Origin: Diphasiastrum complanatum
Taxonomy: Eukaryota; Streptophyta; Lycopodiopsida; Lycopodiales; Lycopodiaceae
Length of the DNA: 64,000 bases
Direction of reading: 5' to 3'
NCBI GenBank assembly: GCA_029204225.1
Contig: CM055104.1
Coordinates: 52,010,294 to 52,074,293, forward strand
Within the stretch, counting starts at the first letter, position 1; each line of letters starts with the position of its first letter. Positions 1-64,000 of this stretch are shown one piece after another. The notes under the pieces were generated by a model. It was not told the origin of the DNA. It saw only the letters and a list, made by a program, of their open reading frames with translations, and made no database searches. A program made the position numbers and the translations under genes.

Positions 1-59
1 ATAACCGTGGTAAGAGGGTCATCACGCGCATAAGAGAGCTCATGTATATATACCTTCCC

Positions 60-300
60 CGAGATATTTTCTATGACTGGCGTGATGTCAGCAATGACCG
101 CAAGAATCACGTCACTGACCAATTGTATAGTGAGTTTTTTGTCCTATCCCAAAAAATGGAATTTGCAAGGAAATGGATGAGGAGCCGCATGGGATCACGA
201 TGAGCCACCACAAATCGGAGATCCGAGATGTAGTGAGAGCTAACAGAGCCAGGCCTTCCTACGTGGAGACCACATGGGCTTCTCACTTGGGCAGTGGCGG
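60..300 (+). other. Remnant of plant transposase-associated (Ptta/EnSpm-like) coding sequence
   Basis: A decayed stretch resembling the conserved part of plant Ptta/EnSpm-type proteins: a W-R-D segment, then a W-M-x-x-R-M and W-R-S-E-M-like part in broken frames. About 70 bases near 190-260 match the complement of 26,600-26,690 at roughly 80 percent by eye, so both places derive from the same repeat. No complete frame exists. The Ptta assignment is tentative; the homology between the two places is directly visible. Confidence 0.3.
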
Positions 301-450
301 CGTGGGATATTTTTGAACCCACTTTGTAAGTCTATCCTAAATTCTTAAGTGGAATTTGACTATTGATTTTTTTTTTTGCTCCTTGGGGTTTTTTGTTTGA
401 CACATTGGAATAAAATGATCTCTTTATATGATCAAAATTTGGAATGTTTG

Positions 451-1512
451 TGCATTTGGCACATGACATTTCTAGGTATCAGAGCATAGATCCATGATGC
501 ATGATGATTCTATGAGAATTCCATTAGATTTGATGAGTTAATTGTTTTTGTAGCTTTCTTTTTGCTAATTTTCTACTTTGAAATTTTCAATTTTGTTCAG
601 ACGAATTTTTGACATTCAATTTTGTTTTTTATTTCTAATTTGATTCAATAAGTTTGTAGAGCTTTGTTTTAGCTTAATTTTCACCAATTTTCAAGCCATT
701 TGGATAAGAGACGCAAACGTTATTGCACTTTTTCCAAAAGTTGTCAAAATAGGTGACTAGAATTTTGCTTTCACTTGATTTGAATTTTTCAGATTTTATC
801 TGAGTTTTTATTTGAAGTTTCTTTCCATACAATTTTAGAGCATTGTCTTAGCTTTGATCTGATCCATATGGCAGGTCATTTGGATTAGTATCCAAAAAGT
901 TGTGACAATTCTTGATTCCTAGCTCTAGTTTTGTTAGTTTTCTTTCTTCAAAATTTTCAGCCCTGTTCTATTGTTAATTTGACCTATCAAATCACATTTA
1001 ATCATTGATCTGATACTATAACCTGATGGAGCTTGTTGTTAGCTTTTTAGAGGTACTGAGTTTGTGTGATTTGGATCAATATTGAGTAAGTTATGATCAA
1101 ATTACTAGAGATGGGTCAGATTAGCCAGAATCTTGAAAAAAAATTGTTGGATCTTTCCAAGTGAGAGAGAAGCTCTTCACATTCTCAGATCTGAAGTTTA
1201 GTTTCCTTTGTAACTTTTTTTCACATTCTTCATTTTGAAGCTTTTTACAAAAAAAAAAAAAAACCTAACCCTACCTTCCCAGCCCTAACCTCTACGTGAC
1301 TAAACCTAGCCTAACCCTAATTCACCCCTCCATGTACCCTAGGTTATCCTTTTCTCTCTCTTCTCTCCTCTCTCAACTATTCTTGTTACGAAACAGGAAG
1401 CCAAAAACTGATCGAGGAAGCCTTGTGTGTCCTGCTGCTACGATCCAGATTTGCTTTGGCATTTGGTAACCTGGCATCATGGCAGCTGCTGCGGGGAGCA
1501 TCATTGCATTGA
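451..1512. repeat. Long inverted repeat arm (partner 24,876-25,930)
   Basis: This roughly 1.06 kb arm is the leader of the left LTR-element remnant. It reads as the reverse complement of 24,876-25,930 with small substitutions and indels throughout. Within it are short C/T-rich tracts near 1260-1380, including a few CCTAACCCTAA strings also present in the partner; these are not a telomeric array. There is no credible ORF in this stretch. Confidence 0.85.
475..485 (+). promoter_or_regulatory. Retrotransposon primer-binding site
   Basis: GGTATCAGAGC lies six bases after an LTR end (ACATGACA, 461-468). It is complementary to the 3' end of plant initiator tRNA-Met, which is the usual primer for Copia and many Gypsy elements. 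The same spacing occurs in the complete relative near 25,907. Confidence 0.8.
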
Positions 1513-2520
1513 ACACCGTTTCTTTAAGCAACATCAAGCACAACTCTATTGCCGAAGATCGCCAACAGTAGAGTCTCAAACACAAAATTGATTCAATTTA
1601 TCATGAGATACAGTATCTCTGTAAGCCATAGCTTGACTGGTAGCTTTTGCTTCTTAGCAAACTTGGCAGCATATAGATCCATATAAAAGAGACTAATCAA
1701 GAGTATACCCCTCAATAGCGATAGTTAGGTGGCTTGTATTGTCCTTCCACAGGCACATTGATGTAGGCAGTCTGGTCTGCCATCAGCTTTGTAAGCTTAG
1801 CACCCAGCTGTCAAGGTGAAGTGCAGCAACTTTCTCATCCAAATGCCTGGGTAAGACATACACCTTCTTCTCTTACTTGCCAGAACTTCTCTCGTTCCAA
1901 AGCTCAAGCTGAGTAATCACCTGATTGGTGAAAGAACAAGACATCACAAAACTTAAATGCCCTGTTGCACAGCCCAGATTCATGCAATCAAGGTGAACGA
2001 TTCAGTCACCAAGAGCAAGTTTGACAAACTCTAGGGCTGCCGACACTCTCATCCTGACGGCCTCATGCGAGCTACTGATGTGATGATCGCCGGAAAGGTT
2101 GCAGTAATCTTTCTCATTCTTTGAGTGCCCATAACTTCTTTGTTTGAGCTGTAAAAACGAAAAGTGATCAGAAAGATGAGCCTGACACTGCTAAGTTATT
2201 AAAATTGTGTCATTATTACTTTTCATTTTTTTTTTTCAAGACCCATTTTCTTGAGTCAGTTTTTTCGTGTTTCCATTAGAAATTTTCAAATCTTCATATC
2301 ATCTCCGTTTTAGATCGGATTCAAACACTGTAAAAAGCAAAATTGTTCATGGTGACAGATTGAACAAACTGCTACTTCATTTTAATTTGTTACACTTTCC
2401 ATTCACAGCCACTTTATTCTTCGAGGACTCATAATCTTTAAGTGAGTGGAGAAGAGCAATTGTAAAATATCATTCTGAATAAATTTCAGACAGTGATTTC
2501 ATATTCCACAAGTCTTCGCT
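1513..2520. other. Non-coding stretch inside the left LTR remnant
   Basis: About 1 kb between the shared leader and the gag domains. It is unlike the corresponding part of the relative at 22-26 kb, where GA-rich repeats sit. No frame of convincing quality, no RNA gene and no repeat of note was seen. Confidence 0.4.
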
Positions 2521-3400
2521 AGTCATTAATGATGGACCTTTATAGTCAAAACATCCAATTTCCATCTATTGATAAAATACAATCTAAAATCATACGTTAC
2601 CGCATTGTATTTGACGGACAACCAAGTTCAATCAGCATTGATGATTGGTTGACTGAATTATTGTCATCGCCATTATTCTGAAGAAGATAAAATCTATTTC
2701 ACTTCATTGTGCTTTCAAGGACAAGTTCAAGCATGGTGGGATACTCAAGCACACTTGAGCACAGAGCTTTGGAGTCAATTCAAAATTGCTTTCATTGATA
2801 GTATTACCAGGTTTTATGAGAAATCATTTGAATCTCTCAAACAAACTGGTTCTGTACAACAATTTAATCAGCAATTCTTGGCATTGGTTCAGAAGACAGA
2901 ATTTGAGTATAGAAGATGTTTGAACTACTATGTGGGTTTCCTCAAACGCCTATAAAGAATGTGCTTCAACCAACTCTTTCCAAATCCATTTATAAATCTT
3001 ATTATTACAACCAACGACTGTCTGAATACGTTAGTCCTGCCTTTGATGGAAGCATCCACTCCATTAATGTAGACAATTGGCTAGAGGATTTGGATTATAA
3101 CTTCTACTAAAGTGGAGGTATTGGTGACAATGATATAGTTTTCTTTGCTTCATCGGGTTTCCAAGGACGTGTTCAGTCATGGTGGAACATCGTTCATGAC
3201 TTTCTTCTTGAGAACTGGTTAACTTTCAAAAGAGTTTGTAGACAGATCTTCAATCGATCTGAATTCATCCAATGGTGTTCTTTGGACCAGACAACTAAAG
3301 TTGTTGAGTACAATAGAGAATTCCAACAAATGTTTCCAATATTCGATTATGGAGAAGTATATCTTGTACAATGCTATATATATGGCTTACAATTCTGGGC
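2521..3400 (+). pseudogene. Retrotransposon Gag pseudogene with two gag domains in tandem
   Basis: Two copies of the retrotransposon gag fold lie head to tail. The first (about 2531-2940) has F-D-G-Q, D-D-W-L and C-F-Q-G-Q-V-Q-A-W-W, then an F-N-Q-Q-F-L-A-L segment. The second (about 3030-3360) repeats the plan: F-D-G-S, D-N-W-L, F-Q-G-R-V-Q-S-W-W, then Y-N-R-E-F-Q-Q-M. Such domains form the particle shell of Gypsy-like elements. Frames are broken by a shift near 2665, an overlap of frames at 2916-2955 and a stop near 3108, so it is inactive. The two domains are diverged from each other, implying an old duplication. No zinc knuckle, protease or RT follows. Confidence 0.6.
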
Positions 3401-3420
3401 ATACTGTTGACAGAAATATT

Positions 3421-3748
3421 CAATATTCATGTCGACTACTTCGTATAGAGCATTTATATTTGAACAACAATTCATGACTATCATTGCTCATGAAAAATCA
3501 TAATGTTCTTCATCAAGTTGGTTAAACAACATGGATTGCCAACTACGGTAGAAGAGCCAGATGCAACACAAAACCAAGAATCCAAGGGAATTGGATAAGC
3601 ATCCAATTTGTTATGATGTCGAGGAAGCAGACAAAAGAGGATATTGCGGTGATGCACTCTGTCCATTCCATACAGATTGATTGCCAGCAAGCAATATGGT
3701 GCTTCATCAAACTCTTCTTCGACCATCAATTTTTCTCCATGGGAACAA
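3421..3748. repeat. Inverted repeat arm (partner about 22,918-23,250)
   Basis: This block is nearly identical (about 95 percent by eye) to the complement of 22,918-23,250, the 3' internal part of the complete LTR element. In that partner it encodes the C-terminal end of a gag-like frame. Immediately to its left a stretch of about 23 bases (3397-3419) is inverted relative to the partner. Confidence 0.8.
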
Positions 3749-4004
3749 GGGTAAGATCAACATAGGCTGCATAAAATGCAAAATGAGATGATCTGAGCAT
3801 GGAATTCACTGGACCATATCCTAAATTCTTAAGTGCAATATGTTTCTTAACAAAAATTATTTTATGCACCCTATTAAAATTATGTCCTCCAAGAAAATGA
3901 GAAAGTGCCTTGATTGCCATAATCATTGTATCACCATGTTGATGAAACTTTGAATGGGCAACACTTATCTCATTATTCTTGAAGAACTTGAGATAATGCC
4001 CCAA
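3726..4004 (-). CDS. Unassigned open frame, 92 codons
   Basis: A frame of 92 codons with a mixed, protein-like composition, but no domain I recognise. Its last codons run into the retrotransposon repeat that ends at 3748, so the C-terminus is not native. It could be a truncated exon of a gene that lay left of the H3-like module, or chance. Upstream on the same strand (to about 4100) no matching frame continues it. Confidence 0.2.
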   Translation of the reverse strand: MGHYLKFFKNNEISVAHSKFHQHGDTMIMAIKALSHFLGGHNFNRVHKIIFVKKHIALKNLGYGPVNSMLRSSHFAFYAAYVDLTLVPMEKN

Positions 4005-4237
4005 TGCATGATCTCTTGAAAATTCTCCAGCAGAGGATCTCTGCCCACCTCAGCGAATTGCAAAATCATCAAGAAAAATTGTTTTCTAAAATGAAAAAAA
4101 TGCAAAGTAAGCTCCAATATAAAATCTAACATTACATCTCATTATTGCGTCATAATGACTTGTATAGACAATACACTTGGACCACTTAAATGACGCCATG
4201 TGTTCGCAGTCGTTTATCACACGTGCAATTTTTTTTT

Positions 4238-4245
4238 TATAAATA
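4238..4245 (+). promoter_or_regulatory. Candidate TATA box upstream of the H3-like gene
   Basis: TATAAATA after a T-rich run, about 330 bases before the H3-like start codon at 4567. The interval contains several GATATC/CGATATCGAT strings (near 4295, 4375, 4455), possibly binding sites. An intron or a long leader would be needed to fit this distance. This is inference from position only. Confidence 0.3.
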
Positions 4246-4566
4246 ATCCCACCAAATTTTCATTTTTCCTCGCAAATTTTTTGTTTTTGACCCCGATATC
4301 GATCCTAAACGCGCTCTTTGTATGTTCTAATTCCGCCAGCACTCCCCACGCTCAAGACCGATACCGTGATATAACCGATATCGCTTTCGAGTGTGGAACT
4401 TCCCTTTTTTTTTCTCTTGTATTCATATGTTTGAGACCGATATTCAGTCATGATATCGATTTCAAGCATCTTTCTTTCGTAAATTTTTTTGTTTTCATTT
4501 TCTGCACTTAGTTTCGATATTCAAATCAGAGACTTTTTTTCAAATTTACTTCTTTTGTATCTCAGA

Positions 4567-5215
4567 ATGATGGCTAGGACGAAATCCACTGCCCGTGCCA
4601 TTACCTCTGTACAGCCCTCTCGTACCCGTGTTCCCCCTAGTACTGGTCGTAGACGTGGCAGAAAGCAGGTCTGGCTGAGGGAGATAAAAAAATTCCAAAG
4701 ATCAATGGAATTGTCCCTAGAGCTCTTTTCGGCCGATCTGTTAGGAATGTCACTCTGTCACTTGGGCTTGATGTTCGTTTTGCCGTGACAGCCATGTAGG
4801 CTTTACAGGGTGTTACAGAAGATTTTTTGTCCCAGTTTTTTAAGGATTCTTGTCTTTTGGCCATGCATGTTAAGTGTGTTACCAACATGCCCAAGGATTT
4901 CATTCTTCTCAAAAGACTTCGGGACCATTATTCATTTCTGCATGTGGATAACACCAGCACATCCAAAGACCTCTGCCTCTGGATAGATCAGACTTGCCAA
5001 CTACCTCAAGGAAGAAAAAAAAGCAAGTTGTCCCTAAGAAAACTAGATCTCGAAGGCCAGCTAGTTCCCTTCCTCCTAGAGTTATCCCTGGCAAGAGACC
5101 CCACATGTTCCTGAGCTCTGAATCAGATGCTAGAGAATTTGATTCAGACGCAGAATCATCTTCTCCTCCCCATGTTACTCATCCAGCCCTCAGAAGATTT
5201 CTTCACCGAAAGTGA
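4567..5215 (+). pseudogene. Divergent histone H3-like pseudogene with a basic/acidic C-terminal extension
   Basis: The start gives M-M-A-R-T-K-S-T-A-R, matching H3 residues 1-8 including Lys4, but the tail is shortened and lacks the K9 and K27 blocks. W-L-R-E-I-K-K-F-Q-R-S opens the histone fold (H3 has A-L-R-E-I-R-K-Y-Q-K-S). After a frameshift near 4711 the fold continues: F-G-R-S-V-R, V-R-F-A-V-T-A-M, A-L-Q-G-V-T-E-D-F-L, L-A-M-H-V-K-C-V-T, M-P-K-D-F. Loop 1 has H3 length, unlike typical CenH3. A TAG at 4797 sits where H3 has Gln. Unlike H3, sequence continues with Lys-rich and then Ser/Asp/Glu-rich stretches to about 5215. The frames are broken, so this copy is dead. The ULP-like gene follows directly (ATG at 5212 overlaps the stop). 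Either a transposon or an endogenous viral origin is possible. Confidence 0.7.
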
Positions 5216-6572
5216 TGATAACCCAAGAGAAGCTTGACAAAATAACTAAAAAATCTATAAATATTGTGTCTACATCTCTTTCTCTCCCTGCACATAATCT
5301 TTTTGTCAAAACTCCATACCATCCTAACCAGGTTTATTTTGATTTTGATCATTATAACCAATACGAGACTTATTTAGCTAATAAAATTGATCTGCTCGAC
5401 AATTATTTTGATTTTTTTCTTCTAGATTCAAAAACACGCTATAGATTAGGTCCCAAATTTTGTATAGAGTTAAAAAATAAAAATTCAGAGATTATAGATA
5501 TTATTGTAAATGCCAGCGAAAATTTTTTGCAACATAATATTAGTTTGGATTCCCAGGGAGATGTTTTTGTTGTCAGTCCATTTTTAATGGCTGTAGTAAA
5601 GGCAAAAGAGGCCACTTTTGAAAAGGCTGTATTATTTCATCGATTGCAATCCAGTGGCAAAATTTTATTTGTTTCCATATGAGAATAAATAAAGATTGCT
5701 AGTTTTCTTTTGTTGTCTTTTATCTGGATGATTACTCCGGTTAAAATGAATTCTAATTCTCATTTTGATTATTGTAGTTGGCATTGGAGCCTGAATATTC
5801 TTTCTGTAAAAATAAATGAGGAGGGAGTATCAAATTCTCTATGTGTAAAACTAAACTTAGTTGATAATACACATAGAGAATTTGATTCTCTACTTCATGA
5901 GGTCATTTGTGAAATACCGACAACGACAACCTCGATTGGAGAGATAACCATTAAATCTCTCAAAGTATATACAATTTATCTCTGATATGCATCTATTTTT
6001 TTTAGTTTAAATCTATCGTCATAGCATGAATAAATTGTATGCCATAATATTACTAATTTTCGTTCAATATATGCAGTGTGTACAACAAAGGGATGCTTTT
6101 AGTTGTGCATGGTTTGTCCTGTACGATACAAAGCTCTTTTTTGAGTGGTACAATTTACAAGTCGATGTAGATATTGAAAAGGTAATATTTTGCTCATTTG
6201 TAGTTCTTTTCATTCTGATTCTTATTTATTTAGTGTCATTGTTAGTAATTTGCTCATTCACGTGTTTTGTGATGATAGTTCACGCTTGACCCGTACACTC
6301 CCGACGATGTGTATAGATTTCAGCAAGAGTTGATCAGAACTTATGTACAGAATGGTGTAAGTGTTCTGCCTGAAATCAAGGGCTCGAAAACACATGCTGC
6401 TCCTATCTTAATAGCCTTTCAGGTTTCTCAGGATGCAGATATTGTGATATACGATAAAAAAGACATACAAGTCTTTCCCAATATAGAGGAAGGCAAAATT
6501 GTAGGAGAGAGGACTGTTGCCTTAACAATTCCTAATACTGATATAGAAAATATAAAAAAACTTACTGAATAG
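5212..6572 (+). pseudogene. Ulp1/adenain-like (clan CE) cysteine protease, multi-exon, probably decayed
   Basis: The first exon (5212 to about 5680) is an uncharacterised N-terminal region. The catalytic part follows. About 5700-5964 carries H-W-S-L (His) and F-D-S-L (Asp). A GT-AG intron 5965-6076 leads to exon 6077-6181, which begins C-V-Q-Q-R-D-A-F-S-C-A-W-F-V; the Gln six residues before the Cys matches the Q...DCG.F motif of SUMO proteases, with D-C-G replaced by S-C-A. A second GT-AG intron, 6182-6278, joins in phase to the last exon 6279-6572, ending I-E-N-I-K-K-L-T-E. The link between 5680 and 5700 is unclear (stop codons or a very short intron). Clan CE proteases are known cargo of several plant DNA transposons and of adenovirus-like elements. 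The gene directly follows the H3-like gene, suggesting one mobile module. Confidence 0.6.
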
Positions 6573-6956
6573 GATTTCATTTGTAAAGGTGTATATATTT
6601 CCATCCAAAAAATGAGATACAATCTTACATGTAAACAACTAATTTATGGGATTTTTATTGATATCAATATAGATTCTTACAATCAAGTTGTGTCCATAGT
6701 GTAATACTGGATTGCAATTTTTTAGATTGATAAAAGGACATGATGATTGACATGTATTTGCTTATAGTAAATCTTAGTGTTCTTTCATAAGTTGGATTGT
6801 TTAGCCAATATCCATGCATTTGATCTCGAGCTCATGTCTTTTACGTACCTGCATAAATTTAATATAATGTGAGTTACAATTAGTATAGAGCTTGTATGAG
6901 AAAGTTTTGATAGAAACTATTCATAAAGAATCGAGTGTTTATAGTTACTTACGAGT
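6573..6956. other. Spacer between convergent genes
   Basis: About 380 A/T-rich bases between the plus-strand protease-like gene and the minus-strand gene. A GTAAGT at about 6943-6950 on the minus strand could be a splice donor continuing the minus gene leftward, but no following exon was recognised. Nothing else was seen. Confidence 0.3.
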
Positions 6957-8110
6957 TTATCCTTGTAGGATCAATAGTTCCTGCCTGATGTAATTTAGGC
7001 TCCAATCCTCTTCCACCTGAACACACGTCAAAACTTCATCATTGTATATAATTGCAATTTTTTTGTTTTGAATGTCCACAGGCTTCCAAGTCTTGATCGA
7101 GTGGCACTCATTTACCTTTGTTTTTTTTTTCATCTTTGATAATGGAAGCATAAGCTCAACATTTGTTTTTCTATTTGATAATGAAAGCACATAGAAGAAA
7201 TTTTAATTCTGCATTCATCTGATCTTTTCTCCCAACCTTCATCCATAAGTTCAGATAATAAACTATCTGATAAATTTTTGCATACAAACAATGCTGGGGT
7301 TTTGTGTATATTGACACTTGAAAAGAAATCCACAAATATATTCAAAGAAATAAACCAACTCAATCTGATTGTCTTTGATTCCATGTTTATCTTTAATGAA
7401 TTTTTTACATCATTATATAGCTTGCAATGAAATGATTCTGAAAGTACAGCATCTGAAGCAACCCATTCATCACTACCAAAACTAGGTAATGGAATTGGGA
7501 CTATTTGTCCAAAATCTCCTTTTGTATCAAGAATGTATATTTATTCATAAAAAAAAATCCCACTATCAGCTAGATCTTTTGCAGTTCTACCTCTATATTG
7601 CAACTGTCCAATATCAGTGTGAATAACATCTAACACACCTGCTAGAGATCCACTGGGCTCCCATTCATTTATGTTGGATGGATATAAATTTGCAAGAGAA
7701 AAATGATAAAATTAGCAAGTTTACTAATAGATATTAATGAATGACGAAAATCAAAGTATTGTAAAATATCAATACTCATATTTATTTTTTTGTGATCCTA
7801 ACCGTTAAATCCTTGCACATTTATCCCTGAATGCATATATACATGTTGGACTAGAATTTCATAAATAGATTTTCCTCTTGATGATGTTTTGGAATCCAAA
7901 ATTCTAGCCTTCCAATAAGATCAAAATGATAGTTTTGACCTTTTGCTTTTTCGAAATGTTCCTCTGATGATGGATGCATCAAAACCCAATAATTTTTTGA
8001 ATATTTTTTTGGCACCCATAATCCATTGTCATCTTTCTCGTTGAAGAGAAGCACAGAGTCGATTGAGAGCACGGCTTCCTTGATGGTGCCATTCGTTATG
8101 TGCAGAAAAA
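6957..8110 (-). pseudogene. Uncharacterised multi-exon gene conserved in two copies
   Basis: I do not recognise this protein. A 5' exon (about 8110-7850) encodes an F-N-E-K-D-D-N-G-L-W-V-P stretch, then W-V-L-M-H-P-S-S. A splice acceptor (CTTGCA-G type) near 7692 opens an exon reading N-E-W-E-P-S-G-S-L-A-G-V-L-D, then H-T-D-I-G-Q-L-Q-Y-R-G-R-T. A stop near 7540 interrupts it. Further frames at 7384-7130 and 7190-6957 may be later exons. The first two exons are conserved with similar intron position at 29,050-29,640, and substitutions there leave most of the protein text alike, so the frame was once selected. It faces the H3/protease genes tail to tail, which suggests membership of the same mobile element. 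Confidence 0.45.
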
Positions 8111-8523
8111 AATTTGAAACACTGAACTATGAATTTGAAAATATGTGTAGGCAAAAAGCCATGAATCTGAAAATATGTGAGGGCAAAAATGAACTATTTG
8201 GCACTACAAGTTAACTCTAGTTAGCCTTGTAAACCATGATCTGACAATGCATATACGTTAATGGTACAACAATTTTCTCATTTCAACCATCTGTTATATT
8301 CATTTTCTATATTTTTGGGTCTCCCTCAACAACCAATAGCATTTTCACATGCTGCCCGACGAAACAGTAATACATTTCAGAAGTTTTTATTTTATTTATA
8401 TTTGGAAAATTTTACGTTACGTAGAACCCCGATATCAAGGTTTCACCTACATGGCTACGAAAATAAGAAAAAAAATAAAAAGCATCTTTTTCAAAAGCCC
8501 TCGTCGGGCTCTAAGGTTCTCTA
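7530..8523. repeat. Direct repeat shared with 29,050-30,076
   Basis: A roughly 1 kb block in the same orientation in both places, with about 80-85 percent identity by eye and one 40-base insertion in the second copy near 29,850. It spans the unknown minus gene and its upstream region. Both copies end at a GGTT(C/T)TCTAATG string, here at about 8523, followed by unrelated sequence, so this is probably the element terminus. No obvious terminal inverted repeat partner was found. Confidence 0.75.
8388..8404 (-). promoter_or_regulatory. Candidate TATA region of the unknown minus-strand gene
   Basis: The minus strand reads AAATATAAATAAAA, and the same string is preserved with few changes in the second copy near 29,945-29,960. 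A CCAATAGC string lies close by in the repeat at about 8332-8340. Position upstream of the first recognised exon makes a core promoter plausible. Confidence 0.25.
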
Positions 8524-9250
8524 ATGCTTCACAAAGTGATATGTCACCTCAATATGCTTGCTCCTAACATAGTTTTGACCATAGAACTTTGATCCAACTT
8601 TAGAATGGTCTCTATTCTAAGTATAGACCTCCTTTATAAGGTTTTAAAGTAGCTTCCATAATTGATACAGAGAACAGTGTCCACTTTGGATTCTTCACTA
8701 TTTTTTACATCAATTTTACATGTCAAGATGTGAATAGAACATGAAGAACCAAATAGAATGTAAATGAGATGATTCCTCCATGCTATCAACTTTGAACTCT
8801 CTGAAAAATTACAGTAACCAAACAATAAATGTGAGTGCTTGCATGTATCCTCTCTCTTTGTCCTTTCTTGCCATGTATCCACCATGAAACTCCATGAATG
8901 AACCTCCATCTCCATCTTGCCACAAGATGTCATCATCACTTGATGACTTGACCATGAATGAGTGATATAATGAACCTCCAATAACTTCATTTCCATCAGC
9001 AAAACTAGCCAACAATGCTAGTAAATCTCCGACATCAAAATGATGCAAGCTAGTGTAGATAGTTTTACCATATCTTGACAATTTGCACACATTCACATGA
9101 AATTGCTCAAACATGAGATAGAACAAGTAAAGTAAAATTGAAAAACACTTACTTGCTGCTCCTTTGACCTTACTTGAGTCTTCAATAACATGCAAAAAAT
9201 GATCCAAAACATTTTTGCCGATACACTCTCCTTTGATACTCTTGATTAGC
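8524..9250 (-). pseudogene. Copia 3' part: captured non-Copia segment plus RNase H remnant
   Basis: Reading right to left, a segment with S-I-K-G-E-C-I-G-K, then V-I-E-D-S-S-K-V-K-G, then L-L-A-L-L-A-S-F-A-D-G-N-E is followed by decayed Copia RNase H sequence (8524-8800). RT is absent. The same order occurs in the plus-strand Copia at 31,890-32,080 plus 36,916-37,430, so this is a family feature. An intron-like GTAAGTG lies at about 9150. The frame then breaks up repeatedly. The left end is cut where the two-copy repeat ends at 8523. Confidence 0.55.
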
Positions 9251-9339
9251 TCATCCAATATAGCACTCGGGCACCTATTGCATAGAAAGTTAGCACAAAA
9301 CAAAGCTTGATACCAAAATGGTTTTGGGAGATTAGCTCC

Positions 9340-10673
9340 TAACCTCATGGCTTTGGCAATTTCACATCAAGTTCTATTGTTCCTCTTGACCACGCCATTT
9401 TGTTGTGGTGTCCTTGGAATTGTGTACTCTCTCTTAATCCCATGCTCATCACAAAAGGCCTTGAACTTGGTTGAGATATACTCACACCATTTTCATTTAT
9501 CAAGAACTTGATCCTTGTGGAAATTGGTTCTCCCTTGCATTCTTGTACTTCACAAAGATATCATACACTTCATCTTTAGTCTTTAGTAGATAGACCCAAC
9601 AAAATCTACTAAAATCATCAATGAAAGTTACATACATCTTAGCTTCACTATTGCTGATTGTAGTAATTCCATGAATATCCAAATGTACAACTTGAAAAGA
9701 CTTTGTAGATCTAGTATAAGGTAGTCTATGTGATTTTGAGAAAGCACAAGACTCACAAACATGATGCATGCTAGTTAAGGAACTTGGAAGACCAATCACA
9801 ACCTGCTTTCTATCCATTAACCCCAATGACTTGTAGTTGAGATGCCCCATCCTCTTATGCCAAGCCTCTTGAATAGGTATTTGCTCACTTGACACACATC
9901 CAACTTGGTTAGCAATAACACAAGAATCTAGTTTAAATAAATTCCCTTGCCTTTTACCTTTTACAATCAAGACATCCTCCTTTTGATCATACAAGCATCG
10001 CGATATCAATTCAGCGCGCTCGAAACCAACTTCCTTCAATCCGTTACTACTCGCGCGCGCCCATCCGCTACCAATTCTAAGACCATTGATTAACATTTGA
10101 CTCACAGTAAGTAGGTTCTTAGTAATAGATGGACAAAACATCATTCAAATGAACATTCCTATTTGTAGAGAGAGAAATAGGAACTGTGCAAATCCCTTTG
10201 ATTGCACACTCACCGTCATTGGCCATGCAAATCACCCTCTTGTCATCCCCACATGCTAACAAAGAAGTGAAATACTCTTTATGAAAAGTCCTGTGTGAGC
10301 TTGCTCCACTATCAATCCACCATGGATCAATATCTCTAACTATAGAACTCAAACATGAAGACATCACAAAAGCATCATCATTTGTGTTTTGAGCATCAAC
10401 ACCATTCTCATCAAGAGTTAGATTACCTTTCTTGTCTCCTTGATCTCTCTTCTTTTTGTAGGAATCACTTGCAAAATGAGCTTTGATGTGACAATAGAAG
10501 CACTTCAACTGTGACCTATCTTTCTTCTTACCAAAAGAAGAAGACTCGCCGTAATCTTGTCCTTTAGACCACTTGCCCTTGGTTTTGCCCTTGAACTTTT
10601 CTGATGAACATGGCCTCCTCATCTTGAGATGTTGATGTAGATCCACCTCTTGCTTGAAGCCTATATTCTTCAT
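9340..10673 (-). pseudogene. Copia gag-protease-integrase pseudogene
   Basis: From 10,673 leftward: end of gag with a degenerate zinc knuckle (C-F-Y-C, with the last Cys lost), then the protease signature W-W-I-D-S-G-A-S-S-H. Next come the GAG-pre-integrase part (W-H-K-R-M-G-H-L-N-Y-K-S-L with C-E-S-C) and the integrase core (H-L-D-I-H-G, then F-I-D-D-F-S-R). The integrase is broken at about 9500 and again near 9400. The insertion of a C/G-rich bit around 10,000-10,070 interrupts the pre-integrase region. The protease Asp is retained, but the element is dead through frameshifts. The gag N-terminus is missing: the Copia match stops at about 10,712, where Athila-like sequence begins. Confidence 0.75.
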
Positions 10674-10852
10674 TGATCAAGATTTCTTGAAGGTCCACCA
10701 AACTTGAAAAAGTTTTTAAGTTAGGGTAGTGTTAAGATAGAGTTAGATAAGCATATAAACTAGCAACTAAGCATAGTAAGGAACCTATCCAAGTGTTCTA
10801 ACCCTTTTGACAGGTGGAGGGCTTCTCATCACACATTTTACACTCCCTATAG

Positions 10853-10870
10853 TGGCACCATTGTTGGGGA
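10853..10870 (+). promoter_or_regulatory. Gypsy primer-binding site
   Basis: TGGCACCATTGTTGGGGA closely resembles the TGGCGCCGTTGCCGGGGA-type sites typical of Athila/Tat-like Gypsy elements, which are primed by a different tRNA than initiator Met. It directly follows what should be the 5' LTR end. Confidence 0.7.
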
Positions 10871-12250
10871 TAGGCTATCACTAACTAGCTATAGTTGTTC
10901 TTTTAGTTGTTGATGTTTTTTAGTGTGTTTTAGGTGGATTTTGGGGTAGAGTTAGCTTGTTTTGTGTGTTTTTTTGTGATTGGACTGTTTTTAGCTATCG
11001 GAGGAGGTGTGGAAGGGTATTGGAGATCCAAAACAACCTCTAAGGGCTTCGCATCCCATCACAAACCTTGAAAACCATAAAAAAAAAAAAGTTCAAATCT
11101 ATTTTTGGAGAGAAAGAATGGCCAAAAACCACTCCAGACCTTTTTTCTCAAAACCCACTGAAAATTGACCTATGCATGACTGACAGCAGCTCCAGGGTAC
11201 TGTCCCAGACCTGGATAGAAGCCTGAGAAGGTTATTTCCCAATAGATTTGAAAAAATTTGAGAAAAACCCATAAAAATTCAAAAATCCTTCGTAAAAACC
11301 AAAAAACTTTTCAAAACTATAAACTAACCTTCGTAGAGACTCCCAGAGAAAAGATGGAAAAAACAGGCTAAACCCTCACAGGCTCAGTTCCAGTATGAAG
11401 TAACCTTTGTAGAGAATTCTGAAATTCCATCTCAGTGAGACAAGGACACAGAAGGGCCTGCGAGAGTTAGTTTGATTTCAATGAGCTGAAAAGTGGATTT
11501 AAGTTGCTTAAAAATCACTAAAATCATCAAATCCAAAAAATCCTTCCAGAACTAACCTTCATAGACCATCCCATTATTTTCAAAATATCATTTTCCATCA
11601 TTGATGAAGTTTGCGAGAGTCAGTTTGAGATATTGAATAATCTGTGAGCAAAAAAATGGTTTTGAACCCTCACAAACATCAATAACTTTTAGATCCTTGA
11701 GAAAGAACCCTCTCCACTCATATCCATATCAAATCCAGCTCATGAAAAGACTATGAGAGTTAGTTCCCAATAGATCTTGAAAATTAGAGTTTTGAGTGAA
11801 AGAACTCTCGCACAGCCAACTCTCGCACTAAGAATTCTCGCAAATAGGATCAAAAGAAAGATCTGACCCAGACCTGTCTACTGTGAAAATTTTAAAACAA
11901 TCAGAACTAGGATTAAAAAGCTATCAAGGAAAAACCACCGTAAGAAGCCTACAATCACACTTTTGGCCAACAAAACCGATCAGATCCTCAAGGATCCAGA
12001 CAGATTTCCACAGATCTATCAAGATTTAGCTACCTTGGACCTCCCCATTAAATGATCTGAGATCAAGTCAATCAGTAGCAAGAAGGATTGCAAATTAAGC
12101 TCCAAACCTCCAAAGAGTTGTAGTCGCAAAATTGAGGCAGAAGCAGAACCAGCAGCAATGGATTCAATGGACCAACATGTACATGTCGCACCCTCACAAG
12201 CAGTTCGGATATGATGGATCGCCATCCAATCAAGTTCCTCCATATATATG
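10871..12250 (+). other. Non-coding leader of the Athila-like element
   Basis: A 1.4 kb leader without convincing frames. It contains recurrent short motifs of the form (C/T)GAGAGTTAGTT or ACTAACCTTCGTAGAGA on both strands (near 11,325, 11,460, 11,560, 11,610, 11,755), spaced 50-150 bases apart. Long untranslated leaders are normal for Athila/Tat elements. Confidence 0.5.
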
Positions 12251-12279
12251 AGCAAGCATGCGAGATCTATGATGGCGAA

Positions 12280-13766
12280 CACCGGCGAAAAAGTTGATGC
12301 TATTTTCCATGTCACTCATTATTGCAGTGCAAGATTGGTTATTCAATCTTTCGAACGAGAAAAAGTTTACTTGGAAAGGGGTTAAAGCAGCCCTCACCAC
12401 GCGTTTTAAACCACGAAAGTTCTTGGAAAATCCATTTCTCTTGCTAAGTAAAGTCAAAATGAGAAAAAAAGAAAGGGTCTGGGATTACATCGACCGGGTC
12501 AAACACTGAAGATCTGAATGCAACACGGCCCTGACTCCCGATCATGCAACATGGCCCTGATTCTCGATCATGTGATATTCATGTGATTTCTTGCGGTACT
12601 AGCACGAAGTATCAGAAGAGAACTCAAACGATGAGAGTAGTATGCTACGTTGCAAGAAGCAATGAAAGATGTTATCAAGGAAGAGGATGAATGTTCGGAG
12701 GATGATTCTTATTAAACGTTTCATAATCCAACTCCCTCGATACCATCCACCTCGATTGCTTTCAATGTTTCAACATATCAGCTAATGGAGCAAATGGTGA
12801 AATTATACAAGCAACAGATGGAGCGGTTAATGGCCCAGTTTGATCAGAAGCTGAAGGCCTTGCAAGGAGCTGCAGTGCCTACTTCTAATGCACCTAAATA
12901 GAACCAGCTATAGTATCCATGAAGAGAAAATGTATGGTGTCCAGTTTGCACCCAGAATCATATAGCAAATGAGTGTCCAGTTTTGAAAAAAAATCTTAAG
13001 CTGATACAATGGTATTTCCATTTGTGCAATGCATCATTGCACGAGATCGCATTTTGCCCATTCAACCCCAAGATCATACAACAGAAAAGAAACCAGTATC
13101 AAACTTCATATGCCTATCACTAGGGGGGCTCCGAATGTGGCACCGAGGTATGGAACACCGAATAATCAGTAGCGCATGGCCTTATCTACAACACCAGGGC
13201 CAGCTAACAACCAAGTGGCCCATGTGAATTTGACAGTAGTGGAGTATGAAACACCTCCTCAACTTGAGCAGCTGCAGTGGTACGGCCCGGATGATACATT
13301 TGTCAGTCCAGCAATCAATAAGTATTGCGCGACCTACGCTGTCCAACATCAATGGCAAGGTGAGAGAATTTACGGCTGCTATGGATGCAACGAAGGGCAC
13401 AGAATTGCTGAGTGTCCTCCAAAGGGCGTGTAAAATCCCTTTTGCCAAGAATACAGATATGGGTATTGCTACAAAAATTGCCCTTTTAAACCTGGAACAA
13501 GTGCACCGTTGAACTTGATCTCAGTGCAACCAACAGCAATTCCAAGAAGGACATCACAGAAAAAACAGATTTTCCATGTTCCAGTGTTAGCGATTACACG
13601 AACACAGAACCCGAAGGAAGTGGCTCCAGTACCACCATCTTCGATATCAATAGTAGATGATCAACCCTCAACCACAGGACCATATGCTACAGTGAGGGAA
13701 GAAGGACGACAGTACCATAAGATCTGCCATTGGATACATATGGCACAAGCCGAGAAAGCTGCATGA
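12280..13766 (+). pseudogene. Athila-like Gag pseudogene
   Basis: The N-terminal gag domain begins near 12,300 with A-V-Q-D-W-L-F-N-L and F-T-W-K-G-V-K-A-A-L, then N-P-F-L-L-L-S-K-V-K and V-W-D-Y-I. Downstream are zinc fingers: C-P-V-C-T-Q-N-H-I-A-N-E-C near 12,940, then Y-G-C-Y-G-C-N-E-G-H-R-I-A-E-C near 13,375, and a degraded Cys-rich piece at 13,440. Several frames alternate, so it is not translatable. The minus-strand copy at 60.1-61.25 kb has the same finger (C-Y-G-C-G-E-G-H). Confidence 0.7.
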
Positions 13767-14129
13767 GCAAGAAAAACCCCTGTAGAACCTCACACTACTA
13801 AAGAACCAACACCATGAGGGGCTCACCATTGTGAATAGATCAAAATGATTATTTTCACCATCGTAAACCACCCTTCCACATGGAGGAGCTGAGGTTCCAC
13901 ATACAGTAGTGCTCACAAGTCTGTTATCTAGCCATGTGAACTTATCCCTCAAAGGGTTACTACGGATTGATCCAAAAGCATCCTAGCTAAATGGGCCAAA
14001 ATGAAACTAGAACCAAAAACAAAGAGCTCTTATGTTGCATGGGCTGCAAAGGAACCAGCAATCTCCTCCAAGTGGGAGCAACATGGAAAAGTTGACAACA
14101 TAACATCATGTTGCCAATCAAGCACAAGA

Positions 14130-14460
14130 GATATGAGGACGAAGCTGTGGTAGTGGATGGAGGATCGGGCGTCAACTTGATCTCGACTACTTTGTATCGA
14201 AATGGAGTTTGTAGGATTAAAGCCAGCAAGATTCACAATCAAGCTAGCAGATCAATATTGTGTAAAATCAAAAGGTGTGGTTGAAGACATTTTGATAAGG
14301 ATAGCGGGAGTGAAATTTGTAATCACCTTCGTGGTGATGGATATCCCAGAATCCCCTTTTGCTTATCGCATTTTACTTCGAAGACCTTGGTTGAGAGTCG
14401 TGCAAGTGATTCATGATTGGGGGACAAGAAAACTCACCTTTGAAAATAGAGAGTAGGCTG
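14130..14460 (+). pseudogene. Retropepsin-like aspartic protease pseudogene
   Basis: V-V-D-G-G-S-G-V-N-L-I-S near 14,150 is the active-site motif (D-x-G) seen in Athila-type proteases. After a frameshift near 14,195 the fold continues: S-K-G-V-V-E-D-I-L, F-V-I-T-F-V-V-M-D-I-P and L-R-R-P-W-L. A stop follows. The equivalent piece at 62,330-63,170 lines up over its full length. It would process the Gag-Pol polyprotein. Confidence 0.7.
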
Positions 14461-15383
14461 TAAAGGTGGATCTGACCATATGGGCGGTGAAGTCAATTGC
14501 ATCCAAAGCTGATGATGGATCATCCACCATTGATCGCCCAAGGCAAGCTAAGAGAGGTCATTATGACTCACAAACCTATGTTATGAGATGAACGGATGCA
14601 TTAGCAACAATTGATTGCATGGCTGAGCATGCATGTCATCCAAATTCAAATACGGAACCCAACACATCATCACCAAAATGTTACACCCTAGACACGCCAA
14701 TAAATTTTGGGGTGAACATGATCATTGTGGCATGGTTAGCAGTGGAGTTGTTATACCAGAACAAGTCGAAGATGATCTGGTGCCCTGGCAACATGCCTTC
14801 TCATATAACAAAAAAGTGGAGCTAACAGATGAATAGGTCCTGCAACACATGGATCTTGATCGATACGGATTAGGAAAAGTACCAGCTCAACCACCGCAGA
14901 AAGCACCAATGGCTATGTTTTCCAAGTTAGAATCACCCAAGGCACCCATCAACAAGAAACATCAGTTGAAGCAACACTATGATCTATTGGAGTGATCTAC
15001 CCAAAGAAGCAATAGCTACGGTGGATATCGATATTTGTAATCACGAAGTAAATATTTGTCCAGTTCCAAAGAAAGATGACAAGGAGGTATACAACTATGT
15101 TGATTAAGAAAAAGTATTAAACTCGTTGAAGTCAATCCGAATGGAAGCAGATGCAACGTCATCATCCACTCAGATGACTGAAAATCCAAAGACTACAAGT
15201 CATGCTAAGATTAACATGCTGAAGGAGGAATCTCGACTAATGCCAGTCCATGAGATGTTGAAAACCTTCAAGAATTATACCTTAGACGACATAGTAATCA
15301 TGATGCCACAAGCACAGAGAGAACCTGATCAAAATCAAAAACCAGCAGAACAAGTCTTCAAAGGACCTGCGTGAACACAATCA
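14461..15383 (+). pseudogene. Decayed Pol linker between protease and RT
   Basis: Broken frames homologous to the 62,640-63,170 sequence. They include T-I-D-R-P-R-Q-A-K, C-Y-T-L-D-T-P-I-N-F-G-V-N-M-I and D-D-L-V-P-W-Q-H. This region connects protease to RT in the family. Several stops interrupt it. Confidence 0.5.
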
Positions 15384-15629
15384 ATGAACCTAGCTGAGCT
15401 AGGTGAGGAAGAGAAACTTGTATATGTGGGAGAACAGTTGACACCCACTGAATTCACAAGGCTACGTAATTTGTTGGTGGAGTACAAGGATTGCATTGCG
15501 TGGACATACAAAGATCTGAAGGGTATACCACCAATCTTAGTCCAGCATACCATACCCTTGGTGGATGGAGCAGTCCCCAAGCATGAGCTACCTAATGGGG
15601 TTTTGTTTTATATTGATACAGTACCATAA
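15384..15629 (+). pseudogene. Start of Gypsy reverse transcriptase
   Basis: The frame has L-L-V-E-Y-K-D-C-I-A-W-T-Y-K-D-L-K-G-I-P-P and V-Q-H-T-I-P-L, the conserved RT approach region of Athila/Tat Gypsy elements. The catalytic YVDD part and RNase H are missing because sequence jumps to integrase by about 15,800. Confidence 0.7.
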
Positions 15630-15799
15630 TGGGCCACTGACATAGTTGAATATTTAATGCGGAGCCAACCAGATCAATCACCACAAAAAATGCAAAACAA
15701 TGAAAGATGATTTTAAAGGCTAGACCTTATTAGTTGATTGTCGACCAATTGTATCGACGAGGATCAGATGGGATCCTTTGAAGATATATTCTTCCACAT

Positions 15800-15990
15800 G
15801 AAGCCACCCAGATTATCTCAATTTTGCTTGAAGGCATGGGTGGTGGTCACTTTGCATCTGTCATTACAATTCGCAAGATCTTGCAATCAGGATGCTGGTG
15901 GCCAATGATGCATAAAGACATGGAAAAATACTTGAGAAAGTGCGATGTGTGCCTACAAGCTAGGAGACCAACAAGATTGAATTATGATCT
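15800..15990 (+). pseudogene. Gypsy integrase zinc-binding (H2C2) fragment
   Basis: H-E-A-T, then G-G-H-F-A-S-V-I-T-I-R-K-I-L, C-W-W-P-M-M-H-K-D-M and C-D-V-C-L-Q-A give the HHCC zinc domain that opens Gypsy integrases. The core D-D-E domain is absent because a minus-strand Copia LTR adjoins at about 15,986. Confidence 0.75.
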
Positions 15991-16843
15991 ATAGAAAAAA
16001 TAGTAACAATTCTTTCTCAAAGAACACGATGAAAGTTTGAATAAATCAAACTAATATCAATGTCTTCAATTAGGTCTGTTTCTGATCTATGTACTAATAG
16101 AACAGTTTTTGCCTTGATTAAATAAGCATGCAGAATTAAGAGACAATTTTAGACAATCAAAAATTGAGAAACTTTGATCAAAAATGAATTTTATAATTCT
16201 AAATCTATATCATTAATATACATCTCTTGTTGTCTTATTTCGTTGTTGTGTCTCTGATTGAGTGAGTAGAGATTGCGAGTTACAGCGTGTAGTGCACATG
16301 TATTTATATTGCTATAGAACAGGTCTTTTGGCCTTTTAGTTCTGTGACAGTAGATCTAACCGTTACGATGGTCGATATTCAAATAAACGCTCTGTTTTCA
16401 AGCTCGAATAATTTATGTTCGTGACAGTTTGTCTCTTCGTCTAAGCCTCATGTTTTGCGAATTATTCGTGACACTTTGTCTCTTCGCGACATCTTCGTGT
16501 TTCATGAATTGTTCGCGACAGTTAACAATTTTGAGCTTGAAGAAGAATCAAGAATATTTCGTAAATTGTTCACGACAGGCGACAATCTCGCGACAGGTGA
16601 GGTTTGAACAAGAAACAGAATATTTCATGGCAAGAACTTGTTTGCAAATCTTTCGAGTCTCCACAAGAAATCTGTTCACGAATCTTTCGAGTTACCACAA
16701 GAATATTCGTGAATCTATCGAGGTTGAACATGAAAAGAAATGTTTCGAGTTCGAGTTCGAGTTCGTTCCTCATCCTTTGTCAATTAAATTGTGCACTTTG
16801 TTAGTAGAATCGAGATTTGTCTGATCGGGTGTTCTACAGCTCC
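15986..16843 (-). repeat. Copia LTR (3' LTR of the minus-strand element)
   Basis: On the minus strand the LTR opens TGTAGAACACCCGATC at 16,843, right after a purine-rich tract (TTTGAGAGGGAGC at 16,844-16,858) that serves as the polypurine tract. Its inner part carries repeated (G/T)TTCG(C/T)GACA strings between 16,420 and 16,600 and TTTCGAGT strings at 16,650-16,750. The outer end near 15,986 is inferred from the loss of Gypsy integrase similarity and is approximate. The other LTR was not found. Confidence 0.6.
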
Positions 16844-16849
16844 CTCTCA

Positions 16850-17930
16850 AAGTGGGCAGGTGGATTAATCCCAATCTTCTTCGTTGCTTCTCAAACAAAG
16901 CCTTATTGAGTGGCTTTGTAAAGATATCAACTATCATTTGTAGGTATGAAGACTGTCTTCAGTATCTTCTTTTCGACTAAGTCTCGAATAACATGATACT
17001 TGATAGCAATATGCTTTGAATGAAATACAGGATCTTTCGTAAGATAGATTGCTAAAGTGTTATCCATTAACAAGACATAAGGTTCAGAAATAATATCATC
17101 AAACCCTTCTAACATTTGTTTGATCCATATCAGCTCGTTTTCCATCTTGGCTGCTGCTACATATTCGGCTTCACAGGAAAATTGAGCTACTGTTGTTGCT
17201 TCTTGCTTATTCATAGTATGGCTACGCCAGATGCTAGAGTACACTCCTGAAATACTTTTGTTATCATCCTATGGATGCCCAGCTTGCATCACTATAAGAT
17301 TCGATCTGAAATCCAGCTCCCTTTGAATAACACAGTCCATAGTCTTTCGTTTCCTAGAGATATTGTACTACTCTCTTCGCCAACTTCCAATGCAACGATC
17401 CATTCAACGAATAGAGGTTCGAAGACTAAGGAATGTAGTGCTTCATCCTTCTTTCTATACCATTGTCTGGCTACTTGTTTTAGACCATAAATGCTTTTAT
17501 TCATGTGACATCCGTATTTTGGATATTCTTGGCTTATAAAACCAAGTGCTTGGTCCATGAATAAGTCTTCTTCTAATTCTACATGCAAGAAAGCAATTTT
17601 CTCATCCTAAATATGGATTTTGAGATCATGAGCCACTGCATAAGCGAATAGCAAGCGAATTGATGTATGTTTGACTACCGGTGAGAAAGTATCAGTGTAG
17701 TTGATCCCATATTTCTGTGAAAAACCTTTTGCAACCAACCTCGCTTTGTATCTGATGTTTTCTCCATCAGGACCTGTTTTGATCTTGTATATCCACTTGT
17801 ATTTGACTGGTTTTCTTCCATCAGGTATAGGTGCAAGTGTCCATACATTGTTCTTATACATGGATGTCATTTTGTCCTCCATTGCTTGAATCCAGTGATC
17901 TTTTCATTTAAAATTCTTTTATATTAGCCA
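16850..17930 (-). pseudogene. Copia pol pseudogene (RT and RNase H)
   Basis: From right to left: RT N-terminal part (17,905-17,590) with [18 protein letters not shown] and [12 protein letters not shown], then N-K-S-I-Y-G-L-K-Q (17,588-17,450). The YVDD centre of RT is deleted. RNase H (17,244-16,927) has S-C-E-A-E-Y-V-A-A-A and E-L-I-W-I-K-Q-M-L. Integrase, protease and gag are not attached: upstream of 17,930 the sequence switches to an unrelated gene fragment. Confidence 0.8.
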
Positions 17931-18860
17931 GTGCTTCGAGCAGTGACTCTGATCTATTTTCTAGTCCTATTGTTGGCTTCATTAACTCTAATGCTAACTT
18001 AGCAGCATCAGCATGCTCCTCATAAGGTCCAACCGCTGAGGCCAGAAGTAATCTGGACTCAAACCTCGGGTAGAAGTCCTGCAAGATAGCGCTCCTTTGT
18101 ACACAGTAGGCCTTTGGTGCAGTCTGTGGAATTGGAGCATTTGCAAGGTGCTTTGATAATGCTTTGCACTTGACTAGCTCAGTGGGCCCATCAGGACTAT
18201 ACTCATTGCTGAAACAGAAGATATCGTTGTCAGGGAATTGTCCAATGTAGTATGCTAGGGATGCATCTGGCCTTCGCTCTGTTCAGTCCTCACGAGAACC
18301 TCCGCTCCTCATTGCAAAACTGTCAATCTCCACCGCATACTGCAATACATTATATAAGAATGTTATAATTATAATAAACAGACTCAAAAATGGGAATAAG
18401 CATGGACGAGAGTATTTATTGACAAAGAATTGTCTGAGATCCTTCATCCTCATTCTCACTTTTTGCAAGCACAATTCCATGGCCTCTGTATGGCATCTCA
18501 GTTGTGGAAATCGATAATTTCCCAAATTGTTTATGCTCAACCTCCGATGGTTGCAGAGTCTTTAGTTCACACAAAAATTTTGCCAGAGCTTGCTCAGGAG
18601 TATCTGCGTCATCTCCAATCAACTGTCGAAATGTATCGTCTGGCACTGAGTGGTCAAAGGTGTTGGTGCCATTTTACAATTTCACTAATCCTGTCAACAT
18701 CTCATCCTCTCGTAAGCCGAGGATATGTTGCAAGTCATGCAGAAACGAATACTCTTGCCCATTAATTATCACTGGGACAAGGTCACGTATTCGCAGCATG
18801 TGATCGGAGTCGTCTACGTCCTCCGGTTGGGCAGATGTTGATGCAACTGAAGCCATCTTG
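17931..18860 (-). pseudogene. Unrecognised multi-exon gene fragment joined to Copia pol
   Basis: The likely start is at 18,856 (M-A-S-V-A-S-T-S-A-Q-P-E-D). The frame passes D-L-V-P-V-I-I-N-G-Q-E-Y-S-F-L and, after a shift, P-E-Q-A-L-A-K-F-L-C-E-L. A pyrimidine-rich stretch with acceptor TATTGCAG near 18,340 indicates an intron (about 18,341-18,428). The downstream exon has Y-A-V-E-I-D-S-F-A-M, then Y-Y-I-G-Q-F-P-D-N-D-I-F and S-A-V-G-P-Y-E-E-H-A-D. A TGA near 18,285 interrupts it. I recognise no domain. Possibilities are a captured host gene or a further transposon gene related to the transposase-like gene to the right. Confidence 0.4.
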
Positions 18861-19507
18861 GTTGAATTTGTTGAATGTTGTATTAATTTACAAAATGTAG
18901 ATCAGCAGTTCCTGACTACATTCTGGAGAATTGTAGAGTGATTTAGCTGGTAGTGTCCAGCGATCATATCTAAACTCCATCTGAATCGCAAGAGAGTCGA
19001 GTTTGTAGTTGCGATAGTTTCGCGATCCCCGTCCATCTTGATCCCCATCAGTGGTATCAGAGCCTACCTATCTTGTCATAATCTGACGTAGCCAAGAAGC
19101 TATCAGATCAAGGAGGCCAAGCATTCAGACAAACAACCATCAACGAGGGAACAAACTTCAGAAGCAATGGCTTCTGCTTCCTTCATGGGTGTTAATTCCT
19201 CTTCTGCTTCTTCCTCTTCCATTTCGTTGACGTTCACGCTAGGATCCTGTTTTTCTTCAGCAGTATTTGTAGAAAATTCATTCAACAAAAGAATCACAGT
19301 AATTTCACTTGACAAGAACTTGTTTTCTAAACTTTTGAGATTAAAATTTACTTGTTGATTGTGCGTTAACTCCAAAAAGTGCTCGTTCCTTGAAAATGAG
19401 ATAAAGTGGTCTTATATAAGAAAAAGTTTTTCAAAAATAGACATGATTTTAATATTGTATCGAATAAAGTCTATCTATAGTAATCAAATAAATTATACCA
19501 CTATACT
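18861..19507. other. Mixed stretch: LTR end, primer-binding site and an acidic frame
   Basis: Bases 18,861-19,051 look like the tail of a plus-strand LTR because a perfect primer-binding site follows at 19,052. On the minus strand 19,375-19,103 holds an acidic 90-codon frame (E-E-E-E-A-E-E-E-L). On the plus strand the same bases read Ser-rich. Neither frame has a recognisable domain. Confidence 0.3.
19052..19064 (+). promoter_or_regulatory. Retrotransposon primer-binding site
   Basis: TGGTATCAGAGCC is a perfect match to the initiator tRNA-Met primer site. It implies that a 5' LTR ended at about 19,050 on the plus strand. The element body to the right is not recognisable and has been replaced by the minus-strand transposase-like gene. 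Confidence 0.7.
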
Positions 19508-21138
19508 TCAAAACAATTTGATATTCTCAATAGATTCTATTTGTTCATTGTGCGCTATTTCTGAAATGCCATTCTCTTCATTGGATGTTCTTTGCCAAGG
19601 AACCCACCGCTTCCCTACACGAACCCGAGACATCCTCCATTCCCTATGCCTTGCATTAGCTGTGGATGACTTCCAAGCGGCTCTTCTGGCTAAATTTGAT
19701 GAAGAGATCATTGAAGTCAACCCTAGAGCCCATGTTTCTTCGATGTTTTGTCTGCTCAAAACTCCTCTATAAAACCATTGAAATATCTCTACCAAGGCAT
19801 TGCTAAGACCTTTACCTCCACCATGTCTTGAATTTTTGAAATACGCAGCCTTGGCCCTATAATGACTCTTCTCCATCCCTTGGGTATTCCAAATAGCCAA
19901 TGATCCATATGTCTTTAAAAACCAAGGTCCATGAGCGTACAAAATGTGTTGTTTGCAAAAGAATCTAATTAGTACATTTCACTTGGATAGAACTTACAAA
20001 GAAAAAAATAAAGACAAAACACTGACCATATAATGAGTGGTGTGTGTTTCTCCCCATGCATCAATCATCAATCGAGTGAATGCTTGTACTTCCGTCTGAT
20101 ATCTATCATAATCTTCCTCCCTCAAGTCTTTTTTATTGATAGTTAGTGACAAAGCATCAAATGCTTGCCACACTTTTGCACGTGTGGCAGCCATACGCGG
20201 ATCCGAGCCAATATTTGTTATGCATTCACACACTCTCTTCCAATACTCCCATTGAAGACTACTTTCTCGTCCAGTATGATTTGACAAGAAATGCCTTGCT
20301 TTTGCGCCCCCATGGAAACTTTTGCCGGCAAGTCTTGAGTTTTTCCACTCAACTCAACGTCCTTGGAAATATTCACATCCGTGAAGTCCCATTTCTGATA
20401 ACACTACCTCTAGATTTTAAATGCTAACATCCGCGCATGATTTGGGTTGCATATTCCATGCATAGCAACAATGCAATTTCTATAAATGAATTGCATTCTC
20501 GCTTTGTAGTTTGAAACAATTTGTAAGCAGGTAATATTTGATGTCGTTTCAACCTGTTTTGGTCAGATTTTTTCATAAATTTTTTCAATGCTCTATATCC
20601 TTTTCGACTCACACCTCCTTGATCACACACATAAACTATTTCTCTAACATTTGGATTCAGTTGAAACCTGGTAGCAAGTCTTCTTGCAATCTTTAAACAA
20701 AATGAATCACTCGTTTCATTTTCCACAATCTACATCAAATCTTTACCCTTCATGAATTGCTTCATATGTTTGGTGCTTTGGAAATGATCTCTGACCATGT
20801 TATTCAAAAATTCTTTCGTCAATCTCTTGCGTCTTTTACTAGCACCACCACCTGGTGTCAGAACATCTAGTTTGCGCCTTTTAGTATTGTCTTTTGATTG
20901 GTCATCTGTTGAGATTCGTTGCTTTTGCTGAAATCCATATAATATCTTTTGAAGACTAATGTTCGAAGATTGCAATTCTTCAAACTTTGTGACAGATCTG
21001 GTGAGCTCTAATTTTAGATTTGTTATCTCTTTAGCCAATGTCTGATTTGTTTGTTGCAATGATTTTCATTGCTCATTCATGTATGTAATGGAATACTCCT
21101 TCTCTAAGTTCACATGCAAGTGACATTTTGTTCCCATC
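19508..21138 (-). pseudogene. Transposase-like protein of an unfamiliar family
   Basis: The gene probably starts at 21,138 (M-G-T-K-C-H-L-H-V-N). A coiled-coil N-terminus (Q-Q-T-N-Q-T-L-A-K-E-I) and a basic stretch (K-R-R-K-L-D) follow. The middle has V-Y-V-C-D-Q-G-G-V-S-R-K-G-Y-R-A-L and I-L-P-A-Y-K-L-F. An exon ending near 20,033 at a donor GTCAGT carries W-E-Y-W-K-R-V-C. The C-terminal exon (19,942-19,508) has G-P-W-F-L-K-T-Y-G-S-L-A-I-W, Q-G-M-E-K-S-H-Y-R-A-K and H-G-G-G, a pattern I associate from memory with poorly described eukaryotic transposases. In-frame stops (near 21,068 and 20,728) show decay. No terminal repeats were found. Confidence 0.5.
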
Positions 21139-22212
21139 TTGAAAAAGTCCAAGGTCCAAGAAGATCTTCAAAAACAAGTTTGGCTTAATGTTAGTTTGAA
21201 GTATGCACTTGAAATGAGCTAGACATGGAGTATTGTGTCATGCCTAGGTCCTATGTGTTGTACTTTTGGGATGACATTCAATGATAGGCTTTGTCCTACT
21301 CTAAGGTTACCCTAGTATAGTCTATGTAACAAACCTACTAAAGTCTATGCAAATAGATCTTAGAGATAGCTCTTAACTCATGCTCACTCTATGTGGTAAC
21401 CCGTGGTAAAGGTGCCATGTAGGATGGATTAGCATTACACTAATTATTATTAAGAAACTTGTTTAGGCAAGGAAGAGGCCCTTTTTGAGTTCAAAAAGGG
21501 CCCTAATGATCTATCAAAAACCTAGACACAAAAAAGTTGATCTAGATTGGCAATTTGACAAACAACAAGCATTAACAGTCAGAACCATTAATGAACATTG
21601 AAATCCAAGCCCACTCGTGTTAGCCACAGAGTGTAGTACGGCCTGCAAGCTAAGAAACAAGTAGAAATTGATTTGGTTGCATTTGGATCACAAAAACTTT
21701 CTCACTATGGGAGCTTGGATTACAAAGCAAATTCGACTTCCTTCTTGAAGTTAGGTGGATTTCCAGCATGTAATAAGGAAGTTAACTCACTCTTCTTGTC
21801 CTAAAATGAAAACCTAGCCTAGATCCTAGAGTTATGCTTGGTAGGTAGCTAGTTGGTCAGATTTTCACCTTAAACTTAGGTTTAGGTCCTATAAAGTAGG
21901 GATGACCACCAAATAGACATGACCAACTCTCTTGACTTGACCTAATATACTTTAGGAGTGGGTTGCCAAGTGGCATTTTGGCCATACATGTGTGGAACCC
22001 AATTATGTACAAAATTTACACTATTCTTCATGGTTTTTGATCAAGCTATATTTGCCAATTTTTGGCAATTCTTCACACCGCTGGATAGACTCTCGTGGAA
22101 GGGAACAACACCTCGGTCGGAGGGTTGTGGGGACTGAATCTTCTCAGAATGAGATGATGTAGATGGGTAGTCGACCAACCTACTGGAACTCCGTGCCTCC
22201 CAACGATCCCGT
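21139..22212. other. Non-coding stretch left of the complete LTR element
   Basis: No convincing frame. Contains a strong palindrome at 21,477-21,502. The final part (about 22,050-22,212) continues, across the LTR element, the sequence that resumes at 26,457: both sides carry the CCCGT duplication, so it is the right half of the pre-insertion site. Confidence 0.5.
21477..21502. repeat. Perfect 12-bp inverted repeat with 2-base loop
   Basis: GGCCCTTTTTGA, then GT, then TCAAAAAGGGCC. The arms match perfectly. It would form a stable hairpin, and the T/A-rich stem base makes a rho-like terminator reading unlikely in a nuclear genome. Isolated, function unknown. Confidence 0.8.
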
Positions 22213-22746
22213 TGTCATGTGCCAAATCTAAGCAAATAGCAATTACAATGGAAGTAAAGCTAAGAGCAAGAAAAGTATAAAACATTCAAGATAGCATATC
22301 CATAGAAAGCTAGAAACACAAGGATCTCCATAGAATCTCAATAGAATGAAAGAAAGAGTACAATCAATGGAAATGGAGCATGGATTCATGTAGATAAGGC
22401 ACATGAGACCTAACAATGGAAATCCCCATAGCTCATATTCACAAGGAGGAAGCAAGAAGCTCTCACTTGCAAATGAGCCAAAAGATTCACAAAATGATGT
22501 CTCTTGTCTAGTTATAGACAATGCTCTTACTTAACTTAACTTAACTATCTTGAGAGATAGTTAGCCCTTGTTAAGTATTATTTAAACTACATTGGGCCCT
22601 TGTTGGCCTATTATCCTTATTAATTACTTTGGAGGGCCTAAAGGGGGAACCGCTTTGTTCTTAAGGCTAATAGCTCCTTCTGGGCCTACAAAGCTTACAA
22701 TGGATATTCTGATGCATTGATAAGCATGTACTAGTAGTACATGACA
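22213..22746 (-). repeat. 3' LTR of the CCCGT-flanked element
   Basis: 534 bp, nearly identical to 25,914-26,451. On the minus strand it starts TGTCATGTACTACTAGTAC, itself a short palindrome. The preceding minus-strand bases (AAGTAGGTCGAG) are only a weak polypurine tract. Confidence 0.95.
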
Positions 22747-22899
22747 CTCGACCTACTTAAACATTTTTGTCCTAAAAAATAAAGACGCTTGTCTGATTAG
22801 CTGGATCACCTTGGTTAAGTAGTCAGAATTGATGAGGATGTGTCGTCCACAAAATTATTGTCTCATTACAAATCCAAAGCTGTCGAATTGAATCCATTT

Positions 22900-24283
22900 T
22901 GTTAGCTTCAGACTGTTATCCTTGTTCCCATGGAGAAAAATTGATGGTCGAAGAAGAGTTTGATGAAGCACCATATTGCTTGTTGGCAATCAATCTATAT
23001 GGAATGGACAGAGTGCATCACCGCAATATCCTCTTTTGTCTGCTGCCTCGACATCATAACAAATTGGATGCTTATCCAATTCCCTTGGATTCTTGGTTTT
23101 GTGTTGCATTTGGCTCTTCTACCGTAACTGGCAATCCATGTTGTTTAACCAACTTAATGAAAAACATTATAATTCTTCCATGAGCAATGGTAGTCATGAA
23201 TTGTTGTTCAAATATAAACGCTCTATACGAAGTAGTCGGCATGAATATTGAAATCTGGTCATATGGTGAGACGTAATTATGGGCATACTGTTGACCGAAA
23301 TATATTTTTTCAAATTTGGTCAATACCTCATTCATAGGTGGTTGTGAATATTTGACCTGATTGACCTCAAAAATAGACTCTTGTCTCGAAATATAAAATT
23401 TGCAGTTGCCCATCGTTGAAGCATCAATCCCAATCCAAAGTTGAACCAGGGATTTGATGTCTTGATTGTTCCAAATAACCATTGATGAACAATCATTGTT
23501 GACATTACTCAATTGAAGATTGATTACATTAGAGTCCACTGAGCAATGTAGACCTCTCCAAAGAGACTGATATAGATTGATGGCATATTTTAAAATTAGC
23601 TTCTATAGAGTGTTGGTTGACTGAGAGAGTATTCCCAATCATTATTCACATCCATACATTCCAAACATGCACGTGAATTACATATTGGCTTTTGAATTCT
23701 AGAGAATCCATAGGAGTAAGGTTCTCCAACAAAAGCCACTTGAAGCTCTTGACTAATGGATCCATGAGACGTTGTACAAGTAGAATTTTCCTGGATTGAT
23801 GAAATCTCTTCATCTCTACTAGTATCCATGTTGAATACCTCACACTCCCTTAGATCATTATCAAAAATAAAATTATTCTCAAAAGCTCCCATATCATGCA
23901 GTTGCTTGTTCATTGACCAGATTAAGGCATCGATGTAAGTCAAGTTCTGGACTTTGATAATTGAAGTGAAACTCGAAAGGATATTCAATTATTTTCACAT
24001 CCCGATCTGAATCTTGACCTTTGTTTGAATCTTGATTTTCACCATCTGTTGTTGCAATTGTGTCTAGATCTGGGCCTTCACTCTCGTCATCACTTTGCTC
24101 ATCTGACTCATTGTCCTCACTTCTCTCATCTGCTTCATCGTTGTCACTTGGCTCATCAAACTCATTGCTGGAATCATCTTCATCTTTAGTCAACTTAGAA
24201 AAGGGGGTTGTAATTTTTTTACAAACTGGATTGTATAAACTTTGAGATCCATGAATTGTTTTGGTGCTTGGGAGAAATTGCAA
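22900..24283 (-). pseudogene. Gag-like pseudogene of the non-autonomous LTR element
   Basis: From right to left: an acidic N-terminal region (24,283-23,894; D-E-P-S-D-N-D-E and similar Asp/Glu/Ser runs), a frameshift near 23,960, a middle part to about 23,600, then a third frame (23,539-23,072). This last has W-I-G-I-D-A-S-T-M, V-S-P-Y-D-Q-I-S-I-F and F-I-F-E-Q-Q-F-M-T-T. The last frame corresponds to the tail of the gag region at 3421-3748. I recognise no enzymatic domain. The acidic tract may mediate assembly. Several stops (for example at 23,072) end the frames. Confidence 0.5.
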
Positions 24284-24420
24284 GAACCGTAGGGAATTAA
24301 AAAGTTTTATGGTAAATTTTTTTAACGGCTATCTATATGGTGCATTTGGGTGCTCGTGAAGGATTGGGGGCAACCGTAAATTTTTTTTAAGAAAACTAAA
24401 ATTTTTCTCAGGCAGGGAAT

Positions 24421-24870
<450 letters not shown>

Positions 24871-24875
24871 AGAGA

Positions 24876-25930
24876 TTCAATGCAATGATGCTCCCCGCAG
24901 CAGCTGCCATGATGCCAGGTTACCAAATGCCAAAGCAAATCTGGATCGTAGCAGCAAGCCACACAAGGCTTCCTCAATCAGTTTTTGGCATCTTGTTTCA
25001 TAACAAGAATAGTTGAGAGAGGAGAGAAGAGAGAGAAAAGGTTAACCTAGGGTACATGGAGGGGTGAATGAGGGTTAGGCTAGGTTTAGTCTCGTAGAGG
25101 TTAGGGCTAGGAAGGTAGGGTTAGGTTTTTTTTTTGTAAAAAACTTCAAAATGAAGAATGTAAAAAAAAGTTACAAAGGAAACTAAACTTCAGATCTGAA
25201 AATTTGAAGTGCTTCTCTCTCACTTGGAAAGATCCAACAAAAAAATTTCAAGATTCTGGCTATTCTGACCCATCTCTAGTAATTTGATCATAACTTACTC
25301 AATATTGATCCAAATCACACAAACTTGGTACCTCTGAAAAGCTAACAACAAGCTCTATCAAGTTGTATATCAAATCAATGATTAAATGTGATTTAATTGG
25401 CCAAATTAACAATAGAACAGGGCTGAAAATTTTGAAGAAAGAAAACTAACAAAACTAGAGCTAGGAATCAAGAATTGTCACAACTTTTTGGATACTAATC
25501 CAAATGACCTGCCATATGGATCAAATCAAAGCTAAGACAATGCTCTAAAATTGAATGGAAAGAAACTTTAAATAAAAACTAAGATAAAATCTGAAAATTT
25601 CAAATCAAGTGAAAGCAAAATTCTAGTCACCTATTTTGATAGCTTTTGGAAAAAGTGCAATAACTTTTGCATCTCTTATCCAAATGGCTTGAAAATTGTG
25701 AAAATTAAAGCTAAGACAAAGCTCTACAAAGCTATTGAATCAAATTAGAAATAAAAATGAAATTAGATGTCAAAAATTCATCTGAACAGAATTGAAAATT
25801 TCAAAGTAAAAAATTAACAAAAAGAAAGCTACAAAAACAATTAACTCATCAAATTTAATGGAATTCTCATATAATCATCATGAATCATGGATATATGCTC
25901 TGATACCTAGAAATGTCATGTGCCAAATCT
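24876..25930. repeat. Long inverted repeat arm (partner 451-1512)
   Basis: Leader of the complete LTR element. It is the reverse complement of the left remnant's leader over about 1.05 kb, running from the end of the GA-rich part to a few bases inside the LTR. Confidence 0.85.
25897..25907 (-). promoter_or_regulatory. Primer-binding site of the CCCGT-flanked element
   Basis: The minus strand reads GGTATCAGAGC six bases inside the 5' LTR end at 25,914. This sets the element's orientation. Confidence 0.85.
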
Positions 25931-26451
25931 AAGCAAATAGCAATTACATGGATGTAAAGTTAAGAGCAAGAAAAGTACAAAGCATTCAAGATAGCATATC
26001 CATAGAAAGCTAGAAACACAAGGATCTCCATAGAATCTCAATAGAAATGAAAGAAAGAGTACAATCAATGGAAATGGAGCATGGATTCATGTAGATAAGG
26101 CACATGAGACCTAACAATGGAAATTCCCATAGCTCATATTCACAAGGAGGAAGCAAGAAGCTCTCACTTGTAAGTGAGCCAAAAGATTCGCAAAATGATG
26201 TCTCTTGCCTAGTTATAGAAAATGCTCTTACTTAACTTAACTTAACTATCTTGAGGAATAGTTAGCCCTTGTTAAGTATTATTCAAACTACATTGGGCCC
26301 TTGTTGGCCTATTATCCTTATTAACTACTTTGGAGGGCCTAAAGAGGGAACCGCCTTGTTCTTAAGGCTAATAGCTCTTTTTGGGCCTACAAAGCTTACA
26401 ATGAATATTATGATGCATTGATAAGCACTAATGTACTAGTAGTACATGACA
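25914..26451 (-). repeat. 5' LTR of the CCCGT-flanked element
   Basis: 538 bp, TGTCATGT at the outer end on the minus strand and ACATGACA at the inner end. Paired with 22,213-22,746. Confidence 0.95.
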
Positions 26452-26456
26452 CCCGT

Positions 26457-26742
26457 AGTCTCTCCCTGTAGTCGAGGGAGACATTCCATCCATCGCCACT
26501 GCCAAGGTGAGAGGGCTTTGTAGTCTCTAGCTGCTTCTTAGCTGTCTCTCTTTGTTGCTTGAAACAATCTGGATTTTCTCAAAATTCTTTCTTGCAAACT
26601 TTTATTCGTCCTTGTGCACGTTGTATGGCCTAGATCTGCCAACTCTCAATGCATCTCGGATCTCCAATTTGCGGTGGCTTATTACGCCTCCCATGCGTCA
26701 TCCCATCTAGTTTCAATCAAATTCCAAATCAAGGGAGGGGAC
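26457..26742 (-). other. Left half of the insertion site; Ptta-like remnant
   Basis: The complement of 26,600-26,690 matches 190-260 of the window (about 80 percent), including the string GAGATCCGAGATG. Read with 22,050-22,212 across the removed element it forms one decayed coding-like repeat. Immediately before the next LTR lies a purine run, AAGGGAGGGGAC (26,731-26,742), which looks like a polypurine tract. Confidence 0.35.
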
Positions 26743-27390
26743 TGTGAAATATTCAACTAGTTTGATCATATTTGCTGTATTTTCATATTTTGCAAATTGA
26801 GGCCAACTTTGTTTTTAGACTTAGAGATTGACTTTTTAAAGTTCATTAGTCTATATTTCATTTGAATAAACACTTTTTGAAAGTGTGGGAAAGTTAGAAG
26901 GCAAGTTTGAGTAGATTCAAATTTGAATGTTGGATACTTTGATTCTAGACCCAAAAATAGTAGGGTTAGCATTTTGGAGAGAAAACCAAGTAGCCGAATA
27001 GGTTCTGGACCTGTTATAAAAGGAAGAAACTCATGGAGAGACACATCTTCTCTCTTCTCTATCTCATTTCATGCTTATACATGGTTCTCTTGGGTTCTAC
27101 TATCCATTGGCGCACTATACTTGTGATTGCATGCAATTCTATGTGTAGAATGGTCTATATTTGTTATTTCTGGATCCACACGTGTGAAATACAGTAGATT
27201 GCTAGTTTTGTATAGACAGCAATAGTACTTTTTCATTTGATTCATGTTTGATCAAGTTATATTAGGGTTTGCATCTCATTTTGTGTATAGATGCTGATTT
27301 TTCTACATTGGTGAGACTGGTAGGATATCTTCTTTTGTAACCCAAGACCTTTTTGTGGATTGGATCATCAATGGTCTGAAATTCTTCACA
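26743..27390 (+). repeat. 5' LTR of the RT-less Copia element
   Basis: 648 bp, TGTGAA...TTCACA. The first 295 bases match 37,431-37,725 at about 90 percent. A TATAAAAGG at about 27,014-27,022 is a plausible promoter element and is present in both LTRs. Confidence 0.9.
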
Positions 27391-27402
27391 TGGTATCAGA
27401 TC
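27391..27402 (+). promoter_or_regulatory. Primer-binding site
   Basis: TGGTATCAGATC directly abuts the LTR end at 27,390. One base differs from the usual TGGTATCAGAGC. Confidence 0.8.
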
Positions 27403-28130
27403 TTTTGTTTCAGGTTATGAAGGAGGAAATCATATCCATCAATGACTGGTGAAAATATCAAGGCTAGAGCATGCTAGAGGGGATTCTACACCAAAATTGA
27501 GTTTTTCGCTTTTGTAGATTGGATCTTTTGTAGATCAAAACCCTATATACGTTCACAACTTGATCAATTCCGATTTTTTATTTCACATACTAGACTTGGC
27601 CAATTTTTGGATCATTGGATCAGCCTTAGTGGTGGCTAATACATTGCATATCAAATTTTCAGCATTTGCATGTAGATTTAGAATAGTCCATTTTTTGTGA
27701 TTTTGTCAACACCCTAATTTTGATTGGATCTCTATATAGTGAGGTTGCTGGACTTCATTTGAGTGTGTTTCAATCTTAGGAAGTGACAAAATTCATTAGG
27801 CTGAGGATAGATCATAAGTTGATCAAGATTACATGCATTAGAGAAAAATATGGGCCCAAAGTGGGCCCTATAAAAAATGCCATGTAGGAGAGAAAAATAA
27901 CAATAAATCTATTAAAATATCATTTTTTAACTTCTTTACGCATCTACTTGCACTACTTTCCATGAGAATGAATGTATCTTACTTTAGTCACATCAAACTC
28001 CATTGATGCTTAACCAAAGTTTAAGTATAATTTTCAAAATGTTGAAATATTTCCTCCCAATATTGAGAACACTCAAAAATTTGAATTAGGAGTGACGTTT
28101 GAGAAACAAAGCCTACGCCATCTCTATCTC
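27403..28130. other. Leader of the RT-less Copia element
   Basis: No credible frame. The left border of the inserted block with the coiled-coil gene lies somewhere near 27,850-28,080 but no terminal repeat marks it. Confidence 0.3.
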
Positions 28131-28132
28131 CA

Positions 28133-29064
28133 ATGTCGCGCCATCTCCATCTCTGTTATTGTGATTGTGTTGTTTGTCACTATACTACTGTACTGATGAC
28201 AAAGCTTTATCATCTTCATATGGATCTGTCACCAGAATATGCTCCACTCAGGACAAGAAATTCAAAGCAACCCAAATTGTCAACTTCTAATATGATCCGA
28301 TACAAGGAGGAAAAGCTAAAGCATGTAGATTTATGGTCATCAAGAACATTGTATCCTATTGACTCATGTTTATTGCAACATCCCGATTTTCATTCGATGA
28401 GTCAATTAAAAATCTATATGTGTCATGGCAAAAATGGCCATTTGAGATACTATGAGAATTTGATGCTCTATGGGAATGCACATTCAATGCAAAGAATACA
28501 TTATTTGGAAGAGAAATTAAGGAAAATATCAAAGGAGTGCGATGAAAAATCTACAAAGTTGAAAACTTGTTTGAAAGAAAATGAGATGTTCAAAAAGGAG
28601 ATCCAAACGTTAGAATCTTATTTGCGTGATTTTACGACTAGTAATGATGAGATGAAAACTGCATTTCAATCCATGCATATATCATATTTGTCTCTTGTTA
28701 AAGATATGGATGTGCTCAACAAAAAGGTTAGAAACAACAAGAGAAAAAGATTGGTAACAAGAATATATGTGATCTATTATCCAAAGGAGGTTATCGAAAA
28801 AGACGAATCCGTGTTTTCAAGTAAGCTATAGCTTATTTGGTTGAATATTGCTTGAAATTTTAGATTCAATCATAATCACTAGTTTTGTTATTTATTAATT
28901 TCAACTTTCTATTGATTTGTTTATTGTGTTGTTGTGAATACTATGATTGTCCTAATCTCCACTGACAGTTTTATGAACATTATGTTTGCAATGCAGATCA
29001 ACATTGGTTGTTGAAGACCATTTGGCCGATGAGATTTCCATTGGAAACTCAAATGTACATTGAT
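28133..29064 (+). CDS. Uncharacterised coiled-coil protein, two exons
   Basis: Exon 1 (start at 28,133, or more likely the ATG at 28,196) has M-D-L-S-P-E-Y-A-P-L and then a long heptad-like region (L-E-E-K-L-R-K-I-S-K-E-C, M-F-K-K-E-I-Q-T-L-E) ending near 28,819. A canonical intron (GTAAGC at about 28,820 to TGCAATGCAG at 28,995) leads to a short exon, N-Q-H-W-L-L-K-T-I-W-P-M-R-F-P-L. No catalytic domain was recognised. It faces the minus-strand unknown gene tail to tail, as the H3/protease genes do in the first copy. It is open throughout, unlike its neighbours. Confidence 0.4.
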
Positions 29065-29640
29065 TCATAAAAGAAGATTCCATAATCAGCAAGATCTTTT
29101 GAAGTTCTGCCTCTATATGGCAGATGGCCAATATCAGTGTGTACTACATCTAACACACCTGCAAGAGATCCACTTGGCTCCCATTCATGTATATTGGATG
29201 GATATAAATCTGCAAGAGAAAAATAATCAGATTCGCAAGTTTAGTAATAGATGATAAGGAATGACAAAAAAATCAAAGTATTATAATATATCAATATTCA
29301 TAGTTATTTTTTTTGTGATCTTGATGGTTGAATCCTTGCACATTTATCTCTGAATGCATATATACATGTTGGAATAAAATTTTGAAAATAGATTTTCCTC
29401 TTGATGATGTTCTGAAATCCAAAATTATGCCCTTCCAATAAGATCGAAATGATAGTTTTGTCTTTTTGCTTTTTTGAAATATTTCTTTTGATGATGAATG
29501 CATCAAAACCCAAGAATTTTTTAAATATTTTCTTGGCACCCATAATCCATTGTCATCTTTCTCATTGAAGAGAATCACAAAGTCGATTGAGGAGCACGGC
29601 TTCCTTGATGGCACCATTTGTTATGTGCAGGCCAAAATTT
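29050..29640 (-). pseudogene. Second copy of the unknown two-copy gene, truncated
   Basis: Exon near 29,640-29,330 with F-N-E-K-D-D-N-G-L-W-V-P, then an acceptor TCTCTTGCAG near 29,212 and an exon with H-E-W-E-P-S-G-S-L-A-G-V-L-D and H-T-D-I-G-H-L-P-Y-R-G-R-T. It stops at about 29,050, where homology with 7530 ends, so the 3' exons present at 6957-7530 are missing. Frameshifts (around 29,460) separate two overlapping frames. Confidence 0.5.
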
Positions 29641-30076
29641 GAAACACTGAACTATGAATCTGTAGGCAAAAAGCCATGAATCTAAAAGTATGTGTAGGCA
29701 AAAATTTGAAACATTGAATTATTTGGCGCTACGAGTTAACTCTAGTTAACCCTGTAAAGCATGATTTGACAATGTAAGTACCTTAATGTTACAGCGATTT
29801 TCTCAATCCAATCATCTGTCATATTCACTTTTTGCATTTTTGGGCCTCTTCGGGCAATGATGGGCTGGAAGGGCAGGCCTCGTCATCCAATAGCATTTCC
29901 ACATGCTACCCGACGAAACATTTTTATATTTAAAAAGTTTTTATTTTATTTATATCTGAGAAAAGCTACGTTACATAGAAGCCTAATATCAAGGTTTCTA
30001 TTGGTCCACATGGCTACCAAAATGAGAAAAAAATAAAAATGCATCTTATTCAGAGGCCCTCTAAGGTTTTCTAATG
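29050..30076. repeat. Direct repeat of 7530-8523
   Basis: Second copy of the module's right end. It terminates at GGTTTTCTAATG like the first copy, and unrelated Copia leader sequence follows. An extra segment with GGGCAATGATGGGCTGGAAGG near 29,850-29,890 is absent from the first copy. Confidence 0.75.
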
Positions 30077-30229
30077 ATTCTATTGTTGATTTACTTGGTA
30101 TAAGTGCTAGAAGAGCATTGCTGAGATAGTTTCAAATCTTTGTGATTTGTTTTGAAGACATTTGTTGTTGTTCAAAGGAGTGCTTTGTGCATTGAAATAG
30201 GTTTTAAAAGAATATCAGGTCATTGCTAC

Positions 30230-32078
30230 ATGGCAACCTCAATTGGAGTCATGTTGGAGGCCAATAATAGGCTAACCTCAAGTAACTATTTATTTTGGAA
30301 AGTGAGATGGAATCACTTCTTGGTGTGAATGATGTTTTGGATATTGTTGTAGGTTTGGAGGAGAGACCAACAACACAACAAGATCAAATGAGATTTGATA
30401 AGAGGGCCAAAAGGGCTCTACACCTTATTAAGATAAATGTTACCAATGAGCTTCTCAAGGAAGTTGGTAAGTGTACTTCATCTAAGGATGCTTGGGATTC
30501 ATTGAAGAAGCTTTATGAATCCAAGTCTACTTCTAGAGTGTTGACTCTAAGAAGACAAATCTTTTCTTGTTTGCAAAAGAATGAAGAAAGTCCAAGTGCT
30601 TTTGTTTTGAGAATGAAAGCAATGAATGATGAGTTGGCTTGCATCGATGAAAGCATTAAGGAAGGAGAACTTGTTCAAGTGATTCTTAATCGGTTGCTGG
30701 ATGCTCATGCTAACATTGTTCAAAGTATTGTTATTCAAAAGACTTTGCCAAGTTTGATTGATCTTCAAGAGATAATGATCAATGAAGAATATAGACTTGA
30801 TAATCTTAGTAGATTTTGTTGGATCTATCTACTAAAGAGAAAGGATGAAGTGTATGATGTCTTTATCAAGCTCAAGAATGCAAGGGAGAACCAATTTTCC
30901 ACAAAGATCAAGTGCTTAAGGAGTGACAATGGTGATGAGTACATATCTACCAAGTTCAAGGTCTTTTGAGATGAGCATGGGATCAAGAAGGAGTATACAA
31001 CATAAAGGACCCCACAACAAAATGGAGTGGCTAAAAGGAAGAATAGGACTTTATGTGAAAGTCCCAAATCCATGAGTTTAAGTGCTAATCTTGACAAACC
31101 ATTTTGTGATCAAGCTTTGTTGTGTGCCAATTTCTTGTGCAATAGGTGGCTGAGTGCTATTTTGGATGGAAGGACACCTTTTGAGATGCTATTCAAGAGG
31201 AGGCCAAGTGTCAACTTTCTAAGAACCTTTGGATGCACATGCTATGTCAACATTACCCCTGATGATAGGACCAAGGAGGATCCATCTTCAAGAAGAGGTA
31301 TTTTTGTTGGATATATTGAGGTGAGTAAAGCCTACAAGGTTTACATTCCTTCTACTAACAAAGTGATTGTTTGTAGAGATGTCATCTTTGATAAGGGGAA
31401 TATTTCAATAGTGTCTTCAAGCATGATTGATAAAGGTGTGTATGAATCTAACATTCTTGATGTTGATGTAAAAGATTCTACTTTGGATGGTGATGATGAT
31501 GGACCTTCATCAAGTCAAAAGCCAAGGAGAACATCAAGGAAAAGACAAGTACCTTCAAGGCTCACATATGATGAAAAGGATAAGCAAGTAGTTTTTGGAA
31601 ATTATGTTGCTTTCCTAACCTCTTTTGATGAACCTACAAGTGTAGATGAAGCAAGGAAAGAAAAGGAGTGGATCCAAGTAATGGATCTTGAGTATCAGAT
31701 TCTTATGAAGAATAAAACATCTTTTGGTGGATCTTCTTGTGTAGATGATACTATGCAAGTAGATGGATGTTTTCATGTTTTTACAACAAGTAATGAATCT
31801 GGAAAACAAATTTTGCTCAATGACTTTGATGGTCAAGTTGAAGATCAAGAGGTTGATCTCAAAGGGCTTCAAGTAGTCAAAAGGAAAGTTGGCAATTTGG
31901 AGCTAGTCAAGAGCATCAAAGGAGAGTCAATTGGCAAAGATGTTATGGATATGTTTTTGCAGGTTATTGAAGACTCAAGTAAGGTCAAAGGAGTAGCAAG
32001 GAAGTGTCATTCAAGTTTACTTTATTTGTTTTATCTCATGTTTGAGCAATTTTATGTGGATGTGTGCAAACTAGCTAC
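30230..32078 (+). pseudogene. Copia gag fused to integrase, then a captured segment
   Basis: Gag starts at 30,230 (M-A-T-S-I-G-V-M-L-E) and has S-S-N-Y-L-F-W-K-V, a one-base loss near 30,300, then A-L-H-L-I-K-I-N-V and L-T-L-R-R-Q-I-F. At about 30,800 gag passes in frame into integrase (N-L-S-R-F-C-W-I-Y-L-L, S-D-N-G-D-E-Y), skipping zinc knuckle, protease and pre-integrase. Integrase continues from 31,027 (Q-Q-N-G-V-A-K-R-K-N-R-T, G-Y-I-E-V-S-K-A-Y) to the RT approach at about 31,690 (K-E-W-I-Q-V-M). RT is then replaced by a segment ending V-I-E-D-S-S-K-V-K-G and Y-L-F-Y-L-M-F-E-Q-F. Stops occur near 30,967. Confidence 0.75.
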
Positions 32079-32083
32079 ATTGG

Positions 32084-33326
32084 TGTTGTAAAGCTACCTT
32101 TACAAAGCTTTACTTCTCGCGCCATCGGCGCCAGCTATGTTCCCGGCGCCAACAGCGCCCTGCTGCTCCCGGCACCAACGGCGCCGGTGCAGCTCCCGGC
32201 ACCACTGTGATCAGAATCCAGCTGGCGCCAAGTTCCTATGGCTGAAAATCTTTGATCGGTTCTAGCGGAGTCCAGAGAGCTCAGATCGATGTGCAATCAC
32301 CTCACACGATCTAGGCATGATTAAAGGAAGCCTAGGGATCAATAAAATCTAGAGAGAGAAAATGACTTTCTAGAAAGAGAAAATTCTAGAGAGAGAGAAA
32401 CGTGCTCTACCAGCTTGGGTAGAGTGCTTGGTATGAGGGGGGTGCCGAATCACACCAATACTATAGGGGAGTGCGGGTTGCGACTCAGGACGAGCTCCAA
32501 CCAAGTCTCAGCCTCCCTTGCTGGAATGTTGTCATGGCTCTCGCCTTGGCATGCTAGCACCCCGGAGACTAGGGTCGGTCACACACTTGAAATGTAACCT
32601 TCTCAGATTTATCAATAAAGTGGGATTTTTCTCAAATTGACTCTGATTACCTTCTGGGTTTCAGTGTTCGGTAAAAGCGCCAGTTGTAAGGCCGCTTCCA
32701 AATTTTTAAGTTGGCACATAGTTGAGGATCGTATCCCGGGACGCCAGCGGTATGTCGTCGGGACCATTCTATCTGTGGCGCCTGCCGTATGCTGTCGGGA
32801 CCATTTGGTCTAGAAACTGGTTGTTTCCATATCTGTCGCGGCTTGTGGTTCTGAGTGTTCCTTGCATGAACGTGAATGGGTTAAGCTCTTGGGGAACGGG
32901 CTCTAACCTGTCGGTTGAGTTGGATGGCTTGCTTGGGTGGAAGTTACATGTTTATGGCTGTCCAGTCTGGTGTGGCGCCAGGTTGGCTTCCAACGCTCGT
33001 GACAAAGCTTTCAGTTGGTTAAGTCTGATGTAAGTTAGACCGCTTGCTTGGAATGGATGTTACTCGTTTGTAATGAAGCTTCGAGTTGGTTAAGTTTGAT
33101 GTATGTCGAGCGGCTTGCTTGGAGGGAAGTTACCCACATCGGGACCCCCGATCTGGCATGGCGCCAGGTTGGATCTCAATGTTGGTTTTCGGAACTTCAA
33201 GTTGGTTAAGTCTGATCGTTGTTGGCGAGTTGACTGCTTGTATGTCAAGTGGATTTGGATGTCAAGAGTTGAAGGCTGGGAAGCTAAGTCGTGGTTCCCG
33301 GCTCCCTTTGGGATGCCTGCGCTACA
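32084..33326 (+). repeat. 5' LTR of the ATTGG-flanked element
   Basis: 1243 bp. The first 120 bases contain repeated GGCGCC strings (CCGGCGCCAACGGCGCC-like), which are fewer in the 3' LTR, so this tract varies between copies. Confidence 0.95.
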
Positions 33327-33328
33327 TG

Positions 33329-33341
33329 TGGTATCAGAGCC
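33329..33341 (+). promoter_or_regulatory. Primer-binding site
   Basis: TGGTATCAGAGCC two bases after the LTR end at 33,326. A perfect initiator tRNA-Met primer match. Confidence 0.9.
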
Positions 33342-33409
33342 GACTGTCCGGTCAGCTATGCGGATCTCATGGAAATGGCCACGGTTTGGGGTTCATCAAG
33401 ACAACTGTT

Positions 33410-33965
33410 GTGCAAGGTGCTGCCCACAGTGTAAGCATGGGTGCGTCCATGGTCGAGGTGGTTGGCAAGACGGGGGCTTGATGAGTCAAAGTGCTACCCT
33501 TGAGGTGTAAGCACGGTCAGTTTCCGCGGTTCAGGCCTGGCGCCATCTGCACATAGGACAGATGAGGCAATGTGCTGCCATTAGGTTGGTGTAAGCACGG
33601 TCTGTGCCTTGTGGGGTGCGGGGTGAAATATTCGCGATGGCCACCGTTTGTTTAGCTATAAGGGCTATCGACCAAATTTGGTGGGGGCGTTACTGAGGCA
33701 ATGTGCTGCCTAACGGTGAAAGCACGGGTGCGTCCACGATTGGAGGGTACGTTGCCAATCGTTTAGCTATAAGGGCTATCGACTAGATTTGGTGGGGGCG
33801 TTACTGAGGCAATGTGCTGCCTAACGGTGAAAGCACGGGTACGTCCACGGGGGTGGTATATTCAAGGATAGCTGCCGATCGTTTAGCTATAAGGGCTATC
33901 GACCAAAAAGCGGTGGGGCGTGACTGAGGCAATGTGCTGCTTAGTGGTGAAAGCACAGATAGTTG
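33410..33965. repeat. Tandem minisatellite, period about 111-120 bp
   Basis: The string TTTAGCTATAAGGGCTATCG recurs at about 33,651, 33,762 and 33,882, each followed by GAGGCAATGTGCTGCC and a (G)TGAAAGCACGG string. Shorter, degenerate versions of the CTGCC...AAGCACGG part extend left to 33,410. It lies just after the primer-binding site, in the leader. Confidence 0.85.
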
Positions 33966-35723
33966 GAGGGGTGTCCTATGTGGGCTGATTCTGTGATCGA
34001 TTTGTATGGGCGCGGCCAGGCAAAGGTCCGTTGGCAGGACCATCTCAAAGGGGGACCTTGTCTTTGTTACTTGTTAGTAAACCTGCCTGAGTGTCTTACT
34101 TGTATGTATTCGTGGTGAGTCTTAGTACTCGTGCTTTGCCTGGTTTGCATGATTGCTTGTGATACAATGAGCTGATGGCTCAAGAAGGAACCTTTTCTTT
34201 TGAAGGCTGATACCATCAAACAAAGAGGACTACAAAATCTGTGGGGCGGATTTGCAATTCAAGTACTCGCACGTGAACGGCAACGAAACGACTCAATGTT
34301 TGCAAAGGATGGATGGCTAGCCTGTTTCTTGGGTTAGTTTCATTTGCGACAACGCCCACCAGACGCAAGCAGGAAGTCAAAAGTTGGCAAGGGTGATTTC
34401 AAGGGAGATCTTCTATGGAGCAGTTGGTCTTCATTTTGGGACGGCCACCTTCGGAACTGAAACTCACTGAGCATGGGTGATATCCAGTATCAGTTGGGTT
34501 TTTCCTCAAAGGGGGAAGACTAGGGTCCTCTTCAGAGATTGGCAACAAGTTGGATCGAGCCATAATCCTAGCAGATGGGAAGCAAAGTGTTGGAAAGGCT
34601 TTTTGTTCGAAGAACTCTACTCTAAGTCCGATCAGCTGATTTTATAAGTGAAGGGGAACTATCACACACACCTCTCTCTTGGGGCAAATTTTGAATGAAA
34701 GTTGATCAAAACGGGGGCAAATTCAAGGTGACCTAGCCATACGATGAGGAAACATATGAGTACGCTGGCTTGTGTTACGTGTAAGGTAGCTGATCAATGA
34801 AGGAACTGTGAAAGTTGAGTCTTGCATGAGAGACTTGGTATTTCAAACGGACGCTAAGGGACAGTTCGCGTTGAAATCGGACTAGTGCAAACTCTGGGTG
34901 CATGTGTCTGATTCAAAGAGAGCTACTTGAAGCCAAGCTCGATGTACACTTCTTGTTTTGACTGTGAGGCAACTGACCAATGATGGAATTGTGAAAGTCA
35001 AGTTTTGCGCGACGGACATGGTGCTTCAAACAAATGCGAAGAGATAGTTCGGATGCGGATCAAACTGGTGCGACCCTTTGGCTTTCCACGAGGTCAATGG
35101 TTACATTTGGACTGATTCAAAAGAGCTACTTCAAGCTAAGTGAGAGGTGCATTGCGGAGTACTCAATCTTTGCCTACCTTAAAGAGCCAAGATAGAAAAG
35201 TATCAAGATCAAGCTGGGACAAGGAGAGACATCAAGGTGCAGAAGCAACAAGGCACGGAGTGGACCATAAAGTGGGCAATCAAATGATAAATCCTTTGGC
35301 TCATGGAGCCTTGATACCTGTGCGGAACTGATCAAATTTGGAGCTCAGGGAGCTCAACACAAAGTGCATCAAGGACAAATCAGGAGCTCAAAGGAGTTCC
35401 AAAGTCGAAAGTCAGAAGCGACAGGGGCGAACATTTCAAAGAAAGGCCTCTATCACCAGTTAATAAGGTTCTTGGGTTTTACGAAAGCGATATCAAATCT
35501 ATGCTTTTCCCAGACAAAGATATATTTTCAAGTTATGTAATTTTCCAGTACAAAGAACTAAGCCTCCGACTTGTGGTGTGCCAGCTTCAATGTTAATAAA
35601 AAGTGGCCAGTAAATTGAACACTGTGCCAAGTAACTTAAATGTATAGCTATTTTAATTGGGAGACACCTTTACTTTAATCTGACATCTGATGAGGACATC
35701 AGATTTTATAAAGGTGGGGTGGA
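33966..35723. other. Interior of the ATTGG-flanked element
   Basis: No gag, protease, RT or integrase motif in any frame. Two passages near 34,780-34,930 and 34,960-35,120 resemble one another (an AACTGTGAAAGT-like string, then a GATTCAAA-AGAGCTACTT-like string), an imperfect repeat of about 180-190 bp. The polypurine tract AAGGTGGGGTGGA lies at 35,711-35,723. Confidence 0.6.
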
Positions 35724-36910
35724 TGTTGTAAAGCTACCTTTACAAAGCTTTACTTCCGGCGCCAGCTATGTCCCCGGCGTCGGCGCCGCTCCCGGCGCCA
35801 CTGTGATCAAAATCCAGCCGGCGCCAAGTTCCTATGGCTGAAAATCTTTGATCGGTTCTAGCGGAGTCCAGAGAGCTCAGATCGATGTGCAATCACCTCA
35901 CATGATCTAGGCATGATTAAAGGAAACCTGGGGATCAATAAAATCTAGAGAGAGAAAATGACTTTCTAGAAAGAGAAAATCCTAGAGAAAGAAAAACGTG
36001 CTCTACCAGCTTGGGTAGAGTGCTTGGTATGAGGGGGGGTGCCGAATCACACCAATATTATAGGGGAGTGCGGGTTGCGACTCAGGACGAGCTCCAACCA
36101 AGTCTCAGCCTCCCTTGCTGGAATGTTGTCATGGCTCTGGCCTTGGCATGCTAGCACCCCGGAGACTAGGGTCGGTCACACACTTGAAATGTAACCTTCT
36201 CAGATTTATCAATAAAGTGAGATTTTTCTCAAACTGACTCTAATTACCTTCTGGATTTCAGTGTTTGGTAAAAGCGCCAGTTGTAAGGCCGCTTCCAAAT
36301 TTTTAAGTTGGCACATAGTTGAGGGTCGTATCCCGGGATGCCAGTGGTATGCCGTCGAGACCATTCGGTCTGTGGTGCCAGCGGTATGCTGTCGGGACCA
36401 TTTGGTCCAGGAACTGGTTGTTTCCATATTTGTCGCGGCTTGTGGTTCTGAGTGTTCCTTGCATGAACGTGAATTGGTTAAGCTCTTGGGGAACGGGCTC
36501 TAACCTGTCGGTTGAGTTGGATGGCTTGCTTGGGTGGAAGTTACCTGTTTATGGCTGTCCAGTCTGGCGTAGCGCCAGGTTGGCTTCCAGCGCTCGTGCC
36601 GAAGCTTTCAGCTGGTTAAGTCTGATGTAAGTCAGACCGCTTGCGTGGAATGGATGTTACTCGTTTCTAACGAAGCTTCGAGTTGGTTAAGTTTGATGTA
36701 TGTCGGGCGGCTTGCTTGGAGGGAAGTCACCCACATCGAGACCCCTGATCTGGCATGGCGCCAGGTTGGATCTCAATGTTGGTTTTCGGAACTTCAAGTT
36801 GGTTTTTGGCGAGTTGGCTGCTTGTATGTCAAGTGGATTTGGATGGCAAGAGTTGAAGACTGGGAAGCTAAGTCGTGGTTCCCGGCTCCTTTTGGGATGC
36901 CTGCGCTACA
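35724..36910 (+). repeat. 3' LTR of the ATTGG-flanked element
   Basis: 1187 bp, highly similar to 32,084-33,326 with a shorter GGCGCC tract and several small indels. Confidence 0.95.
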
Positions 36911-36915
36911 ATTGG

Positions 36916-37435
36916 TGAGCATCATTTTGATGTTGGATTTGTACTAGCATTCTTGGCTGGTTTTGCTGATGGAAATGAAGCCTTTGGAGGTTCATTATAT
37001 CACTCATTCATGATCAAGTCATCAAGGTATGATGGTATCTTGTGGCAAGATGGACATGGAGGCTCATTCATGGAGTGTCATGATGGATACATGGCAACAA
37101 AGGACAAAGAAGGAGGAAACATGCAAGAAAATGTTGATCACTCACATTTATTGTTTGTTTGTTGTATTTTTCCAAAGAGTGTAGAGTTGGAAGCATGGGG
37201 GAATCATCTCACTTACATTCTATGTGATTCTTCATTCCTCATTGAAGTGGTATTGCAACATTTTGTGAGGGAGCAAGTCATTGCAAAGGAGGTGGAGCTT
37301 CAACATGTGTCCTCAAGGGAATGTGTAGCTGATATATTCACCAAAGCATTGGGAAACGACTTGTTCATGAAGCATAGAACATCACTTGGAGTGTTATTAA
37401 AGTCTATGTTAAAACTAGTTGAAGAGAGAGTGTGA
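36916..37435 (+). pseudogene. Captured segment end and Copia RNase H tail
   Basis: The first part (A-G-F-A-D-G-N-E-A-F-G-G-S-L-Y-H-S) continues the captured sequence interrupted by the ATTGG-flanked element. The second part is Copia RNase H C-terminus: E-L-Q-H-V-S-S-R-E-C-V-A-D-I-F-T-K-A-L. It ends with the purine tract GAAGAGAGAGTG just before the 3' LTR. Confidence 0.8.
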
Positions 37436-37725
37436 AAGATTCAACTAGTTTTCCATATTTGGCAAATTGAGGCCAACTTTGTTTTTAGACTTAGAGATTG
37501 ACTTTTCAAAGTTCATTAGTTTAAGTATCATTTGAATAAATACTTTTTGAACGTGTGGTAAAGTTAGAAGATGAGTTTGAGTAGATTCGAATTTGAATGT
37601 TGGATACTTTGAATCTAGACCAAAAAATAGTAGGGTTAGCATTTTGGAAGGAAAACCAAGTGGCCAAATAGGTTTTGGACCTGTTATAAAAGGAGAAAAC
37701 TCGTGGAGAGACAAATCTTCTCTCA
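37431..37725 (+). repeat. Truncated 3' LTR of the RT-less Copia element
   Basis: Matches the first 295 bases of 26,743-27,390, including the TATAAAAGG string, then breaks off at about 37,725. The remaining LTR half was not found further right. Confidence 0.85.
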
Positions 37726-37739
37726 TATAAAAAGTTATC

Positions 37740-38650
37740 TATCTTGACTTTATGGGTTTGACAAAGTTTTGTAGTCAATCATCTTGGTGTCATTAGTAGA
37801 TAGGGCCAATTTTGGCTTTAGTGGTAAAAAGTCATGTACACATGTTTTTTGATGATTAAGCCAAAAAACATGATGACCAAAAAACAGAGAAGTGACTTGA
37901 AGACCCATTTTTTTAAAATTTACTAAATTTTTCTAAAAAGTATCTAAATTTAAAATACTTCAAATAAATATATTGTAATGGTATAAAAATGTTGTATTTT
38001 GCAAAAACATAATTTAAGCTACAAAAATTTGGTCAATAGATTTTTATAAATAGCTTAAAATTAGCTTACATTAAATAATAATACTATTTATAATAAAATC
38101 ATTAGATACACAACCACTAAAATACCTAAAAAATATTTTTTGCTTACTAAAAACAAATGTTATAGTTTTTTTTTGAAATTTTAAAAATTTTCTAAACAAT
38201 TCTTGTATCGAAAAAAATATTTTTAAAATTATGTTAAAAATTTGAATCAATGTTTTTTAAAATTTTAAATTTTTGAAAATCTTTACTTTCACCCATGTAA
38301 GTTTATTAAATATCTAAACATTAAATAAACGCAAATAAAATTACTTTACAATAATCAAGACTAAATTATTTGTGATAATATCTAAATCACCCTGAAAAAA
38401 TATAGATTTTTTTTTCATTTTTCATAATTTTTAATAATATTTTTTTTACAAAAAATATTATAAAAATACATCTAAAACTAAAATATTGTAACTTGATAAA
38501 TCATTACAATTATAGTTTTTGGTAATAATTATCAATGTTAAAATTTTTAAAATGTTTCAAATTTTAAATTTTAAATCGTTAAAAAATAAATTTAAAAATA
38601 TTAAATCAATCAAAAAGAATTCAAAACACAATACATCAAAAAATATAAAC
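37740..38650. other. A/T-rich non-coding end of the DNA transposon
   Basis: About 900 bases of very high A+T content with no frames. Candidate terminal strings (GGCCAATTTTGGC near 37,806 and GATTTTGGCCTAAAACTAGG near 43,220) do not form a convincing terminal inverted repeat. Confidence 0.5.
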
Positions 38651-38654
38651 ACAA

Positions 38655-40520
38655 TTATTCTTTAAAACAAAAGAGAATTTTTAATTTCCAAAAATCATCG
38701 ATGTCATTTACATCTTTTTCTTTTGCTTTTTCTTGAGTAGCCACTGTACTATCAAGTGGCACCTCTTCTACAATTTTCTCGACTACAGTTACTACATTGT
38801 AATCTTGATCCAAGACATTAGCAAATTCTCCTGTGTCGCCTACTTTTCCGCTAGCAGGAGGTTGAGGTTCCTTGGACAAGGGAATTATTGTATCCTCGCT
38901 GTCAAACTCTTTTCCACCTCAGATAATTCATCTGGCAAAATTGAAAGAGATTTCATTCTCATTTTTATAAAATCAACTAAATTAGTATCTAAATCTACTA
39001 CAGCAACATGTCTGTCTTTTTTAATAGCACATGCGCTCGTAGTGCTGCTACTGCTAAATAAATCTAAAACTCAATCAGTTGGGTGAGAAAAAATATCAAT
39101 TAAATGATTAATTAATTGTTGTGGCTTTTGGTAGGGACAAGCCACGGAACCCGTTATTGGATTTTTTAGTTTTTTTGTCACAATTGGATACTGGAACAAG
39201 TTTTCAAAACTTGTCAGTCCGGAAGTGTTATAATACAGCATCGAGCGTTTGTCATCCAAAAAATAATAACCGATGGTTATGTATTCTATTTCATTGCAAA
39301 GTCGAGCTCCTCTCGAGTTCTTGACATTGGGCTTGTACCTGACATGGAACATTACAAGTAAAATCAATTTAAAATTTTAATTTTAAAATAAAAAATTTAA
39401 AATAAAATTATGCATTAAAATACGAATTGATAATTCATGAACTTAAGAACTTACCACACAGCATTCTCAATTCCTACATTACAGAAAGTTAGTAAAGCTT
39501 TCTATACTGATGCTGACTGCCAAGAATAATGAAAAATAACAACTTTCCAAATTGGAGAAGTTGTGACTTCAAGAAAGTCCTGTATAAAACTATGGATTTC
39601 AGTGAATTTGAAAGGAGTATCATCATTTAATAATTCTTTCATCTGAAATCCATATGGTATATCGGCGATGCCGAGTGTATAAGGCCTTTTTCTTAAAAAA
39701 TTTGAAGTTTTTCTGCAATCGTCCTCCTCAACAGAGTAAAAGCATGTTTGATCATCGACACTTTTGAGAATGTAGGTCTCTAATGGATTCTCCTCCGCAA
39801 TGGTCTCACTCCGTGCCAATCTCTCTCCGTCCCTTTTTTTCTGTTTTTGCCTTCAGAATATGTCTCTTGAATTGCTCTGGAAGGACTTTGTTTTTTTTGT
39901 CTTCGGGAGACTGAAAAGGAAAAAGCTATGCTTAGCATGGGAGACAAAAAATATAAAATAAAATAGGAGACTTAACTTATCAAAAAATAATAATTAAATA
40001 AAAAAGCTATTAATAATAAAATATAGAAAATAGAAAATAAACAATTAATAAGCACCTATGCTAAGCATGGGTGAAATAAATACCATGTCTCTAAACAAAA
40101 TCAGAAATGGACTCAGGACTTCATTTCGGCTGCTAAGAGGATAAAGCCTCTGGCACTCATCGAAATCTTAACAATTTAACCCTGTCACAAGGGCTTCTTG
40201 AACTTTCATAAATAATTTGTGCCTGTATTTAAAAAATACAATTGTTAAAAATCCAACCAAATTATAAAAATCATTTTATTAAAAAAGGTAACATGAAAAT
40301 AAATATTCAAATTATGATTATTACCTCTAAAATTCTTTTCTCATTTCTGTCAGGGAAAGTTGACCATCGACAACTCTTGAAAGAACACTTATTATTAGCT
40401 CTGAAGAGTTAATCCCTTGCATATTCTTCCACTCTGATATTCCCATTTCAGTAGGGATTGGCTTCAGAGTTTGAGTGCTCACAACATTTTTTTTTGGACT
40501 TTGAGGCACCCTGAGCAAGT
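38655..40520 (-). pseudogene. Beta-class DNA methyltransferase (N6-adenine/N4-cytosine type), multi-exon, decayed
   Basis: Motif order is IV then I, the beta class. The exon at about 39,900-39,460 has G-I-A-D-I-P-Y-G-F (catalytic DPPY as D-I-P-Y, 39,649-39,663), then a W-K-V-V-I-F-H-Y segment. A canonical intron (GTAAGT near 39,455 to CATGTCAG near 39,340) joins it as N-A-V-W-Y-K-P-N, a W-x-K-P-type motif. Next come Y-Q-K-P-Q-Q-L-I-N-H-L-I, then V-L-D-L-F-S-S-S-S-T-T at 39,038-39,058 (normally F-x-G-S-G-T-T) and V-V-D-L-D. Earlier exons lie at about 40,225-40,080 and 40,520-40,330. An acidic tail ends near 38,655. Stops replace expected Trp twice, the motif I glycines are Ser, and a frameshift lies near 39,840. 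It is inactive here. It would methylate DNA, perhaps the transposon itself. Confidence 0.7.
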
Positions 40521-40849
40521 TGGCCTTTTATTTGGAAAGTTTCCTACTTATCAAAAATTTTATCAATAAAAGCCCACACCTGAAATAAAATAAAAAAATT
40601 TAATTGATAAAGAATTTAACCAATATTAAAATTGAGTTCAAAATTTTAGTCTGATAAAAATAATCTAAAAAGATTATAACATATATTATGACCAGAGCAT
40701 TCCATGATGAGCATAGCCAAACAAATTACCTGGCCACTATAAAAAACAAGCTGAAAAAAAATTATGGTATTTAGTAAGGCTCTGCGTAGAATTTTTCGAA
40801 TCAAAAGGCAGGTCTGTCTCTTGAGCACATAGTGCTTTCAGCTCAAGTT

Positions 40850-43005
40850 GATTCACATCTCTGCTTTGGAAACTCTCATGTATTCTTTGTGAAGAAAAAG
40901 AATTCTTTGTATCACGGTCATCTTCATCCGGTAGTCCTAATCAATATTGTGGTCCCAAGCCAATAATTTCGTTTCTTCCACTGTCAGGCCAGCAAATGCA
41001 ACTTCAAAAAAATCCAACATCACGAGGATCCTTACAGGGTCAAACTGTTTCTCCAGATGCTTTAAATGCAACTGCTTGGCTAAAGCATTTCATAGATGTG
41101 CACGAAAAAAAATTGTCTAATTCTTTATATTTTCACTTGCCGGATAATTTTACAAAATTAGAAATATTTTTAATATACAAAGAGTTTGCAAAAACAAAAA
41201 ATGTTCTCTATTTGCGTTACTCATATTTTTTTAGAATTTGGAAAAGAGATTTTGGACTGGTAAAGATTCTCAAAAAATCTACAAAAGCTCTTCAACTGCA
41301 CAGAGAGCATCGAAAGAAATGTTTGGAATGTCCACAAAAATATATGGGACTTGTTATTGATGGCATGGATCAGAACAAAACAATGTTGTCTCATTTTGTC
41401 AGAGTGCCCAAAAATTTGAACGAGACAGATTTTATTCAGGTTCATCTCGTTGAAGCACTTTTGTTTAATGGCACTTTGAAATCCAAGATCTTTTTTTATT
41501 ATCCCAATGTTCGAAATCATCCAAATTTGACGATCACCATTGTACATAAGATAATTTGCGAATTTGGTGAAAATCTTCTAGAAATACTTTATTTGCAGCT
41601 TGACAACACTGCTAGGAAAAATAAAAATCAAACTGTTCTGGCATTCTTGTCTATGCTAGTGGAGAAAAAAAATTTCAAAAAAGTAAAAATAAGATTTTTT
41701 GTTGGTAGGACATACCCACGATCAAATTGATCAAATGTAGAGTTGCCTTTCTAAGAGGTTGAGACGCAAGAAAGCATTTTCATTTCCAGTGCTTCAAAAC
41801 ATTGTTGAGGAATTGAATGTGCCAAAGCCAACGTGTCATTAATCAGACACACATATGATTTGCGTGATTATGTTAAGACATCCAACGAAACAGAGCAATG
41901 CGTAGCTAATATTAATGACATGCTTTCAGCACCAGTTTAAAATCAAATATAACAAATCAGGCATTATATTATTATGGGGCAAACTATTTTCAAATTTAGT
42001 TTCGTGGCTACCTCTTGAAGGAGTTCGATTTTTGCTTAACATTCCATCGACTCAAATCAAGCTTGTTGTGTTGTCTCCCTTGAAGTCCTTGCTAGAAGAA
42101 CAAAAGGCACAAAGAGAACATCGTGAGATTGATTCATTTGCCTCATTAAATTTTTCGGAATCAAGTATTCAAATAGCTTATTATTTTTTTGATGAGTTTG
42201 ATCAGCATTGGTGGCTGGACTTTTTCGAGGAACAAAAAATCAGTTTGCTCAATCTCGAACATACATCAACAACTCATGAATTTCATTGGCCTCATAAATT
42301 AGGAACATCAACTACGACTGTCGAACCTTCAGATTCTTGCAGCTTGTGCAAGGTGAGGAACGTGAAATTTATGTGGGCTCAAGGAAGAATAGGCAAAGTG
42401 TAAAAGCTGCAAAAATGAAATAGCGCAGTGATTTGAATGAAATCCAAATTGGAAGCCTTGTTGCACTTCTAGCTTCAGAAAACTATGAAGGACATCCATT
42501 TTGGATTGCCAAAGTACTTGGTTTTATTCAAAATAACAATCAAACAAAAGTACTACGTGTCCATTGGTTGCGCACCACTTCAACGAATGTTTTTTTGGGA
42601 AGGTACGAACTCGAAATGTTGCAAGTAGATCCAAAGGGCAAGAGAAAGAGATTGCCAAAAAATCACCCAAGAGTCGACGATTTGAATCTACAGGATGTAG
42701 ATGTTTTGACATTTAATTTTGAATTAATAATGACCAATCATCTACAAAAGTCAACAATATCTATATTGAAAGAACGACTTGGATTACTTGAAAAACCATC
42801 ATCTTCCACTCGTCATCAATAGAGGAAAGCTGATTTACAAGGTTTTTTGTCAACAATAGACGCGGATTCTGAGGAAGACATGCCAGTTGACTCTGATGAA
42901 GAAGACGGGTCTTCCACTTCATCAGCTGAAAATGAGAGTGTTGAGAATATGTCAAGTTCTGAATTGAGAGGCATCAGTGAAAATTCCTTAGAAAATGTAC
43001 TTTAA
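40850..43005 (+). pseudogene. DDE-like transposase with C-terminal reader-like domain
   Basis: The frame from 40,996 (244 codons) has G-L-V-I-D-G-M-D-Q-N-K-T (Asp at residue 122), then L-Q-L-D-N-T-A-R-K-N-K-N-Q (Asp at residue 203) and F-F-V-G-R-T, which in relatives reads G-H-T-H. The Cys-rich stretch expected before residue 105 is absent, suggesting an internal deletion. After frameshifts near 41,710-41,900 the protein continues (L-I-R-H-T-Y-D-L-R-D-Y-V) to a C-S-L-C pair near 42,345. From 42,433 comes I-G-S-L-V-A-L-L-A-S-E-N, H-P-F-W-I-A-K-V and V-H-W-L, like a BAH/PWWP/Tudor-type barrel. It ends in a Ser/Asp/Glu-rich tail. The family match (DUF7869-like) is from memory. Confidence 0.65.
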
Positions 43006-43330
43006 AAAAAAAGAATGTGCAAATATAATTTAAGTTATTTTGTATTTCAATGGGATTTCGAGTTTCAAAAATCATTTGTTCTCTTGAATTATTATTTCTT
43101 TTGTAATTATGATGGTTTTATGAAGTTTGCAACAAAAAACTTGTAGTTCTTTATTTAAAAAATGCATTTTTTGGTATTTTTTAAAAACAAAATTTAGAGA
43201 TTTATTAAAAAAAGTTCATGATTTTGGCCTAAAACTAGGACCATTAAAAAAAACCAAAAAATATTACTCTTTTTCAGGTCAAAGTCCCAAAACAAATGTC
43301 ATCGTGTTAAAAGTCAATTATTATGTATCT
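43006..43330. other. Right A/T-rich end of the DNA transposon
   Basis: Poly-A/T tracts and no frames of note. The boundary with the Copia LTR to the right is unclear, around 43,310-43,440. Confidence 0.4.
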
Positions 43331-43339
43331 CGAGCTAGT

Positions 43340-43804
43340 TAGGTTGCTTACAAGTGTACAACTTAGATTTGATGAGTGATCAAGTCAATGTGTTGGCAAA
43401 GATTCAAGTGTCCAACCATAAGTGAAAGATTTGTTAGATGGATCCAATCAAAATCAAGGGATGATGAATCACTCATCCAATAGGATTAGAGAGGTCATAA
43501 ATAAGGGGTCCAGTAGGAATTGAGCTTGGGCCACCTCGAGTTACTACATGTACTTTGATTTCCCTCATAATCTATATTGAGTTTTTGAGAGCAATTTGAG
43601 ATCAATCAATTTTGTGTGTATTACACACTCTTTCTACCCGAGGCTTGATTGGCACTTTCTCTCTCTACTTGAGAGCAACAACTTTTCTTACTTTTTTTCT
43701 TGAGTTCCTTCCACACATGTGAAACTACTTTGGTAATGAATGTATGCATGTAGATTTGCCTCTTTGCCTTAGAATTTGACTTAAATCATGTGTGAATTTT
43801 CACA
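43340..43804 (+). repeat. 5' LTR (partial or full) of the third Copia element
   Basis: It ends TTTTCACA at 43,804, followed at once by TGATATCATAGCC, a mutated TGGTATCAGAGCC primer site. The left end is not certain; TGTTAG at about 43,434 is a candidate start. No second copy is in the window because the element is cut at 46,603. Confidence 0.55.
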
Positions 43805-44545
43805 TGATATCATAGCCTACCTAAGTTTTTGATGTATTTCTTATCAAGAGTTTCAAAATTTTCATGACAATCAAAATCTAGAGAGTGTTGATTTCATGTC
43901 CCATGCTATCTTAGAGCTTTTTGAATCAAGAGAGTTCATTATCATAAGGATTGAATCAGATCTAATACTGTACGAAAATCAATACTTAGACACGTGTGAA
44001 GGACAGCCAAATTCATTTGGATAGTTCACTTCCAAATTAGATCCAAAGTTTATGCTTGATAGCTTGTTTGTAGAGTCTAGTTTGTGTAGCAATTTGCTTC
44101 AAATCAATTAGATCTCTCACCAATTGAGTCCAGGTGGGTAAGGCACGGGCACCCAACCTGGTTGGACACATTTACTTTTGTCTCTATCATGCTTGTTTGA
44201 TCCAAAAATTCAAGATTAGGCTTGCCAATCCCGTCGATTTGAGATCTAGTCATCTTTTTGAGGTCATAGCCACATTGTTTCATACAATTGCATTGTATTT
44301 TTGTGATTGTGGATTCTTTGAGTGTTTCACATGTGCCAAAGATAGGTTGTTCCAAACTTTGCCTATACTCCACCTTTGAGTGAGAGGTTGATCTAGTTTG
44401 AGAGAGATTGGCAAAGCTAGTGAGATCCATCTCACATTTTGTTGCAAGATCTTGCATAGGAGTTGGTAGTACACCTTTCAAGGATCCTATAGTGATAGAG
44501 AAGCAACATTTATTGTCTCATTACAAGGAGTCTTCACTAATTTTG
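43805..44545 (+). other. Leader of the third Copia element
   Basis: Primer site, then about 730 bases without a gene. Frames on the minus strand here (44,104-44,481) lack recognisable domains and are probably chance. Confidence 0.4.
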
Positions 44546-45376
44546 ATGGCATCCATGGGTTCCTTCCTATTGGAATTTAGTGAAAGACTATCTACTTCCA
44601 ACTATTCTATTTGGAAGGTTAGAATGGAGTCAATCTTGATACTCCAAGATGTGATGGACATTGTACTTGATATTGAAAAGGAGCCTCGAATTCTTCAAGA
44701 AGTACAAAGATATAAAAAGAGAGCTAGGATGGCTCTACATTATATCAAGATGAATGTCTCTGATGAGATTTTGAGAGAGATTGGTGCTTGTACCTTGGAC
44801 AAGGAAGCTTGGGATGCACTCAAAGCTATTTATGAGGCCAAGAATACCTCTAGGCTCCTCACTCTTGGAAATAAAATATTCCAAAGTTTTCAAAAGAGTT
44901 ATGAGAGTGCTACTAATTATGTTTTGAGAGTGAAAGACATTCATAGGGAGCTTGCTTGTATTGGAGATTCTATCAATCAAAGTGAGGTAGTTCAAGTCAT
45001 ACTTAATGGCTTGAGAGATGAATATGAAAATCTTGTCCAATCCTATGCTATCAAGGAGAATTTACCAAGCTTGGAGGCCTTGCAAGGAGTTCTTATAGCT
45101 GAAGAATCAAGGCATGAGTACAAAATATCGAGGATGGACAAATTATCCCTCAATCATAATGGTGATGACAAAGCACTATTTGTCAAAGACAAGCACAAAG
45201 GGAGGAGCAAGAAGCATCACAAACAATTCTCTAAAGACAAACTCATAGATGGAGAGGAGGATGATTACTCTCAAACTTCTACCTCTAAGATGAAGAAGAA
45301 GAATGTTAAGTGCTTCTTTTGTGGCAAAAAAGGCCACTATGCCACTAATTGCTTAAAAAAAAAAAAACCAATTTAA
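44546..45376 (+). pseudogene. Copia Gag
   Basis: Start M-A-S-M-G-S-F-L-L-E, chosen because the conserved S-N-Y-S-I-W-K-V-R-M-E-S follows closely as in other Copia gags. Next come A-L-H-Y-I-K-M-N-V, L-R-V-K-D-I-H-R-E-L-A and a basic region (K-H-K-G-R-S-K-K-H-H-K). A complete zinc knuckle C-F-F-C-G-K-K-G-H-Y-A-T-N-C is near 45,315-45,355. The gag frame is open but a run of A's at 45,354-45,367 shifts it, ending translation just after the knuckle. It would package the element RNA. Confidence 0.85.
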
Positions 45377-46603
45377 GCAAGCCAACATCTCTAATGAGAA
45401 AGAAGACTCTATTGCAAGTGATGGAGAAGGATCCCTTATGGTTTATAGCTTCTCCACTTCCCCCTTCAAGAAGGATGGCTCTTGGTATATTCATAGTGGA
45501 GCATCATCTCACATGTGTTGCTACAAGGACTCCTTCTCATCTATCTTGCCTTATGAAGGAGACAAGAAGACGATATACACTGCAAATGACCAAGAGCACA
45601 AAATTGAAGGCGTAGGGACTATTCTTTTGAAGCTTGCATCATCTAAATTTCTCTCTCTAGATAAGGTTCTTTTTGTTCCCAAGCTTACAAAGAACCTCAT
45701 AAGTGTTGGCCAACTTTTTGACAGTGGCCATGAAGTGAAATTCTATATTGATACTTGTGTGATCAAGAAGAATAATGAGATCCTCGCATATGGATCTAGA
45801 TTTGGAGGAATATACAAATTGGATCCAAGAGAAAGAACAAATTCTTGTGATGTTGCTTATGTGACCAAGCTTTCCAAGAAGGAGTTATGGCATAGGAGAT
45901 TGGGACAACCCAATTACAAATCCATGCTTTCTATGATCAAAGAAAAAAAAGGTTATTGGTTTGCCAAAGACACTTTCCAAGGAGATCAAGCCATGTGAGG
46001 CTTGTGCTATTGCAAAATCACACAATAAGCCATATACAAGATATTCCATCAAAAGTACACATCCTTTGGAGTTGATCCACTCATATGTGCATTTCTCATC
46101 AAGCACAAGCAAGGGAGGAGCCTCTTATTTTGTGACATTTATTGATGATCACACACAAGATACACATGGTTATATCTTCTTTCTTCAAAGTCCATGGTGT
46201 ATGATTATTTCCTATTATTCAAAGCATGTGTTGAGAAGCAATTCTCATTGAAAATCAAAGCTTTGAGGAGTGATGGAGGTGGAGAGTACTTCTCCAACAA
46301 ATTCCATGACTATTGTGAGCAAGAAGGCATCGAAAGGGAGTTCTCTTGTGCCTATTCCCCTTCTCAAAATGGGGTGGCTAAGAGGAAGAATAGATCCTTG
46401 TGTGAATGTGCCAAAGCCATAAGGATTGAAGCATCTTTGCCTAAAGATTTTTGGACAGAAGCTATCAATTGTGCAAATTATCTTTGCAATAGCCTCCCTC
46501 ACCTTGCTCTTGGAGGAAAGTCACCATATAAAGTCTTATTCAAGAAGAAGCCTCATGTTGATCACCTTAGAGTATTTGGAAGTGTTATCTTTGCACATAT
46601 TCC
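45377..46603 (+). pseudogene. Copia protease and integrase, 3' truncated
   Basis: Protease: W-Y-I-H-S-G-A-S-S-H (45,483-45,515), where the catalytic Asp of D-S-G-A is replaced by His. Pre-integrase: L-W-H-R-R-L-G-Q-P-N-Y-K-S-M, then C-E-A-C-A-I-A-K-S-H. Integrase core: T-F-I-D-D-H-T and, after a frameshift near 46,180, L-R-S-D-G-G-G-E-Y, then P-S-Q-N-G-V-A-K-R-K-N-R-S-L. It ends at F-G-S-V-I-F-A-H-I-P at about 46,603, exactly where a CACTA terminus begins. RT and RNase H are not found beyond the CACTA element. Confidence 0.85.
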
Positions 46604-46613
46604 CACTACAAGA
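46604..46613. repeat. CACTA terminal inverted repeat (left end)
   Basis: CACTACAAGA matches the usual start of CACTA element ends. Its position directly at the break of the Copia open frame supports it as a real terminus. Confidence 0.75.
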
Positions 46614-47151
46614 GGATGGACAATTTCCAAGGCTTTTTTTGAGCATTTTTTTGATAGATAGTTTTTAAAATGAGTCGTGAGGGGAGCGGAGTGCTTTGGT
46701 GTTTGGCCTCGGTATAAGCCTACCAAATCTAAACTTGTTTTTAAAACATTTATAGAGAGGGTTATAGAGAGGCCTATAGAGAGAGTTATAAAGAGGGCCA
46801 AGGTGGCAAGAGGCATTCCAAGACACTCTGTTAACCGGGGATAATATTAAGGCTGATGAAAAAAAGTCCCCTCAGTATAAATCATGGTATAAAACAGAAC
46901 GTAAATGGATCTCACATTTGGAATTTGTTACCTATCAACACATTGAATTCCATTTTCTATCAACATTGGTTGCCATATGCACAAGTGAATAAAGAAATTT
47001 TTGTATCACAAAAAAATGATGACCACAAATTGTGTACTCACATGCGTTGACTTCTTGTTTGATGTCAACTAGTCAATTAACAAAGTGTAATCGCATCTAT
47101 GAGCAATATCATTAATATTACAATGAGTTGAAATACATCGTACTCTCTCAC

Positions 47152-50100
47152 TTATTCATTTGGTGGTTCATCGCTATCATTTGTCGCATCATCATGCGAC
47201 AAATCTACCAAACCAAATGAGTCTATCTCTAATTCTACCCAAATATCTCCTATAGCTTCATCATTAATAAGTTGACCTTCAAAAGCTAGTGGTGACAGTG
47301 ACAACGAGTGAGATCGGAAAGGTGTGTCATGTGTCATCGATCCATCCAATGATGATGCATCACGCTCAACATCATCATTAGCTTGTGAAGCTTGCACATG
47401 ATCATCCTCCAAAAATGTGTCATCAAATCCATCATTATGATCTTGTTCATGAGGTGCATCAGTTGACAGCGCCATGTCCTCCACAACATCTCTATCTTCA
47501 AAAATTCTTTTACTTCGAGATGCGACTTGAATCATGTACCACCATCTAAAATCTAAATGATCGGGGTGAAAGACCGCCTGTAATTGATCAAGTTACCATA
47601 AACTTTGACTTGCAGTGAGTATCCATAGCTAATGTTACAGTTGTTGGGTATACATGACACTATGAATTTTTTGCAGTATACTGAAAATCAATTGTTTTTT
47701 ACAACAAAAGAGCATAGACATCTTGAAGACATAGAAGAAATGTACCTACTCACATTGTTGAGGAAAAACAAATATATCACTTTGATCCGTCCAAAGCTTG
47801 GTAGAGTCAATGGCAAAATAACCACGCTCATCTTTCCTAATAGTTGCATTGGGACCATTGCAAATAACTTTGAACCATTTGACATCAAATATGAAAAAGC
47901 TGAATTGCCTAAATCCAACTTCGAGGATGTCATTGATTGTCCCACAATAATCAAGTTGATAAGAGAGTAAATTTGTGTCCGTCGTGCTTGCTCGACTCTC
48001 TTGGATAAAATTTGCCATGATTCCACAATCGTATGTATTTCTATTTTTGTCCATACAAAAGTGTCGTCCATGCATCCACAGTACATTATATTTTTTGTAT
48101 TGAACGAAATAGAACTAAATTTGTTAGGGATACAACAAACATGTAAAAAATTGCACGTACAAATGGTTTAATTAACATGTGAATGATCATCATCATAGCT
48201 TACATGTAAATCGCACCCGCTTGCATATTCTCGCTCTCTCTTTGTTACTTCGTGGTTGTTTGCCAAGGATTCTCTAAGGGCATCACGCAGCCAATCAAGC
48301 GTCATGTCCTTGGGTAGAAGGGCGGGGTAAAGTGGATATGGTTGTCTTCTATGCCCTCTCCTGAAAGTGGCTCGAGCGGTTTGTCTACGAGCCTTGGCCT
48401 CTTCCACTTTTGCACTTCCTCACTATTAAGAATGCAAAACTTATTTACTTTCTCCCTGAAGGACTCACTCATTCTCATGATCGTTCCTTTTCCTTGAGGA
48501 ACTTCGCCAACAACACGCTCATCATCCTTCTTATCCCAAAGATGAGGAATAGAAGGATCGCTATGAGCAAGGAACTCCGTGATGTAAACCATGGACTCTT
48601 GCACTAGCCATCCTTCCGACATGCTACCCTCAGGCCTTGCTCTTTGTCTTATAAAGCCTTTCAATGTTTTCATGGATCGTTCAAAGAAAAACATCCAACG
48701 GCTATGGACAGTGCCTGAATTACAAATATGGACCAATGTTAGTGAGAGAACATGGGAATTACCACAATAGCAATTTAGTCTAGGCTGGACTAAGAATAGG
48801 CAACTGACGCAAGTAGATGATGTACCTACAATGGCCACCTCATCTACCAAATGCACAAAGAGATGCATTTTAATGGTGAGAATGGATGTGGAAAAGTGCT
48901 TCTCGATCAAACATGCTGCCTCGATGGAGCTTTGTCTTCTTGCCTCAATTGATGCCAGCGGTATCTCCTTGGATGAAATGTATCTTCATAAAAAAAGTAA
49001 ACAACAATGACATACGTATTAGTAAGATCATCATCTTGAATCATCCCAAGAAAAAATGATGTGAGATGCATTCACCGTACTTCACCAAACCACTGATTTT
49101 ATAGATTGTACTACTTTACTCCTCTATCAAGAACCCTCTCAACACCAAGGGAAGCACAAACTGCATGCACAAAAATAATCTGGTCATTGAGATACATGTA
49201 TGCGCAATGAGATCATCATGAAATTACAAGACATGCTATAAAATGTAATCCACAATGTTGAGATGGAAGCAACGTCAAAAAACATGCCATGCCGACCTGT
49301 AAAAATTTATGCCAGACATGAGACTTTAGTCCACTTAGCTTGTTGTCCCTTGTAAAGGCACCCTTTAGGCATCGCATGTGTCTTGTCGGAGTTCAAAATG
49401 AGGCTATTGCCTTCTTAACAATCGTCTCTTCTCTCCTCGAGAAGATCCATGGCGCCTTTGGGAGGACAATGAAATTCTTCACCATTTGTGGCCATAAATC
49501 GGCCATCTTTTCCACTTCTTTGAGGTCATCTTGTGCACCTTTTTTTATCTTTCGACCCGGTCAAGTGCTCCCAAATCATGCTCCCAACATTCTTGAATAT
49601 GTGCATTGGGTCCAAAAGATGGTTTATCAACAATTTCTCTCACTATGGGAGAGGGAGTCGCCTTAGATCTTGATTGGATCTCCAAATCTAAAGCCAATCA
49701 CTTGCCTACAATTTTAAGAAACAAGCACACACATTTAATCGAGATTATTGTTAGAAAATCTAAAGAGAATAACTATAAAATAAATAAATGTACATTAATT
49801 GGCCCAAATTAAATATGTATTGTATCTTCATGGATTGGGGACATTGACCACAAGTCCGTCACACATAGGGTGATCGGGTAGAAGGTATCGAGTGTGGCCC
49901 TCATAAACCATTTTTCGTAGATGTTGTGAGTGACGTGCTTGCAAATACTTGTCACAAACGGGGCATGCATTGTAGCCACTAGTTTGGAGCCCTACTTTGA
50001 GACCACAACCAATTTAATTATGAGTCTAATGTTTGAATTGAAAGAAAGTTTGTGAATACACATTCAATTTAATACCATAAATCAAACCAATGTCAAGGTT

Positions 50101-51609
50101 ATCTCACTTGAACATTCACCATATCTAGGAAAGTCGCACATCGTCCACATCAAGATTCCCTTTACAACAAAATCTCTTTGTTTGCATAGTCTTGATATAT
50201 CACTCACTTGAACTCCTTGCCATAGAATCTTTAGCTCATCTATCTAGGGAGCCATATACACATCCATATCTTTTGCTTTATATATTCCTGGGATAAGAAG
50301 GGCAAACATTAGGTGCCCCTTCTTGATACTTAGCCAAGGGGGGATGTTGTAATTTACTAGGACAACCAGCCAAGTGGACCATGATGTGGAGCACAAACCG
50401 AATGGATTCACACCATCTATCATTGAATGCAAATGGCGAGGCTCATCCCTAAACTCATGCCAAATAGCATACACGTGCTTCCATGTTGAACAAATCGGCA
50501 GGGATCCTCATAGTGTCGTCCGATGAACGATTGTTTGAATGCTATGTCATTAACTCTGCTATGGAATTACACTTAAACATGTGGTGTATCCTGGGTATGA
50601 TGGAAAAATGTCTTACCACCTTGGCGGGTATGGTCGCTCCCTGTAAATCTTGCCCATAGCAATGTTTCCCACATCGTGGACACGTGCTTGCCTCCTTAAA
50701 CTCATCTCGATATAAGATGCAATCACTGGGACATGCATGAATACTCTTGTAATCCATGCCGACCACGGAGAGCATTTTATTGGCTTCTTGTGGAGACGCC
50801 ACCATGGTGTTATTTGGAGGCAACATTTTTCTGAGCAAACTGCAACAAAATATCTATGTAACTAGTTATAGTTTCTCACAATGCATAAAAAAATAAAATG
50901 AGATGAGAGTTTGTCTATAACACACAAGAAGCTAGCAAGCTTACCCAAACAACTTTGTGACGCTCGCATCTTACCAACCGTACTTAGTTTGCAAGTTCTA
51001 AAGTAACAAACAAGCTTTCAACTTTGACATTTGTCCACCCTCGTACAAAGGGGTGGATGCAAAGCCACGCATCATCTCTTCTTCCCTTGTCAATGTGGTC
51101 TCAAGGGGCTCTGTGAAGAATGCATCCATCATGTCATCCATGTCCCCCTCGTGATCATGCATTGTGAATGGCACATCCTCATGTATTGTGTCTCCTTGGG
51201 ACATATCTTCGTGCAAGTCATGTGAATGTGATTCATCATCCTACACAATACAAGTGCAACAACAATCAAGAACAAAAGAATATTCTCTCCAATCGTGAAG
51301 ACCACCAAATACATACACTATAAGAGTGCATGGAATGGTTTTTAACATTAATGTAAAGTGCTTTGGCAATCAAAACTCACCGAAGAACCGACTTCGGGCC
51401 CCACAAATAATGACTCTCTCTCAATTTGTCCATACATGCGAACGTGTGATATGGTAATATGTCGCTCTTATCGTAGTGCATACTTACACCATGTCCATGG
51501 ACATGGTATTCTCTGGTATGGCCAGGCCTCTGATCCAACATGTGATGGTCTTGCCTCATCATCTGAAGAAGAAGAATGTAAACTCGCCATCTGCATCAGC
51601 TCATCTTGA
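47152..51609 (-). pseudogene. CACTA transposase (TNP2-like), decayed, multi-exon
   Basis: From right to left: N-terminal acidic part (51,562-50,998); then I-H-A-C-P-S-D-C-I-L-Y-R-D-E-F and C-P-R-C-G-K (50,760-50,650); D-G-V-N-P-F-G, V-V-L-V-N-Y-N-I-P-P-W-L and L-L-I-P-G (50,430-50,260), the core of Transposase_21; N-A-C-P-V-C-D-K and Y-E-G-H-T-R-Y-L-L-P (49,980-49,880). Then H-L-F-V-H-L-V-D-E-V (near 48,855), F-F-E-R-S-M-K-T-L-K-G-F and R-A-R-P-E-G-S-M-S-E-G (48,700-48,610), the DUF4218 domain. Next is Y-G-type S-Y-Q-L-D-Y-C-G-T-I-N-D-I (DUF4216, 47,975-47,830) and an acidic tail (47,535-47,152). Several exons and stops; not functional as it stands. Confidence 0.85.
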
Positions 51610-52967
51610 CAAGTGACAATGGATCAAATACAAAATTAGAGAGCAATACATGTCATAAACAAATTAAATACATGTATACATGAATACAAGACATGTTTTG
51701 TAATTTTGAGTCTAGTGCAATCTCTCCAATTTTTTTTAAAATGAACGAAATTTATTAACAAACAATATTGTTCAACCTAGCTTAGTTGTACGGCACTTGC
51801 TTGGATAGTGCAAGAGCATTCTCGATGAACATCGTTCGTCAAGGTGATCGGTTTAGGTGACCTTTGTTATTGGTATCTAGAGCAATATCTCTAGTAGCAA
51901 TAAATCCAAGGGTCATACCCAAGGCAATTATATCCACAACTATTGCTCCCCAACTTAGCTTTCATAAGACAGGGGAAAATCGCCTTGCACCATTAACAAA
52001 GTATGTCATGATATCTCACAACAGGAAAACAGTCTTAAGCTCATATTGTTTAGTTATTATTCTTGGATTCATTATGATTTGCTATCTAATTGAGCACTCT
52101 GGGATACAATCACTAATGAGTTGAGTCTATTCCTTAACTACACATAATTTTAACTGATGAACCCAAATGATTCACTAATCATGCATCTTACAAGCAATAG
52201 AAAATAAAACTATCAGTTTCTGGTGAATCCTCATCACACTGATCGTTTTACCAATTGACTTCATCTTGGAGTAATCAACTACTCAAGTTAATTGCCAATG
52301 ATTCAAAAATCTCAAATGCCTAGGTTAAGAATTCAATTATACTAGTATGACACCACATTTAGATCCTTACCCAAATCATTTATAAGTTAATCCATAAATC
52401 TTCCATACAAAGATTTGTTAACTCTACAAGTATTTGTCAAAACAATACTTGATTAGATGTCTATGTTCACCGACTAGATTAAGTGCACCAAATAACTCTA
52501 GTAACTAGGAATACACAATAGATCCATACAAGATTAATTGTGCATATATGTGAATAATCTCACTATGACCCAGTACATAAACATATTTTTATTTGGCAGA
52601 TTCCTCCAGAACCAACATATGTTACTCACATATCTCACTGAGATCTTGTAACTCAGCTACAAAAGATTTTCTAATTCTCATGAGAAAATAACATATCCGG
52701 AAAATCTCTGAGACGAATAACATTCACTCTCAACAGTTTTTTAATCCCACTTACATCTAATTACATAATTTCTTCCACTCAATCACTCAACTAGGATTAG
52801 GTTGATCCAATACAGAACTCTCGAACTTAAATCTTGATCAAACTTACTCCTATTCCAACCAAAATGAAATTAGTAACATTTGACCTTTCATTGTACTGCT
52901 TATAAATAATAATTCAAATTCCAAACTTGTTCTAGTTTCAAATTGTCCACAAAATCCCTAGAGAATT
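51610..52967. other. Non-coding sequence; part of a large LTR element interior
   Basis: No frame or motif of note. The right portion (from about 52,100) is continuous with 55,704 onward once the nested Gypsy is removed, since the GAATT duplication marks both sides. It thus probably belongs to the interior of the minus-strand element whose LTR is at 59,502-60,023. Confidence 0.4.
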
Positions 52968-53462
52968 TATAAAGTCCTCACAACAGGATTCTAGTCTAAG
53001 CATACCATACAAAGCAACAACACATGGGAACCGGTGGTAGTTAAACCAACCCAACCAATCCTAGGTCGTTTGAATCTAGCCCCCAAGCTATGGATCAATC
53101 ATAGTCATGGAAAGAGGAGTCATACCAGCAACATGTAGCTACTCATCACAAATCAAGCATACACTAGTGAGAGCCCAGCAGGTATACTTATATCCTCCAA
53201 GGCCCATGCACCACTAGTAGTGCACTGTGACACCTCACTGAACACCTCTACAGCCTATCTGGGCCATGTCATCCAGTTCCCTAATGACTCACTGATAGAC
53301 CCATACCAACTCCACCACCATGTGTTTAGGCCTACAACCATTAATTATGACCATGTACACATAAGGGCCCCAATTCCCTTATAGTCACAATTAACTTACG
53401 GGTTGTTGGTCTACCGGTCCCTAGCGTGGACACGCTACCTGAGACCAGTCATGGGCATGACA
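52968..53462 (-). repeat. 3' LTR of the GAATT-flanked Gypsy
   Basis: On the minus strand it starts TGTCATGCCCATGACTGG and ends CTTTATA, where the expected terminal CA appears mutated to TA. Similar to 55,226-55,698, with an extra 20-30 bases near 53,395-53,430. Confidence 0.95.
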
Positions 53463-53479
53463 CTCTTCCCCCCTTATTC

Positions 53480-53971
53480 AAGTTCTGTCCTCAAAACTTA
53501 AAACTGGAAAAGTTTATCCTTAAGCTTCCTTCCTATTCCCAGAAATCGTCATCGTCTATACATCCCCTCCATCGAACCAGATGCTCGGTAACTATACGAT
53601 TTCTCAATCGTTGTATCCAAGATCTTTTCAGGTTCAAGATGAGATACACCCGATGATTCATCCAACAGGTCCAACTGATCTCCAAATCCAAGATGCTCTC
53701 CTTCACATAGACTCTTTTTGAGACGACTAACGTGAAATATGGGATGCACTTGCGATCCATCCGGGAGTTCCAATTGGTACGTTAAGGATTCGATCTTTTT
53801 CAAGATGTTAGATGGTCCTCTATATCTAGGGGACAACTTATAATGCTTGTCGATACGCATTACACTTGGAAATCTCTCGGTGATCTTTTCATATCTTGAG
53901 AAAAGGGGGCCACCTACCCCCCCTTCCCTCCACTCCTTGGGCTGCCACCACTCGGGCTTCATGGCCTTCAC
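53480..53971 (-). pseudogene. Gypsy integrase C-terminal fragment
   Basis: The frame from 53,971 has [31 protein letters not shown] and L-E-P-E-K-I-L-D. This is the conserved tail of Gypsy integrases just before the chromodomain position. There is no catalytic core. The first codons run into low-complexity sequence near 53,910-54,040, showing that the rest of pol was deleted. A chromodomain-like end is not clear after the stop near 53,549. Confidence 0.85.
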
Positions 53972-54016
53972 GCTCCCTCATCGGGCCTCCAAGACCCCGT
54001 TCAACAGAATGAACTG

Positions 54017-55211
<1,195 letters not shown>

Positions 55212-55225
55212 GGCTCTGATACCAA
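55212..55225 (-). promoter_or_regulatory. Primer-binding site of the GAATT-flanked Gypsy
   Basis: Minus strand TTGGTATCAGAGCC directly adjoining the LTR end at 55,226. Confidence 0.9.
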
Positions 55226-55698
55226 TATAAAGTCCTCACAACAGGATTCTAGTCTAAGCATATCATACAAAGCAACAACACATGGGAACCGGTGGAGGTT
55301 AAACCAACCCAACCAATCCTAGATCGTACGGATCTAGCCCCCAAGCTATGGATCAATCAGAGTCATGGATAGAGGAGTCACACCATCAACATGTAGCTAC
55401 TAATCACAAATCAAGCATACACTAGTGAGAGCCCAATAGGTATACTTATACCCTCCAAGGCCCATGCACCACTAGTAGTGCACTGTGACACCTCACTGAA
55501 CACCTCTGCAGCCTATCTGGGCCACGTCATCCAGTTCCCTAATGACTCACTGATTGACCCATACCAACTCCACCACCATGTGTTTAGGCCTACAACCATT
55601 AATTATGACCATGTACACATAAGGGCCCCAATTTCCTTATAGTCACAATTAACTCCCTACCAAGGACATGCTACCCGAGACCAGTCATGGGCAAGATA
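55226..55698 (-). repeat. 5' LTR of the GAATT-flanked Gypsy
   Basis: Paired with 52,968-53,462. It shares with the LTR at 59,502 a block around AACCAATCCTAGATC and ATCTAGCCCCCAAGC, so the two LTR families are related. Confidence 0.95.
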
Positions 55699-55703
55699 GA
55701 ATT

Positions 55704-58700
55704 TCTCTTATTCGAAAATTTCCAATTAGGTATCTTACTCTGATACTATCCAAGATTACTTTTAGACCAAATCTTATTTCTATACCACAGTTGGTTCTCT
55801 TTCGAAAACTATGCAACCTACAGATTTTCAAATAGAATTTTATCCCATCACTTCACCCCTCCTTTTAAAGAAATTATAATAAAAGTTAACTGGAAAGATG
55901 ATATATGAAAATATCTAAATCCAAGAAAATTCAATAATAAGTGCTTCTACTAAAGGATTCACTCTATTACAACCAGGACTTTTCCTTCAAATGTTTTCAA
56001 CCTGAGTGACAGTACAATCATTCCATTGAAATCTATTTATGCAACAGAGATATTCTAGATCTAAGAAATTGAAACACTTTAACCTTAGAATTTATCTGAA
56101 TTCCAAGTCCATTCTCACAAGTAGTAATTTATATGACATAACAGCCTTTCAAGAGAATAACTTCATGCTGGAAAGAATTCATATAAACTAGTCTGATGTC
56201 TTATATTTGAGAAATTACTAAGAAGTAAAGAATTCATTAAGAAAGCAAGAAATAGATTTGAGGGCCTCTGATTTTGTAAATAATGAGATACCATAATGGG
56301 ATCTAGATTAAATCTCAAAAATTTTCAAAATACTCCACATTTGATCAAACAGTTTTATTTTTTTGATATCGCGACTAGGTACTAAAACACACCATTGATC
56401 TTCAGATTTTTACAATCCTAGAATTCCCTTTCCAAAATTACTGATGTCCCATACCATCAGCTTTTCCTTCCAAAAAACTCTTGAATGTCTTATCTGATAT
56501 TCTAGAGATCCATTGATCATCTAGTTGTCCTATAATCACTATAGGATATTATCTCTTGCTTCCAACACTAGAGAATCCATTTATTTGGATGACTTGCATG
56601 TCTATCAAATGGATACCACAATCCACACCTGATCTTGTGATCTAAACAGAAGAATTAACATGGTTCAACACTACATTCTGATCCTTACAAATTAATGATA
56701 AGTTTCGAATCCCCATGGATCCAAGAGCATTAACTCTAGGGACAAGCTTCTATCAATTAACAGATCCAATGTAATCCATGTATCAAATTTCTCTTTTAAC
56801 ATCACAATTAAAATCCAAAATTGTGGATAACTCAATGGTCACAAAGATATTAATTATGAATTCAGCTAAATGAATTAAATCCAAGAAATTAATATCCGGT
56901 ATTAAGTAATTATTTACTGGGACAACCAAAATTCTAATTGTAAAATACATTTCTCGATCACACTTACTACCAATAATGTTTACTCTTCTTCCCTCCTTAG
57001 AATTTTTCAGTTCCCTGAAAATCTTTCAGCTAAGGTATATAATGAAGAACTAAAGACATTAGTAAATGTAAAAAATGAATTACTGTAGGAAAAAAATTTG
57101 AAACAGTTTCAGCTCTATCCTATATCTGGGTAGAATTATTGATATACAAACCTGCATAGGATTTTACCTAGAAATGCAATTAGTTTTACTTTTGATCAGT
57201 TTCTATTATTATAATTTTTTCAATAAAATTGGACTGTTTGCTCTTTTCACTTACTGGCTGAAGAATTACTTCATTAAAATTATTTATAATTAATGGGAAA
57301 TAAGATTTGGATTCGGGTATTCCTAGATTGTATTCACTCCATATAGTATTGTTGAATAAAGAATTACCTCCAAATACTATGAACTGTCCACCATTAATTA
57401 TTTAACAAGTATCTCAAAAACTTTGGTTTGTTCAATTTTAATGACCAAAATCATCAAAACCACAATAACCAACTGATCGGTGTTCCACCTATTTGAAAAG
57501 GAGAAAACTGAAAAGAAACACAATTTAACTTCATTTATTGGGAGTACCAATACTCTAGAGTTAATTGGTTTAATTGTATTATACCAAGGAATCAAATTTC
57601 TAAACTGGGTATAAGGCTGAGAACTGTACCACTCCCTTCGTTCCATCAAGATCAGCTTCGAAAAAATTTCCACCAGAAATCGATTAATACTGCTTGATAA
57701 TGGTACTCAAGTTTTACAAATTTTGGACATACATTGCTGAAAGTCGAATGCCAGGTTGATAAGAGCGAATGACATGCAAATTGTCCATGGAGAAAGAAAA
57801 TCCAATTTTCTTCTAACCATCCGGGAAACAATATACAAATATCAAGGTTACACATTGATAAACGAGCACCAAGAAACACAAGCTTCTTTAACAGGGTGCT
57901 AGTAACTTAAAATTTCTGAGTTAATTTAGAGAATCAACTTTTCTAAGTTACCATCGTCAGACCACAATTGATCCTTGGATAACTGTCATGTAACAAGCCA
58001 TGCAATTACCGAATTGTGGATTGTCATCCAGCTCAAATTCAACCTTATAGTAAAAAAAAAACCCATACTACCCCCAAAGGGCCCCTCACGACCTATTTCG
58101 AAATCTAATAGGTTTTTTTTTTTAACAAGGAAGCATTACAAAGGAGATTGCAAGTTTCTACAGCTGCCATCCTCGGGATAGAGGAAACATGCATGATGCC
58201 TTGTTACACAATCGACTGGCAGAACCAAGTTGCAGCCATCACTGATAGCTCACTTATTTCTGTTGTAACATCCTCTGGATTCATTGTTTTACATTAGTTT
58301 AATAACCAAGGTTTCAGCTCGTGGAGAGGAACAAACAGAGTGTTGATCTTCAGCGAGCAATAGAAGTGCAATATTTTTGTACAATGTAGTGACACTCCAG
58401 TTGTTTCAACCTCCAAAGTTCTATTATTCCACCTTCGGCCCTACTCAGATATAAACAACTGATCGATTTCAAACAACTCCCCCAACTTGAAGAATCGTTT
58501 GCAGGACTGGAACCAGCAGTCTGACACACTTTGCATCACTCTTGAGATTCTAACAATCTCTAAATAGACTATTTTCCACACGGTTAAACTTCTGTGATCA
58601 GAGAAATGAGTAGGAAAAGATGGAATAGCATCTCGCAGCTAAAATGAACTCCAACTCCACTACTGTAACAACCAACATGAATCCAACAACTAATCCATGT

Positions 58701-59488
58701 TGTTTACAATCTAGGATTCCTCAATTCTTCATTCCAAAAATTGATCAAAGGTTCAGTTCAGTAGGCTTGATTCAAGTCAGGGCTACATCCTCACTCATTC
58801 ACAGACAAGTAGATTATGGACTACCAAATCCAAGAAAACTATTCCATCAATTACAGACCTGAATTTCGCTTATTTCATAGCATGCAGGTTGTACCGATGC
58901 AAGCAAAAGGTCTTTTAATTTTTTCCAGGGAATAAAAATCTAGAACTGAGGTTGTAAGATTGCTTCATACCAGAGAATTGACAACTTTGCAATTTCATTT
59001 TATAACTTTGGTTAGCATGCTTCACATGAGAATCAAATTTAGAAAGACTTCAACCTCGTACATGCAATGATTTACTTCAAGAAACAACATCTCTAATTGC
59101 TTATACATCCGGATCAATTGCCCTTTAACAATCTATCAATAAACAGATTTAGTTATGCATGAATCAAATCTCCCAAAGCATTATGAATCTTGCAACTATC
59201 AAAACTCTTTATGTTGTGCAAATCCATACAGCAATTTGGTGATTCACACTTGCAAATCATTCTACATGAATTGAAAAGCTCCTCAAGAAAATAGAAAATT
59301 GAGAATGAATCTCAAGACTAATTTTTAACATTTTCATCAAAATTGAATGTGTAGAAGGGCACTCTACCACCAACTTTGAAAAATCACCAAAAAATTGAAA
59401 ATTCCATTCCAACTTTCTTTGAGAAATCTGTTCTCCAATCCAACGTAGAGCTTGCTTCCATCTCATCCCAAAATCGCATCTTAACCGA
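55704..59488. other. Long non-coding interior of a minus-strand LTR element
   Basis: About 3.8 kb, A/T-rich, without any gag or pol motif in either strand. The short frames (for example 57,652-57,879 and 58,644-58,862) have no recognisable content. With 52,100-52,967 it makes a non-coding interior of about 4.5 kb, the size of a large retrotransposon derivative (LARD). The left LTR was not identified. Confidence 0.5.
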
Positions 59489-59501
59489 GCTTTGATACCA
59501 A
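59489..59501 (-). promoter_or_regulatory. Primer-binding site
   Basis: Minus strand TTGGTATCAAAGC adjoining the LTR at 59,502. One base differs from the canonical site. Confidence 0.75.
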
Positions 59502-60023
59502 TGTAAAGATCCTAAAGGATTGCCCCTAAGATGAGGATAGGAGAACACAATAAGAGAGACTATGGAGCCAAACCACCCAACCAATCCTAGATCAAACCAG
59601 ATCTAGCCCCCAAGCCATGCCATTTGAAGCAAGAGGAGAAGAGAGAAACTGGTAACCTAAACCCAATATGTCGACGGAAGAATCCCTACCTCATTATATA
59701 GAGAGTAGAGTCCTGTGCATGAAACCATGCAACCCCCATGCAGGTCAATTATAAATAGATCACATCTCTTCATGCAGTCCTCCTACCTATATCCATCACA
59801 CATACATGCAATACTCCATATGTCTCAATTAGAGTGTATGGGTCCTCTCAAGGTTATTAGTCACAAACTGGCCTTGACATGGAATTAAATGATGGCGTGA
59901 TCAACAATCTTGAATATTGGAGGGCTAGTCTACCATATTAGGACTATTCCAGGTCCTTAACCAAATATGGCCATCAGGTAATAGTGAAGGTAACAACCTT
60001 TGGCAATTGCCAATAGTGTTACA
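59502..60023 (-). repeat. 5' LTR of a large non-coding LTR element
   Basis: 522 bp with TGTAA...TTACA ends. It shares short blocks with the LTRs of the nested Gypsy at 52,968-55,698. It adjoins Athila-like gag sequence on the right, so the element inserted into that copy. Confidence 0.75.
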
Positions 60024-60083
60024 AACTTTGTCAATGAGTTAGTGATTGAATAGAAACAAAAAATATTAAAGTTTTATGAATAG

Positions 60084-61250
60084 TCACCTGAATAATGCAT
60101 CAACACTTTGATTACTCCATTTGTATACAACTTGAAGATTTAGGATGAGCAAGCATGTTGACAGTCTAGAAACATTTGCCCCTTCATATAAAGGAGTTGT
60201 AGCTTCGGTTCTCATGCTTGTTTCATCTTCGGTTCTCATGTCTTCGACATTTTGTTGAGTTGTGAAGTTAGCTTCTTGTCTATAATTGTGTTGTGCATCA
60301 TTTCTATCGATTGGAGTAGTCTCATGTGGTGCAATCCGCAGTAATTCCCTGAGGGGTAAACTAACATGGCTCGCCAGCAGGCTTGTGAGCCTTTCAGTGT
60401 GTGGTTCCTCGGGCTCCACCATGTGGAAAGGTGGTTCATGACGATGCAATCGATCGTTCTGAGTAGTGCGCAATGGTAAACTCGTTTGTGGTCCCCGTTC
60501 GTCATCAGTAGGAGGTTTCATAGGGTTGTCCCTTTCTTGCTCTTTTTCCTCTACTTGTGCTCTCTGTACCCAGTGCCGTATCTTCTGGTACTGTCTCCTT
60601 TCTTTCCTCACATTCGGATATGGCACTGAAGTTGAGGGTTGGTCATCAGTGACCGATGGTGGTGGTGAGGGAGCCACTTCCTTTCTCTGCTGTGCTCGTG
60701 TAACAACTAACACAGAGGCATGGAAATGTTGCCCTTCCGGTGGCATCCCCACTAGAACTGTTGCTCATTGTATTGCAATGAATTTTAATGGTGCGCTAGC
60801 AGTGTCCATAACCGCATTCTCGACAGAAGGATGTATATTGTCCCTTGTAAGGAGATTCAACAATTCTATGTCCTTCGCCACATCCATAGCAGCCGTAATT
60901 TCTTCCACCTTGACGCTGAGTTTGAGCGGCATAGGCCGTAATATATTCATTTATGGCATGATCCATATATGGTTTATCCAGCCCATACCATTGCTGCTGC
61001 TCAGGTTGAGGTGGTACTGACATCTCTAGTTTGGATGCTGTTTAGTTTACGTGGGCCACTTGTTGATTGGTTGGCCTTGGTGGTGCAGGTAAGGCCATGC
61101 GCTGTTGATTATTCGGTGCACCGTACCTCGATCCGCATTTGGTGCCCCTTGATGATATGGATAAGAAGTCTGATAAGGACTCCTCACGATTCTTGTGGAT
61201 CCACCTATATTACCAGGTGGCATGCAAGAATTGTTGACTTGTCCATCCAC
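60084..61250 (-). pseudogene. Athila-like Gag, C-terminal half
   Basis: From right to left: S-P-Y-Q-T-S-Y-P-Y-H-Q-G-A-P-N, then M-S-V-P-P-Q-P-E-Q-Q-Q-W-Y-G-L-D. Next is the zinc finger Y-G-C-Y-G-C-G-E-G-H-R-I-V-E (last Cys changed to Ser), followed by C-R-E-C-G-Y-G-H-C near 60,800. Then a Pro/Arg/Glu-rich linker (60,752-60,084). It matches 13,120-13,760 closely. Frame changes near 60,796 and 60,760 and the lost Cys show decay. Confidence 0.75.
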
Positions 61251-61263
61251 ACCTTTAGAATCA

Positions 61264-61707
61264 CCTAGTGGATGGCTGAAAAGAATGGGAGTTTGTCTAG
61301 ATTTTGGATCATCATTAGCATTGGATGAAGATTTGGTGGATAATGTTGACGAGGTCATAGGTCCGGCCATAGTAAATGATGTTTATCTTGTTGAAGATTT
61401 TCCTTTGGGGTTATTTGAAAATGTGATGGAATCACCCATTGAGAGCCCCTCCAAATCTTTTTCCATTGATACTATGGACCGCCCTCTTGTAGATAGAACA
61501 TGTCATCAGAGACAAATTAGTGCATTAAAGAAAAAGGTTAAAACTTTGCATATTCGTGATTTGAGTGCTACTATTCTGGACCAAATACCTGACACCATAG
61601 GTATTGTCCCACCACACCTATTTGCCATCCAAAAACCATTCAACCGTGTACGATTTGGATGTTTGCCAGAGTCTGTTGCTTTTCCTAGAATAAGTGATAC
61701 ATTTTAA
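61264..61707 (+). pseudogene. N-terminal region upstream of the SET domain
   Basis: An open stretch to 61,707 with C-L-D-F-G-S-S-L-A-L-D-E-D and H-Q-R-Q-I-S-A-L-K-K-K-V-K-T-L-H. The start codon is not certain because the frame opens inside the flanking gag match. No known domain. It may be the natural N-terminal part of the SET protein. Confidence 0.35.
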
Positions 61708-61739
61708 TACTGGAATTAATCTATGAACTCTTTCCTAGC

Positions 61740-62232
61740 TTACGATTTTTAGACGCCGACCTAAGTTTGTATATCCACACTCATGTGGATGTGCCTCCAG
61801 GTAGTTATGTCACACTCATGGTGTATGGAGGCCCCGAGTACAATTGGGGTGATTGGCATGCTTTATGCAGACATTATTGGAGGATGCAAATATATGGTTT
61901 ACATTCAAATGCATGCTCCACAAGAGAAAGGGAAGAGCAAGGTGAGTTGGTGGGACGTGGAAAGTATACATACATTGATGGAAGGCCATTCGAATTTGGA
62001 AATATAGCGGGATATATTAATAGTTCTTATGGTTTTCCTAGTGTAACAAATTGTATTTTTGAAGAGCGTAACAATGGCATGGAAGATTGTTTTACTAGAT
62101 TCGTTAAAGGTACTTATGTGATGGTTTGTGCTTGTTAATCATTGCAAGCTGGAGATGAATTATTCATTAGCTATGACTATAATCGTCCATTGCCATCTAT
62201 TATACAAAATATAATTAACTCTATTTTGTAAA
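61740..62232 (+). pseudogene. SET-domain protein (histone methyltransferase-like), inactive
   Basis: The frame opens near 61,740 with F-L-D-A-D-L-S-L-Y-I-H-T and goes through V-T-L-M-V-Y-G-G-P-E-Y-N-W. The C-terminal SET motifs are clear: F-E-F-G-N-I-A-G-Y-I-N-S-S followed by T-N-C-I-F-E-E, replacing the usual N-H-S-C. Then A-G-D-E-L-F-I-S-Y-D-Y, the G-E-E-L-x-x-x-Y element. A TAA near 62,136 lies between the two, so this copy is broken. The usual N-H-S-C-x-P-N is not intact (I-N-S-S ... T-N-C). SET domains transfer methyl groups to lysines. The domain sits directly upstream of the retropepsin, suggesting capture by a Gypsy element. Confidence 0.6.
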
Positions 62233-62329
62233 TAAATGATGTAAGTTTTTGGCTATGCAATGTCTTTTTGTAATTAAATGGTGTATTGTACAGGCTACAA
62301 AGAAACTAGTAATGAATAGGCGACAATGG

Positions 62330-63173
62330 TAGATGGAGGATTCGATGTCAATTTGATCTCCATTACTTTGTATCAAAAGTGGGGTTTACAGGTATTGAAG
62401 CTAGCAAGATTCGCCATCCATTACAGGTATTAGCAGATCAATCTTGTGTAAAATCGAAGGGTGTGGTTGCCGATATCCTTATAAAAATAGTAGGCATGCA
62501 GTTTGTGATCACCTTTGTAGTAATGGATATACCTGAATCTCCATCTGCATACCGTGTTTTACTGGAAAGACCATGGTTGAGGATTGCGCAAGTAGTACAC
62601 AACTGGGGTACGGGAAAACTCACCTTTGAGAATAGAGAGCAGGCTGTAAAGGTCGATCCAACCACATGGGCGGTGAACCCACTTGCATCCAAGGCTGATG
62701 ACGGATCATCCATGACAGATCACACGATAGATCGCCCGAGGCAAGCCAAGGGTGGTCACTACAATTCAGAGACAGATGTCATGAGATGGATGGATGCATT
62801 AACAACGATTGACTGCCAAGCATGTCAATATGAATCAGATCCTGAAGCCAGCACATCTTCACCCAAGTGCTACACCATGGACACACCAATTACATTTGGA
62901 GTGAATATGATAAATGTAGCATGGCTGTCAGCGAAATCTATTGAGAATCCAATGGACGATGATTTAGTCCCTTGGCAACATGTTCTGACTTACAACAAGG
63001 AGACTGAACTGACTGATGAGCAGGTCCTACAGCAAATGGACCCAGATCGTTATGAAATTAAGAAAGTACCAGCTCAACCGTCGCAAAAATCTGCTATGGC
63101 GAAAGTTTCAAGGATAGATCCACCAAGGGCACTTACGAACAAGAAGAACCAGTTGAAGCAACGCTACAACTAG
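62330..63173 (+). pseudogene. Athila-like retropepsin and Pol linker
   Basis: V-D-G-G-F-D-V-N-L-I-S-I-T-L-Y near 62,325-62,370 is the protease active site region. Then S-K-G-V-V-A-D-I-L, F-V-I-T-F-V-V-M-D-I-P, L-E-R-P-W-L-R and the linker with R-P-R-Q-A-K-G-G-H-Y and C-Y-T-M-D-T-P-I-T-F-G-V-N. It lines up with 14,140-14,960. The frame from 62,379 is open for 264 codons, cleaner than the other copy. Confidence 0.75.
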
Positions 63174-63242
63174 GTGATCTGATGGAGTGATATACCCGAA
63201 GAAGCTATCATTAGAGGAGTTTCAAAATTAAAAAAAAAAAAG

Positions 63243-63599
63243 ACCCTTTGTATAGATACTTTTATTTTTTTTCTCTAGTTTCGACCGTCACCAGGCCAAT
63301 CAAAATGCACAGATTTGAAATCTACGTAACATAGTCCAAATTAACTGAAAAATAAAAATACAATACAAAAAACTTTGAAATTTGTGTCCGGGCAGCATGG
63401 ACTTATCCCATTGGTTTCTTCTTCCTACCCGACACATCCTAATCTATCCGACGTCAAAGTGCATACTCATTATGGCATTTCAGCTCAAGTCTGATCCTTT
63501 TAAGTAAACCTGACAAAAACCATATAATCATGGCATTTTCGTTAATCAGCTCAAGTTCGCACTCAGATCTGAGATATTTTACTCGTTCAATGTAATCTT
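63243..63599. other. Non-coding or unrecognised
   Basis: Between the poly-A tract and the minus-strand gag N-terminus. No frame with recognisable content; it may be decayed gag middle sequence. Confidence 0.3.
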
Positions 63600-63957
63600 G
63601 AACCATTTCTCACTTTTCCATTTTAATTTTACTTAAAAGTAGGAAAGGGTCTTCCATAAACTTCTGAGGTTGTGTGATAAGGGCTCGTTTAATAGTCTCC
63701 CAATCTGTACGTTCAGTTTCATCTGGATTATAGTACCAATCTTGTACTATGCCTGTTAAGGCCATAGGAAAAAGTCTAAGTTTATCTTGGAAAAAAATTT
63801 GGTCATAGACTTCACAAGATTCAAAATAGATTTGAAGAAATCTAACTAAATCTATTAATCTATTATATTTGGGTAGATTTAAATGGGGTGCTCTTCTAAT
63901 AATCATTGGATCGACTTCCTATTGAGCACCTCCAGGAGTACCTCCAGGGTCAGCCAT
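63600..63957 (-). pseudogene. Athila-like Gag, N-terminal part
   Basis: Start at 63,957 (M-A-D-P-G-G-T-P-G-G), one TAG near 63,921, then A-P-H-L-N-L-P-K-Y-N-R-L, F-P-M-A-L-T-G-I-V-Q-D-W-Y-Y and N-P-D-E-T. Then D-P-F-L-L-L-S-K-I-K near 63,630. It parallels the gag at 12,290-12,500. Frame ends near 63,610. Together with 60,084-61,250 it is one gag gene split by the SET-bearing block. Confidence 0.75.
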
Positions 63958-64000
63958 CTTTACAGATTAAATCAAGCAGACAATGAGATTGGATCTAGAT

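Follow-up and report, generated by a model that had tools for sequence, protein, structure and literature searches.

A decayed DNA transposon of Diphasiastrum complanatum combining a DUF7869 gene, a putative beta-class DNA methyltransferase gene and palindromic sites

Sola DNA transposons are described as having target-site duplications (TSDs) of 4 bp, terminal inverted repeats (TIRs) from 11 bp and lengths of mostly 2-9 kb, and as present in the moss Physcomitrella and seemingly uncommon in flowering plants; Ginger elements are characterised by an integrase of gypsy type and by TIRs that have the form TG...CA and measure 40-270 bp (both as outlined in PMC10741241). Among mobile elements with a DNA methyltransferase of their own, DIRS retrotransposons carry a Dam-like N6-adenine enzyme, retrotransposons of dinoflagellates and charophytes carry a DNMT, and DNA transposons with a DNMT are mentioned in marine viruses (as summarised in PMC5890265). 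Bacterial-type amino-methyltransferases are rare in eukaryotes, and the cases named in the part of PMC8885841 drawn on here are host genes acting on N4-cytosine, i.e. N4CMT of bdelloid rotifers, with an N6_N4_Mtase domain and the motif SPPY, and the 4mC methyltransferase of Marchantia. Among the titles and abstract openings searched, no publication on methyltransferase-bearing DNA transposons of the present type was found, and the literature search on DUF7869 returned none.

Ends, size and copies of the element

The window, i.e. the whole stretch of 64,000 nucleotides of D. complanatum DNA that was analysed (CM055104.1, GCA_029204225.1; genome size 1.74 Gb), is rich in repeats. Comparison with other copies placed an internally deleted element of 5442 bp at 37867..43308, flanked by the TSDs AAAA (37863..37866 and 43309..43312) and bounded by the left TIR AACATGATGAC (37867..37877, plus strand) and the right TIR, reverse complement AACACGATGAC (43298..43308, minus strand; 10/11 same), which corrected the span of 37726-43320 given in the earlier note. 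The ends and the length were confirmed on a duplicate copy. A blind TIR/TSD scan of the flanks 37722-37799 and 43240-43394 gave a best score of 13, which was reached by 193/300 random controls, and missed the left end because position 37867 was outside the scanned range. A candidate 9-bp TSD (TTATCTATC/TTATGTATC) and a candidate TIR (TTGACTTT) were wrong, and were superseded by the ends from the copy comparison.

The family has 11-bp TIRs with the ends AAC...GTT and 4-bp TSDs, with TIR/TSD-bounded copies ranging from 4732 to 9108 bp and long copies of 7.8-9.1 kb. Both ends were sought in eight copies and found in six, and each of the six, representing five independent insertions including that of the window, had a 4-bp TSD (TTAA, TTAT, AGTT, TATC or AAAA) and enclosed both genes. 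The AGTT copy is inserted in an apparent gypsy integrase frame, the flanks of which rejoin unbroken as judged by eye. The window copy is decayed by stops, frameshifts and the loss of its middle, with the deletion junction at 41001..41008, where a long copy (L072) has ~3.4 kb of additional sequence (3549-6935). The copy is dead and internally deleted, and belongs to a DNA transposon family that is present in high copy number and probably moves by cut and paste.

The two genes and their linkage

The remaining part of the DUF7869 transposase-like gene (41008..42990, plus strand) has a frameshift near 41700, further stops and a second deletion of ~250-270 bp at 41279-41306. The plus-strand gene that the earlier note had characterised by the motifs D-G-M-D-Q, L-D-N-T and V-G-x-T was assigned to DUF7869 by Pfam, with an E-value of 2.8e-20 for the open frame only and 6.1e-36 with the frame-shifted remainder joined. 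The motif region covers 41359..41960, with DGMDQ (41359-41373) directly ahead of the Pfam match, the domain from ~41410, LDNT at 41599-41610, and VGHTHDQID at 41705-41731 in the next frame. DUF7869 was the only domain found in the plus-gene frames scanned; a distant-subfamily DUF7869 protein had zero matches in PDB, and an AlphaFold model of the single window frame was discarded (pLDDT 35.9). On the basis of motifs seen by eye, copy number (both genes are high-copy in the genome) and linkage, we take the DUF7869 protein to be the transposase of the element.

The methyltransferase gene is located on the minus strand and split by introns. Exon B (38888..39338) contains PYQKP (39122-39136) and motif I, LDLFSSSSTT (39038-39067), with a premature stop at 39071-39073, and exon A (39455..39852) contains motif IV, ADIPYG (DIPYG at 39649-39663), with a premature stop within 39496-39516 and an upstream part in another frame reaching ~39910. 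Upstream exons at 40084..40221 and 40325..40527 correspond to exons 2601-2828 and 2877-3092 of L072, and a remnant of a further exon (40737..41000) is truncated by the internal deletion. Motif IV before motif I, present here as the earlier note had described it, is the defining order of the beta class, and the earlier interpretation as an intron-bearing beta-class gene was borne out by PF01555: the two exon pieces separately matched adjoining parts of the model, each below cut-off (E 0.0044 and 0.046), and joined across the intron, with X at stops, they reached E 3.7e-13 and 50.4 bits (cut-off 26.7). The open exon of L072 scored 49.9 bits against the same cut-off. Of 1605 candidate methyltransferase matches in the genome, 150 were scored and all 150 exceeded the PF01555 cut-off.

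The profile searches proposed together with that interpretation placed the exons among N6_N4 methyltransferases also by PDB (CcrM as top match, E 1.7e-6) and PHROGs (E 6.6e-12). The NCBIfam CcrM model matched at E 2.7e-9, yet far under its own cut-off, and against solved enzymes the profile gave 1.4e-9 for RsrI, 2e-8 for CcrM, 2.4e-7 for MboIIA and 0.017 for the N4-cytosine enzyme PvuII. MethyltransfD12 scored 16.9 bits, under its cut-off of 22, PF01555 being the better model, and a DIRS-type element with a D12-class (Dam) enzyme was rejected on this score. For the long N-terminal region no Pfam match was obtained in the frames tried, and a ParB-like appearance noted by eye led to a sole PDB match, a ribosomal protein at E 0.27. 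Relatives were absent from viral contigs searched with single-protein queries and the DUF7869 motif pattern, and from genome contigs; with an alignment as query, three viral relatives were found (29-42% over parts).

The serine-rich motif I pointed out earlier is present in the window copy and is attributable to decay as far as the family is concerned, since in 22/24 other copies the motif ends in GSGTT (LDLFSGSGTT), a fraction counted without the window rows and eight duplicate loci and biased by loci mostly picked by Pfam score. Motif IV, in loci chosen mostly in the same way, starts with D in 16/16 copies and reads DIPYG in 13/16, with I where DPPY has P. The DPPY/SPPY rule for motif IV separates adenine from N4-cytosine enzymes, as stated in PMC8885841. 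The enzyme is most likely of the N6-adenine rather than the N4-cytosine type, on account of the leading D and of adenine enzymes as closest relatives; against this stands the Marchantia methyltransferase of bacterial origin, which acts on N4-cytosine, according to the same source (PMC8885841).

In pairs of copies with pS <0.1, median pN/pS was 0.92 for exon B and 1.11 for exon A, and at pS 0.6-0.8 it was 0.30 and 0.23, respectively. Close copies diverge neutrally, and the values of 0.23-0.30 between distant subfamilies show that the enzyme was formerly under purifying selection, which fits its use by the element.

The pairing of a methyltransferase with the DUF7869 gene in one transposon, as claimed in the earlier note, is upheld by the TIR/TSD-bounded unit that contains both. 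The genes are divergent, in the layout methyltransferase - array - DUF7869, and the divergent layout of the window recurs in other copies; their back-to-back start is thus genuine in orientation, and its closeness is partly an effect of the deletion, considering the extra ~3.4 kb in L072. Among 40 array regions, at least 13 had the methyltransferase on the expected side, at least 8 had DUF7869 opposite and at least 3 had both, with neither gene on the wrong side among the matches listed. DUF7869 was found within a 1.8-kb slice in 8/16 further methyltransferase copies, the slice being without it in the other 8/16. Two places (L028 and C6:63469158) showed other gene orders or orientations, perhaps through rearrangement, and in a diverged subfamily (L026) a divergent DUF7869 piece adjoins the methyltransferase (72% over 61 aa). 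The genome-wide check for intact copies suggested earlier recovered two-gene units, none with both genes fully intact among the copies fetched.

Palindromic sites and the proposed mark

New here are the 17-bp palindromes CCTATGCTNAGCATAGG, with the core GCTNAGC, which occur in the interval separating the divergent genes and also within introns of the methyltransferase, often ~41 bp apart. Genome-wide, 2141 exact sites were counted and 0 for the reversed control; two long copies contained 24 exact cores and at most one for each of 59 permuted palindromes, and among close DUF7869 loci, 28 in number, the true core (10) was no more common than one of the control palindromes (12). Any base may occupy the centre (T39 A31 C17 G15 in 102 sites), and the array region matches itself on the opposite strand, up to ~290 bp, in several copies. 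In the window, sites with 2 and 1 mismatches to CCTATGCTNAGCATAGG share a methyltransferase intron (39925..39941 and 40055..40071, respectively), and a degenerate site with 4 mismatches is at 40701..40717. Nine sites (≤3 mismatches) in L011, L013 and L035 lie outside the DNA still aligning with L072. Palindromes at ≤3 mismatches were absent from L019 and L026, the exact core was present in 0/7 distant-subfamily DUF7869 loci (1.5 kb each side of the domain; L008 dropped as a duplicate), and on C1 below 22.9 Mb two of three methyltransferase places among the matches listed were without an exact palindrome within 30 kb.

Of the roles for the mark that the earlier note considered, i.e. silencing escape, replication control and self-recognition, the array favours self-recognition, or else self-regulation, although the palindromes may relate to the transposase or to a host factor instead. 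Most likely, the element would encode a self-directed adenine mark with regulatory sites that are, or include, the palindromes, activity, target and role all being read from sequence. The DUF7869 protein would move the family, with its 4-bp TSD and 11-bp inverted repeats, and the methyltransferase would mark the DNA of the element itself, with the palindromes (core GCTNAGC) or their immediate surroundings as the likeliest place. The methylation state there would govern binding of an element protein, and binding would in turn govern expression from the divergent promoter or the choice of copies mobilised. This explanation as a whole, a DUF7869-moved transposon with its own methyltransferase marking its own DNA near palindromes, is held with moderate confidence. 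Only tentatively is a self-contained, bacterial-style epigenetic circuit put forward, in which the element's N6-adenine enzyme would methylate GCTNAGC/CTNAG in the shared-promoter array and introns, and this mark, not host 5-methylcytosine, would select the copies expressed and mobilised.

Purifying selection would suit any useful methyltransferase, including one serving as a general tool against silencing by host cytosine methylation, adenine- or N4-cytosine-directed and without special sites, the palindromes then being the transposase's alone. Plant transposons are indeed known to have transposase-binding repeats. Retrotransposon methyltransferases are also discussed as players against host silencing (in the summary of PMC5890265). 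However, the palindromes also lie in the methyltransferase introns, besides between the genes, and their exact core is missing from the seven distant-subfamily DUF7869 loci within the 1.5 kb covered on each side of the domain; such a counter-silencing role is rather unlikely, with a real share of the probability. The decay of the window copy and other copies seen would suit a passenger captured by chance and without a role for the element, but the low pN/pS between distant copies (0.23-0.30), the retention of GSGTT (22/24) and DIPYG (13/16) in loci mostly picked by Pfam score, and the DUF7869 piece still adjoining in the diverged L026 make this disfavoured already and very improbable.

The opposite-strand self-match of up to ~290 bp in several copies would fit an array that is structural, as a hairpin giving rise to small RNAs or as a signal for amplification or replication, and has no connection with DNA methylation; the free central base, the conserved short dyad of odd length, resembling those to which protein dimers bind, and the persistence of single palindromes in introns argue against this, and we consider it improbable. 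In a repeat-rich window, two unrelated elements could also be adjacent by chance or nesting, but in five independent insertions both genes lie within the same TIRs and TSD, and the gene order is fixed; this alternative, left with a negligible probability, is refuted as far as the results reach.

Meaning and comparison with known systems

The preferred explanation, a transposon marking its own DNA, points to a mobile element that puts a chemical mark of its own on DNA, with an enzyme, adenine-type by motif, that is transposon-borne, was selected in the past and was amplified, the genome having 1605 candidate matches. It makes testable the purposeful writing of 6mA in such a genome, with a known enzyme and a predictable site, as well as the use of private DNA marks by transposons for self-control, and native long reads can be inspected directly at the 2141 exact palindromes.

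Ginger membership was rejected, as only DUF7869 was found in the scanned frames and the ends are AAC...GTT, 11 bp. TSD, TIR and size (4 bp, 11 bp and 4732-9108 bp) fit Sola-type transposons, of which the element may be a member, and Asp-containing motifs were seen by eye; unlike the present element, Sola is described in the cited account without mention of a methyltransferase (PMC10741241). With CcrM, RsrI and MboIIA, its best solved relatives, the enzyme shares domain and motif order, and differs from them in its long N-terminal region, for which the frames tried gave no Pfam match; to plasmid and phage relatives, identity is ~25-35% among the matches listed, and the gene of the window family is spliced. 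The family resembles DIRS and DNMT retrotransposons as a mobile element with its own DNA methyltransferase, whereas those, as summarised in PMC5890265, carry other methyltransferase classes and the present family consists of DNA transposons that have TIRs, a beta-class enzyme and an array of palindromes. Like N4CMT and the Marchantia enzyme, it represents a bacterial-type amino-methyltransferase in a eukaryote, but in contrast to these host genes, as described in PMC8885841, it is transposon-encoded and has the motif DIPYG.

Two divergent genes within a terminal inverted repeat transposon

The plus-strand frame at 40852-41730 of the window matched DUF7869 (PF25273) in Pfam with an E-value of 2.8e-20, improving to 6.1e-36 when the frame-shifted remainder was joined. 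The separate minus-strand exons matched adjoining parts of the N6_N4_Mtase profile (PF01555) at 0.0044 and 0.046, both below the cut-off, and reached 3.7e-13, above the curated cut-off, when joined across a GT-AG intron with stops replaced by X. Motif IV (ADIPYG) is followed by PYQKP and then by motif I, and the placing of motif IV before motif I is the beta-class order. The earlier note, which had read the minus-strand, intron-bearing gene as a beta-class methyltransferase and named DUF7869 as a profile to search with, was thus borne out on both genes by these profile matches. The closest solved relative of the methyltransferase was CcrM (1.7e-6), the NCBIfam CcrM model gave 2.7e-9, yet far below its own cut-off, and the top PHROG was a DNA methyltransferase (6.6e-12). 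The C-terminal part of the DUF7869 gene (42424-42822, plus strand) resembles by eye a small SH3/chromo-type domain, and produced no Pfam match.

By copy comparison, the right end of the element was common to the window and the loci L071 and L072, and the left end was given by L072, the full-length reference copy, L071 being without it. Both ends were located in six of eight copies sought, all six with a perfect 4-bp duplication (TTAA, TTAT, AGTT, TATC in two copies with the same flanks, and AAAA in the duplicate of the window element); the right end was not found in the copy on contig C4, nor the left end in that on C1. The terminal inverted repeat (AACATGATGAC / AACACGATGAC) was present in three of four further copies in which the left end alone was sought, and the left end is still recognisable in L033 (two mismatches) and, by eye, in L016. 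The elements are 4732-9108 bp long, and both genes were enclosed in all six copies with two ends, so that the joint copies anticipated by the earlier note do occur in the genome. The element, a TIR transposon, carries a divergently oriented gene pair. L072 (9084 bp) holds about 3.4 kb missing from the window copy; in our own reading, its methyltransferase gene, split into several exons, points leftward and occupies about 1.23-4.6 kb, and its DUF7869 gene points rightward and occupies about 5.98-9.14 kb. The methyltransferase N-terminal region (L072:3215-3833, minus strand) looks ParB-like by eye (GGIQ..., GMTVEEAKLLAWDHN), with no Pfam match.

Gene order was followed from the palindrome array between the genes (query L072:4700-6000; best 40 of 710 candidates scored). 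Among the matches listed, the methyltransferase lay left of the array in 13 of the 40 regions (12 at 2.9-3.5 kb, one at 1.5 kb), DUF7869 right of it in eight (2.0-2.9 kb away) and both genes in three, with no methyltransferase and no DUF7869 on the wrong side. DUF7869 was on the expected side of 10/40 methyltransferase places among the matches listed, window and duplicate included, and 1.8-kb slices beside 16 of the 30 remaining places revealed it in eight, L102 having the 3' part only. The best-150 Pfam lists alone contained only three pairs within 15 kb, two of them divergent (0.39 expected). At C6:63469158, one of the other 14 places, DUF7869 is close by and the methyltransferase inverted, and the arrangement differs in L028 too. 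The L026 methyltransferase is 47-57% identical to that of the window, and its divergent DUF7869 piece is 72% identical to L072 across 61 aa.

The window lies at G000:C13:52010294-52074293 in the 1.74 Gb assembly, which contains duplicated stretches and whose retrotransposon content points to a plant; for genome copy counts the best candidates alone were scored. DUF7869 gave 2953 first-look candidates (150/150 of the best above cut-off) and matches in 0/14 control genomes; N6_N4_Mtase gave 1605 (150/150) and matches in 11/14, those 11 being prokaryotes. Window DNA queries returned 38 further copies of each gene (best 40 scored), at 92-93% identity across about 695 of 1201 bases for DUF7869 and 91-94% for the methyltransferase, both lists also including the window and its inverted duplicate (99-100%). 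This near-identical duplicate (G000:C13:51245958-51251399, same TSD), about 0.8 Mb away, is a segmental duplication or an assembly duplicate. Another subfamily gave four methyltransferase matches at about 4.5-kb spacing in C22:12333634-12347569 and a local cluster at C24:5.14-5.57 Mb, which may reflect tandem amplification.

Among other repeats of the window, copia-type LTR copies occur at 26743-27388 and about 37409-37724 (ends by eye; 91% identity over 275 bp), the second stopping about 140 bp before the left end of the element; a search to the right did not recover the rest of it. A CACTA/EnSpm-type transposon protein-like frame was seen by eye at 48302-48985 (minus strand), and a tandem repeat of about 100 bp is common to 54045-54254 (units 54045-54145 and 54145-54245 identical) and 24425-24609.

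The palindrome array

L072 and L071 carry about a dozen intergenic CCTATGCTNAGCATAGG sites (up to four mismatches), and further ones in the methyltransferase introns. Exact ATGCTNAGCAT cores were counted against the highest count among 59 permuted palindromes: 24 in the two long copies (permuted maximum 1), 23 in 9/12 close methyltransferase loci (2), 16 in 6/7 distant ones (1), 10 in 7/28 close DUF7869 loci (12), none in seven distant ones (1), and none in the 58.4 kb of the window outside the element (2). The array is part of the transposon. Nine sites (up to three mismatches) in L011, L013 and L035 all lie outside DNA still alignable with L072, those of L018 and L033 lie within alignable DNA, and L019 and L026 had no sites at up to three mismatches.

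Genome-wide, 2141 exact palindrome sites were found (reversed control 0). The first 50 listed, all on C1, group in 11 clusters. They give 37 spacings shorter than 200 bp, of which 13 are 39-42 bp, or roughly four turns of the helix; overall phasing at 10.4 bp was moderate (R 0.52, no significance test). Below 22.9 Mb of C1, an exact site lay within 5 kb of 1/7 DUF7869 and 1/3 methyltransferase places among the best-scoring Pfam matches listed. The array region L072:4700-6000 also matches its own reverse complement (over as much as about 290 bp in other copies), which encloses the palindromes in a larger imperfect inverted repeat.

Selection and predicted target base

The methyltransferase has been under past purifying selection. 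Median dN/dS of exon B (Nei-Gojobori counts, 95 saturated pairs set aside) was 1.27 for dS below 0.05 (15 pairs), 0.81 at 0.05-0.2 (70), 0.31 at 0.2-0.4 (61), 0.53 at 0.4-0.7 (15), 0.14 at 0.7-1.2 (53) and 0.12 above 1.2 (173). Without distance correction, pN/pS for exon B was 0.92 among close pairs (pS below 0.1; 76 pairs) and 0.30 among distant ones (pS 0.6-0.8; 251 pairs), and the corresponding values for exon A were 1.11 (43) and 0.23 (52); for DUF7869, where the divergence spanned is wider, the drop was from 0.78 (294) to 0.56 (267). These counts exclude stop-containing codons and any pair below 60 comparable codons, and include duplicate loci; the pairs are non-independent, from loci taken mostly from a Pfam-ranked list.

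Leaving out window rows and eight duplicate loci, motif IV was DIPYG in 13/16 copies (DTTYG, DILYG and DIPYN once each), and motif I ended in GSGTT in 22/24. N6-adenine is the better guess for the target of the predicted enzyme, because the first residue of motif IV was D in 16/16 copies, DPPY marks bacterial adenine enzymes and SPPY most N4-cytosine enzymes in the passages seen of PMC8885841, and the family profile placed RsrI, CcrM and MboIIA far ahead of PvuII. For plants, the case documented in those passages, that of Marchantia, is N4-cytosine (PMC8885841).

Possible role and relation to known transposons

From family knowledge, the DUF7869 protein would cut and paste the element and the methyltransferase would write adenine methylation; our best guess is that the palindromes may serve self-regulation or self-marking. 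As predicted from sequence, the parts would fit a bacterial-style control circuit. The main rival is that the methyltransferase acts as a general anti-silencing tool.

A TIR DNA transposon combining a beta-class enzyme with its own palindrome array was not found in the open-licence literature searched. According to the passages seen of PMC5890265, methyltransferases are carried by retrotransposons, DIRS elements among them, and DNMT-bearing DNA transposons are noted from marine viruses.
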